This document shows positions 1-39,850 of a stretch of 39,850 nt of DNA, piece after piece. This DNA comes from Bacteroidaceae bacterium (GTDB lineage Bacteria; Bacteroidota; Bacteroidia; Bacteroidales; Bacteroidaceae), in contig JAFUAH010000021.1 in NCBI GenBank assembly GCA_017464345.1, forward strand, positions 1 to 39,850, read 5' to 3'. The position numbers were made by a program, and so were the translations under genes. Positions within the stretch are counted from its first letter, which is position 1. The number at the start of each line of letters is the position of its first letter. Under the pieces are notes generated by a model. The model worked only from the letters and a program-made list of their open reading frames with translations. It was not told where the DNA came from and ran no database searches.

Positions 1-126
1 TACGCCAAGAAAAACTGCGGCTTGTTTGCCAGAATCATTGGCAAAGTCAGTGCGCTGACCGCATTACAATACATCAACTACATTAACAACAAACCGATTG
101 GAAGAATTAAGTATGCACTGATTTAA
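1..126 (+). CDS. IS982-family transposase, C-terminal end (cut by window edge)
   Basis: The frame is open from base 1 to a TAA at 124-126 and encodes about 41 residues, including IGKVSALTALQYINYINN and a final GRIKYALI. This Q-Y-I-N, then K-x-A-L/I, ending is what I know from the C-termini of IS982-family transposases of Bacteroidota. The DDE catalytic part lies outside the window, so activity cannot be judged. A terminal-repeat-like sequence follows the stop codon immediately, as expected at the right end of such an element. Confidence 0.75.
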   Translation, partial: YAKKNCGLFARIIGKVSALTALQYINYINNKPIGRIKYALI

Positions 127-140
127 TTCCGCCAACGGGT
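124..140 (+). repeat. Right terminal repeat of the IS982-type element
   Basis: TAATTCCGCCAACGGGT overlaps the transposase stop codon. Read on the other strand it begins ACCCGTTGGCGGAATTA, which fits an IS982-type end beginning with ACCC. An identical 17-bp copy in the same orientation lies at 463-479. Confidence 0.65.
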
Positions 141-164
141 AGTAAATGTATAGGAATAGGAAAA

Positions 165-202
165 CGAGAAACCGATGCTGAGAATATCGTAACGGCTTCT
201 CG
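165..202 (+). terminator. Hairpin followed by a T-rich tract, just past the IS end
   Basis: CGAGAAACCG (165-174) pairs with CGGCTTCTCG (193-202) with one mismatch, and CTCTTTGTTTTTAAG follows. This is a plausible intrinsic terminator for + strand transcription leaving the transposase. The loop is long (18 nt), so confidence is moderate. Confidence 0.4.
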
Positions 203-281
203 CTCTTTGTTTTTAAGTTCCCACCGACCCACCCTCCCTTTCGGGCATTGTTCAGGATAACAAATTATCCAGCTTCTTAAT

Positions 282-449
282 CTACTTGCCAGCCTCGTAT
301 ATAGCGTAGGTTAGGCAGAACAGACCAAAGAACCAAGGATTTGTAGATGTCAATACTGCAATAAGTGCGGTATAAACGCCATACATTGACATCCCGAACT
401 TCAATGGCCTACTCCAAATCTGTGATATGTGCAACTTTTTACTATACAT
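282..449 (-). CDS. Small hydrophobic protein, 55 aa, unknown
   Basis: ATG (447-449) to TAG (282-284) encodes 55 residues. They hold a basic start (MYSKKLHISQIW) and a hydrophobic core around residues 20-50 (YGVYTALIAVLTS, then WFFGLFCLTYAIY), consistent with one or two membrane segments. An in-frame stop lies shortly upstream of the ATG, so this is not simply the end of a longer frame. It sits between two direct copies of an IS terminal repeat and could be a passenger gene, or a fragment of a membrane protein left between IS scars. I do not recognise a family. Confidence 0.35.
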   Translation of the reverse strand: MYSKKLHISQIWSRPLKFGMSMYGVYTALIAVLTSTNPWFFGLFCLTYAIYEAGK

Positions 450-462
450 TCTTTTTACTGTC

Positions 463-479
463 TAATTCCGCCAACGGGT
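463..479 (+). repeat. Second, solitary copy of the IS982-type terminal repeat
   Basis: TAATTCCGCCAACGGGT is identical to 124-140 and in the same orientation, 339 bp away, with no transposase coding sequence between the copies. It marks a scar of a second element or a nested insertion. Confidence 0.65.
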
Positions 480-735
480 GAGTAATATAAGTTTCTTATT
501 TGGTATCCACAATGCTTAGAGACAATTCTTTCCGAAGCGTAGGGGTCAATCACGAGAATGTTGTATCTTTGCACGCGGAACGTATGCAATACGTCATACA
601 TACAAATACTTGCAAGCGCATGAAAAGAGCAACTCGTCGGGTATAACGATCAGCATAGGTATCCTGACTTTCGCTTCTTATATCTTATTATATTATGTTA
701 TGGTGTTTTGATTTCCTCAGAGAAAACATTTTCTA
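480..735. other. Intergenic stretch with a relic promoter-like segment
   Basis: No convincing gene is visible. The stretch contains the 70-bp segment at 505-574 that recurs at 2191-2260, and a TATCTTTG box (564-571) inside it. After that a frame encodes a hydrophobic peptide (ITISIGILTFASYILLYYV) ending at a TGA near 692, but it has no usable start codon and is best seen as a decayed remnant. Confidence 0.4.
505..574 (+). repeat. 70-bp dispersed repeat, copy A
   Basis: Hand alignment without gaps to 2191-2260 gives 60 of 70 identical bases. Both begin ATCCACAATG and share AATCACGAGAATGTTGTATC near the end. Copy B lies in the upstream region of an antitoxin-like gene and supplies the TTG of its likely promoter. 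Copy A has no such gene next to it, so it may be the leftover upstream region of a lost copy. Confidence 0.7.
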
Positions 736-1230
736 TTAACGCGCTATTTTATAAACTTTTTTCTGGTGTTCACCCACATAGTCACTTGATGCCACAAGTG
801 GTAACACCTTTGATTCATCGTGGGCTGTTAGGTGACCAACAACCTCAGCCTTAACAGCTATGCTCTTTCTTGTTTTCATTTCTACAAGTTCGGTGCAATC
901 AAGACGACTATCCTTCTTAAGAATGGCAGGATAGTCTGCTTGTTTCAGTATGTATTGGAAACGCTGTCGATTGGGATTTTCTTTGTAGAAATCAAGGTCG
1001 GAGTTAATTAAGCAAAGGCCAATGGCATCACCATTCGACTTCTTACCAACAATAACAAAATACTTGTTACGGGTATTATAGTCACCCTTCAAAGTGAGAC
1101 CATCATTTCTGTCCATACACTGATAAACGATGTCACCCACGTTCATGTCAGAGCGTGTTTTCACCTTCTGTTCATTCTTGATAGCGACTCTCAGTGCAGC
1201 AAGAGAGCCTTTTACATCGTCAATCAGCAT
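736..1230 (-). CDS. Probable toxin of a Panacea-type toxin-antitoxin pair, 164 aa
   Basis: The start is placed at ATG 1228-1230 (MLIDDVKG), which overlaps the end of the upstream Panacea gene by 11 nt and so suggests translational coupling. A longer frame reaches 1311 but would run deep into the partner gene. The protein has a short helical N-terminus, then VGDIVYQCM, GDYNTRNKYFVIVGKK and GLCLINSDLDFY, then a DYPAILKKDSRLDC segment. The beta-rich opening with a GDIV start recalls small SH3-barrel toxins of the MazF/PemK type, but I see no decisive catalytic signature. Assignment as a toxin rests mainly on its place directly after the Panacea gene. The substrate is unknown. Confidence 0.6.
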   Translation of the reverse strand: MLIDDVKGSLAALRVAIKNEQKVKTRSDMNVGDIVYQCMDRNDGLTLKGDYNTRNKYFVIVGKKSNGDAIGLCLINSDLDFYKENPNRQRFQYILKQADYPAILKKDSRLDCTELVEMKTRKSIAVKAEVVGHLTAHDESKVLPLVASSDYVGEHQKKVYKIAR

Positions 1231-1798
1231 TGAAATAAGCCTTGATAAGTTGCATTTCACGAATATGGTCCACCATGCGCTTCGAGGCTCCTCCAGCACG
1301 AGCAATGTCAATAGTAGTGAGAGTGTCTTTCTGAGGATCGTCTTCCATTAGTTTCTTAACTTTATCGTAGGCTTCATCATGTGACAAATTGGACAAGTCT
1401 TCGGAATCCATATCACCATATTTGGCAATCGTCTCGTCAATTTGTTTCTTTTCCATCTTGGAAATGTAGTCCATGTCTGGCTCTTTCACGGCATGGATAA
1501 TTTGATCAGCATCCACCTCTATGGAAGAGAGAAACTCTGTAAGGTCGTTGCCGTCATCGTTAGGTTCCAATCCGTTTTCTGCCAATTTCACCACTTTATA
1601 GGTCAGTGCAGGAACAGGGCCTCTTGGACGCGCTTTGAAAGTATCCTCGACAATACAAAGACCGTTTACGGCCAGATACTCACGCTGGGCGAAATACATT
1701 ATCTTAAACAGTTTGATGTAGTCCACGCCATCCTTGAAGTGTTTAAGGATGTATAGTACCACAGACTGAATCTTACTAATTTGTTCTGGTGACTTCAT
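1220..1798 (-). CDS. Panacea-domain (DUF4065, SocA-like) antitoxin
   Basis: This is a 192-aa protein whose first ~100 residues match the Panacea/DUF4065 fold: an opening helix (ISKIQSVVLYILKHF), then KLFKIMYFAQREYLAVNG and the RPRGPVPALTYKVV element, which in my recollection is the family's best conserved block. Panacea domains are known to neutralise many unrelated toxins encoded beside them. The C-terminal half (residues 110-192) is charged and helical and probably specific for the partner. It is the first gene of a two-gene minus-strand operon, and its last 11 nt overlap the downstream gene. A TAAATTTG box lies at 1821-1828 on the coding strand, about 23 bp before the ATG. Confidence 0.85.
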   Translation of the reverse strand: MKSPEQISKIQSVVLYILKHFKDGVDYIKLFKIMYFAQREYLAVNGLCIVEDTFKARPRGPVPALTYKVVKLAENGLEPNDDGNDLTEFLSSIEVDADQIIHAVKEPDMDYISKMEKKQIDETIAKYGDMDSEDLSNLSHDEAYDKVKKLMEDDPQKDTLTTIDIARAGGASKRMVDHIREMQLIKAYFNAD

Positions 1799-1820
1799 AT
1801 TATATTCATCATTTCGGGTA

Positions 1821-1828
1821 CAAATTTA
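1821..1828 (-). promoter_or_regulatory. -7 box (TAAATTTG) upstream of the Panacea gene
   Basis: The minus strand reads TAAATTTG about 23 bp before the ATG at 1798 and fits the Bacteroidota TAnnTTTG consensus. I cannot find a clean TTTG/TTG 19-21 bp upstream, so this is a half-supported promoter. Confidence 0.4.
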
Positions 1829-1920
1829 CTACTTTAATTTTATTTATAAGCCATCTTTATGAAAAAAGCTGAACTATATATAACAATAATATAGTATCAG
1901 GATATAACGTATCGCATAAC

Positions 1921-2139
1921 TCAAAGTGTACGATATGGTGTACGCAGGTGCTGACCACGTAGTTCGTCCAACTTAGCCTGATTGAAAGTCCCCTCGTCCC
2001 ACATCTTGTCAATGGCCTTCTGAGCCTTTTGGGCAAAGTAATGAGCCAACAAACTCTTGAACTCATTGAGTTCTGCCTCGGAGTTGATGTTGGCCACGGC
2101 GTTCATCAGTTCCAATTGTGCCATTTGGGAGTAACTCAT
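1921..2139 (-). CDS. Small antitoxin-like protein, 72 aa, without visible partner
   Basis: The start is placed at ATG 2137-2139 (MSYSQMAQLE). The frame is open further upstream, but that part crosses the promoter. The sequence (AELNEFKSLLAHYFAQKAQKA, then DKMWDEGTFNQAKLDELRG, ending with HLRTPYR) belongs to a common Bacteroidales family of short helical proteins ending in MRTPYR-like motifs. In my recollection these are usually followed by a PIN-domain toxin and are sometimes misnamed dephospho-CoA kinase. No PIN gene follows: 1799-1920 holds only the Panacea promoter region. It is therefore either an orphan antitoxin or a repeat-like gene that spreads alone. Confidence 0.6.
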   Translation of the reverse strand: MSYSQMAQLELMNAVANINSEAELNEFKSLLAHYFAQKAQKAIDKMWDEGTFNQAKLDELRGQHLRTPYRTL

Positions 2140-2166
2140 ATTCCTCGTTTTTGTAGGTTGACGCTG

Positions 2167-2198
2167 CAAAGATACAACTTTTCCTGCAATATCCACAA
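2167..2198 (-). promoter_or_regulatory. Promoter of the antitoxin-like gene
   Basis: On the minus strand TTG (2196-2198), a 21-bp gap and TATCTTTG (2167-2174) match the Bacteroidota promoter. The start codon is about 28 bp downstream. The TTG lies inside dispersed repeat copy B. Confidence 0.6.
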
Positions 2199-2260
2199 TG
2201 CCTTGAGACAATTATTTCCGAAGTGTGCGGCACAATCACGAGAATGTTGTATCAGTGCAC
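2191..2260 (+). repeat. 70-bp dispersed repeat, copy B
   Basis: This is the partner of 505-574, with 60 of 70 bases identical. It lies between the receptor gene end at 2303 and the antitoxin-like gene. Confidence 0.7.
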
Positions 2261-2302
2261 ACTAATCTTTCATAGCATCCCTTACGGCATCACCCCTCCC
2301 AC

Positions 2303-5164
2303 TCACAGCAACTTGAAGCGGACGGTGGCAAGGACGTTGCGCGGACGGAGTTGGGAGATGTGAGTATAGATGTCGAGACCGGAATAGGTGACGCGGGTGT
2401 AGCGACGCTGGTCGAAGAGGTTGTTGAGTTGGAGTTCCAGGTCACAGCGACCAATCTTGTACTTGGCCTTGACGTCGCCGAACCAAGCGTGGCGGTGGGT
2501 GGCGGTGAGGTTCGTATAGTTGTCCTCGACGGAGGCGGCGAGGGTCATTCGCTTGGTGACATAGACGTTCATGGAGAGGCGCTGGGTGGCGGAGCGAAGA
2601 ACAGACCCACCCCCTGCCCTCCCTGTTAGGGAGGGAGTGGTCGCCTCTCCGGAATGGTCGGTCTTGGAAACACTCCAACTGTAGCCACTGCTCAGGACGA
2701 AGTTGAGCCAAGGCAGGGGCGTGATGGTGCCGCCGGCTCCGAGGCTGATGGTGCGGCTGTTGAAGGGATAGAGTTGCCCGGCTATCAACTGTTCGCTGTG
2801 GCTGTGGCCGTAACCGCCGAAGGCACGGAGGGTGGTTTGCAGCCAGTCGAAGCCCTTGCTGAAGTCGAAGCCGAGTTTGTAGGAGTCGGACGTGGTGGCC
2901 TGATTGACGGCTTGCACGACGCTGGTGGCACCCTCGTAGGTGTAGCCGTAGATTTGGTTGTCGCGGGTGTGGTTGTAACTGGCGTTGAGGCGGAAGAACA
3001 GGGCGTTCAGGGCACTCCGATAGCCGATGCTGGCACTGGTGCCCACGCGGTCGGTCTCGGAGAGTTGCTCGACGTAGGAGCGCTGGAAGGTGCGGTAGTT
3101 CGACATGATGTAACCCGAATAGATGCCGCCCGGGTCGCCCACGTTTCTGTAATACGAGGCACTGACGCTTCCGCTCCAGTCGCGCCAGTCGTAACTGGTA
3201 GAGAAGTTGGGCGATACGAGCAGGTGGACGTAGCCGTGCCGGTCGTCGCGCACACGGTCATCAAGGGTCTGCGTATAGAGGTTCAGGGGACAGCCGAGGC
3301 TGATGCGCCAACTGCCTCGCTCCCATTTGTAGTGCTGCCCAAGGGTCAGTTCGTAGGTGTTGTACCAGAGGTTATTCCGGAGGGAGGGGGCGTCGGCGAT
3401 AGAATCGCCGACCACACGACCCGATGCTGGTGGCACGAAGCCGTCGAGGTCGGTCGTAATGCCGTGGAGACTGGCGTTGGCAATCACACCGTAGGCGAGG
3501 GTGAAGAAGCCGAAACGGAAGTTGTAGTTGGTGTGGAAGTTGGCGTTGATGTGACGCGATTCGATGTCTTGCTGGTAAAATTGAGAATTGAAAATTGAAG
3601 ATTGAGGATTGGCTATGCTTGCGGAATTATCCATATACGAAAGCGAATCCACACCCACCGTCAGCATGTTGGGGCGCTGCGCATAGCCGGCGGAGAAATG
3701 CAGGTCGAGCGTATGTTTGCCGATGTTCTTGATGAGGTTGGTGGTGTTGCTGACGGCAAGCGAGGGGCGGTCGAAGTGCTGGTGGACAGACTCACTGCCA
3801 TAATCCCTAACCTGCTGGTTACTCCCCACAGGTAATTGTGAATTGTGCATTATGCATTGTGAATTGAGCAGCCCCTCCACGCGGTCGTCGTTCCAACTGC
3901 CGTCGAACTTCACGACGTTGGCCAGGAAACCATCCTTGGCGTTCCACATATAGCGGAGGTTGCCGCTGAGGTCGTTGAGGTGCGTGCGCGATGTCAGCAT
4001 CTCGGTGGTCAGCAGGCGGGTGTCGTCAGTGACGAAGCGGTCGCTCTCCGACGTACCTTCGCGCCGGATGTCGTCGTGGCGGTACGCCACGTTCACCGTC
4101 ACCTCCGAATCCTTGCCCACCTTCTCCAGATGGTTCATGGTGGCGATGTGGCTATGGTTGTCGAAGGTGCGCTTCTGCGACAGGCCTGCACCCGAGGGCA
4201 GGACGACATTCGTGGGGCAGAAAGGATAGAGGCCGACGCTGTTGATGCTGGAATAGTGCGAGGTCAGTTCTGCCGACACGTCGTCGCCCGTGTTGTTACC
4301 TTTATATAGAGACATGTTCTGGCGACGCTTGGCGAAGTACATGCCTACCACTTCGGCGGCCCACAACGGGTTCTGGCCGATGACCTTCGCCCCGTCGGAA
4401 AGGGGACGACTGCCGATGCGCCACGGGCTCGACTGCTGCCATCCCGCCCCCACCATCGTGTTCACGGCCACGGTGCCCTTGGCCGAGTTCTTCAGTTTCA
4501 GGTTGATGGCCACGTCGTCGGTGATGCCTTTGTCCTGCAAGGCCTTGATGGGTTGGTGGTGCTCCAGCACCTGCACGCTGGCCACGTCCGAGGCGTTGAT
4601 GTTGTTCGTGGCCAAGCCATAGCGCCCTTGCAGGAGGTCCATGTCCTCGACGTAGAACTTCTTGATGGCCTTGCCGTTGAACTTGATGGCTCCGCTCTCC
4701 GACACCTCGATGCCCGGCATACGCTTCAGCACGTCGCCGATGACGCGGTCGCCCTGCTGCTGATAGGCCCCGACAAGGTAACTGAGCGTGTCGCCGTGCT
4801 GTCGGATTTTGTCCGCCTTGACGGTCACCTCCTTCAGTTCCATCTGCTGTTCGCGCACACGGAAGTCCACCCTCTGCGAACGGTTGGCCACGATGCGCGC
4901 CCGATTGCCGATGGTCAGCCCCGATGCAGTGACGGTCAGGGAGTCGGCCGTGCTTCGGAACTCCAGTCGGTAGTGGCCTTTGGCATCGGTGTCGGCGTAC
5001 TTGAGAATGCCGCCCGTGCCCTTCGGCCCAACGGTCACGAAGGCGTCCACGGCCTGCCCGAGAGAGTCCGTCACCGTGCCCTCGATGACCGTCTGGGCAC
5101 CGGCAGAACAAGGCACAAAGGAGAGGGCTGCCACCAGAGGCAGCATAGCAAATATTTGTTTCAT
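2303..5164 (-). CDS. TonB-dependent outer-membrane receptor, 953 aa
   Basis: A signal peptide (MKQIFAMLPLVAALSFV, cleavage near SAGAQ) is followed by a carboxypeptidase-regulatory-like beta domain (residues ~25-110: VIEGTVTDSLGQAVDAFVTV). A plug-like region comes next (~115-225), with KADKIRQHGDTLSYLVGAY, GDVLKRMPGIEVSESGAIKFNGK and FYVEDMDLL. A beta-barrel rich in alternating aromatics runs to the C-terminus. The GDTLSY plus RMPGIEV pattern marks the SusC-related receptors that lack a SusD partner. It is the third gene of a minus-strand operon with an ECF sigma factor and a TonB-like protein, starting 12 bp after the latter's stop. The barrel holds two heptamer arrays and one GC-rich hairpin insert in open frame, listed separately. 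The transported ligand is unknown. Confidence 0.85.
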   Translation of the reverse strand: MKQIFAMLPLVAALSFVPCSAGAQTVIEGTVTDSLGQAVDAFVTVGPKGTGGILKYADTDAKGHYRLEFRSTADSLTVTASGLTIGNRARIVANRSQRVDFRVREQQMELKEVTVKADKIRQHGDTLSYLVGAYQQQGDRVIGDVLKRMPGIEVSESGAIKFNGKAIKKFYVEDMDLLQGRYGLATNNINASDVASVQVLEHHQPIKALQDKGITDDVAINLKLKNSAKGTVAVNTMVGAGWQQSSPWRIGSRPLSDGAKVIGQNPLWAAEVVGMYFAKRRQNMSLYKGNNTGDDVSAELTSHYSSINSVGLYPFCPTNVVLPSGAGLSQKRTFDNHSHIATMNHLEKVGKDSEVTVNVAYRHDDIRREGTSESDRFVTDDTRLLTTEMLTSRTHLNDLSGNLRYMWNAKDGFLANVVKFDGSWNDDRVEGLLNSQCIMHNSQLPVGSNQQVRDYGSESVHQHFDRPSLAVSNTTNLIKNIGKHTLDLHFSAGYAQRPNMLTVGVDSLSYMDNSASIANPQSSIFNSQFYQQDIESRHINANFHTNYNFRFGFFTLAYGVIANASLHGITTDLDGFVPPASGRVVGDSIADAPSLRNNLWYNTYELTLGQHYKWERGSWRISLGCPLNLYTQTLDDRVRDDRHGYVHLLVSPNFSTSYDWRDWSGSVSASYYRNVGDPGGIYSGYIMSNYRTFQRSYVEQLSETDRVGTSASIGYRSALNALFFRLNASYNHTRDNQIYGYTYEGATSVVQAVNQATTSDSYKLGFDFSKGFDWLQTTLRAFGGYGHSHSEQLIAGQLYPFNSRTISLGAGGTITPLPWLNFVLSSGYSWSVSKTDHSGEATTPSLTGRAGGGSVLRSATQRLSMNVYVTKRMTLAASVEDNYTNLTATHRHAWFGDVKAKYKIGRCDLELQLNNLFDQRRYTRVTYSGLDIYTHISQLRPRNVLATVRFKLL
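2601..2640. repeat. GC-rich hairpin element inside the receptor gene
   Basis: CCCTCCCT (2617-2624) and AGGGAGGG (2628-2635) form a perfect 8-bp dyad with a 3-nt loop, inside a run of C and G. On the minus strand it is translated as TPSLTGRAGGGSV within the barrel, an unusual loop for this family. Similar GC-rich elements are frequent between genes of Prevotella-like genomes (general recollection). The related-looking tail of the TonB-like gene is at 5196-5232. Confidence 0.55.
3577..3611. repeat. Heptamer array in the receptor gene (five units)
   Basis: Five consecutive 7-mers (AAAATTG, AGAATTG, AAAATTG, AAGATTG, AGGATTG) lie within the barrel coding sequence. On the coding strand they give NPQSSIFNSQF, which looks foreign in a barrel loop. 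The reading frame stays open. Confidence 0.7.
3834..3868. repeat. Second heptamer array in the receptor gene (five units)
   Basis: Five consecutive 7-mers (AATTGTG, AATTGTG, CATTATG, CATTGTG, AATTGAG) are translated on the minus strand as LNSQCIMHNSQL. The unit is related to the array at 3577 and the frame stays open. Confidence 0.7.
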
Positions 5165-5176
5165 AAATATCAGATT

Positions 5177-5809
5177 TTACCTTACTTTGAGCGCTGGCTC
5201 CCCCTTCCTTGGGGAGGGGCTGGGGGTAGGCTTCCTAATAGGTGCACCCGCCCCTTTGTCGAGGCGATAGCAGATGGGGATGACGTATTTCGAGCGGACG
5301 GCCCGTCCCTTGCTATAGCCGGGCATCCAGCGAGGCATGTCGCGCACGACGGAGAGGGCGGCACTGTCCAGGTCGGCACGCACACTGCGCTCCACGTGGA
5401 GACCCGTCAGCCGCCCATCCTTCTCGACGATGAAGGAGACAATGACGCGCCCCTCGATGCTGTCCGCCAGTGCCGACTCGGGATAGTGGAGGTGTTTCAG
5501 CCAATATTGCATCAGGGCATCCGTGCCACCGGGGAACTCAGGCAGGACCTCCAGTTCGCTGGGCGGACAGGGCATCTCCCTCTGCTCCAACCACGGCAAC
5601 CGGCCTCCCCCGCCGATGCGCACGGTGGCATAGGTGAGTCCGCTGATGAGCAACAAGGCTATCAAGACGGCGGCAATGCGGCGCACAAGGGACTGACGCC
5701 GGTGTCGGGCCGCACGGACGAGGCGGTCGGCAAAGTCGTCGGAGAGCAGGAGTTCGGGTCGGCGGGTGCGACGCAGGGCCTCGCGGAGGTCAGAGTTCGT
5801 GGTCTTCAT
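5177..5809 (-). CDS. Membrane TonB-like energy transducer with cytoplasmic N-terminus, 210 aa
   Basis: Residues 1-43 are basic and presumably cytoplasmic, 44-62 form one membrane helix (RIAAVLIALLLISGLTYA), and ~88-185 form a TonB C-terminal domain. The domain opens with PEFPGGTDALMQYW and contains YPESALADSIEGRVIVSFIVE, the usual signature. The periplasmic linker is only about 25 residues and lacks the Pro-rich stretch of classical TonB. The start overlaps the ECF sigma gene by 20 nt and the receptor gene follows 12 bp after the stop, so the three form one operon. The last 20 residues (KPTPSPSPRKGE) are encoded by a GC-rich intergenic-type repeat. The N-terminus could also bind the co-encoded sigma factor; that is inference. 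Confidence 0.8.
   Translation of the reverse strand: MKTTNSDLREALRRTRRPELLLSDDFADRLVRAARHRRQSLVRRIAAVLIALLLISGLTYATVRIGGGGRLPWLEQREMPCPPSELEVLPEFPGGTDALMQYWLKHLHYPESALADSIEGRVIVSFIVEKDGRLTGLHVERSVRADLDSAALSVVRDMPRWMPGYSKGRAVRSKYVIPICYRLDKGAGAPIRKPTPSPSPRKGEPALKVR
5196..5232. repeat. GC-rich repeat forming the 3' end of the TonB-like gene
   Basis: C-rich and G-rich runs (GGCTCCCCCTTCCTTGGGGA, then GGGGCTGGGGGTAGG) include the short dyad CCCC-TTCCTT-GGGG. The repeat supplies the last coding residues PTPSPSPRKGE of the TonB-like protein, extending it past the normal end of the domain. Confidence 0.5.
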
Positions 5810-6374
5810 GTTCGAGTTGGATTATCAGGTGATACAATCGTTTGCGAATGCGATGGAGGCGCTGGTAGAGCGCGTCGGGCGTGGTGGCGAAGAGGCTGGC
5901 CACCTCGGTCAGCGGTCGTTCCTCCTCGTAGCGTAGAGCGAGCAGCGTGCGCTCCTCGTCCGTGAGTTGTTCCATGGCTTGCATCAGGTGGGCAATGCGC
6001 TCCTCGTTGCCCGTCGAGAAAGCCTCGTCCAGCGTCGTCTCGCTGACGTCAGGCAGACCGTCTAGGCTCACCACCTGTGCCACGGGACGCCGTTCGATGT
6101 GTCGCAGACAGGTCGTATAGACGATGCGCGTGAGCCACGTGCGGAGCGAACTGCGCCGTTCGTCGTACTGATGGGCATAGCGCATGGCATGGAGCATGGC
6201 GTCTTGCAAGGCATCCTCGGCCTCCTCGCGAGTGGGCAGTAGCCTCAACGCCTGACCGAAGAGCGCCTGTCCGTGCTCGGCCACGAGGGTTCGCAGAGCC
6301 TCCCCGTCGCCCGTCGCCGCGCGGCGCATCGTCGTGCGCTCCAGGCTTGTCCGTGTCGTGTCATTCGTCTTCAT
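5790..6374 (-). CDS. ECF-type RNA polymerase sigma factor, 194 aa
   Basis: Sigma region 2 spans ~residues 22-92 (ALFGQALRLLPTREEAEDAL, QDAMLHAMRYAHQYDE, SLRTWLTRIVYTTCLRHIERR). Region 4 spans ~135-185, with LTDEERTLLALRYEEERPLTEVA and a helix-turn-helix ending YQRLHRIRKRLY. The two are joined by an acidic linker with no extra domain, which is the ECF architecture. The gene is first in the operon sigma, TonB-like protein, receptor, and probably controls that operon. No gene that is plainly an anti-sigma is next to it; the N-terminus of the TonB-like protein is the only candidate. ATG 6372-6374 is used, though a second Met at residue 16 is possible. Confidence 0.85.
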   Translation of the reverse strand: MKTNDTTRTSLERTTMRRAATGDGEALRTLVAEHGQALFGQALRLLPTREEAEDALQDAMLHAMRYAHQYDERRSSLRTWLTRIVYTTCLRHIERRPVAQVVSLDGLPDVSETTLDEAFSTGNEERIAHLMQAMEQLTDEERTLLALRYEEERPLTEVASLFATTPDALYQRLHRIRKRLYHLIIQLEHEDHEL

Positions 6375-6448
6375 CTACTATTATATATACGCCAAAACAG
6401 CCCTGCCTGACATGCCATGCTCCGATTTTAACATTCTTTAAGAATAAA

Positions 6449-6489
6449 AGAGGCGCGGCCTCCCCTACCAGTGGGGAAGCCGCGCCTCT
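6449..6489 (-). terminator. Strong intrinsic terminator after the broken epimerase gene
   Basis: AGAGGCGCGGC (6449-6459) pairs with GCCGCGCCTCT (6479-6489), extended inward by CCCC/GGGG. On the minus strand the stem is followed by TTTTATTCTT, as expected for a terminator of the gene ending at 6507. Confidence 0.8.
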
Positions 6490-6506
6490 GTGTACCGATA
6501 TCTATA

Positions 6507-6868
6507 TTATTTCTGCTCTTTGGCGGCAATTCTCTCTAAGGTCTGCCAGACCTGGAAGAGGCCACGGGGCACATGGAAGCAGCCCTTCCACTTGCCGCCC
6601 TTCAGGGTCAAGAGGACTTCGCCACGGCGGTTCTGATAGCCAAAACATTCTTGCGGAGCAAGCGTAGCCCCTTCGGACCGTCCGATTACGGGATATTCAG
6701 CATCGCGGAAGTGGCTCCACGTGTAGTCGTGGACGCGCTTGAACCACTCCAGGCACTGCTCGTTGCCCGTCAGTTCGTAACCCTTAATCATGGTGATGAG
6801 CGTCTCGATGTGTACCCACCAGAATTGCCGTCGTGGCCATACCGCTTCAGGAACTCCGCGCCCTGTAT
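6507..6868 (-). pseudogene. Remnant of an AGE-family (N-acylglucosamine 2-epimerase) gene
   Basis: Only the C-terminal ~115 residues remain. Frame 1 encodes [11 protein letters not shown]; after a one-base shift near 6828 the other frame continues [19 protein letters not shown] and ends with [28 protein letters not shown], which is the typical end of AGE-family epimerases. The join would be restored by one extra T before TCTGGTGG. Where homologues read Y-P-E-W-F-G-Y-L-N-R-R, this copy has a 13-15 residue insert ([15 protein letters not shown]) from a palindromic element. The 5' two thirds are missing and the remnant directly abuts the stop of the M64 gene. Confidence 0.8.
6648..6690. repeat. 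Palindromic insert within the epimerase remnant
   Basis: The stretch holds two small dyads, CTTGC-GGA-GCAAG (6650-6662) and CGGAC-C-GTCCG (6674-6684). Translated it reads [15 protein letters not shown], which interrupts an otherwise conserved motif, and the frame stays open across it. Confidence 0.55.
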
Positions 6869-6877
6869 TTCAGTCAC

Positions 6878-8215
6878 TCATTTCCCCGTATAGAACTCCG
6901 TAATCCGACGAATAGCACGGGAGCAGACGGGACAAAAGTCCTCTACTTCGTTAATTTTCATACGACACTCCTGTGCAGGACGATATACGCCATGTGACTG
7001 ATAGCCGCCTCCCTCAAACACGCCCACACGCTGAGTTGCGGCATTTAGTTGGCATTGCTCCTCCGAAGTACGGATATGTCTATAGTCGGGCAGTTCAACC
7101 GACGGAGTTGGTATCGGCGTGCCCTCTGGCACCATATCGGCCCACTTTGATTTAAAATCGACCAAAGTCGTCAGGTTCGGTTCCCAAGGCTCCGTATCAT
7201 TAGGATACATACTTTCGGGGTCGTTTGTATACGCATATTCGTCGCCCAGCCCTGCATAGGCATGTCCGAACTCGTGGACAAACACCTGACGGAAGGTGGG
7301 ATGGTCGGACGTGGAAACCATTATCTGGTTATAGATACCCCCACCACCGTATGTGTCACTATTCACCAAGACGATAACATGCTCGAAAGGCACGCCCGAA
7401 AGAAGGTCATAGATGTGATGCATCTGCTGGGACATCAGATAGCGGTCGCTATAGAAAGTGTCGTAGTGTGTACCTGCAGGTGTCCGCCTCCATTGTCCCG
7501 CATGTGGAATACTTGCCCCACTGTCAAGCGAAGGGGATGCCACAGCCACTACATTAAAACGCTCCTTTAATGAGCTAAACGGTTCATGGAAGAATAAGGC
7601 ATCAACGACACGCTGACAGTCAACGTAGAATTTCTCCATCTGTGCCTCCGTATATCCCTCGGCCAATATGGCCAGGTCTACACAACCTTCAAGATCTGGC
7701 ACCGAGCCACCCGCTCCCGTCCATACGTAACGGTAGGGTATGCCGTTGTCGCCCTGGGGGTGGATGAGAATGTCCTGTGGGTCGATGGCGTGACACAGCG
7801 TCGCCACAGGGTTATGATGGAAATCAAAGAGCGTCACCTCAACGTCCACCTGCTGACGTGGGAAGGGCAAATTAAAACTGGCTTGAAAGGCTCGGCGCAC
7901 ATGACGTGCCTCCTCCGTGGCCAGCCACTCCTGGAAGAGTGTGGAGAAGGTATGTTTGTAGAGAACCTCACCGGTGCCTGGCCGAAGCATCACGATTTGA
8001 CCGTTACCCGCCAACGGAGGGTTTTCTAAGTTCCGTCGGCCTGCCCATTGGGGCGTGACGTATGCCTGTTCGAAAAAGACCTCCTGCCCATGCTTGTCCC
8101 CTGCGAAAATATAATCGAGCCTTAGCGTACGATTTTCGAAACACTCGTCAAACACTTGCGCTTGAACCGTTATGAGCATGCAAGTCCCCAACAATATAAA
8201 AACGAATTTTTTCAT
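6878..8215 (-). CDS. Secreted M64-family metallopeptidase (IgA peptidase M64)
   Basis: A signal peptide (MKKFVFILLGTCMLITVQA) precedes an N-terminal M64_N-type beta domain (about residues 20-150). The catalytic domain carries HEFGHAYAGLGDEY at about residues 314-327, the HExxH zinc motif with the G-L-x-D-E-Y extension typical of M64. Conserved cysteines (CQL..., CRMK..., CPVC) lie near the C-terminus. At ~445 aa the gene is full length. Two further Met codons lie upstream (8227 and 8224), but the -7 box at 8238-8245 would put the transcript start at about those positions, so 8215 is preferred. The product is probably exported and degrades host or dietary glycoproteins (inference from the family). 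Confidence 0.88.
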   Translation of the reverse strand: MKKFVFILLGTCMLITVQAQVFDECFENRTLRLDYIFAGDKHGQEVFFEQAYVTPQWAGRRNLENPPLAGNGQIVMLRPGTGEVLYKHTFSTLFQEWLATEEARHVRRAFQASFNLPFPRQQVDVEVTLFDFHHNPVATLCHAIDPQDILIHPQGDNGIPYRYVWTGAGGSVPDLEGCVDLAILAEGYTEAQMEKFYVDCQRVVDALFFHEPFSSLKERFNVVAVASPSLDSGASIPHAGQWRRTPAGTHYDTFYSDRYLMSQQMHHIYDLLSGVPFEHVIVLVNSDTYGGGGIYNQIMVSTSDHPTFRQVFVHEFGHAYAGLGDEYAYTNDPESMYPNDTEPWEPNLTTLVDFKSKWADMVPEGTPIPTPSVELPDYRHIRTSEEQCQLNAATQRVGVFEGGGYQSHGVYRPAQECRMKINEVEDFCPVCSRAIRRITEFYTGK

Positions 8216-8237
8216 CCTTTCCATCATTATACCGGGG

Positions 8238-8245
8238 CAAAGATA
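8238..8245 (-). promoter_or_regulatory. -7 box (TATCTTTG) of the M64 gene
   Basis: The minus strand reads TATCTTTG about 22 bp before the chosen ATG. The region upstream is A/T-rich with no clear TTTG at the right distance. Confidence 0.5.
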
Positions 8246-8288
8246 TAAAAAATCTCTAATCCCTAATCCCTATTCTCCAATCTTTTTG

Positions 8289-8296
8289 TACTTTTG
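8289..8296 (+). promoter_or_regulatory. -7 box (TACTTTTG) of the broken phosphopantetheinyl transferase
   Basis: TACTTTTG lies 5 bp before the ATG at 8302, divergent from the M64 promoter. It fits TAnnTTTG, but no -33 element is evident and the spacing implies a nearly leaderless transcript. Confidence 0.35.
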
Positions 8297-8301
8297 CTTC
8301 G

Positions 8302-8667
8302 ATGTTTATTCTTATTGACGACAAACTACCTGCTGAATGGACGAACTGCCCGAATGGCGATGCCGTTGCCTGCATCATTGACGAGTAGCCCTGCAACATT
8401 GACATCGAGGCCATCGACCGCAAGGTCACCGACAGCCTCATCCGCTACGCCATGAACGACGAGGAACAAGCAAAAATCGCCCATTCCATCGACAGAAACC
8501 GCACTTTCTTCCGCCTCTGGACACAGAAGGAGGCCGTGGCAAAACTGCTTGGCATAGGCATACAAGGCGACCGAATAAAAGACTTGCTTAACGCCAACCA
8601 CTTCCACATCGAGACGCAAGAATACGGGCGACACGTGGTCAGCATCGCGACATCGCCCTACGAATAA
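8302..8667 (+). pseudogene. Broken 4'-phosphopantetheinyl transferase (Sfp type)
   Basis: Reading from ATG 8302 gives MFILIDDKLPAEW, then NGDAVACIIDE and an in-frame TAG at 8386-8388. The same frame continues PCNIDIEAIDRKV and FFRLWTQKEAVAKLLGIGIQ to TAA at 8667. NIDIE matches the (V/G)GIDIE magnesium-binding motif and WTQKEAVAKLLG is the W-x-x-K-E-A motif of these enzymes, which load acyl- and peptidyl-carrier proteins. Besides the stop, about half of the N-terminal lobe is deleted between residue ~14 and the SHC-like segment, so simple stop read-through would not restore a normal enzyme. ATG 8452 could start a C-terminal fragment only. Confidence 0.8.
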
Positions 8668-8682
8668 AATTCCGTCAAAAAT

Positions 8683-8700
8683 CCGTCAATATAGTGACGG
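8683..8700 (-). terminator. Hairpin terminator after the TIGR03915-like gene
   Basis: CCGTCA (8683-8688) and TGACGG (8695-8700) form a perfect 6-bp stem. On the minus strand it is followed by ATTTTTGACGGAATTTT, a T-rich tail. Confidence 0.5.
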
Positions 8701-8718
8701 TGCAATAGGGAAAGGACA

Positions 8719-9492
8719 TCATTGTTTCTCCGTCATGTAAGCCCAGTAGCGGCGGGGCATGTCGTTGAGTTGTTTCTTGGGATTCATGCGTTCCCGAATG
8801 CAGATGGCCTTGAAGTAGGTGCGCCAAAGGCGTTGGAAGAGTTGGTCGTTCTCCGAAAGTAGTTCCTCGGAGAGTTGCCCCGTGCGCAGGTCGAAAGGCA
8901 GGGAGGAAGTATCCTCGAAGGTGACGCGCGTCACCTCACGTTGGTCAAAGTAATACCCATACTGCCGACGGGCGTCATAGATGAGCCACGGCTGGTCCTG
9001 GAATCGGTCACGGAAGTGGTCGATGATGAGGGGCAGGACGTTGTGGTCGGGATGGACGACGCCGAGGTACGTGCCATCCGCAGCCTTCTGGAAGCGAATG
9101 AACTGCATCATGCGCAACCGCTCGTGCATCACCCTCCGCGCCGTATTGGTGACAAAGAGCACGTCGGGGTCGGCAAAGTTTCGTTCAATAGACCGCTTTG
9201 CTTCAAACACCTTATAAATATAATGAAACAGCGGCGTGTCGAGTTCCCGGTCCTCGGAGAGGTAACTGACCGCAAGCATCCGCATCGCTTCGTGCGACAG
9301 ATGCTTTTCGAGGCCTTTCCAGACGCGCCGGGCCTTCTCCTCCGTCGTCGCTACCCGATGTGATTCATCACAAAACAGCGGCAACGGCTCCCCCTCCCCT
9401 ATCAATGCTTCAGGCCGTTGCCTCAACTGATAGGCATCGAAGACGGCAGAAAGCACGCCGTCCATCGTTCGGTCGAAAGTATAGACAAGCAT
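8719..9492 (-). CDS. Probable DNA-metabolism protein (TIGR03915/DUF4130 type), radical-SAM partner
   Basis: The 257-aa protein opens MLVYTFDRTMDGVLSAVFDAY, the typical Y-x-F/D-x-x-(F/M)-D-G-(F/L) start of the TIGR03915 family. It contains ARRVMHERLRMMQFIRF, ADGTYLGVVHPDHNVLPLI, HFRDRFQDQPWLIYDARRQYG and ends RRYWAYMTEKQ. In many bacteria this protein is encoded next to the radical SAM protein of TIGR03916, sometimes fused to a uracil-DNA-glycosylase-like domain, which is absent here. The pairing suggests DNA repair or modification, but no reaction is established. The gene follows the ORF6N gene by 8 bp and the radical SAM gene by about 680 bp. Confidence 0.75.
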   Translation of the reverse strand: MLVYTFDRTMDGVLSAVFDAYQLRQRPEALIGEGEPLPLFCDESHRVATTEEKARRVWKGLEKHLSHEAMRMLAVSYLSEDRELDTPLFHYIYKVFEAKRSIERNFADPDVLFVTNTARRVMHERLRMMQFIRFQKAADGTYLGVVHPDHNVLPLIIDHFRDRFQDQPWLIYDARRQYGYYFDQREVTRVTFEDTSSLPFDLRTGQLSEELLSENDQLFQRLWRTYFKAICIRERMNPKKQLNDMPRRYWAYMTEKQ

Positions 9493-9500
9493 GGGGGCAG

Positions 9501-10079
9501 TCAGTCCTGTGTTGCTGTAAACCCGATGGGGCGGTGCGGTTTATTGGCATTGCTACGATATTCCGACTGCAACTCCACCAGTGCCGTGCTGATGGCATCG
9601 AGTTGGGCACGAGTGTCCTCGTTGATGTCGTTCTGGTCGGAAAGGATGTCATCCACTTCCTTTCGCAACTCCTTTAAGCCATACTCCAACTCTATCATCT
9701 TCTGAGGAAGTGTGACGAGAGACAGAGACCTGCGAACGGCAACAAAGGCCCTTGTAACTTTTATACTGATTTCTACGGCGACGTCACTACGAAGAACGCT
9801 GGCAAGCATCAGTGCTCCATGCTCTGTAAAAGCAAGAGGCAGAGCCGACTTTGGTCTTTTCCGCCTTGATGTCATCACAAATTGTGATGAGATAAGGTTC
9901 CATTCCGTAGTCGTCAATTGGAACATAAAATCTTCTGGGAAACGTTCGAGATTTCGTTTCACCGCTTGATTGAGGACACGTGTCTCTACTTGATAGAGTG
10001 AGGCAAGATCGAAGTCAAGCATTACGCGCTGACCACGTATCTCGTATATCTTGTTTCGTATCAGTTCGATGTCGTTCAT
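9501..10079 (-). CDS. ORF6N-domain DNA-binding protein, 192 aa
   Basis: The start is placed at ATG 10077-10079 (MNDIELIRNKIYEIRG). The in-frame ATG 15 nt further upstream overlaps the -7 box. Residues ~5-90 form an ORF6N domain: GQRVMLDFDLASLYQVETRVLNQAVKRN, RFPEDFMFQLT, SALPLAFTEHGALMLASVL. A coiled C-terminal segment with REVDDILSDQNDINEDTRAQL follows. Such proteins are phage- or mobile-element-type regulators. It sits between two genes that normally form a functional pair and has its own promoter, so it looks inserted. Confidence 0.85.
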   Translation of the reverse strand: MNDIELIRNKIYEIRGQRVMLDFDLASLYQVETRVLNQAVKRNLERFPEDFMFQLTTTEWNLISSQFVMTSRRKRPKSALPLAFTEHGALMLASVLRSDVAVEISIKVTRAFVAVRRSLSLVTLPQKMIELEYGLKELRKEVDDILSDQNDINEDTRAQLDAISTALVELQSEYRSNANKPHRPIGFTATQD

Positions 10080-10083
10080 GCTG

Positions 10084-10114
10084 CAAATGTACACAATAAT
10101 TCGGAATTTAGCAA
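10084..10114 (-). promoter_or_regulatory. Promoter of the ORF6N gene
   Basis: The minus strand has TTG (10112-10114), 20 bp, and TACATTTG (10084-10091), matching the Bacteroidota consensus. This decides the start at 10079. Confidence 0.65.
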
Positions 10115-10169
10115 CTACAATTCGTGTAATTCTTCGTCAAGCGAAGCGGCAAGCCGATTACGTAGTTGT

Positions 10170-11468
10170 CTATTTTCCACTATCCCCGAAGTCCAGGGTC
10201 ATCTGTTGCTCCAGGGCGGCACGTTTGCGCTGGGCCTCGGAGACGAGCAGAGGGCGGAGGCGTTCGGGGTGCAGTTCGTTCACGCCCACGATGGGGTTGG
10301 CGTAGGAGGCGGAGAGTTCGCCACAGGTGATGAAATACTTCGCCTTCTTCATCACCACGCCCATTTTCTTCAGGTGGTACGAAGTGAGGCGCGCAAACCG
10401 ACGCGAATTGACAATGAGCGTGGCCGACTTCACACCGATGCCCGGCACGCGGAGAATGCGCTCGTAGTCGTCGCGATTGATATCAACAGGGAAGGCTTCG
10501 GGATGACGGAGCGCCCACGCGAGTTTAGGGTCCACGTCGAGGTCGAGGTTCGTGTGGCGGTCATCGACCAGTTCGTCGGCACGGAACTGGTAGAAGCGCA
10601 TGAGCCAGTCGGCCTGATAGAGGCGGTTTTCGCGGACGAGGGGCGGCTGTTTCAGTACGGGCAGACGCGGGTCGTAGGTGTTCACGCTGACGTACCCCGA
10701 GTAATACACGCGGCGCAAGGTGGGTTGCTGATAGAGGGCACTGGACATGCGCAGGATGTCGCGGTCGCTGTCCTCGGTTGCCCCCACTATCATCTGTGTC
10801 GACTGCCCTGCCGGCACGAAGCGCGGCGCGTGGCGCAAGCGTCGGCGGTCTTCCTTGTTTTCCAGAACGCCCTGCTGGATGAGGGCCATCGGCTGGAATA
10901 CGCTCTGATGGTCCTTCTCGGGTGCCAGCAGTTTCAGGGATTCCTCACGCGGAATCTCGATGTTCACGCTCATGCGGTCGGCCCACCGACCGGCCTCGGC
11001 CAAGAGTTCACGCGAAGCACCGGGGATGCTCTTCAGGTGTATGTAGCCATTGAAGTGGTGCACCGTCCGGAGGTCGCGGACGATGGCCACCAGCCGTTCC
11101 ATCGTGTAGTCGGGCGTGCGCACCACGCCGCTCGACAGGAAGAGGCCCTCGATGTAGTTGCGGCGATAAAACTCCATCGTGATTTCCTCCAGTTCGCTGA
11201 CGGAGAGCGTGGCGCGGCGGATGTCGTTCGTCCGGCGATTGACGCAATAGGCGCAGTCGTATTTGCAGTAGTTCGTGAGCATCACCTTCAAGAGCGATAT
11301 GCACCGCCCGTCGTCGGCAAACGAATGGCAGATGCCCACGCCCCCGACAGTGTTCCCTACCATGCCCGCCTTGCCTTTCCGCACGGTGCCGCTCGACGAG
11401 CACGACACGTCGTACTTCGCCGCCTCGGCCAGTATCCGCAGTTTCTCTATCGTCCGTTCCGTGAGCAT
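10170..11468 (-). CDS. Radical SAM protein of the TIGR03916 type (putative DNA repair/modification)
   Basis: The 432-aa protein starts at ATG 11466-11468 (MLTERTIEKLRILAEAAKYD). It carries the [4Fe-4S] motif C-x3-C-x2-C in NYCKYDCAYCVNRRTND, preceded by the family block CSSSGTVRKGKAGMVGNTVG. A radical-SAM barrel follows (GLFLSSGVVRTPDYTMERLV, IHLKSIPGAS, MSVNIEIPREESLKLLAPEK). Near the C-terminus RILRVPGIGVKSATLIVNSRR is a helix-hairpin-helix DNA-binding motif. A catalytic cluster joined to a DNA-binding element supports action on nucleic acid, but no reaction is known to me. The partner gene lies downstream at 8719-9492. A good promoter precedes the gene. Confidence 0.85.
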   Translation of the reverse strand: MLTERTIEKLRILAEAAKYDVSCSSSGTVRKGKAGMVGNTVGGVGICHSFADDGRCISLLKVMLTNYCKYDCAYCVNRRTNDIRRATLSVSELEEITMEFYRRNYIEGLFLSSGVVRTPDYTMERLVAIVRDLRTVHHFNGYIHLKSIPGASRELLAEAGRWADRMSVNIEIPREESLKLLAPEKDHQSVFQPMALIQQGVLENKEDRRRLRHAPRFVPAGQSTQMIVGATEDSDRDILRMSSALYQQPTLRRVYYSGYVSVNTYDPRLPVLKQPPLVRENRLYQADWLMRFYQFRADELVDDRHTNLDLDVDPKLAWALRHPEAFPVDINRDDYERILRVPGIGVKSATLIVNSRRFARLTSYHLKKMGVVMKKAKYFITCGELSASYANPIVGVNELHPERLRPLLVSEAQRKRAALEQQMTLDFGDSGK

Positions 11469-11475
11469 GGGGATG

Positions 11476-11507
11476 CAAAGATAGTGCAAACCGAGCGAAA
11501 ACACAAA
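11476..11507 (-). promoter_or_regulatory. Promoter of the radical SAM gene
   Basis: TTTG (11504-11507 on the minus strand), 20 bp, TATCTTTG (11476-11483): a canonical Bacteroidota promoter 7 bp before the ATG. Confidence 0.75.
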
Positions 11508-11575
11508 TAATTTTGATGTTTTCCGAGGTGCCGCCTATCTTCGAGGCTCGAAGAGACTCAAAGATAATATTTTTT

Positions 11576-11603
11576 AATTGACAATTGATAATTGATAATT
11601 ATT
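11576..11603. repeat. Heptamer array in intergenic DNA (four units)
   Basis: AATTGAC, AATTGAT, AATTGAT, AATTATT in uninterrupted 7-bp steps. The TTG of one unit (11585-11587) lies 19 bp before a TAAATTTG box, so the array appears to supply the -33 element of the next promoter. Confidence 0.7.
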
Positions 11604-11614
11604 TCATAAATTTG
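11585..11614 (+). promoter_or_regulatory. Promoter ahead of the nuclease/phosphoesterase pair
   Basis: TTG (11585-11587), 19 bp, TAAATTTG (11607-11614). The -33 part belongs to the heptamer array. Transcription would enter the frame starting at 11678. Confidence 0.5.
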
Positions 11615-11677
11615 CAAACGATATAGCAAATACGAGACAACTATGCGTGAAGAGCACGGACGGATGCAGTAAATATA

Positions 11678-12535
11678 GTGCTGCATAAAGATTTCCAAGG
11701 TTATGAACGCACGTTCCAAGGTTTGGTTTGTGCGTTCCAAGGTTTGGTACGCAGGTTCCAAACTTATGTCCCGTCCAAGCAATACGTCCCTACAACCTTT
11801 GCAATACGTCCTTATGGCCTTTGCAATACATCGTTACGGTCTTTGCAATATATCGTTGTCCTCTTTACGCCGTATGCTTGCAATCAGAGCATCGTGGCCT
11901 TTAATCTCTTCTGCCCTTTCATCAAGATGCTGGAGCAGGGGAAACAGCAACTGGCCACCGACATTCTGCAACACGTTTTCCCTGAATATGGCATACAGGA
12001 GGTGACCGAAGTGAGGCTGGAATACCTCCATGAGGACATCCAGAACTACCTGAACGACAAAACCGCGATGGATGCTATCATACGCTATCGGGACGTTGAA
12101 GGCCAGCAGTCCTTCATTGCCATCGAAACGAAATACACCGATACACTTAACCCGAACAGTGCAAGCCGAACAGAACGACACAAGGAATGGATTAAAAGGT
12201 TGGGCGTGTTCAAAAAAGCCTCCGAGGAAGAACTTTTGGACGGTAGGCGGGCAATCAGCCAAATCTATCGGAACTTTCTGCTGACGGAATCGTATGGTGT
12301 CGTCGAAGGTGCTAACAGATACTATTCCGTGGTGCTGTCGCCAGCCCTGCATCCGACAACCGAGGTGGAGGTTGCATCAGTGCGGGACGAATTGCTCCCA
12401 CAATACCAATACAAGTTGCGTGCCGTCTCGCTTGAGTCCTTTATCGAACAAGCATTGGCCGTATGTCCCCAGGAGGAGACCGCACCCTTTAATTATTTCT
12501 ATCGCCGTTATCTCGATTTCTCAAAACTGACATGA
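11678..12535 (+). CDS. PGN_0703-like PD-(D/E)XK nuclease, N-terminus replaced by tandem repeats
   Basis: The frame from ATG 11678 gives 285 aa, but residues 1 to ~64 are translated tandem repeats (FQGYERT, FQGLVCA, FQGLVRR). Homology-like sequence starts around NQSIVAFNLFCPFIKMLEQG. The nuclease core follows: DAIIRYRD, then FIAIETKYTDTL, giving a D...E-x-K triad, and later RRAISQIYRNFLL and PFNYFYRRY at the end. This fits the PGN_0703-like putative restriction endonucleases, which normally have about 60-100 more true N-terminal residues (recollection). The stop codon overlaps the ATG of the phosphoesterase gene by 4 nt. It may be a decayed nuclease or a shortened working one; an internal ATG at 11927 is also possible. 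Confidence 0.6.
   Translation: MLHKDFQGYERTFQGLVCAFQGLVRRFQTYVPSKQYVPTTFAIRPYGLCNTSLRSLQYIVVLFTPYACNQSIVAFNLFCPFIKMLEQGKQQLATDILQHVFPEYGIQEVTEVRLEYLHEDIQNYLNDKTAMDAIIRYRDVEGQQSFIAIETKYTDTLNPNSASRTERHKEWIKRLGVFKKASEEELLDGRRAISQIYRNFLLTESYGVVEGANRYYSVVLSPALHPTTEVEVASVRDELLPQYQYKLRAVSLESFIEQALAVCPQEETAPFNYFYRRYLDFSKLT
11693..11868 (+). repeat. Two adjoining tandem arrays, 21-bp and 22-bp units
   Basis: Set 1 has units starting TTCCAAGG or TTCCAAAC at 11693, 11714, 11735 and 11756, an exact 21-bp step. Set 2 has units starting AATACG, AATACG, AATACA and AATATA at 11781, 11803, 11825 and 11847, an exact 22-bp step, mostly ending CTTTGC. The first 8-11 bases are conserved in each unit and the rest drifts. 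They underlie the artificial N-terminus of the nuclease frame. Confidence 0.85.
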
Positions 12536-13104
12536 AGATACTCCACATCTCCGACACGCATAACAGGCACGGCCAATTGCGGAATATGCCGAAAGCCGAT
12601 GTCATCGTACACTGTGGTGACCTCACGGAAATGGGAACTGAAGGGGAAGTTCTCGATTTCCTAAACTGGTTTATGACCTTGCCCTACAAGTACAAAATAT
12701 TCGTCACGGGCAACCACGACCTTTGCCTATGGGACGCAGAGCAGATAGAAGACTTACCCGACAACGTATTCTTCCTGCAAGACAGAGGGGTTGAGATTGA
12801 AGGTGTGAACTTTTTTGGCATTGCCTACAATCACAAGGAGGATGCCATACCCGAGGGAGCGGACGTTGTGGTCACACATGAACCGCCGACGATGATTCTC
12901 GACCAGACAATGGGAATCCACTGGGGAAATGCTATGCTGCGAAATCGCATATTCCAGATAAAGCCACGCTATCACCTGTTCGGTCATGCGCATGATGCCT
13001 TTGGGGTATTAGAACAAGATGGCATCTTCTTCTCCAACGGCGCGGTGCTTGATGATATGTATCGGATGAATCATCGCCCCAATGTCTTTGAGTGTTGCTA
13101 CTGA
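12532..13104 (+). CDS. Calcineurin-like metallophosphoesterase, 190 aa
   Basis: All metal-binding motifs of the fold are present in order: D-x-H (ISDTHNRHG, residues 7-13), GD (VHCGDLTEMG), GNHD (FVTGNHDLCLWD), H near VVTHEPP, and GHxH (LFGHAHDAFG). The length and motif spacing match the short MPPED/UPF0046-like group that hydrolyses phosphodiesters with two metal ions. The ATG overlaps the stop of the nuclease frame (ATGA), so the two are translationally coupled. A nuclease plus a phosphoesterase could be a defence pair, though the proteins may also be unrelated in function. Confidence 0.85.
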   Translation: MKILHISDTHNRHGQLRNMPKADVIVHCGDLTEMGTEGEVLDFLNWFMTLPYKYKIFVTGNHDLCLWDAEQIEDLPDNVFFLQDRGVEIEGVNFFGIAYNHKEDAIPEGADVVVTHEPPTMILDQTMGIHWGNAMLRNRIFQIKPRYHLFGHAHDAFGVLEQDGIFFSNGAVLDDMYRMNHRPNVFECCY

Positions 13105-13414
13105 ATTAAATTCAGCATCAATGGACGAAGGGGTAAGAGCGCAGGGGGAACACTACACGAAACCTGTCCTCCTCCTTTTTTATCGATTCCATCGCAAGTA
13201 TATCAATATTTTTCCCTATCTTTGCGAAAAGGAAACATTTATTAGTCATATATGACACGGATAATATAGCAAATATGCTACTTAATTCTGTCGAATTCGC
13301 AATAATAAGGAAATACGAACTTAAGACATGTATGCCCAATTGGGAAAAATTTTGCTATCTAAAGGAAAAGTTGTACCTTTGACCCATAAAAATTATATTC
13401 CTAAACGATACACG
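13105..13414. other. Intergenic region before the restriction-modification operon
   Basis: A perfect 15-bp palindrome CTGAATTAAATTCAG overlaps the phosphoesterase stop. A TATCTTTG box (13217-13224) points toward the operon and is followed by a 35-codon frame (13275-13382, MLLNSVEFAIIRKYELK...). That frame has no recognised family and runs across the methyltransferase promoter, so I do not call it a gene. Confidence 0.4.
13351..13381 (+). promoter_or_regulatory. Promoter of the M-R-M operon
   Basis: TTTG (13351-13354), exactly 19 bp, TACCTTTG (13374-13381): a textbook Bacteroidota promoter. It shows that translation starts at 13415 and not at the in-frame ATG 13328. Confidence 0.8.
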
Positions 13415-14461
13415 ATGTCGATAAAAACTGATAGCATTAATGTTTTAGACCTGTTCTGCGGTTGCGGAGGACTATCGCTTGGCTTTGAGAAAGCAGGCTA
13501 TAACATATTGATGGGCATCGACATCTGGCGCGATGCACTTCTTACTTATAAGTATAATCACAAATATTCTAAAACGCTCGAAGCAGACCTTTCGCAACTA
13601 TCTCCTGAAAAGGTAGCCACTGCTATTGGGGGGGCTCCAATTCATGTTATTATTGGCGGCCCCCCTTGTCAAGGATTTTCCGTAGCAGGAAAAAGAATTG
13701 TCGAAGACAAACGCAACGAACTATACAAGTCGTTCGTTCGTATGGTAGCGTACTTCAAACCGCAAGCCTTTGTAATGGAGAACGTGCCCAACATTCTCTC
13801 ACTGGGCGGCGGTGTGGTACGCGATGCCATACTTAATGATTTTATGAATTTGGGCTATCATGTTACATATAAGGTGCTGACAGCATCCGATTATGGAGTT
13901 CCACAAAATCGCAGAAGGGCTGTTTTTATCGGCTTAATCGATAAAGTATTTAATTTCGACATACCGATCGTTTCTCACAAAGTTACTTGTCAAGAGGCGT
14001 TGAGTGATTTGCCAGATAGAACAATCGCAAACGGGAATCCATACCCCACGGAGAGCCAAAGCGAATATCAGTTGCTTGTACGCAAACATAGCAAAGGAGT
14101 GTACAATCACGAAATCACAGAACACAACGAACAGACAAAACGTATTATCGCAATGGTTCCCGATGGCGGTAACTACAAAGACCTCCCATTGGAACTGCAA
14201 ACAACGCGAAAGGTGCATATTGCATGGACTCGCCTCAATAGTCAACGTCCAAGCATCACTATAGATACGGGACACAGACATCATTTTCATTATTCATACA
14301 ATCGTGTGCCAACCGTTCGCGAGAGTGCAAGAATACAATCTTTCCCCGATGAATTTATATTTTTAGGAAGCAAAACAAGCCAATATAAACAAGTTGGTAA
14401 TGCTGTACCTCCGATAATGGCAAATGCCATAGCGACTTATCTTAAACCATATATTTCGTAA
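13415..14461 (+). CDS. DNA (cytosine-5) methyltransferase 1 of a type II system, 348 aa
   Basis: All key m5C motifs are visible: motif I DLFCGCGGLSLGFEKAGY (residues 12-29), motif IV GGPPCQGFS (81-89, catalytic Cys85), motif VI ENVPN (122-126), motif VIII QNRRRAVFIG (164-173). Motif X (QVGNAVPP) lies near the C-terminus. The target-recognition region lies between VIII and X and includes YNHEITEHNEQTKRIIAM. The start at 13415 is set by the promoter at 13351-13381. The next gene, the presumed endonuclease, begins 9 bp after the stop. Low GC compared with the flanks suggests transfer. Confidence 0.92.
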   Translation: MSIKTDSINVLDLFCGCGGLSLGFEKAGYNILMGIDIWRDALLTYKYNHKYSKTLEADLSQLSPEKVATAIGGAPIHVIIGGPPCQGFSVAGKRIVEDKRNELYKSFVRMVAYFKPQAFVMENVPNILSLGGGVVRDAILNDFMNLGYHVTYKVLTASDYGVPQNRRRAVFIGLIDKVFNFDIPIVSHKVTCQEALSDLPDRTIANGNPYPTESQSEYQLLVRKHSKGVYNHEITEHNEQTKRIIAMVPDGGNYKDLPLELQTTRKVHIAWTRLNSQRPSITIDTGHRHHFHYSYNRVPTVRESARIQSFPDEFIFLGSKTSQYKQVGNAVPPIMANAIATYLKPYIS

Positions 14462-14470
14462 ACAAGACTT

Positions 14471-15958
14471 ATGAATGCAAAAAGTAGTACATATTATAAT
14501 ATACCTGATGAGTTTTGGTATAGAATACATTTTGTTCGTCCTCGTTTCAAGAACAATATAGAAAATGTTTTATTATACATGGCAACAGAATGTAGTAAAT
14601 TCCCCAAGTTACCTTGCCGCGAATATAACGAAAAGTATCTTAATGCCATCAGAATGTTCCCTGGCAATGTCGGCATGGAAGAAAAGACTCTACAAAATTG
14701 GCGCACTGAGATACCTGCTTTATTTGGCTTTTATACAGAAAATAAAGTTGAGGGATATACAGAAACCTCCAGAATGGCTACTTTCTTGCATGACAATCAA
14801 GACTTAACACAATTCCTTCGTTTCTTTCTTAATTCTTTTCAGTTCCCCGGCGGCCACATGAAAGCCAAAGATGTAAAGGAAATTATCGAAAAAGACATCC
14901 GCTTTAAACCTGCAAAAACTATTATTCAAGTCCTGCTTGAAGGAAACAAGATTCTTTCAAGCCAAAAAAGTGAGAAACAGATGTCAATTTCGGCAGAAGA
15001 AGCCACATACTGCATATTTAACGATATTCGTGTAACAAGCGGTCAAACATCAGTTAGGGAAGTTGCTGAATTAATTCTTTTTAACCGAAAGAATCGCATA
15101 AAATACTATAACAAAAAGGATCCAAAAGTATTTTCCTCTAAGGGCACTGCAAGAACAAAGGGCGATGTAACAAGATATGCTGGTGACATATTGGATTATA
15201 TGGAATTAGCCAATTTGTTAAAGAAGAGTCATGGCTATTACACACTGCGAGGGAATGAATATGACACAATAAGCCAATTCGCCAACGATAAATCATTCTA
15301 TAACGGCTACGAATCCTTTTACGGAATGCAGGACATTTCACTCAATGAGATTTCAAAAATAGAGCCACGATGGTTTGAATATGTGAACAATTCTCTTAAT
15401 CCTGATTTGTTTAAGACAAACTTACAATCAATTTTTGAGAGCGAGAAAGAAATTGATGTTGTTTTTAGCGACAGAATTAAAGAAGTTGTAACAAATGAAG
15501 ATAAAACAACAAAAGATATTGGCAATTTGGGTGAGGCTATTATTTACGGCCACGAACTTATGCGCTTGAAGATTAAGGGTTATGAGCATATGCTGAAAAT
15601 AGTACGCGTTGTCGATTCTCCTGCATACCATCCAGGATACGATATAGAAAGTATGGAGGCGGACGGAACTGATGAATTACGCTACATTGAAGTCAAGACA
15701 ACTGTCAGTAAACGTAAAATAGGAATGAACGCTTTTCATATGTCTCCCCATGAGTGGATGGTTGCAGGTACCATTAAGCACCATTATTGTGTTTATCGTC
15801 TAATGCTTAGTGAAGAGGACAAGACCCTCTATATTCTTCGTGACCCTGTTAAACTCTATAAAAGCGACATGATAGAAGGGGAGATTAGAGACGGTATTGA
15901 GATTTCATTTGATTCTACACAATTTACTCCAACAAAAGTACTTCAATGGCAAAGTTGA
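14471..15958 (+). CDS. Probable restriction endonuclease with DUF3883 (PD-(D/E)XK) domain, 495 aa
   Basis: The C-terminal third (~355-470) is a DUF3883-type domain: IGNLGEAIIYGHELMRLKIKG, then HPGYDIES, RYIEVKTTVS and MSPHEWMVAG. The triad is Asp391 with Glu407 and Lys409 of E-V-K, the PD-(D/E)XK nuclease signature. Residues 1-350 are not recognised; they begin IPDEFWYRIHFVRPRFKNN and contain charged helical stretches, probably the DNA-recognition part. The gene is enclosed by two cytosine methyltransferases (9-bp gap upstream, 13-nt overlap downstream), so the endonuclease role is inferred from context plus the nuclease core. Two same-type methyltransferases suggest an asymmetric recognition site, as in type IIS systems. 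The sequence cut is unknown. Confidence 0.8.
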   Translation: MNAKSSTYYNIPDEFWYRIHFVRPRFKNNIENVLLYMATECSKFPKLPCREYNEKYLNAIRMFPGNVGMEEKTLQNWRTEIPALFGFYTENKVEGYTETSRMATFLHDNQDLTQFLRFFLNSFQFPGGHMKAKDVKEIIEKDIRFKPAKTIIQVLLEGNKILSSQKSEKQMSISAEEATYCIFNDIRVTSGQTSVREVAELILFNRKNRIKYYNKKDPKVFSSKGTARTKGDVTRYAGDILDYMELANLLKKSHGYYTLRGNEYDTISQFANDKSFYNGYESFYGMQDISLNEISKIEPRWFEYVNNSLNPDLFKTNLQSIFESEKEIDVVFSDRIKEVVTNEDKTTKDIGNLGEAIIYGHELMRLKIKGYEHMLKIVRVVDSPAYHPGYDIESMEADGTDELRYIEVKTTVSKRKIGMNAFHMSPHEWMVAGTIKHHYCVYRLMLSEEDKTLYILRDPVKLYKSDMIEGEIRDGIEISFDSTQFTPTKVLQWQS

Positions 15959-17373
15959 AAGTTGCATCCTTGTTTTGCGGCTGCGGCGGAATGGATTTAG
16001 GACTTGTCGGTGGCTTTACGTATCTCGGAAAGGATTATAAAGAGAATCCTTTTGAAATTGTGTATTCTGTGGACAATGATCCTTATTGTACAAAAATATA
16101 TAATGCTAATTTTCAACATAAATGTATTGTTAAAGATGTTCGAGAAATCAACATTGCAGATATACCCGAGTTTGATATGCTAATAGGTGGGTTCCCATGC
16201 CAATCATTTTCCATCTCTGCACAAAATCCACCACGACTTGGATACAAGGACGAACGAGGTATGCTATTTTTTGAAATGGTGAAAATACTTCGTGAACGCC
16301 AACCTCGTTTTTTTATTGCTGAAAATGTCAAAGGTTTGCTCTCTGCAAATAACGGGAAAGCATTCCCGATGATTCTAAATGAATTTCGCGCTGCTGGTTA
16401 TAAGGTTATACACAAGTTGCTCAATGCAGCAGACTTTGGAGTTCCTCAGAAACGTGAGCGCGTGATAATGATTGGTTTCAGAGACGAGAAAGATCTGGTA
16501 AAGTACCACTTCCCCATGCACGTCAGGCAGAATGAGAGGAAGGTATTAGGGGATGTTATTCTTGAAGAAGCGAACCAAGAAGAGAACCTTTTCTTTAGCG
16601 ACCGCGCCGTTGCTGGGATGATGGCTGTACGAGAGAAAATGAACAAGGGGCGTGTCATGAGATTAGATGAGCCTTGCAATACAATAAGTGCTCATCTTGC
16701 AAAAGTTAGTTTGAATAGTACAGACCCGGTATTTATGGTAGGCGACCGATACCGCAGATTCTCGGCAAGAGAGGCTGCGCGGATTCAGTCTTTCCCTGAT
16801 AACTTTGCCTTTGAGATGGTTTCGCAGGGAAGGCAATATAAAGCCATAGGAAATGCAGTACCACCAATCTTGATGTGGAATATCGTCAAACCCTTCCAAG
16901 ATGTATTAAAGGTCCCAGCACTTAATATTAAAGAAATTAAAGATGAGTTTCCCGACGAGATTGTGAGTAACAAGTTCCATGAAGATGGTGTCGAGTCCGA
17001 CAAGAATGTGCTTATCTCTTATGTCAAGAACGATACGATAGAAATGTTTCTTGATGGCTCAATCAACGTATATTATACAGGCAAGAAATTCCCTTCTACG
17101 GTAGCATTGAACAAACTCTATTACTTCATGCCTTATAAAAAAGGAAAGGGCATTCGTGACCTTTATCTTATAAAGATAGCGCGGGTCGGGTCCAAACATG
17201 AGGTACATCCAGAATGCGACGAGAATGATTTCCGCCTTGTCTTCGAGGTCGAATTTGTCAAGCAGTTATTTGATGACTTCTATATGATAGACTTGCCGAT
17301 ATGGCATACCTTTAAGGATACGACGATGAAGGAGATACTATCTATTCGGAATCAAAATCAAAACTTAATATAA
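15946..17373 (+). CDS. DNA (cytosine-5) methyltransferase 2 with extra C-terminal domain, 475 aa
   Basis: Motif I is VASLFCGCGGMDLGL (6-20), motif IV GGFPCQSFS (81-89, Cys85), motif VI AENVKGL, motif VIII QKRERVIMIGF, and motif X AIGNAVPP. After the catalytic domain (ending ~residue 325) come ~120 more residues (VLISYVKNDTIEMFLDGSIN, YYFMPYKKGKGIRDLYLIKI, FRLVFEVEFVKQLFDDF) that are not part of a standard m5C enzyme. They look like a compact beta-rich domain and may help in target recognition or bind the endonuclease. The start overlaps the endonuclease gene by 13 nt. This enzyme presumably modifies the other strand of the asymmetric site. Confidence 0.9.
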   Translation: MAKLKVASLFCGCGGMDLGLVGGFTYLGKDYKENPFEIVYSVDNDPYCTKIYNANFQHKCIVKDVREINIADIPEFDMLIGGFPCQSFSISAQNPPRLGYKDERGMLFFEMVKILRERQPRFFIAENVKGLLSANNGKAFPMILNEFRAAGYKVIHKLLNAADFGVPQKRERVIMIGFRDEKDLVKYHFPMHVRQNERKVLGDVILEEANQEENLFFSDRAVAGMMAVREKMNKGRVMRLDEPCNTISAHLAKVSLNSTDPVFMVGDRYRRFSAREAARIQSFPDNFAFEMVSQGRQYKAIGNAVPPILMWNIVKPFQDVLKVPALNIKEIKDEFPDEIVSNKFHEDGVESDKNVLISYVKNDTIEMFLDGSINVYYTGKKFPSTVALNKLYYFMPYKKGKGIRDLYLIKIARVGSKHEVHPECDENDFRLVFEVEFVKQLFDDFYMIDLPIWHTFKDTTMKEILSIRNQNQNLI

Positions 17374-17464
17374 GCAAAAGCCTCCGAAATAAATTCTCTT
17401 TGAATAAGTAGGACACCGTTCTCACTTCAAATATGCATATAGACAACAAAATAGACGAATACAA

Positions 17465-18523
17465 ATGACTAATTTTAGAGAACTGTTTCGGGAATATATA
17501 GAAAGTGTTAAAATCCCATCTGATGCAGATTCGACTATAGTGGAAAAAGGTTGGAACAGCATCTATAAGATTTTATTGCCCAATATTCCAGAAAAATTAT
17601 TTCGATATCGAAGCGTTAATGATTATTCCATTGACGACTTCAAAAAGGGGGAAATATCACTTTGCCATGCAGGAATGTTCCCTGACAAATACGATTCGTG
17701 CTTATTTGTAGATAAGAAAGTTGTAAAACAGAATATCGATAATGGATATGATTCGTGGATGTTGATTTTCCTAGAAAGCATCCGTTTACATCCAGAGTTA
17801 TATCCCTCAACTGAAATCGTAGCAAGAACTCATGAATATATGAAAGGAGGATATACCAATGAACAAATTAGAGATATTCTAAAAGTTCATATTGGGAATA
17901 CATACATCAATGATTTCATTTCATATCTCAAAAATAAAGAATCGCGATTCCGAAGTCCTAGGAATAGTGCAAAAATCGGGTGCTTTACAGAAAGTGTCCA
18001 CTCTAAATATATGTGGGATCGGTATGGAGGCGGATATAAAGGATTTGCTTTGAGATATGATTTCCGAAACATAAAAGAAATGCATTCAAAAAAGACGCAT
18101 GAACTAGAATTGTTTCCAGTCTTTTACTCTGAAGAAAGACTAAATGCGACATATGAAGAAATGGTTGTCTTTATGCTTGATTTTATGAAACAGACAGGTT
18201 TCTCCTCTTCGGCAATAATGGAGTATAGGAAACATTATCCCGTAAATCAATTGTATTGGTTCTTATCATACTTATACAAAGACAAAAAAGTATATGAACA
18301 TGAGCAAGAATGGCGTATGCTCTATTACAATTTAACAAATGAGGATGACTACTATTCTATTTCAGACAAAGATTGCGTAAAGGCAATCTATTATGGACCA
18401 GATATTTCTAATGAGGATAGAAATACCCTACGTGAAATTGCCGTAAAAAGAGGGGTAGAGGAATTCAATGTTGTATTTGATGAAGATAGTAGTAAATTTG
18501 ATTTGAAAGCAATTCCGATATAA
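17465..18523 (+). CDS. DUF2971-family protein, 352 aa
   Basis: Recognisable DUF2971 features are LFRYRSVNDYSIDDFKKGEI (residues 46-65), FPDKYDSCLF in place of the usual N-D-P-x-D block, GCFTESVHSKYMWDRYGGGY, KGFALRYDF, VFYSEERL, and the late VYEHEQEWRMLYYN. The family has no established activity that I know; members are common in defence islands and beside restriction systems. It lies 91 bp after methyltransferase 2 with the same low GC, so it may have moved with the system as an accessory. There is no signal peptide or membrane segment. Confidence 0.75.
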   Translation: MTNFRELFREYIESVKIPSDADSTIVEKGWNSIYKILLPNIPEKLFRYRSVNDYSIDDFKKGEISLCHAGMFPDKYDSCLFVDKKVVKQNIDNGYDSWMLIFLESIRLHPELYPSTEIVARTHEYMKGGYTNEQIRDILKVHIGNTYINDFISYLKNKESRFRSPRNSAKIGCFTESVHSKYMWDRYGGGYKGFALRYDFRNIKEMHSKKTHELELFPVFYSEERLNATYEEMVVFMLDFMKQTGFSSSAIMEYRKHYPVNQLYWFLSYLYKDKKVYEHEQEWRMLYYNLTNEDDYYSISDKDCVKAIYYGPDISNEDRNTLREIAVKRGVEEFNVVFDEDSSKFDLKAIPI

Positions 18524-18548
18524 AGACAGAGAACACATCAGAAACATA

Positions 18549-18620
18549 ATGAAGGATATGAGCAAGGTATCCATACGCTTTTACAACGACCATGAGGTCA
18601 GGGCCGTCGGAAATGAATAA
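18549..18620 (+). pseudogene. N-terminal remnant of a BRO-type protein, 23 codons
   Basis: MSKVSIRFYNDHEVRAV is the standard opening of a Bacteroidales BRO-N/antirepressor-like family, where it continues W-x-x-x-x-x-K-W-(W/Y)-F-S. Here it ends after VRAVGNE at a TAA (18618-18620), just before the RhuM start. The rest of the gene has been lost, probably when the RhuM gene arrived. Confidence 0.6.
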
Positions 18621-18630
18621 GAGGAAGAGC

Positions 18631-19620
18631 ATGGACAACAAACTGATTCTATATAAAGACGAGAACGGACGAGTGAGCGTCAGCGTGAGGTTTGCCGACG
18701 AGGATGTGTGGCTGACACAGGCACAATTGGTAGAGATATACCAAACGAGCAAATCGAACGTAAGTGAGCACATTAAGCACATCTTCGAGGATAGAGAACT
18801 GGAGCGGGATTTAGTTGTTCGGAAATTCCGAACAACTGCTACAGATGGCAAAAACTACAATGTCGACCACTACAATCTGGACATGATTATCGCCCTGGGG
18901 TATCGCGTGCAGTCACCTATTGCCGTGCGCTTCCGCCGCTGGGCGACACAACGGTTGCACGAGTACATCCAGAAGGGCTTCACGATGGACGACGAGCGAC
19001 TGAAGCAGGGCGGCAACCGCTACTTCCGGGAGTTGCTGCAACGCATCAGGGACATCCGCAGTAGTGAACGGAATTTTTATCAGCAGGTGACGGACATCTA
19101 CGCGACATCGACCGACTACGACCCTCGTTCGCAGATGACGAAACTGTTCTTTGCCACCGTGCAGAACAAGATGCACTATGCCGTGCATGAGCATACGGCG
19201 GCCGAACTGATTTATGAACGGGTGGACAACGAGAAGCCGTTCGTGGGGATGACGAACTTCAAGGGTAACTATGTGACCCGCGACGACGTGAAGATTGCAA
19301 AGAACTACCTGACGGAGTTGGAACTGCAGCGGCTGAACCTGCTGACCTCGCAGTTCCTCGATTATGCAGAGTTTCAGGCGTTGGAGCAGAACCCGATGAC
19401 GATGGCCGACTGGATTGCGGCACTCGATGACCAAATATTGAGATTGCGAAAGAACATTCTGGAGGGCACGGGCATGGTGTCCCATCAGGAGGCCATCGAA
19501 AAGGCAGAGCGCGAGTTCGAAATCTATCGCGAACGGGAGATGCGACTTCTGGAGAGCGACTTCGACAAGGCCGTCAAGCAATTGAACAGGAATAGAACGG
19601 ACGAGGAACAGGACATTTAG
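18631..19620 (+). CDS. RhuM-family protein (copy 1)
   Basis: The ~329-aa protein starts MDNKLILYKDENGRVSVSVR; ATG 18613 is an alternative start 18 nt upstream. The RhuM family features are VWLTQAQLVEIYQTSKSNVSEHIKHIF (helix-turn-helix-like), YNLDMIIALGYRVQSPIAVRFRRWAT, HEYIQKGFTMDDERLKQGG, FRELLQRIRDIRSSERNFYQQ, and KLFFATVQNKMHYAVHEHTAAELI. A charged coiled-coil ends the protein. RhuM was first described in a Salmonella pathogenicity island; its biochemical function is unknown and it often sits among restriction and toxin-antitoxin genes. A second, diverged copy is at 24398-25423. Confidence 0.85.
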   Translation: MDNKLILYKDENGRVSVSVRFADEDVWLTQAQLVEIYQTSKSNVSEHIKHIFEDRELERDLVVRKFRTTATDGKNYNVDHYNLDMIIALGYRVQSPIAVRFRRWATQRLHEYIQKGFTMDDERLKQGGNRYFRELLQRIRDIRSSERNFYQQVTDIYATSTDYDPRSQMTKLFFATVQNKMHYAVHEHTAAELIYERVDNEKPFVGMTNFKGNYVTRDDVKIAKNYLTELELQRLNLLTSQFLDYAEFQALEQNPMTMADWIAALDDQILRLRKNILEGTGMVSHQEAIEKAEREFEIYREREMRLLESDFDKAVKQLNRNRTDEEQDI

Positions 19621-19625
19621 GACTT

Positions 19626-19943
19626 ATGGCAAGCAACATAGACTTTGTGCAGTACATCGCCGACCAGTGCAGCGGGGCGGGCGACATCGCGGCGCGGAAG
19701 ATGTTTGGCGACTACGGGCTCTATTGCGACGGGAAGATTGTCGCCCTCATCTGCGACGACGGCCTCTACGTGAAGCCGACCGAGGCCGCACGCGCGATGC
19801 TCCGCAAGGAAGAACTGCGCCCACCCTACGAGGGCGCAAAGGATTACTTCTACATCACCGACGTGGACGACCGCGTCTATCTCTCGACCCTCATCCGCTC
19901 GACTTACGAGGCCCTACCCGAGCCGAAGCGGCGGAAACGATAA
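19626..19943 (+). CDS. TfoX/Sxy N-terminal domain protein, 105 aa
   Basis: The single TfoX_N domain shows AARKMFGDYGLYCDGKIVAL, DDGLYVKPTEAARAML and a final YFYITDVDD segment. It lacks the C-terminal domain of Haemophilus/E. coli Sxy, as is usual for the short stand-alone proteins. The gene begins 5 bp after the RhuM stop. A competence role is not implied here. Confidence 0.85.
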   Translation: MASNIDFVQYIADQCSGAGDIAARKMFGDYGLYCDGKIVALICDDGLYVKPTEAARAMLRKEELRPPYEGAKDYFYITDVDDRVYLSTLIRSTYEALPEPKRRKR

Positions 19944-19983
19944 CACACGATACTAATAGGAAAGGGAGAGTGAATGCTCCCCC

Positions 19984-21087
19984 TTACTTTAAGTAATCAA
20001 ACAAATCGATGCTTCCTGCCTCGCTTTCTACATTAAGCGCGGGGACGTGCTCCACCATCCTTGTCCGCCCGTTCGCCTTCTCGACATAGAAGTACACGAG
20101 GGCGCCGGTGTAACTGCGGAACACGACCTCGTATTCCGTCTCCGTCTCTTCCCCCATCGTTATCGACATCAGGGAAGGGTTGGCCTCGGACGGACTCCAG
20201 TCGTACGCGCTATGGCAGTAATTGTTCACGCCCTCGTAGGCCATCTCGGCCGTTACAGTCGTATCCGTCTCGGCTACGCTGATGTCGCCAATGCTCAGTG
20301 TTCCGTCGTCGGCAATGGTAAGGAGGGCCGTCAGGGTGGGCATGTCGTCGTAGGTCAGCACAAGTCCCGTGGTGAACTTAATGCCAGGCGTAACGAGCAG
20401 ACAGGGAGTAGGCCCGGCCAGGTCGTAAGTGATTTGTTCCCCTATCCACACGGGATGCTGCTCGTCGTCGAAGCCCCCCATGTCGGTGACGGTGTTCGTG
20501 GCTTGGGCAATCTCTCGCTCTCCATCGTAGAGTGTTATCTGCTCGCCCTCGATGGTATAACCTAGACGGCCAAGGAGTTGCTGCTGAATATCGTAGGGGT
20601 TGACGATGTGGGCGATGTACGCCTTGTCGTCCTTGTCGAAACGAATTTGGTAGAGCCAATCCACCTGCACGCCCGTACCCCACATGGCACTCGAGGTGAG
20701 CCAGAGCCAACCGTGCTGTTTGTCGTAGGCAGCCATGGGACAGCGAGCGTTGCAAAGATTGGGGAACGTAGTCGAAGTGGCTCCCTTCGTCACGACGATG
20801 CCATAACCTTCTGTCGAAGTCGCATCCGCCTCGGCAATGGCCTCGACACAGATGTGGCAGGTCGTGTCGCTCATGATTTCATACTGGTGGAAGCACTCTG
20901 CCCGCTCCATCGCTTCCAGCACCCGGAAGGGTGCAGAGTCGGCAGGCAACGGCCCGTCCAATGTCCCAGCCACGCTGCTGATGTCTTTTGCGAGCGAGCC
21001 GCTACGGGAATTGCATGAAACGAAGAGCACACTCAAGCCACAAAGTGTCAGGATGGCGGCCAGCATCCACGTTTTCCGAAGTTTCAT
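19984..21087 (-). CDS. Predicted lipoprotein, 367 aa, function unknown
   Basis: MKLRKTWMLAAILTLCGLSVLFVSCNS is a signal sequence with a lipobox-like V-S-C, so Cys25 would be lipidated. The rest is acidic and beta-rich with scattered cysteines (TTCHICVEA, NLCNARCPMAA), and I recognise no domain. It stands alone on the minus strand, convergent with the TfoX gene, and shares a ~180-bp upstream region with the divergent BRO gene. A TAAATTTG box lies at 21124-21131 on its strand. Surface or periplasmic location is likely. Confidence 0.7.
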   Translation of the reverse strand: MKLRKTWMLAAILTLCGLSVLFVSCNSRSGSLAKDISSVAGTLDGPLPADSAPFRVLEAMERAECFHQYEIMSDTTCHICVEAIAEADATSTEGYGIVVTKGATSTTFPNLCNARCPMAAYDKQHGWLWLTSSAMWGTGVQVDWLYQIRFDKDDKAYIAHIVNPYDIQQQLLGRLGYTIEGEQITLYDGEREIAQATNTVTDMGGFDDEQHPVWIGEQITYDLAGPTPCLLVTPGIKFTTGLVLTYDDMPTLTALLTIADDGTLSIGDISVAETDTTVTAEMAYEGVNNYCHSAYDWSPSEANPSLMSITMGEETETEYEVVFRSYTGALVYFYVEKANGRTRMVEHVPALNVESEAGSIDLFDYLK

Positions 21088-21206
21088 AGTAAGTCGATTA
21101 TTTCACTATCTGATTTCCGATTGCAAATTTATATAAAAATTTCAAACCTCGGATACGTTACAGGAATTATTTCCAGACATCACAACTTCGTGTCTGGGAT
21201 TTTTCG

Positions 21207-21214
21207 TATATTTG
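21207..21214 (+). promoter_or_regulatory. -7 box (TATATTTG) of the BRO-type gene
   Basis: TATATTTG lies 56 bp before the ATG at 21271 and fits TAnnTTTG; no clean -33 element is seen. Confidence 0.4.
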
Positions 21215-21270
21215 TGGACGATAAGTGAAATAGATAAATCGGAATTTAGCAAACTACAATAGAAAGTAAC

Positions 21271-22137
21271 ATGGAAGAGAATTTCGCAATACAACTATTT
21301 GAGGGCAAGAAAGTACGCATCGTTTGGGATGCAGAAAAAGAGAAGTATTTTTTCTCTGTTGCCGACATAGTACAAGTGTTGACCGACAGTGTTGATGTCA
21401 AGCAGTACATCAAGCGGATGCGGACACGTGATGCTGAACTTAATTCCAAGTGGGGTACAATTTGTACCCCTGTTGTCATGCTGGCTCCAGACGGAAAGAA
21501 AAGAAAGACCCAAGCCGCCGACTTGGAAGGTATTTTCCGTATCATTCAGTCGATTCCTTCCAAGAAAGCAGAGCCTGTACGTCAATGGTTAGCAGAGTTG
21601 GGCAGCCAACGCATTGACCAGATAATTGACCCCGAACTGACATTCCAAATGGCAGTAGAGGACTATCGCCGTCAAGGGTATAGTGACCGTTGGATAAACG
21701 AACGCATGCGCTCCATAGAGATGCGCAAGGAACTGACGGACGAATGGCATCGTTCCGGCATCCATGAGCCACGCGACTTTGCTATCCTCACCAACGTCCT
21801 CACCAAAGCGTGGAGTGGCATGACCACAGGGCAGTATAAACGCTACAAGGGTCTGACAAAAGAGAACCTGCGCGACAACATGACTAACATTGAGCTGGCC
21901 CTCAATACGCTTGCCGAGGTTGCAACCACGGAATACTCCCGTCAGTCTAATCCTCAGACAATGGTTGAGAGCCAGCGTATAGCACAAGAGGGTGGCAGTG
22001 TTGCCCGCGATGCACGTCAAACGATGGAACGTCGTCTTGGTCATTCCGTTGTTTCACCAGAACGAGCCTCAGACCACATCAAGCCTATTGAAGGCTCTGA
22101 CTTTGAAACATTTCCTGCACCAGAAAAAGAACAATAG
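21271..22137 (+). CDS. BRO-family (Bro-N) phage-antirepressor-like protein, 288 aa
   Basis: The N-terminal Bro-N domain is IQLFEGKKVRIVWDAEKEKYFFSVADIVQVLTDSVDVKQYIKR, with KTQAADLEGIFRIIQSIPSKKAEPVRQWLAELG. The second half (MAVEDYRRQGYSDRWINERMRSIEMRKELTDEWHRSGI, LTNVLTKAWSGMTTGQYKRYKGL) follows the pattern common in Bacteroidota members of the family. These are DNA-binding regulators of phage or mobile-element origin, and some have toxin-antitoxin-like neighbours. The remnant at 18549-18620 is from a related gene. Confidence 0.85.
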   Translation: MEENFAIQLFEGKKVRIVWDAEKEKYFFSVADIVQVLTDSVDVKQYIKRMRTRDAELNSKWGTICTPVVMLAPDGKKRKTQAADLEGIFRIIQSIPSKKAEPVRQWLAELGSQRIDQIIDPELTFQMAVEDYRRQGYSDRWINERMRSIEMRKELTDEWHRSGIHEPRDFAILTNVLTKAWSGMTTGQYKRYKGLTKENLRDNMTNIELALNTLAEVATTEYSRQSNPQTMVESQRIAQEGGSVARDARQTMERRLGHSVVSPERASDHIKPIEGSDFETFPAPEKEQ

Positions 22138-22181
22138 AACTGACAAAACGAGATTTACGATATGGATAATAATGCCATTTG

Positions 22182-22304
22182 ATGTCCTTTAGAGGACGTG
22201 GAGGTGCTGCATTTACATGGTGGATGTATTTAGTTCTATTCACGTTAATCCATGCAGTTGTGTTGCTTTATGGGATTGTAAAATCTTGTACTAAGAAGCA
22301 TTGA
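22182..22304 (+). CDS. Small single-span membrane protein, 40 aa
   Basis: ATG 22182 to TGA 22302-22304 encodes MSFRGRGGAAFTWW, a hydrophobic span (MYLVLFTLIHAVVLLYGIV) and a basic end KSCTKKH. The frame, a single clear transmembrane helix and a positively charged tail support a real small protein, but I know no family. It lies 44 bp after the BRO gene and 23 bp before the aspartic protease gene, so it may share their transcript. The tail and span would suit a small toxin or a regulator of a membrane protein; that is speculation. Confidence 0.5.
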   Translation: MSFRGRGGAAFTWWMYLVLFTLIHAVVLLYGIVKSCTKKH

Positions 22305-22327
22305 AGCATAAATTCCAATTTACCAGA

Positions 22328-23134
22328 ATGAAGCACTTTCTTGTATTCGTATATGGCATTATAACCTGTTTGGCGACAGAGGCACAGACGAAGTTCGTGG
22401 ACACATGGATTTACAGCAATGTCTCCCTGTCAAGAGACGGACGGCAGGATTCGCTGAAGGCGATGGTGGATACGGGGTGCTCGTTTTGCGTCATGGATTC
22501 AGCCTATGCCGCCGAAGCATGGGGTATAAGTGAGGCTGACTATATCAAAGGAGGCAAAGAAAAGAAACAGTACTTCGTGCTCCTTGACTCGCTGCGCTTC
22601 TGCGGAAAGGCCTATCCGGGGGTGTACTGCATGATAACGGATGTGGCGGGAAAGTTTGTGGATTATGCTCCACGCTTCATCGTCGGCGGGAATATCCTCA
22701 TTCGCGGAGCATGGAAGTTTGACTTGGCGAATAACTCTGTGGAAGCATGCGACATCAAGCGGAAACCAACGGGGCATGTCATCCATTGGGTTTACTCCCG
22801 GAAGGCGGTAAACAGTATTATGCTCAAGTGTAAAATCGACGGTCGGAAGCAGTGGCTTCTCTTTGACACTGGTTCGCGACATTGTAATTTGCCGCAAGGT
22901 TTTATAACGGGAACGCCAGAGCATGTCAGGAAGGAGAGCGCAGATATAGCGCACCGACTACAGATAGTGGATGCAGAACTGACCAGGGGCGTACACTTCA
23001 GGATAGGGAAGCAGGATTTCGAGCATGACTTCTTCAACGGCAAGTATAACCACGGGCTTCTTAACGCTTACTCGCTCGGAGGCACGGCACTCGTTGTGAA
23101 CTATAAGCGTCAAACCTTGGAGATTATACCCTAA
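22328..23134 (+). CDS. Secreted retropepsin-like aspartic protease with two D-T-G lobes, 268 aa
   Basis: The start at ATG 22328 gives a signal peptide (MKHFLVFVYGIITCLATEAQ); a TTG-initiated longer frame is less likely. Two aspartic-protease signatures are present: AMVDTGCSF (Asp48) and LLFDTGSRH (Asp180). The first is followed by a hydrophobic-G element (RFIVGGNIL) and the second by a matching one (NAYSLGGTALVV). The protein therefore resembles a fused dimer of retropepsin-like lobes. Single-lobe exported proteases of this type are common in Bacteroidota, and the two-active-site form suggests a self-contained enzyme. No membrane anchor is seen. The next gene is an ECF sigma factor 99 bp downstream. 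Confidence 0.75.
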   Translation: MKHFLVFVYGIITCLATEAQTKFVDTWIYSNVSLSRDGRQDSLKAMVDTGCSFCVMDSAYAAEAWGISEADYIKGGKEKKQYFVLLDSLRFCGKAYPGVYCMITDVAGKFVDYAPRFIVGGNILIRGAWKFDLANNSVEACDIKRKPTGHVIHWVYSRKAVNSIMLKCKIDGRKQWLLFDTGSRHCNLPQGFITGTPEHVRKESADIAHRLQIVDAELTRGVHFRIGKQDFEHDFFNGKYNHGLLNAYSLGGTALVVNYKRQTLEIIP

Positions 23135-23233
23135 GACACCAGTTCCATTTCACTTTTTCACGCCGACGATGTAAGTTTTCCCCTCCCCCTTCGACTAATA
23201 GGATGAAGACCGAACAAAAAAGACGTGAACAAG

Positions 23234-23731
23234 ATGAAAGAACTGAACAACGAACTGGAACAGAGGTTTCTCCGCCTCGTGGACGCCAACCAACGGGCGA
23301 TATATAAGGTATGCCTCGCCTACGCCACGGACGACGAGACCATCAGCGACCTCTATCAGGAGGTGGTGCTGAACCTGTGGAGGGCCTTCCCCCGATTCCG
23401 TGGCGAGAGCAAACCTTCGACGTGGGTCTATCGCATCGCCGTGAACACCTGTATCTCGTGGATGCGCTCGTCGCAGAGCCGTCCGCAAACCGTTCCCTTC
23501 ACGCTCTCAATGGCCGACCTCTTCGCCGACGAGCAGGAACGGGAAAACCTCACCGAACTCTACCGCCTCATCAACCGCCTGGGCAAATTGGAACGCGCGC
23601 TGATTCTGCTCTGGCTGGACGAACGGACGTATGAGGAAATAGCCGAAATACTCGACATCTCCGTCTCGAACGTGGGAGTGCGCATCAACCGCATCAAGGC
23701 GAAACTGAAGAGTATGAGCATCAACCAGTAA
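23234..23731 (+). CDS. ECF-type RNA polymerase sigma factor (second in window), ~165 aa
   Basis: Region 2 is RFLRLVDANQRAIYKVCLAYA, TDDETISDLYQEVVLNLWRAF and RGESKPSTWVYRIAVNTCISW; region 4 is KLERALILLWLDERTYEEIAEIL, DISVSNVGVRINRIKAKLKSM. I use ATG 23234 (MKELNNELEQRF), with a GTG nine nt upstream as an alternative. The gene is followed after 13 bp by a membrane protein, a gene pair I recall as common in Bacteroidota. The membrane protein may be its regulator. Confidence 0.85.
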   Translation: MKELNNELEQRFLRLVDANQRAIYKVCLAYATDDETISDLYQEVVLNLWRAFPRFRGESKPSTWVYRIAVNTCISWMRSSQSRPQTVPFTLSMADLFADEQERENLTELYRLINRLGKLERALILLWLDERTYEEIAEILDISVSNVGVRINRIKAKLKSMSINQ

Positions 23732-23744
23732 AAACGAAAGCACT

Positions 23745-24317
23745 ATGGAACTTGAAGAACTGAAACAGAAATGGAACCTGCTCGACGAACGCCTCTCGAA
23801 GAGCGAAGTGTATAACCAACGTATGTTGCACGAAATGCTGAAAAGCAACACGCAAACCATCTACGAACGCCTGCGACGCCAGGGTGTGTTCAACCTCATG
23901 ACCACGGCCTTCGTCGCCGCCGTCGTCATCCCCCTGCTCCGCATGAAGGGCATCTATCGCCACGAAACGACCTTCCTGCTGCTCGAAGCGGTGTGCACCC
24001 TAGGGGTGCTGATGGTGGCCTTCCGCCTGCTCATCCTCGCCCGCTTCAACGTGACGAACTCCCCCGAGCGCCAACTCCAGAACGTCGTCCGCTACAAGCG
24101 TTGCTACCTCGGCGAGAGCCTCATCGGTACGCCCATCGCCGTCCTCACTATCTTCGCCACGCTCTACATCGAGGGTTGGCGCAGCCTCGACGGCATCTAC
24201 TTCGTCCTCCTCGGCACCGCCGTCGGCCTCCTCTGCGGCTGGGTGGGATGGCAGAAGCATCGCTCCACCATGCAGGAAATAGAGCAAAACCTGGCGGAAC
24301 TCCGTGATTCCAGGTAA
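23745..24317 (+). CDS. Membrane protein paired with the ECF sigma factor, 190 aa
   Basis: The N-terminal ~45 residues are charged and helical (MELEELKQKWNLLDERLSKS, MLHEMLKSNTQTIYERL). About four membrane spans follow: FNLMTTAFVAAVVIPLL, FLLLEAVCTLGVLMVAFRLL, GTPIAVLTIFATLYI, IYFVLLGTAVGLLCGWVGW. A charged tail (KHRSTMQEIEQNLAELRDSR) ends it. A cytoplasmic N-terminus placed to meet the co-encoded sigma factor suggests an anti-sigma-like role, but it has no zinc-finger anti-sigma motif. The function is inferred from its position only. Confidence 0.65.
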   Translation: MELEELKQKWNLLDERLSKSEVYNQRMLHEMLKSNTQTIYERLRRQGVFNLMTTAFVAAVVIPLLRMKGIYRHETTFLLLEAVCTLGVLMVAFRLLILARFNVTNSPERQLQNVVRYKRCYLGESLIGTPIAVLTIFATLYIEGWRSLDGIYFVLLGTAVGLLCGWVGWQKHRSTMQEIEQNLAELRDSR

Positions 24318-24346
24318 CAAGCAAACAATCTCTTTCTCTCAATCGG

Positions 24347-24378
24347 TGGGCAGTCATTGGCATCATGCCAGTGGCTGT
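24347..24378. terminator. Dyad between convergent genes
   Basis: CATTGGCA-TCA-TGCCAGTG forms a near-perfect stem, with short outer pairing on either side, lying between two convergent genes. There is no clear T-run, so termination is only suggested. Confidence 0.35.
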
Positions 24379-24397
24379 CCATATACGGAGACCTATA

Positions 24398-25423
24398 TCA
24401 TATCTTCTCCTCACGATTGCCCTTCCCCAATTTCTTCTGCTCCCTTTCAAACTGCTCCAAGAAATGAATCTCGACAGGTGTAAGTTCGTTCTTCGTCCGC
24501 TCCTTAAACTTGTCATACTCCGCATCGGCCTTAGCCTTTGCCAGTTGTGCTGAGATTCGTCCTGCATGAGTCAGGATGTCCTTCCGGGATATGCGCAGGA
24601 AATCGTCAAGTATCGTAATCCAATCTTTCATATACATGGGGCGATGCTCCTCTGCCTGTAATTCTGCAAAGTCGAGATAGAGGCTCACAATACGGTTGAG
24701 CGTCCTTATCTCTTCTTGCGAGAGGTAGTTTTTGGCAATCTCAGCATCTGCTTTCTGGGGTAAGGCACCTGTCCATGTGGTCAGCCCCATAAAGTCCTTC
24801 CCTGCATCAGCACGCTCGTAGATGATTTCGGCAGCCGTATGACCATGCACAGAATAGTGCATCTTGTTCTGCACCGTCTTGAAAAACTCCTGCGTCATCT
24901 CCACACGCGGGTCATAGTCGATACTGAGGGCATAAATCTCAAGCACTTTCCTGTAGAAAACCTTTTCCGATGAACGGATGTCGCGAATACGTGCCAGCAG
25001 TTCGTCGAAATAATTACCCCCACCAGCCCGTTTCAACAAGTCGTCGTTCAAAGCGAATCCCTTCACGATGTACTCTTTCAAGACCCTTGTTGCCCACATA
25101 CGGAACTGAACACCGCGATAGGAATGCACACGATAACCCACACTGATAATCATATCAAGGTTGTAATAAGCAATGCCGCGCTCTACCTTTCTATTTCCTT
25201 CCGTTTGAACTGTTGCAAAAAACGCAACGGTTGCGTCAGACTTCAGTTCCCCTTCCTCAAACACATTCTTGATGTGCCTGGAAATGGTCGATTTGTTGCG
25301 CTGAAACAACTCTGCCATCTGCTCCAAACTAAGCCAGACGGTTTCCCCCTGCAATCGTACCTCTATCCTCGACTCCCCATCTGGAGTTTGGTAGAGCAAT
25401 ATCTGTCCTTTGTTATCTTCCAT
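24398..25423 (-). CDS. RhuM-family protein (copy 2), 341 aa
   Basis: It has the same family features as the protein at 18631-19620, but diverged: VWLSLEQMAELFQRNKSTISRHIKNVF, YNLDMIISVGYRVHSYRGVQFRMWAT, KEYIVKGFALNDDLLKRAGGGNYFDELLARIRDIRSSEK, FFKTVQNKMHYSVHGHTAAEII. The C-terminus is a charged helix (EQFEREQKKLGKGNREEKI). It lies 148 bp downstream of the helicase gene on the same strand, so it could be in one transcript with the DUF1016 and helicase genes. The function is unknown. Confidence 0.85.
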   Translation of the reverse strand: MEDNKGQILLYQTPDGESRIEVRLQGETVWLSLEQMAELFQRNKSTISRHIKNVFEEGELKSDATVAFFATVQTEGNRKVERGIAYYNLDMIISVGYRVHSYRGVQFRMWATRVLKEYIVKGFALNDDLLKRAGGGNYFDELLARIRDIRSSEKVFYRKVLEIYALSIDYDPRVEMTQEFFKTVQNKMHYSVHGHTAAEIIYERADAGKDFMGLTTWTGALPQKADAEIAKNYLSQEEIRTLNRIVSLYLDFAELQAEEHRPMYMKDWITILDDFLRISRKDILTHAGRISAQLAKAKADAEYDKFKERTKNELTPVEIHFLEQFEREQKKLGKGNREEKI

Positions 25424-25571
25424 ATTACTTCTCTCAAATGCTATTTCAACTCGCAGCCATCTTATTCCGAGTTACCAATAAACATTAAATATATTATAGT
25501 TTTCCCCACTAACTTTTTGGGGGTGTTAGCCAGTAATTCTATAAAGACTTTATTGCGCATCTTTATATTTT

Positions 25572-27281
25572 TTATTCCATTTTCCGACCGGTTTTAAGAT
25601 TTAATGTGAATGTTTCTCCACTTTTCAAATTGCGGTAGATTAATGTTCTATCAGAAACACTCTCTAAAAAATGCCCGAAGGCAATGTCCGTCTTATTATC
25701 TGTTGAATAGCAAACATCATAATCAGTTAATTTCTCTCTCTTGTTTTTAACCCAGATGTATCCCTGTTTATTATTACTTATATGCCCTGACAGGAAATAA
25801 TATCCACCATATGTCAATTTGAGGAAGAAACCTTTGGAAGTCATAACAACATAACAATGGTATTTACCATCATATAGGCAGAACAACTTCCCTTCTTTGT
25901 ATATATGGTCAGTTAGTGTCTCAAAATATTGTCCTGTAGCATATTCGTCTTCAGTGTAAGGTTCTATTCTTTCCACTGTCTTCATATATTCAACAACAAT
26001 TGGATCAACCTTAATGTCACTTTCAGATATTCTTGAAGTTAATGTTAGTCCCCTTAATGAACGGCATCGGCTTAATGCTACATACACTTGACCAGAAGCA
26101 AAAGATTGGTGAGCATCAACTATTGCCTTTTCAAAAGTCATTCCCTGGCTCTTGTGGATAGTGACCGCCCATGCAAGTTTAAGTGGAAATTGTGTGAATG
26201 AGCCTATAACCCTTGGCTCAATAGTTTTTGTTTCCTCATTGTAAAAATACTCATAAACTTCCCATGTTGAACGTGCGACGCTAACGGAATATCCCTCATC
26301 AGTAATAACTTGTATTTGTTGTATGGTATCTTCATCTTTAATGATACTTTTTATAACTCCTTGAGTACCGTTAACATATAAGCCATCAACATCGTTACGC
26401 AAAAACATGACCTTAGCACCGACCTTGAGTTTTAACGGATTATCAGTAGGATATAGTTTTGGGGGGAATATGCCTTCAATTTCTGGCCAAAATATTTCCT
26501 CTTTACTTTGTATTCTTCTTAACTTACTATTGTTATGCCTCCGAACATTATACTTTGTTGTGCGAAGATATACTATGAATTCTTTTTTTGATGGTTCAAA
26601 CTCGGGGTTATATCTTTTATTGAGTATTTCCCTATCTGAAGATAAATACCTACCATCTCTTATGTTATTCAAAATATTAACAAAAATAGAATCTTCTTTT
26701 TGCCTATGATTTTTTCTCAACTCTAATAGTGGAAATGGATGTTTTGTTATCACATCTGAAGAGAAAAAATATGGAGTCTGGTAATGAGAGTACAACAGTT
26801 TCTCCTCATCTTCTGTTACGACAGGAGGTAATTGGTATAAATCTCCAGATAATATGACCTGAATGCCACCAAAAGGTTTTTTATTCCCTTTATATAGTTG
26901 AAGGGTACGATCTACCATATCCAATAAATCGCATCTTACCATACTAATTTCGTCTATAATGAGAATATCAAGTTTTTCTATCACCTTTACCTTCGCATCA
27001 TCAAGAGGACGATACCACTTACGCACTTTACCAGGAATAAATACTATTGTTTTTAATCCAAACAATGAGTGTAAAGTTTGTCCTTCTGCATTTTTCGCAG
27101 CAATTCCAGTAGGTGCTGCTACTGCTATATTCTTGCCGATAGCCCGACACATAGGGATTATTCTTTTACGAAGAAGGTTTGTTTTACCAGTGCCAGCCTT
27201 ACCGGTTATAAAAAAACTTTTGCCTTGCAAGACAAGTTCCTTCGCTTTTAGTGTGTATTCGTCATCTTCAAATTTAGCCAT
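25572..27281 (-). CDS. Pif1-like SF1B helicase, 569 aa
   Basis: Helicase motifs in order: Walker A GKAGTGKT (residues 27-34), motif Ia AAPTGIAA, motif II IIDEISM (108-114), motif III ILSGDLYQLPPV, then LKLKVGAKVMFLRNDVDGLYVNGTQG. Late motifs are LAWAVTIHKSQGMTFEKAIVD and GQVYVALSRCRSLRGL. This is the Pif1/RecD2-type set, for ATP-driven 5'-3' unwinding. Residues ~450-569 form an extra C-terminal domain (CLYDGKYHCYVVMTSKGFFL, GYYFLSGHISNNKQGYIWVKN) that I do not recognise. The gene lies 30 bp after the DUF1016 nuclease gene and reads away from it. Its GC is lower than that of housekeeping neighbours, which suggests transfer. Confidence 0.88.
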   Translation of the reverse strand: MAKFEDDEYTLKAKELVLQGKSFFITGKAGTGKTNLLRKRIIPMCRAIGKNIAVAAPTGIAAKNAEGQTLHSLFGLKTIVFIPGKVRKWYRPLDDAKVKVIEKLDILIIDEISMVRCDLLDMVDRTLQLYKGNKKPFGGIQVILSGDLYQLPPVVTEDEEKLLYSHYQTPYFFSSDVITKHPFPLLELRKNHRQKEDSIFVNILNNIRDGRYLSSDREILNKRYNPEFEPSKKEFIVYLRTTKYNVRRHNNSKLRRIQSKEEIFWPEIEGIFPPKLYPTDNPLKLKVGAKVMFLRNDVDGLYVNGTQGVIKSIIKDEDTIQQIQVITDEGYSVSVARSTWEVYEYFYNEETKTIEPRVIGSFTQFPLKLAWAVTIHKSQGMTFEKAIVDAHQSFASGQVYVALSRCRSLRGLTLTSRISESDIKVDPIVVEYMKTVERIEPYTEDEYATGQYFETLTDHIYKEGKLFCLYDGKYHCYVVMTSKGFFLKLTYGGYYFLSGHISNNKQGYIWVKNKREKLTDYDVCYSTDNKTDIAFGHFLESVSDRTLIYRNLKSGETFTLNLKTGRKME

Positions 27282-27311
27282 TACCTATGGAATTAGGGAT
27301 GTATTATAATT

Positions 27312-28388
27312 CTAAATGCGAGCGTCAGCCTCTTCAAAATTAACTAATCTCGCCTTGGCTGCTGCTAAGGACTTTTGTATCTGCCGTTGCAACACTTCGC
27401 GCGATGGCAGTTCTGTCATATACTGAGCCACCTTGATGCCAGCCTTGTCGAGTTGCAGCAACTCTATCTGCTCCTCGCTGCCCTCTGTACAGAGTAGCAG
27501 TCCAAGGGGAGTTTCTTCGCCTGCCTCCATCTCATTCTGCTCCAACCAACGCAGATAGAGTTCCATCTGTCCCTTATATTCTGCCCTGAAACGCCCAAGT
27601 TTTAGGTCAATGGCTATCAAACGATGCAAGCGGCGATGATAGAACAGGAGGTCAAGTTTGAAGTCTTCACCGTCGATAATCATCCGCTTCTGTCGTGCAA
27701 CGAAACTGAATCCGTTACCCAACTCTATGATGAACTGCTCCAAGTGTGCCACCAGACAATCCTCCAGGCTTTTCCCGCTATACATGCCTTTCAGGCCCGT
27801 AAACTCCAGGAAGTACGGACTCTTGAATACCAAATCTGGCGACATCACATGGTCGTCACGCAAGGTGGCCAGTTCTTTCTTAATCAACTCATCGGGCTTG
27901 CCACTGATAGACGTGCGCTCGAAAAGCATTGCGTCGATTTCCTTGCGAAGCTGGCGTACGCTCCATCTTTCTGATGCAGCCAATGTCAGATAGAATTCGC
28001 GTTGAAGGTCGTCCTTAAGAGGTATGACTTCAACGAAATGAGACCACCATAATTGTCGTGACAGTGTTGCGACAATTTGGGGATTAGCAAAAACTGAAGC
28101 AAATTGCATCATTCTTCGGATGTTCTTCTCATCAAATCCCCGCTCTCCATATTCCAGTTGCAATTGTGTCGACACTGTCGCGACAATTTGTTTTCCGTAT
28201 TCTGCACGCTCGTTTCCAAGCACTTCACGGTTGATGCGTTCGCCGATATGCCAATACATCATGGTCAATTCATAATTGGCTGTAGCCGCCACATGACCAC
28301 GAGCCTGTTCGATGATTTGACGCAAATCTTGCATTAGAGATTGCGACTCAAATTGACCGCTTCTATCCAACTCATTCATAATTTCCAT
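27312..28388 (-). CDS. DUF1016 (YhcG-type) PD-(D/E)XK nuclease-domain protein, 358 aa
   Basis: The start is placed at ATG 28386-28388 (MEIMNELDRSGQFESQ). The frame is open upstream, but that part is antisense to the receptor tail. The N-terminal DUF1016_N region includes ARGHVAATANYELTMMYWHIGERI and YGKQIVATVSTQLQLEYGERGF, KNIRRMMQFASVF. The C-terminal nuclease part includes FLEFTGLKGMYSGKSLEDCLV, GNGFSFVARQKRMIIDGEDFKLDLLFYHR and IAIDLKLGRF. The D...(D)LK arrangement is the expected PD-(D/E)XK core. The family occurs in defence and mobile contexts. It is followed 30 bp later by the helicase gene. Confidence 0.88.
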   Translation of the reverse strand: MEIMNELDRSGQFESQSLMQDLRQIIEQARGHVAATANYELTMMYWHIGERINREVLGNERAEYGKQIVATVSTQLQLEYGERGFDEKNIRRMMQFASVFANPQIVATLSRQLWWSHFVEVIPLKDDLQREFYLTLAASERWSVRQLRKEIDAMLFERTSISGKPDELIKKELATLRDDHVMSPDLVFKSPYFLEFTGLKGMYSGKSLEDCLVAHLEQFIIELGNGFSFVARQKRMIIDGEDFKLDLLFYHRRLHRLIAIDLKLGRFRAEYKGQMELYLRWLEQNEMEAGEETPLGLLLCTEGSEEQIELLQLDKAGIKVAQYMTELPSREVLQRQIQKSLAAAKARLVNFEEADARI

Positions 28389-28509
28389 ATTCAAAATACG
28401 GCTGTTTAGTAATTTGATTTGCCAGATTCTGCCCACGAAGATATAAAAATAATTGCAAACTATCGCAAGAGGGGAGCGATAATCTGCAATATGGATGCTT
28501 TTTATTCGG
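28389..28509. other. Short intergenic stretch before the DUF1016 gene
   Basis: It is AT-rich. On the minus strand TATCTTCG resembles a weak -7 box and TTTG elements are nearby, but the spacing is wrong. No convincing terminator of the receptor gene is seen. Confidence 0.3.
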
Positions 28510-31500
28510 TTAGAAGCGACCGCCGCCACCGAAGCCTCCGCCGCCACCGCGACTGCCGCCATTACCACCATTACCGCCGCCGTTGCGACCTCCTCCATTA
28601 CCGCCTTCGCCACGACCACCTTCGCGACCTGCACGAGGACCGTCGCCATTGGGGCGCTCACGCATCCCCTCTTCGCGATTGCCGCGCTGGCCTTGACCGC
28701 GACCACCGAACTTGCCGAAGCGCCACTGGACGGAGAAGAGGACGTAGGAATTGACGGTCTCGTTGCGCGAGTCGGTGCGCTGGGTGGCGGAGATGGCACG
28801 GGAGATGTTGTCGCGCTGTTGCAAGATGTCGAGGGCACGGACGGAGAGGGTAAGCGTGCGCTTGCGCAGGAGGCGCTGGCTGAGCGAGGCGTTCCAGATG
28901 AGTTGGTTGGTGTTCATGGCCGCATCGGCATAGCCGCGACGGCTCTGCTCGGAGAGGTCAGTCGAGAAGGACATGCCCCAGGGGAACTGCAGGGTCATGG
29001 AGCCACCGTAGGAGAACGTGTAGGTGTCGAGATTAGAGGCCGAGGCGTTGGAGGCACGACTGTGGTTATAACCAGCACGACCATTGACACCTGCATCGAG
29101 GTTGTAGCCGCTCTCCCAGTCGCGACGATACGAGAGACGGAGCGACTGCGAGGCATTGAGGCCGCGCGTGCGATTCTTCACAGTCGCCTGCGTCTGCTTC
29201 TGATAGACGTAGGAGACGGCGTTGGTCATGGAGCCCGACGTCCCCATGTTGATTCGCCAATACTTCTCGGGGCCCAGGGCGGTGTTGAAGTTGAAGTTGG
29301 CCGAGCCGTTCCAGTTGCCGTTGATGTTCACGGGCTTCGAGATGCGTCCGCCCGTCACGTCGTTGTACTCGGTGCGGTTGGCCGTGGAGTTCTGCGTGGT
29401 GCGGAACGAGAGATTGAGCGACGAGGTGCGCTGCTTGTCAGTCACGGAGCGGCGATACGAGGCGTTCATGTTGTGGGTGAACGAAGGCTTCAGTTCGGGG
29501 TTACCGAGGCGGATGTTCAGCGGGTCGGCATTAGAGAGGGTGTCGGGGATGAGGTCTGTGATGGAGGGCTGCCCCGTCTGTCCGTTGTAGCGGAACTCCA
29601 GTTGCTCCTGGCGCGAGAACATGTAGCGGAAGTTGATGTTCGGCGAGGCGTTGAAGACGGAGCGGCGCACGTCGTAGTGGCGGGTGCCCTTGGTATAATC
29701 GACCTCGTTCACCTGCGGTTGCAGGTTGGCGCCGATGGTCAGGCGGTAGAGCGTGCGGTTGATGCGGAGTTGCAGGCGCAGGTTGTGGTTCTGGTATGTA
29801 TTGGTCGTGTAGTTACACTGGTCGATGTCGGGCGCGGCGATGCTCTCCCACTGGCGGTAGTTGTCGGCGGTGATGCCGTAGGTGTCATAGGGATTATAAG
29901 ACCCATCAGCCCTATCCATCCAGTCGAAGATGCTGCTGACGTTGCGGTCGCGGTCGGTGAATCGGCGGCTGTACTGATACGACATCTGCAGGAACATCTG
30001 CCGCCCGATGGGCTCGGTGTAGGAGAGTTGGGTGGAGATGTTGCGATTGCGGGACGGCGCATCGTTGTACTGAATCTTGTGGTAGATGGAGTCGTCGCCC
30101 GTCGTGGCCAGTATCTGGTAGTAATCGACGTGGCTGTAGGACTGGCTCTCGCTCGTGGAGTGGCCGTATCCGGCTTCGGCGTTCAGCGTCACGTTGCGCC
30201 CGGGCTTCTGGAGTCGGCGATTCACTTGCAGGGAGCCGCTGACGTTGAAGTTCTTCGACTCCGAGCGACTGCGATTCTCGCGGTGGTTTACGCCGATGAG
30301 CGGTGCCAGTGCCTGATAGTCGGCCAGGGGGTCGGTGGAGAGCATATAGGGGTCGTCCTGGAAGGCCGCGCTCTCGCTGGCCGAACGGCTGTCGGAGCCC
30401 GTCCACGAGATGTTGGGGCGCAGGAGGATGTTCGTCATCGAGTCGGGCCGCCACTCCACCTTGTAGTTGAACGAGAGGTTGCGGTTATGGTTGGCGCTTT
30501 GGCTCCACGAGTTCGAGTAGGCTGCCGTCTGATTTTCGAAACTCTGCGAGTTGCGCCACGACTGGCTCTTGCCCTGCGAGAAGTTGCCATTGAGGCTTCC
30601 GTTCAGTTCCAGCAGAGGCTCCTTCTTTACCCTGTCCGACGCATTCTTCATTTTCTCGCTCTCCCCGTTTCTCATTTTCTGGTAATTCATCGTCGCACCG
30701 CCCGACTGGTTGTCCGTCATGCCGTTGCCCTGCGTGTTGTTCGCGTTGCCGATGACCGAGAACTTCTGGTCGCCCACGAAGCGATTCACCATCAGTCGCC
30801 CATTGTAGCGGTCGTGCGTACCGTAGGCCCCGTCTAGGTTGCCAAACCATCCGCGCTTGCGATTCTTCTTTATCGTCAGGTCGAGCACCGTGCGCTCCTG
30901 TCCGTCGTCCACGCCAGTGATGCGGGCGTAGTCGCTCTGCTTGTCGTAGGCCTTCACCTTGTCCACGATTTCCGCCGGCAAGTTCTTCAACACGAGGTCG
31001 CGATTGTTGCCGAAGAACTCCTTGCCATCGACCAGGAACTGGCTGACCGTCTTGCCGTTCCACGTGTATGAGCCGTCGTCGTTCACCACCACGCCGGGCA
31101 GTTTCTTGATGAGTTCCTCCACGACTGCACCCTCGGGGAGTTTGTAGGCATCGGCGTTGTACATGATGGTGTCATCGACCACCACCATCTCCGGCAGTTT
31201 GCCCTCCACGACGGTCTCCGCCATCACCTTCGCATCCTCACGCATCAGGATGTCCTTCACGCGGAAATTTCCCGATTTCTTGGGCAAGGTTAGCGTAAAC
31301 TTCTGCTCCTTGAAGCCCATGAACGAGACTTGCAGGATGTACGTCCCCGTAGGGATGCCCGGCAGGGTGAAGAGCCCGTTCTTCTGCACCAGTGCCCCGG
31401 CCACCTGTGTCGAGTCCGTACGGAGCAGTCTCACCTGTGCCCCCTCCAGCGGGTCGAGCGACTGATTCTCGTACACCATGCCACGAATCGTAAGCCGCAA

Positions 31501-31569
31501 TGAGTCCGCCTGCCCCAGGGCCGACAGGGAAAAGAGTAATATGGAGATTGTGAACAAGAATCGTCGCAT
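28510..31569 (-). CDS. SusC-related outer-membrane beta-barrel receptor with glycine-rich tail, 1019 aa
   Basis: The start at ATG 31567-31569 gives a signal peptide (MRRFLFTISILLFSLSALGQ). A carboxypeptidase-regulatory-like domain follows (~20-105: LTIRGMVYENQSLDPLEGAQ), then a plug-like region with DDTIMYNADAYKLPEGAVVEELIKKLPGVVVNDDGSYTWNGK and FLVDGKEFFGNN. An outer-membrane beta-barrel of the OMP_b-brl_3 type runs to SVQWRFGKF. After this expected end comes a 65-residue tail (28510-28707) of Gly, Arg, Asn and Ser repeats ending in Phe. It stands alone with no SusD or TonB gene beside it. Upstream lies the CTATTAG array. The ligand is unknown. Confidence 0.85.
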   Translation of the reverse strand: MRRFLFTISILLFSLSALGQADSLRLTIRGMVYENQSLDPLEGAQVRLLRTDSTQVAGALVQKNGLFTLPGIPTGTYILQVSFMGFKEQKFTLTLPKKSGNFRVKDILMREDAKVMAETVVEGKLPEMVVVDDTIMYNADAYKLPEGAVVEELIKKLPGVVVNDDGSYTWNGKTVSQFLVDGKEFFGNNRDLVLKNLPAEIVDKVKAYDKQSDYARITGVDDGQERTVLDLTIKKNRKRGWFGNLDGAYGTHDRYNGRLMVNRFVGDQKFSVIGNANNTQGNGMTDNQSGGATMNYQKMRNGESEKMKNASDRVKKEPLLELNGSLNGNFSQGKSQSWRNSQSFENQTAAYSNSWSQSANHNRNLSFNYKVEWRPDSMTNILLRPNISWTGSDSRSASESAAFQDDPYMLSTDPLADYQALAPLIGVNHRENRSRSESKNFNVSGSLQVNRRLQKPGRNVTLNAEAGYGHSTSESQSYSHVDYYQILATTGDDSIYHKIQYNDAPSRNRNISTQLSYTEPIGRQMFLQMSYQYSRRFTDRDRNVSSIFDWMDRADGSYNPYDTYGITADNYRQWESIAAPDIDQCNYTTNTYQNHNLRLQLRINRTLYRLTIGANLQPQVNEVDYTKGTRHYDVRRSVFNASPNINFRYMFSRQEQLEFRYNGQTGQPSITDLIPDTLSNADPLNIRLGNPELKPSFTHNMNASYRRSVTDKQRTSSLNLSFRTTQNSTANRTEYNDVTGGRISKPVNINGNWNGSANFNFNTALGPEKYWRINMGTSGSMTNAVSYVYQKQTQATVKNRTRGLNASQSLRLSYRRDWESGYNLDAGVNGRAGYNHSRASNASASNLDTYTFSYGGSMTLQFPWGMSFSTDLSEQSRRGYADAAMNTNQLIWNASLSQRLLRKRTLTLSVRALDILQQRDNISRAISATQRTDSRNETVNSYVLFSVQWRFGKFGGRGQGQRGNREEGMRERPNGDGPRAGREGGRGEGGNGGGRNGGGNGGNGGSRGGGGGFGGGGRF

Positions 31570-31640
31570 ATAGGATAGACCCACGCAGGACGGGAAGGTT
31601 TAAGGGCAGGAAGGAGAAACATCGGGCACGTCGGAATCCT

Positions 31641-31885
31641 CGCTATTAGAGAGGGGTGCGTGCTCGCTATTAGTGCGCCAGATTTCTCGCTATTAGCGAA
31701 CAATTCTCCTCGCTATTAGCGAGCAGGGGTAGTTGGCTATTAGCGAGCAAGAAAGTTCGCTAATAGCGAGAACTGAGGCGGGCTAATAGCGAGAATTTGG
31801 GCGCACTAATAGCGAGGAAAATGGTGCCCTAATAGAGTGGCCACTGACGCATTACTAATGCGCTGCACCGCACACTAATAGCAAG
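31641..31885. repeat. Spaced array of a near-palindromic motif, 11 units, orientation inverts midway
   Basis: CTATTAG cores start at 31643, 31667, 31690, 31713 and 31737; CTAATAG (the reverse complement) cores start at 31760, 31783, 31806, 31829 and 31875, with a CTAATG at 31855. Steps are 24, 23, 23, 24, 23, 23, 23, 23, then 26 and 20. The best conserved unit is CTCGCTATTAGCGAG; the ~10 bases between units share no sequence. It lies in the noncoding stretch between the receptor start and the HU-like gene, with no gene of its own. Confidence 0.9.
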
Positions 31886-31886
31886 A

Positions 31887-31933
31887 CAGAAAAGAGATGC
31901 GCGACCTCCGACGGGAAGCCACGCATCTTTCTG
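31887..31933 (-). terminator. Possible terminator of the HU-like gene
   Basis: CAGAAAAGAGATGCG (31887-31902) pairs with CGCATCTTTCTG (31922-31933) with small bulges, 26 bp past the HU-like stop on the minus strand. The T-run is weak. Confidence 0.5.
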
Positions 31934-31958
31934 TTTCTAAGTCCTTTGACTTGCGAGT

Positions 31959-32432
31959 TTACTCGGTGATGTCCCCCGGGTCGCCCCAGCCGCTGTTACC
32001 GCCCGACGTAGAGGAGCCGGACGACTTCGAGGTCTTCTTCTCCATCGTCTTGGTGCTCTGGAAGTCGGCCTGCTGCAATTCGAAGCGGAACTCCTTCGAG
32101 AGCACGCAGTGGGGGCGCACCTCCTTGATTTTCGCCGCCGTGCATTCGGCCTCCGTGTCGGCACCCTCGGCACGCAGGGTAACCTTGAACGTCGCCCAGT
32201 CGCCCAACTTCACCGTACGTCCGGCCTTCAGCAGGATGAGGATGGCCTTGCGGGCCTGTGCGATGGCCATTTCGGCCTCCTTAGGGTTGAGGGTGGTCTC
32301 GTCGGCAATGATTTTTGCTACTTCCTTCTCGGTGGCAGGGCTGATGCTCTTGGCCACGGGGTACCACTTCTTCTCGGCATTCTTGTCCGAGGGGTTGCTT
32401 GTGCGCAGGGTTTTGTTATAAAAAATAGCCAT
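31959..32432 (-). CDS. HU/DNABII-like DNA-binding protein of the Bacteroidota type, 157 aa
   Basis: MAIFYNKTLRTSNPSDKNAEKKWYPVAKS is the usual opening of these proteins. The HU-like core is ATEKEVAKIIADETTLNPKEAEMAIAQARKAILILLKAGRTVKLGDWATFKVTLR (~residues 32-90), with the helical dimer part and the start of the beta arm. The C-terminal ~60 residues end in a Ser/Gly-rich tail (SKSSGSSTSGGNSGWGDPGD). It likely binds and bends DNA. It has a strong promoter and a ~145-nt leader, and is divergent from the structured RNA at 32759. No small hydrophobic companion gene is seen downstream. Confidence 0.85.
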   Translation of the reverse strand: MAIFYNKTLRTSNPSDKNAEKKWYPVAKSISPATEKEVAKIIADETTLNPKEAEMAIAQARKAILILLKAGRTVKLGDWATFKVTLRAEGADTEAECTAAKIKEVRPHCVLSKEFRFELQQADFQSTKTMEKKTSKSSGSSTSGGNSGWGDPGDITE

Positions 32433-32584
32433 AATACTTAGTTTTTTGATTGTTTTACGTTTCGTTTTCTTGATAGCATTCTCTCTTGGTCCTTGTTCGG
32501 GTCGCTCCCGCCTCCCGCCGGGTCATCGGCCCCTGTCTGTCTCGGTCTTATCTCATAGGCGTTCAGTTTTGGAATTCACGAAGG

Positions 32585-32616
32585 CAAAGGTAGCAACATG
32601 CCGCCATCCGGCCAAA
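32585..32616 (-). promoter_or_regulatory. Promoter of the HU-like gene
   Basis: On the minus strand TTTG (32613-32616), 20 bp, TACCTTTG (32585-32592): full Bacteroidota consensus. The leader from here to the ATG at 32432 is ~145 nt, C/T-rich on the + strand, with no gene. Confidence 0.75.
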
Positions 32617-32722
32617 TCCCTTAACCATGCTTAACAAACTTAACCTTTGCTAACTTAAAGGATTTAACATACGCCCCCGCAATGCCTTAATAGATGTGAA
32701 AATGCAATTCCTCCCGTTAATA

Positions 32723-32754
32723 TTTGTTGCTTCGCGGATTATTCCCTATCTTTG
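32723..32754 (+). promoter_or_regulatory. Promoter of the structured RNA
   Basis: TTTG (32723-32726), 20 bp, TATCTTTG (32747-32754): full consensus, with the first stem of the RNA beginning about 5 bp later. Confidence 0.8.
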
Positions 32755-32758
32755 CAAC

Positions 32759-32936
32759 GTGTTCCTTTGGGGACACATGCTTTTTGCTCAATCACTCTGC
32801 TGAACTGCGACCTCAAAAGAGTTTAATGAGCAGACTTAATACACATTGGAGTATGCACCTATAGTGCAGACTTCTCCATAGTGTATTAGAGGTTGTCGCA
32901 GACCTAGCAAAGTGTATGGTGGGTCTGCACTTTTCC
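32759..32936 (+). ncRNA. Structured noncoding RNA, possibly 6S-type (Bacteroidales-1-like)
   Basis: It is bounded by a strong promoter and a terminator. The 5' hairpin is GTGTTCC-TTTG-GGGACAC (32759-32776). A long-range stem pairs CTGCGACCTC (32805-32814) with GAGG/TCGCAG (32889-32901). Inside it TAATACAC (32837-32844) pairs with GTGTATTA (32881-32888), then GGAG/CTCC, and an apical hairpin TGCAC-CTATA-GTGCA. The large unpaired left strand is 22 nt. The 3' hairpin GCAGACC...GGGTCTGC is followed by ACTTTTCCTTT. Length, strong promoter and one extended irregular rod fit 6S RNA; the Bacteroidales-1 identity is recollection, not shown. No open frame of note crosses it. Confidence 0.6.
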
Positions 32937-33063
32937 TTTGATTTAGGTTAGTGCTGATAGAGAGAAAAACTTTAGTATTAACTTAAATAAAAAGACTATG
33001 AGAATAGAAAAGAATTTAGTTTTGGAGCAAATTTTTAATCGTTCTGAAATAGTAAATCACGCG

Positions 33064-33088
33064 AATCACAGGGACAGGCACTTGATGG
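33064..33088 (+). repeat. Left copy of a 25-bp inverted repeat around the Sel1 gene
   Basis: AATCACAGGGACAGGCACTT plus GATGG matches the reverse complement of 34293-34317 at 24 of 25 positions. The start codon of the Sel1 gene (33085) lies inside it. Confidence 0.8.
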
Positions 33089-34140
33089 ATTTAAGAAAAA
33101 TCATATGTACAATTTTGTTTATGTTCGCGATTTTTACAAACGTATTGTCACAGACCAAGACGGTCACACAAGCCCAAGTGGACAACTGGTATAACCAAGG
33201 ATGCAACGCTTATCGAGCCAGACGTTATACCGAAGCCATAAAATGGATGAAAAAAGCGGCAGAATACGGCGATACCGCAGCAATATGCCATGTTGGAGAA
33301 TTGTATTATAAAGGCTTAGGAACGGAAAAGGATTATGATGAAGCCACTACATGGTTTCAACTCGCATCACAACTGGGTTGCAGCAAGGCAACCAAATGGT
33401 TAAGATATATCGGTTATACGTGGAGTGAACTGGCAGATAGCGCTTTTAATAGTGGCGACTATCTAAATGCCATGCAATGGGCCACTAAAGGTTCGGATTT
33501 AGGAGACCCGCGTGCCCCATACCGTATAGCAGTCATGTATCACAAAGGAACGGGTGTTGAACAAAGTTATACAGATGCCTCAAAGTGGTACAGGAAATCA
33601 GCAGAGCGAGGGCACTCCGCAGCACAATATCTGCTATCCATGATGTATGTTGCCGGTGACGGTGTGGAAAGCAACCCTAAAATGGAGTTCTTTTGGCTTT
33701 CTAAGGCTGCAGAAAATGGCAATGAAAATGCGCTGGAACTTCTGGCAACATTGCATGAGGCAAAAGATGATGAGGTGGGCTTGTTAATGTTGGAATATGC
33801 GGCCAAGGAAGACCTCCCTGCAGCCCTTTTCAAACTGGGATATTACTATTTCCAGCATGAACAAGAAATGAATGCATTCCCCCTAATTCTTCAATCAGCC
33901 AATGCAGGCAATATGGATGCACAATTCTTATTGGGCATCATGTATTCAACAGGAAAAGGTACAGAAAAAGACTATGCCATGGCACTAACCTGGCTGGATA
34001 AAGCGGCTGTCCAAGGAGACAAACGCGCTATTGAGACGGGGGGAAAAGTAGTACAGATGATACTACTTCAAGAGAGACTCAACCAAAACATTCAAAATAT
34101 CAGGGAGATATTGGAACGACATCCAGAGTGGAAAAAATAA
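33085..34140 (+). CDS. Secreted Sel1-repeat (TPR-like) protein, 351 aa
   Basis: The start at ATG 33085 gives a signal peptide (MDLRKIICTILFMFAIFTNVLS); an in-frame ATG at 32998 would add 29 residues lacking signal-peptide character. Sel1 units repeat at ~36 residues: AIKWMKKAAEYGDTAAICHVGELYYKGLG, AMQWATKGSDLGDPRAPYRIAVMYHKGTG, ASKWYRKSAERGHSAAQYLLSMMYVAGDG, FFWLSKAAENGNENALELLA, and near the end AQFLLGIMYSTGKGTEKDYAMALTWLDKAA. These helical repeats bind proteins, here probably in the periplasm. The gene follows the ncRNA by ~150 bp, and a 25-bp inverted repeat brackets it. Confidence 0.85.
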   Translation: MDLRKIICTILFMFAIFTNVLSQTKTVTQAQVDNWYNQGCNAYRARRYTEAIKWMKKAAEYGDTAAICHVGELYYKGLGTEKDYDEATTWFQLASQLGCSKATKWLRYIGYTWSELADSAFNSGDYLNAMQWATKGSDLGDPRAPYRIAVMYHKGTGVEQSYTDASKWYRKSAERGHSAAQYLLSMMYVAGDGVESNPKMEFFWLSKAAENGNENALELLATLHEAKDDEVGLLMLEYAAKEDLPAALFKLGYYYFQHEQEMNAFPLILQSANAGNMDAQFLLGIMYSTGKGTEKDYAMALTWLDKAAVQGDKRAIETGGKVVQMILLQERLNQNIQNIREILERHPEWKK

Positions 34141-34333
34141 GCAGTGTTTGCAGAATTAATCCAGTGCCATTATGGTCGATACAGACATTTCCTCAGTCTG
34201 TGATCATATCCATTATCGTGTCTTAGTCGGATAATTACTGGCATATAATCATGGGGAGGGGTACTTGATTGATTTTACGCATGGCATCAGTTCCATCAAG
34301 TGCCTGTCCCCGTGATTCCGCCCTGTGATTTTT
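34141..34333. other. Intergenic stretch between convergent Sel1 and HipT genes
   Basis: It contains a weak hairpin ACAGAC-ATTTCCTCA-GTCTGT and the right copy of the 25-bp inverted repeat. No gene is visible. Confidence 0.5.
34293..34317 (-). repeat. Right copy of the 25-bp inverted repeat
   Basis: CCATCAAGTGCCTGTCCCCG plus TGATT is the inverse of 33064-33088 with one mismatch. It lies 16 bp past the HipT stop. The GTGCCTGTCCC core resembles short REP-type elements linked with Y1 transposases in other bacteria (recollection only). Confidence 0.75.
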
Positions 34334-35278
34334 TTACAATAGTGCTATTCGCTTGTTCAGCAAACAGCAATAGTCGGTCTTCATCTTATCGGGTAGGAAA
34401 GATTGGGCGATGAGTTCTTTCCAGACGGGGAGATTGCCTTTCATCCGTTCTATCATCTTATCTGCTACGGCGATGGGAATACCGCTTTGGGTGAAGGCGG
34501 TCAGGAAGGTGTTCCTGTCGAAGCCTTTTTTGTTGCCACCCACCGTAAAACTCATGGCCATTTCCTCTGTATCCTCAGGGTCGGCCAGCAGCACCGCCAG
34601 CAGGTCGTATGCAGGGGCCAGCGTGTACTCCCCGTTGCCCGTGCCTATCAGGGAAAAGTTCTTGCAGTGCATGTCGGAATTGCCCGTTATCCAGGAAAAT
34701 AGAACCACTTCCCAGAAGCGCTGGACATCCAGCATGGGAGCCGACGAGTATTTCTTTATGGTCTCAGCCAGTTGCTGGTAGGTGCCTTGATACTTATGTT
34801 CGGTGAGGCGATTGGATAGTTGGCACATATCCAGCATGGACACCTTTTCTCCTTTCTGCCCTCGGTCCATACGGAGGGACAGGTAGCCCAATTCACCATC
34901 GGCCATTCGGATGAGCGTGTGGCGGGCGGTGCGGATGTGGGCTGCTTCGGCCATCTTCATCGTGAGGTCTTCCAGTTCGGGCAGGAAGGGGTACTTTCCG
35001 CTTTGCGGTTTGAAGATGTACTTGCCCCAGAGGCCTACGATAGTGAATTTGTCAGGTTCGTTCTTCCCACCACGGTTTACGTCCAACGACATTTTTGCCT
35101 GTACGCCTGTGACAGAAGCACTGGTGCGGATGACCTGTCGGGCAAGTTCCGACATGTTCTCCCGCGTGTAGGGTAGAAGTGGTGCGGTGCTGCTACCGAA
35201 AAACTTTCGGGCACAAGCGGGGTGGAAGTCCACCTGACCTTTTTCCAATTCCTGATAACAATACAAACACTTACTCAT
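34334..35278 (-). CDS. hipT: HipT-like kinase toxin (HipA C-terminal domain), 314 aa
   Basis: The N-terminus has a zinc-ribbon-like set Cys4, Cys7, His19, Cys22 (CLYCYQELEKGQVDFHPACA). The HipA-type kinase follows: phosphate loop SVTGVQAKMSL (55-65), the lysine segment YIFKPQ (87-92), catalytic GNSDMHCKNFS (199-209, Asp202 and Asn207), and metal-binding YDL (Asp225). The HipA_N (subdomain 1) part is missing from this chain and is encoded by the preceding gene, as in tripartite HipBST systems, where HipT phosphorylates an aminoacyl-tRNA synthetase and HipS neutralises it. The start overlaps the hipS stop by 4 nt. The substrate here is not shown. Confidence 0.85.
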   Translation of the reverse strand: MSKCLYCYQELEKGQVDFHPACARKFFGSSTAPLLPYTRENMSELARQVIRTSASVTGVQAKMSLDVNRGGKNEPDKFTIVGLWGKYIFKPQSGKYPFLPELEDLTMKMAEAAHIRTARHTLIRMADGELGYLSLRMDRGQKGEKVSMLDMCQLSNRLTEHKYQGTYQQLAETIKKYSSAPMLDVQRFWEVVLFSWITGNSDMHCKNFSLIGTGNGEYTLAPAYDLLAVLLADPEDTEEMAMSFTVGGNKKGFDRNTFLTAFTQSGIPIAVADKMIERMKGNLPVWKELIAQSFLPDKMKTDYCCLLNKRIALL

Positions 35279-35595
35279 GGCTCTAAGGGTTTTACGCTGA
35301 TGTTACCAATACAATCCTTGCAGCAAGCCATCAGGAGCGACATTCGGTCGCGAGGGTCAATCTTCCAGGACGAGGATGCGATGTCCAAAAGCCAACCCTC
35401 TGGAATTAGGCCGTCGAAAACGGGGAACATCATTTCCTTGTCATACCGCTGTTCCGTCAGGGGCATGGTGGGGCTTAGTGCCATAGCGTTTGGAATGGCA
35501 AGATACGCTTCGTCGTAAGCAAAATGGAAGCCTTCCTCGTCCTCTGTCAGGATTCCGCAGAAGGTATCATTAACATAGATACTTGCCTGTTTCAT
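35275..35595 (-). CDS. hipS: HipS-like small antitoxin (HipA N-terminal subdomain 1), 106 aa
   Basis: It consists of the HipA_N fold alone: ASIYVNDTFCGILTEDEEGFHFAYDEAYL, ALSPTMPLTEQRYDKEMMFPVFDGLIPEGWLLDIAS, ending RMSLLMACCKDCIGNISVKP. FDGLIPEGW (usually F-x-N-L-L-P-E-G) is the family signature. In full-length HipA this is the first lobe; as a separate protein in HipBST it acts as the antitoxin. It overlaps hipB by 26 nt and hipT by 4 nt, so all three are translated from one message. Confidence 0.85.
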   Translation of the reverse strand: MKQASIYVNDTFCGILTEDEEGFHFAYDEAYLAIPNAMALSPTMPLTEQRYDKEMMFPVFDGLIPEGWLLDIASSSWKIDPRDRMSLLMACCKDCIGNISVKPLEP

Positions 35596-35791
35596 ACTGC
35601 ATCAGTTTTACAGGACCAAGATGTTCCCCAAATAGGGCAAGCACGTCATTGACCTTGTCCATCCTCAGGGTTTGCTTCCCTTGTTCGAGGTCTCTCACAA
35701 ACCTGAGACCCACTCCGGCCCTCTCTGCCAACTCGACCTGAGAAAGTCCGTTTTTCTTCCTTTTCTGCTTAATATGCTCAGATAAAGACAT
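35570..35791 (-). CDS. hipB: HipB-like helix-turn-helix regulator, 73 aa
   Basis: An XRE-type helix-turn-helix spans residues ~5-60: HIKQKRKKNGLSQVELAERAGVGLRFVRDLEQGKQTLRMDKVNDVL. The short tail (GPVKLMQYETGKYLC) overlaps the hipS start. It probably represses the operon by binding the two near-palindromes at 35800-35815 and 35842-35857. The small size and position as first gene agree with HipB in tripartite modules. Confidence 0.85.
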   Translation of the reverse strand: MSLSEHIKQKRKKNGLSQVELAERAGVGLRFVRDLEQGKQTLRMDKVNDVLALFGEHLGPVKLMQYETGKYLC

Positions 35792-35799
35792 ATCTTTTT

Positions 35800-35857
35800 A
35801 TACCTTAACGGGTACAAAGGTAAGTAATTTATCTGAATAATATACTAAAACGGGTAT
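35800..35857 (-). promoter_or_regulatory. hipBST promoter with two operators
   Basis: ATACCTTAACGGGTAC (35800-35815) and ATACTAAAACGGGTAT (35842-35857) are related near-palindromes (ATAC-N8-GTAY) set 42 bp apart, or four helical turns. The -7 box TACCTTTG (minus strand, 35815-35822) sits between them. The distal site covers the place of the -33 element and the proximal one covers the transcript start, as expected for autorepression. Confidence 0.7.
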
Positions 35858-35935
35858 AAATTCCAACGAAATCTGTAAGAATACACCCGAAATGGTATAA
35901 CATAGCCGCCTGAATTAAGATTAAATAGAAGAAAA

Positions 35936-35973
35936 ACGGCCAGCCTCCCACGCTTTTGCGGAAGACTGGCCGT
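35936..35973 (-). terminator. Terminator of asnS
   Basis: On the minus strand ACGGCCAG pairs with CTGGCCGT around an inner stem capped by AAAA, then TTTTTCTTC follows. It lies 24 bp past the asnS stop. Confidence 0.85.
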
Positions 35974-35996
35974 GGCGGTTTTCCCTGACCCTGCCC

Positions 35997-37391
35997 TTAG
36001 AACATGCAGTTCTTTGGCGTACGGGGGAAGGGGATGACGTCGCGGATGTTCTGCATACCCGTGACGAAGAGTATCAGGCGCTCGAAGCCAAGGCCGAAGC
36101 CGGCGTGCGGACAGGAGCCCCAGCGGCGCGTGTCGAGGTACCACTGCAGTTTCTCGGTCTCCATGCCACGACGGTCAATCTCGGCCATCAGTTTCTCGTA
36201 ACTCTCCTCACGGACGCTGCCGCCGATGATTTCGCCAATCTGGGGGAAGAGCACGTCGGTGCCCTGCATCGTGCGGCCGTCCTCGTTCATCTTCATGTAG
36301 AAGGCCTTGATTTCCTTCGGGTAGTCGGTCATGATGACGGGCTTCTTGAAGTGTTCCTCCACGAGGTAGCGTTCGTGCTCCGAGGCGAGGTCGTCGCCCC
36401 ACTGGCAGGGGAACTCGAACTTCTTGCCCTGGCGTATGGCCTCTTGCAGGATTTCGATGCCTTCGGTATAGGGCAGGCGCACGAAGTCCTCCTTCAGCAC
36501 GCCCTCCAGTCGCTCCAGCAGGGTCTTGTCGACCATCTTGTTCAGGAACTCCAGGTCGTCGCGGCAGTTGTCGAGTGCCCAGCGCACGCAATACTTGATG
36601 AAGTCCTCCTCGAGGTCCATCAGGTCCTGCTTGTCGTAGAAGGCCATTTCAGGCTCTATCATCCAGAACTCGGCCAGATGGCGCGGCGTGTTCGAGTTCT
36701 CGGCACGGAACGTGGGGCCGAAGGTGTATATCTGCCCCAGCGCCGTAGCACCGAGTTCGCCCTCCAACTGACCGCTGACGGTCAGGGCCACCTGCTCGCC
36801 GAAGAAGTCGTCCGAGTAGTCAATCTTGCCCTCGTCGTCCTTCTTCAAGTCATAGAGATTCTTCGTCGTCACCTGGAACATGTTGCCGGCACCCTCGCAG
36901 TCGCTGGCCGTGATGAGCGGTGTGTGGAAGTAGTAGAATCCGTGTTCGTGGAAGTAGGTGTGGATGGCCATGGCCATATTGTGGCGGATGCGCAGAATGG
37001 CACCGAAGGTGTTCGTCCTGGGGCGCATGTGCGCCACGGTGCGCAGGTACTCCCACGAAGCGCCCTTCTTCTGCAAGGGGTACGTGTTGTCGCAGGGCCC
37101 CAGCACCTCTATCTCGCGTGCCTGAATCTCGCTGCTCTGGCCAGCGGCGGGGCTTTCTACAAGCACGCCCGTCACGCTCAGGCAAGCACCGGTGGTGATG
37201 AGTTTCACCACTTCCTCGTCGAAGTTCTGGTCCTCGCCTACAATCTGCACGTTCTTAATGGTGGAGCCGTCGTTCAGGGCAATGAAGAAGATGCCCTTCG
37301 AGCCGCGCTTCGAGCGCACCCAGCCCTTCACCGTTATCTCGCTACCGAAGTCCGTCCGCTTCAGTGCGTCAATGACTTTTGTTCTTTTCAT
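35997..37391 (-). CDS. asnS: Asparaginyl-tRNA synthetase, 464 aa
   Basis: It is a full-length class IIb synthetase. The N-terminal OB-fold anticodon-binding domain is [25 protein letters not shown]; motif 1 is in FRHTPLI-like [23 protein letters not shown]; motif 2 is [21 protein letters not shown]; motif 3 is [29 protein letters not shown]. It activates asparagine and charges tRNA-Asn. It is the last gene of a minus-strand run with purB and rluB, separated from rluB by a 32-bp gap made of heptamer repeats. Confidence 0.97.
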
Positions 37392-37393
37392 GG

Positions 37394-37424
37394 AATTTCA
37401 ACTTTCAATTTTCAACTTTCAATT
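37394..37424. repeat. Heptamer array between rluB and asnS
   Basis: AATTTCA, ACTTTCA, ATTTTCA, ACTTTCA and part of a fifth unit, in strict 7-bp steps. It fills the gap from the rluB stop codon to within a few bases of the asnS start. Confidence 0.7.
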
Positions 37425-38743
37425 TATTCAAACGCTCCCATTCTGAGCATGTTCACCTCGGCCTCGGTCAGGAAGCGCCAGTCGCCACGACGCACGTTCT
37501 TCTTCGTCAGACCGGCGAAGTAGACACGGTCGAGTTTCATCACCTTGTAACCCAGGTGTTCGAAGATGCGACGCACGATGCGGTTGCGGCCCGAGTGAAT
37601 CTCGATGCCCACCTGCTTCTTGTCCTTCTCGTCGGCATACTCGATGGCATCGGCCCTGATGGGGCCGTCCTCCAGTTCGATGCCCTCGGCTATCTGACGC
37701 ATGTCGGCAGCCGTGACGTTCTTGTCGAGGAAGACGTGGTAAATCTTCTTTTTCTTGTACTGGGGATGCGTGAGTTTCGAGGCCAGTTCGCCGTCGTTGG
37801 TGAGCAGGAGCACGCCCGTCGTGTTACGGTCGAGACGGCCCACGGGATAGATGCGTTCCTTGCAGGCATCCTTCACGAGATCCATCACCGTCTTGCGATT
37901 CTGGGGGTCGTCGCTCGTAGTCACGGTGTCCTTGGGCTTGTTCAGCAGGACATAGACCTTGCGTTCAGGCGTGATGAGTTGGTCGTGGAAGAGCACGCTG
38001 TCGGTGCGCATCACCTTCGTGCCCAGTTCCGTCACCACCTGACCGTTCACGCGCACGACACCTGCCTGGATGAAGTCGTCGGCCTCGCGACGGCTGCATA
38101 CGCCCGAATTGGCCAGGAACTTGTTCAGGCGGATGGGCTCGTTGGGGTCGTAGTGCTGTTCCTTGTACTCTATCTGCTTCTTCATGCTGTACTTGGCATG
38201 GGGATTATAGCCGGACGTACGCTGACGGTATCCGCCACGCTGCTGACCATAGCCGCCCTCACGACGCTGATAGCCTCCCTCGCGATTATAGCCTCCCTGA
38301 CGGTTGTAGCCACCTTCGCGACGCTGACCGTAGCCACCCTCGCGATTGTAGCCGCCTTCGCGCTGATAACCTCCTTCACGATTCTGGCCATAGCCGCCTT
38401 CACGACGGGGACGATAACCGCCCTCGCGCTGCTGATAACCGCCCTCGCGATTGTAACCACTCTCGCGACGCTGATAGCCGCCTTCACGTTGGTAACCGCC
38501 TTCGCGACGCTGACCATAGCCGCCCTCACGGTTGTAGCCATCCTCGCGATGCTGACCATAGCCGCCCTGCGGGCGAGCAGGCTCGTATGTACTGCTACGC
38601 TGAATGCGGGGACGCTTCGTGCGACCCTCGCCGCTGTTATTGAAACTTCTGGATTGTCCATTGTTGTAGGGACGATAACCCTCCCGGTCGCCGTTCCTCT
38701 CGTCGGAGAACTGCTCTCTCCAACGGTTGTCTTCGTTAATCAT
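37424..38743 (-). CDS. rluB: RluB/RsuA-type 23S/16S rRNA pseudouridine synthase with repeat-rich N-terminus, 439 aa
   Basis: Residues 1-59 are polar and disordered. Residues 60-180 (38204-38566) are ~20 repeats of a 6-10 residue GGYxxRRE unit. An S4 RNA-binding domain spans ~203-250 (IRLNKFLANSGVCSRREADDF), then the catalytic domain with GRLDRNTTGVLLLTNDG (catalytic Asp305) and GRNRIVRRIFEHLGYKV. It isomerises a uridine in rRNA. Which RNA it modifies cannot be told, so the gene name is by similarity. The Arg/Gly/Tyr repeats probably add nonspecific RNA binding, and such extensions are typical in Bacteroidota. It lies 71 bp after purB, with a CTAGG array in the gap. Confidence 0.88.
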   Translation of the reverse strand: MINEDNRWREQFSDERNGDREGYRPYNNGQSRSFNNSGEGRTKRPRIQRSSTYEPARPQGGYGQHREDGYNREGGYGQRREGGYQREGGYQRRESGYNREGGYQQREGGYRPRREGGYGQNREGGYQREGGYNREGGYGQRREGGYNRQGGYNREGGYQRREGGYGQQRGGYRQRTSGYNPHAKYSMKKQIEYKEQHYDPNEPIRLNKFLANSGVCSRREADDFIQAGVVRVNGQVVTELGTKVMRTDSVLFHDQLITPERKVYVLLNKPKDTVTTSDDPQNRKTVMDLVKDACKERIYPVGRLDRNTTGVLLLTNDGELASKLTHPQYKKKKIYHVFLDKNVTAADMRQIAEGIELEDGPIRADAIEYADEKDKKQVGIEIHSGRNRIVRRIFEHLGYKVMKLDRVYFAGLTKKNVRRGDWRFLTEAEVNMLRMGAFE

Positions 38744-38762
38744 AACTTTCTTTTTTAATTAA

Positions 38763-38820
38763 TTCTAGGCGTTCCTAGGAAATACTAGGTAATCCTAGGT
38801 AGTCCTAGGGAAACCTAGAT
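38763..38820. repeat. CTAGG array with exact 10-bp period, six units
   Basis: CTAGG (last unit CTAGA) starts at 38765, 38775, 38785, 38795, 38805 and 38815. Most units read TCCTAGG with 3-4 variable bases between. The last unit includes the purB stop codon. It fills nearly the whole gap between purB and rluB. Confidence 0.9.
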
Positions 38821-39850
38821 TCCAGTGTAGTTGTGAGGCGAAATTCGCCGTAGTTCTTCTTTTACTTCCTCTCTGATGTTTAGTGTTTCGATAAATTCTT
38901 TTATGGTCTCTTGGCTGATGCCCTTTCCTGTGCGGGTCAGTGCTTTCAGTGTTTCGTAGGGTTTGGGATAGCCTTCGCGACGCAGGATGGTCTGTATGGC
39001 TTCGGCGCACACGGCCCACTGGTTGTCGAGGTCGCGGTCGATGGCCTCCCTGTTCAGCACCAACTTTCGCAAGCCCTTCAGTGTGCTCTGTATGGCAATG
39101 AGCATGTGTCCCATGGGCACGCCGATGTTGCGCAGAACGGTGGAGTCCGTCAGGTCGCGCTGGAGGCGACTGATGGGCAGTTTCCCGCTCAGGTGCTCCA
39201 GCAAGGCATTGGCCACACCCAGATTGCCCTCCGAGTTTTCGAAGTCGATGGGATTCACCTTGTGCGGCATGGCACTTGAGCCCACCTCGCCGGCCTTCAC
39301 CTTCTGGCGGAAGTATTCCATGGAAATATACTGCCAGACATCGCGGTCGAGGTCGATGATGATAGTGTTCACACGCCGCATGGCATCGAACACAGCGGCC
39401 AGGCAGTCGTAGTTGCTTATCTGCGTAGTGTACTCCTCGCGCTCCAGACCTAGATTCTCCGACACGAAGCGGTTGCCGAACTCACGCCAGTCCTTGTCGG
39501 GATAGGCCACGTGGTGGGCATTGAAGTTGCCCGTGGCACCACCGAACTTGGCCGTCAAGGGGCAAGCCCGCAGCATCTGCAGTTGGCGGCGCAGACGATA
39601 ACTGAACACCCTGATTTCCTTACCCAGACGCGTCGGGCTGGCCGGCTGTCCGTGGGTCTTTGCCAGCATGGGGATGTCCTTCCACTCCTCGGCATAGGCC
39701 TCCAGTTGGGCAACGAGTTCCTCCATTTGGGGATAATACACCTGCTCCAGGGCCTCCTTCAGCGACAGGGGCACGCTGGTGTTGTTGATGTCCTGTGAGG
39801 TCAGGCCGAAGTGGATGAACTCCTTGTAAGATTGAAGATTGAAGATTGAA
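38815..39850 (-). CDS. purB: Adenylosuccinate lyase, C-terminal part (5' end outside window)
   Basis: The frame is open to the window edge. Family landmarks are KEFIHFGLTSQDINNTSVPL, LAKTHGQPASPTRLGKE, FGGATGNFNAHHVAYP and the fumarase/lyase signature SSAMPHKVNPIDFENSEGN, then LQRDLTDSTVLRNIGV. The enzyme cleaves SAICAR and adenylosuccinate in purine synthesis. At the window edge a GATTGAA heptamer run is read in frame as SIFNLQSYKEF just before the conserved K-E-F-I-H-F. It is the first gene in the window of the purB-rluB-asnS run. Confidence 0.95.
   Translation of the reverse strand, partial: SIFNLQSYKEFIHFGLTSQDINNTSVPLSLKEALEQVYYPQMEELVAQLEAYAEEWKDIPMLAKTHGQPASPTRLGKEIRVFSYRLRRQLQMLRACPLTAKFGGATGNFNAHHVAYPDKDWREFGNRFVSENLGLEREEYTTQISNYDCLAAVFDAMRRVNTIIIDLDRDVWQYISMEYFRQKVKAGEVGSSAMPHKVNPIDFENSEGNLGVANALLEHLSGKLPISRLQRDLTDSTVLRNIGVPMGHMLIAIQSTLKGLRKLVLNREAIDRDLDNQWAVCAEAIQTILRREGYPKPYETLKALTRTGKGISQETIKEFIETLNIREEVKEELRRISPHNYTGI
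39830..39850. repeat. Heptamer array inside purB (three units, cut by window edge)
   Basis: GATTGAA is repeated three times exactly, in coding sequence of an essential-type gene, with the frame open. It is the same unit family as the arrays at 3577 and 11576. Confidence 0.75.

Follow-up and report, generated by a model that had tools for sequence, protein, structure and literature searches.

A phased array of TANTA-centred palindromes in a rumen Bacteroidaceae bacterium and its dispersed relatives within one genus

What keeps a series of short motifs at an almost constant pitch when the bases between them bear no resemblance to each other is the question raised by an intergenic locus of a rumen bacterium of the family Bacteroidaceae. 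The window, by which the whole analysed stretch of 39,850 nucleotides is meant, had been described in an initial annotation, made from its letters alone, as carrying a spaced array of 11 motifs in which CTATTAG is followed by CTAATAG in steps of 23-24 bp, and this description was confirmed at positions 31639-31885. The reading preferred here, to which a probability of roughly one half is given, is that the array is one copy of a family of phased DNA-binding sites (15-bp TANTA palindromes every 23 bp), which would be spread by mobile DNA and altered by the gain and loss of units. A literature search, with thin coverage of subscription journals, gave no description of this array family among the papers listed.

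Architecture of the window array

The array (31639-31885, without strand assignment) comprises 11 units, each a 15-bp palindrome (7-1-7) centred on TA-N-TA and in some cases imperfect, which are separated by spacers of 8-9 bp and recur with a period of 23-24 bp. Five CTATTAG motifs, starting at 31643, 31667, 31690, 31713 and 31737, are followed by CTAATAG motifs at 31760, 31783, 31806, 31829 and 31875, and the unit-to-unit steps are, in order, 24, 23, 23, 24, 23, 23, 23, 23, 23 and 23 bp. The number of CTAATAG motifs, formerly given as five or six, is five when exact copies are counted; the eleventh member of the array, the unit at 31852, reads TTACTAA and is missed by an exact-motif search. 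This unit, the tenth in position (31848-31862, no strand assigned), lies inside the perfect palindrome CGCATTACTAATGCG, the two arms of which are unlike those of the other units, yet match each other, so that both arms have been altered jointly and the palindrome is still perfect. Unit 4 (31709-31723, likewise unstranded) is the perfect palindrome CTCGCTATTAGCGAG, which folds as a DNA hairpin with a 6-bp stem and a 3-base loop. In the whole window CTATTAG and CTAATAG occur 15 times against 2.6 expected, a number reached in 0 of 100 shuffles, and 10 of the 15 occurrences fall in the array. The palindromes within the array are 71% identical (0.71), whereas the spacers, as had been proposed, are unrelated, their identity of 0.258 being that of chance (shuffled mean 0.251, sd 0.022; 729 of 2000 shuffles as high). 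The earlier view that this is not ordinary tandem duplication is supported.

Two further proposals concerned geometry. A giant imperfect dyad does exist, with its centre at 31728 rather than at about 31750, and the longest inverted repeat pairs 31663-31720 with 31736-31793 (58 nt, 81%). Its uniqueness is weakened by near-equal rivals of 57 nt at 74%, 54 nt at 74% and 35 nt at 91%, and four centres have similar scores over the entire array, because the array is a run of palindromes. The DNA helix makes one turn in about 10.5 bp. Steps of 23-24 bp therefore correspond to about 2.2 turns, and successive cores rotate by about 70-100 degrees instead of lining up on one face of the DNA, as had been argued.

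Some other repeats of the window were recorded in passing. Two adjacent short tandem arrays, built of units of 21 bp (TTCCAAGGTTTGGTACGCACG-like) and 22 bp (GCAATACGTCCTTACGGCCTTT-like), occupy 11693-11866 at the start of the open reading frame 11678-12535; runs of 7-bp tandem repeats with differing units occur at 3577, 3834, 8251, 11575, 37396 and 39828; and imperfect repeats of 18, 39, 42 and 60 bp lie at 38259-38568 within a pseudouridine synthase gene (37424-38743).

Copies within the genome and across the genus

The genome of the window (G000), a 1.9-Mb assembly that is 61% complete, holds three further large arrays, on contigs C3 (at 40.7k), C10 (168.5k) and C30 (13.6k), and a short array with another arm type at C10:1.9k. 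Of 24 places with at most two mismatches to CTCGCTAWTAGCGAG, 22 lie inside the four large arrays, and the large copies have the same order of units and the same position of the central 24-bp step as the window array. The portion 31641-31798 (plus strand) was matched by blastn to the C3, C10 and C30 copies over 155-159 bp at 81-84% identity, with no homologous flank beyond and no match to the window outside the array. When five copies, four from G000 and one from genome G016, were compared, TANTA was 100%, the inner arms 86% and the outer arms 82% identical, against 58% for the spacers and 61% for the centre base; the difference between TANTA with inner arms and the spacers was reached by 0 of 10000 permutations. 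Between dispersed copies, the spacers have drifted far and the sites have stayed. CTATTAG and CTAATAG are reverse complements of each other that differ solely in the central base of the palindrome, and the reversal of orientation at the middle of the array, to which meaning had been attached, concerns this variable base and is of little significance. Whether the array is a decayed tandem repeat, as had been considered, receives a divided answer: the spacing is non-random and the spacers are unrelated within an array, but between copies they are homologous by position (58%).

The C30 and C10 arrays of G000 have orthologues in G016. The array on G016:C25 corresponds to that on C30, with surrounding stretches of 94-97% identity and one of 81%, and is shorter by exactly three units (70 bp; read by eye). 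The orthologue of the C10 array (L015, G016:C19) is followed by a different gene from that in G000. In G000 a segment of about 4.9 kb, the first gene of which is of the PF14905 family, lies directly to the right of the array and is missing from that place in G016; the C10 array may border an insertion or deletion.

A search of the genome and its relatives for the motif pattern, which the initial annotation had suggested, led to arrays of the same pitch and with other arms in the genus. In the 139 genomes examined from the genus, pairs of CTAWTAG with one mismatch allowed were matched in 38, although many of these matches did not rise above the reversed control. The model R1, which was trained on this genus, gave matches in 21 of the 139. 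Arrays were inspected in 18 of these 21 genomes (those other than G007, G109 and G158), from the part of the R1 matches that was fetched. With both strands counted, R1 matched 31 times in G061 and 28 times in G072. Arrays elsewhere in the genus combine the same pitch with arms such as GACT/AGTC, AAGT/ACTT, AAGC/GCTT, GGAG and others, and in one array (L023, in G139) CTAATAG units grade into TTAGTAA units with the arms changing in step. Chaining by TANTA spacing alone gave 63 arrays with 308 units, in which steps of 23 bp (221) greatly outnumber those of 24 (14) and 22 (10). These loci gave no chain with any of 13 other spacings; as they had been selected for arrays, this shows no more than a clean background. 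Similar arrays with a 22-bp step were seen at L122 (G089) and L124 (G146), and one array occurs in two contigs of G078 (L111 and L112) that are 100% identical around it over 4.1 kb or more, which is a recent duplication or an assembly artefact.

Beyond the genus, R1 matched in a sample of 393 genomes of the order the genome of the window and, weakly, two others, one match resembling a simple GGCTGTTA-type repeat and the other AT-rich, perhaps coding DNA; in a phylum sample of 395 genomes it matched the genome of the window alone. No array match was found among viral contigs, plasmids and phages. These wider scans combined the stricter filters of Infernal with R1, and distant kinds of array would be missed because of these filters and the training on one genus. 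The arrays thus form a dispersed, genus-restricted intergenic family in which dyad, centre and pitch are maintained, and most of the species of that genus that were examined have none. The array recurs at other loci with the same spacing and, in one species, inside a mobile element.

Neighbouring genes, placement and mobility

The neighbours that had been named were confirmed, the window array lying between two minus-strand genes, which are context and not part of the element. One, at 28510-31584, encodes an outer-membrane beta-barrel protein with a carboxypeptidase-regulatory-like N-terminus (PF14905, PF13620), whose in-frame ATG at 31569, read by eye, is about 70 bp from the array; the other, at 31959-32432, encodes an HU-HIG DNA-binding protein (PF18291) and has its 3' end toward the array. 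A terminator-like hairpin seen by eye at 31890-31934 (minus strand) follows the HU-HIG gene and is assigned to that gene rather than to the array because a homologous stretch is present in G016 (L137) without an array, with one TTATTAG beside it (by eye). In G016 the receptor and HU-HIG stretches lie apart, so that no clean empty site can be defined at the window locus. Separately, a stretch of 58 bp that contains TATCTTTGCAACGTG is 98% identical between the window (32697-32754) and L137 (820-877) at places that do not correspond to each other; it may be a promoter common to both or a further dispersed repeat.

A link with HU was not supported at other loci, where no HU-type family was found among 16 open reading frames scanned at nine array loci outside the window. 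A Pfam match was obtained for 11 of these 16, some of which were picked mechanically and may not be genes. The one family that recurs with the window among array neighbours is PF14905, found beside the window array and beside the C10 array (L006), which lies upstream of an OMP_b-brl_3 gene (L006 6367-8547). This recurrence, together with the short distance to the ATG, is what would favour a local regulatory platform of outer-membrane receptor genes. Such a role is nevertheless very unlikely. In G016 no array stands upstream of the orthologue of the window's receptor, and the array orthologous to C10 precedes another gene, the DNA to its right matching G000 4.9 kb further on. Beside the C3 and C30 arrays genes of other types are found, and a divergent setting occurs in just 2 of 43 arrays.

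This last count comes from an analysis of placement, for which genes were called by a codon-usage script written for this work. No called gene encloses any of the 63 arrays completely, and 6 of a looser set of 75 overlap the end of one. Among the 43 arrays with both neighbours within 600 bp, 22 lie between convergent, 19 between tandem and 2 between divergent genes, compared with 16 (8%), 164 and 25 of the 205 other gaps in the same loci; the convergent excess has p ~3e-10, and p ~2e-8 when the comparison is restricted to the 90 gaps of 100 bp or more, 6 of which are convergent. The looser set of 75 gave 27 convergent, 25 tandem, 6 divergent and 17 unresolved cases. At least one gene 3' end faces 41 of the 43 arrays and 180 of the 205 other gaps, and the excess is confined to convergent gaps. 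This placement argues against a general function in promoter control. It would be expected if promoters are avoided or if the arrays act at the ends of genes, although convergent placement may be mere tolerance.

With regard to mobility, the units in G061 are carried by a short non-coding element whose leader and tail are conserved. Four such elements have inverted repeats GGTTCATCCGAYATTTGGAGTG at both ends and target duplications of 8 bp, which are perfect in two cases and have one mismatch in the other two. Clear arrays are present in three of the four, and the fourth, of 927 bp (G061:C91:27663-28589, L144), contains degenerate units only, as judged by eye, and shows no evident transposase in its list of open reading frames. 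A fifth element, on C90, has an internal run of N and a similar appearance by eye. These elements are MITEs with the array as cargo. In a scan of 18 loci for terminal-repeat pairs, 14 gave no pair; in the window, 12 inverted repeats were found in 31480-32060, none of which joins flanks outside the array, and the arrays of G072 (by eye) and of G000 are mostly without MITE-type ends. A link to RAYT/Y1 transposases was not supported, as PF01797 shows no association with the arrays (present in 4 of 21 genomes that have them and in 45 of 118 others; Fisher p 0.14) and was not found in the genome of the window as assembled (61% complete).

The carriage by MITEs with 8-bp target duplications in G061 lends itself to the main rival explanation, in which a selfish or passive palindromic minisatellite would multiply its units by slippage or recombination, be dispersed by MITEs or other mobile pieces and have its palindromes perfected by hairpin-templated (template-switch) mutation, with no host function and with placement reflecting tolerance. 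The three-unit (70-bp) difference between C30 and G016:C25, the patchy distribution (21 of 139 genomes) and the closeness of several arrays to contig ends are also consistent with it. A passive repeat should, however, decay evenly, whereas in the window the spacers are at chance and the palindromes 71% identical; TANTA is 100% identical between diverged copies, and the period of 23 is kept in most arrays despite the different sequences of the lineages. This explanation is accordingly rated as possible, though rather unlikely.

Covariation of the arms and relation to known systems

The symmetry of the units is accompanied by joint change of the arms. In 17 rows of four units, all 20 arm pairs showed changes on both sides (shuffled mean 16.7), and the covariation was 0.592 compared with 0.228 for shuffled and 0.06-0.22 for slid registers; the rows had been placed by the CTAWTAG pattern in a fixed register, so that the pairs at k=4-7 are the less biased ones. 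Over the 308 units, complementarity ranges over 0.64-0.82 for k=3-7, compared with 0.41-0.46 in a global shuffle, and over 0.28-0.36 for k=8-11. Pairing stops at +/-7, the value of 0.68 at k=7 being followed by one of 0.28 at k=8; since most later arrays were found through R1, and the loci through patterns or a model that favour arrays, these palindrome rates lean upward. In the arm-blind set, unit-by-unit covariation inside arrays stands out at k=3 and 4 alone, and beyond k=4 the agreement of the arms is between arrays. In a set of 121 units covariation was likewise positive at k=3 and 4, and a joint shuffle over k=3-8 was not significant (796 of 5000 as high).

Covariation of this kind would also be expected of an RNA element, transcribed at gene ends as a series of hairpins (of the AAGAUU-ANU-AAUCUU type) that end, stabilise or mark mRNAs. 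Strong RNA folds are predicted (z from -3.3 to -11 for six folds of five arrays), and several G072 arrays lie, by eye, between a stop codon and a terminator-like hairpin. Strong folds, and the DNA hairpins that are possible for each of eight units tried, are on the other hand expected of any run of palindromes. Selection on RNA pairing is expected to favour G.U. With the direction of the nearest gene end taken as sense, G.T is no commoner than A.C in the imperfect pairs (78 vs 90, p 0.40), which is not the pattern of G.U-tolerant compensatory change on the sense strand; 26 arrays point the same way as the nearest gene 3' end and 29 the opposite way, and Rfam gave no match at gathering score in 10 array sources. 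An RNA element is therefore considered improbable, the 3'-UTR idea that arose from G072 being set aside on the same two grounds of orientation independent of gene direction and no G.U excess, and the dyad seems to act at the level of DNA. A further idea, that the units might be tandem stop codons (YTARTAR, in three frames), leaves the covariation of the arms unexplained.

For the preferred reading, we infer from the dyad that the palindromes are DNA-level sites of a symmetric, presumably dimeric, candidate protein. Such a putative protein, which probably differs between lineages, would occupy neighbouring sites as a phased assembly, and the arrays would be copied as short mobile pieces and kept where promoters are unharmed; the assembly could act on the topology of the DNA or the packing of the chromosome where genes end, or could serve no more than the upkeep of the element itself. 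A platform for a DNA-binding protein would accordingly be, as far as sequence can tell, the best-fitting of the interpretations first offered, whereas the role in receptor expression offered with it appears unlikely. Against the binding-site reading, a dimer site alone needs no joint change of the arms within one array, and a hairpin or a palindrome-perfecting template-switch mutation would explain such change equally well.

The closest counterpart is BrickBuilt, a MITE of Porphyromonas gingivalis (Bacteroidales) with a 23-nt minisatellite; as portrayed in the sections of its description used here (PMC4596501), it resembles the arrays in its intergenic location, 23-nt unit, gain and loss of units, predicted long stem-loops and MITE context. 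On the consensus as printed, the best dyad has TARTA at its centre, and 5 of 7 positions pair out to +/-7 and 9 of 11 out to +/-11 (R/Y treated leniently). A TANTA centre with these values occurs in fractions of 0.023 and 0.00095, respectively, of shuffles, and some centre of any kind reaches them in 0.79, which is unremarkable, and 0.043; the 11-position test was added post hoc after the 7-position one, and a consensus rather than real copies was compared. BrickBuilt differs in the sequence of its unit, in its pairs at k=4 and 5, which fail, and in its terminal repeat, listed in Table 2 of PMC4596501 as GAGACCTTTGCA (GAGACC-type, IS5-like), compared with GGTTCATCCGAYATTTGGAGTG in G061. Furthermore, BrickBuilt as there described is a MITE, while few of the present arrays have terminal repeats. 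The main text of that paper never uses the string "palindrom" (PMC4596501). With two mismatches allowed, the BrickBuilt consensus was found in 0 of 393 Bacteroidales genomes, the genome of the window included and Porphyromonas not known to be among them. Two lineages may, to judge from these sequences, carry the same array design in MITEs with different ends.

REP and BIME elements are described in the cited sections as short palindromes in many extragenic copies (PMC3733652, PMC12306157), with REPs mostly between convergent and unidirectional open reading frames (PMC3733652). In so far as these sections describe them, the arrays are similar in being short, multi-copy extragenic palindromes that are mostly at gene 3' ends. 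They differ in their head-to-tail 23-bp phasing, in showing no association with a RAYT (Y1) transposase, and in that no constant tetranucleotide foot (GTAG/CGTC) was found in the window, where the spacers are at chance identity. CRISPR loci consist of repeats of about 24-48 bp with unique spacers. The arrays share with them repeats separated by unrelated spacers, and differ in having 15-bp palindromes and 8-bp spacers, in being dispersed in several copies and in having spacers that are shared by position between copies.

A wider and more tentative proposal, itself unlikely on the present comparisons, is that a Bacteroidales class of phased nucleoprotein arrays exists, in which a co-evolving dimeric protein would assemble along 15-bp TANTA palindromes every 23 bp and mark convergent gene ends. 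The arms would drift together with that protein around a constant centre and at a constant pitch, and BrickBuilt would be an unrecognised member of this class, carried by an unrelated MITE. If this were true, arrays with varied arms and one centre and pitch would make the partner protein findable by genome comparison or pull-down. They would also offer a test of why short palindromes gather at convergent gene ends, a question that extends to REP and BIME elements, and BrickBuilt would be recast, with the 23-nt minisatellite, not the MITE, as its conserved part.
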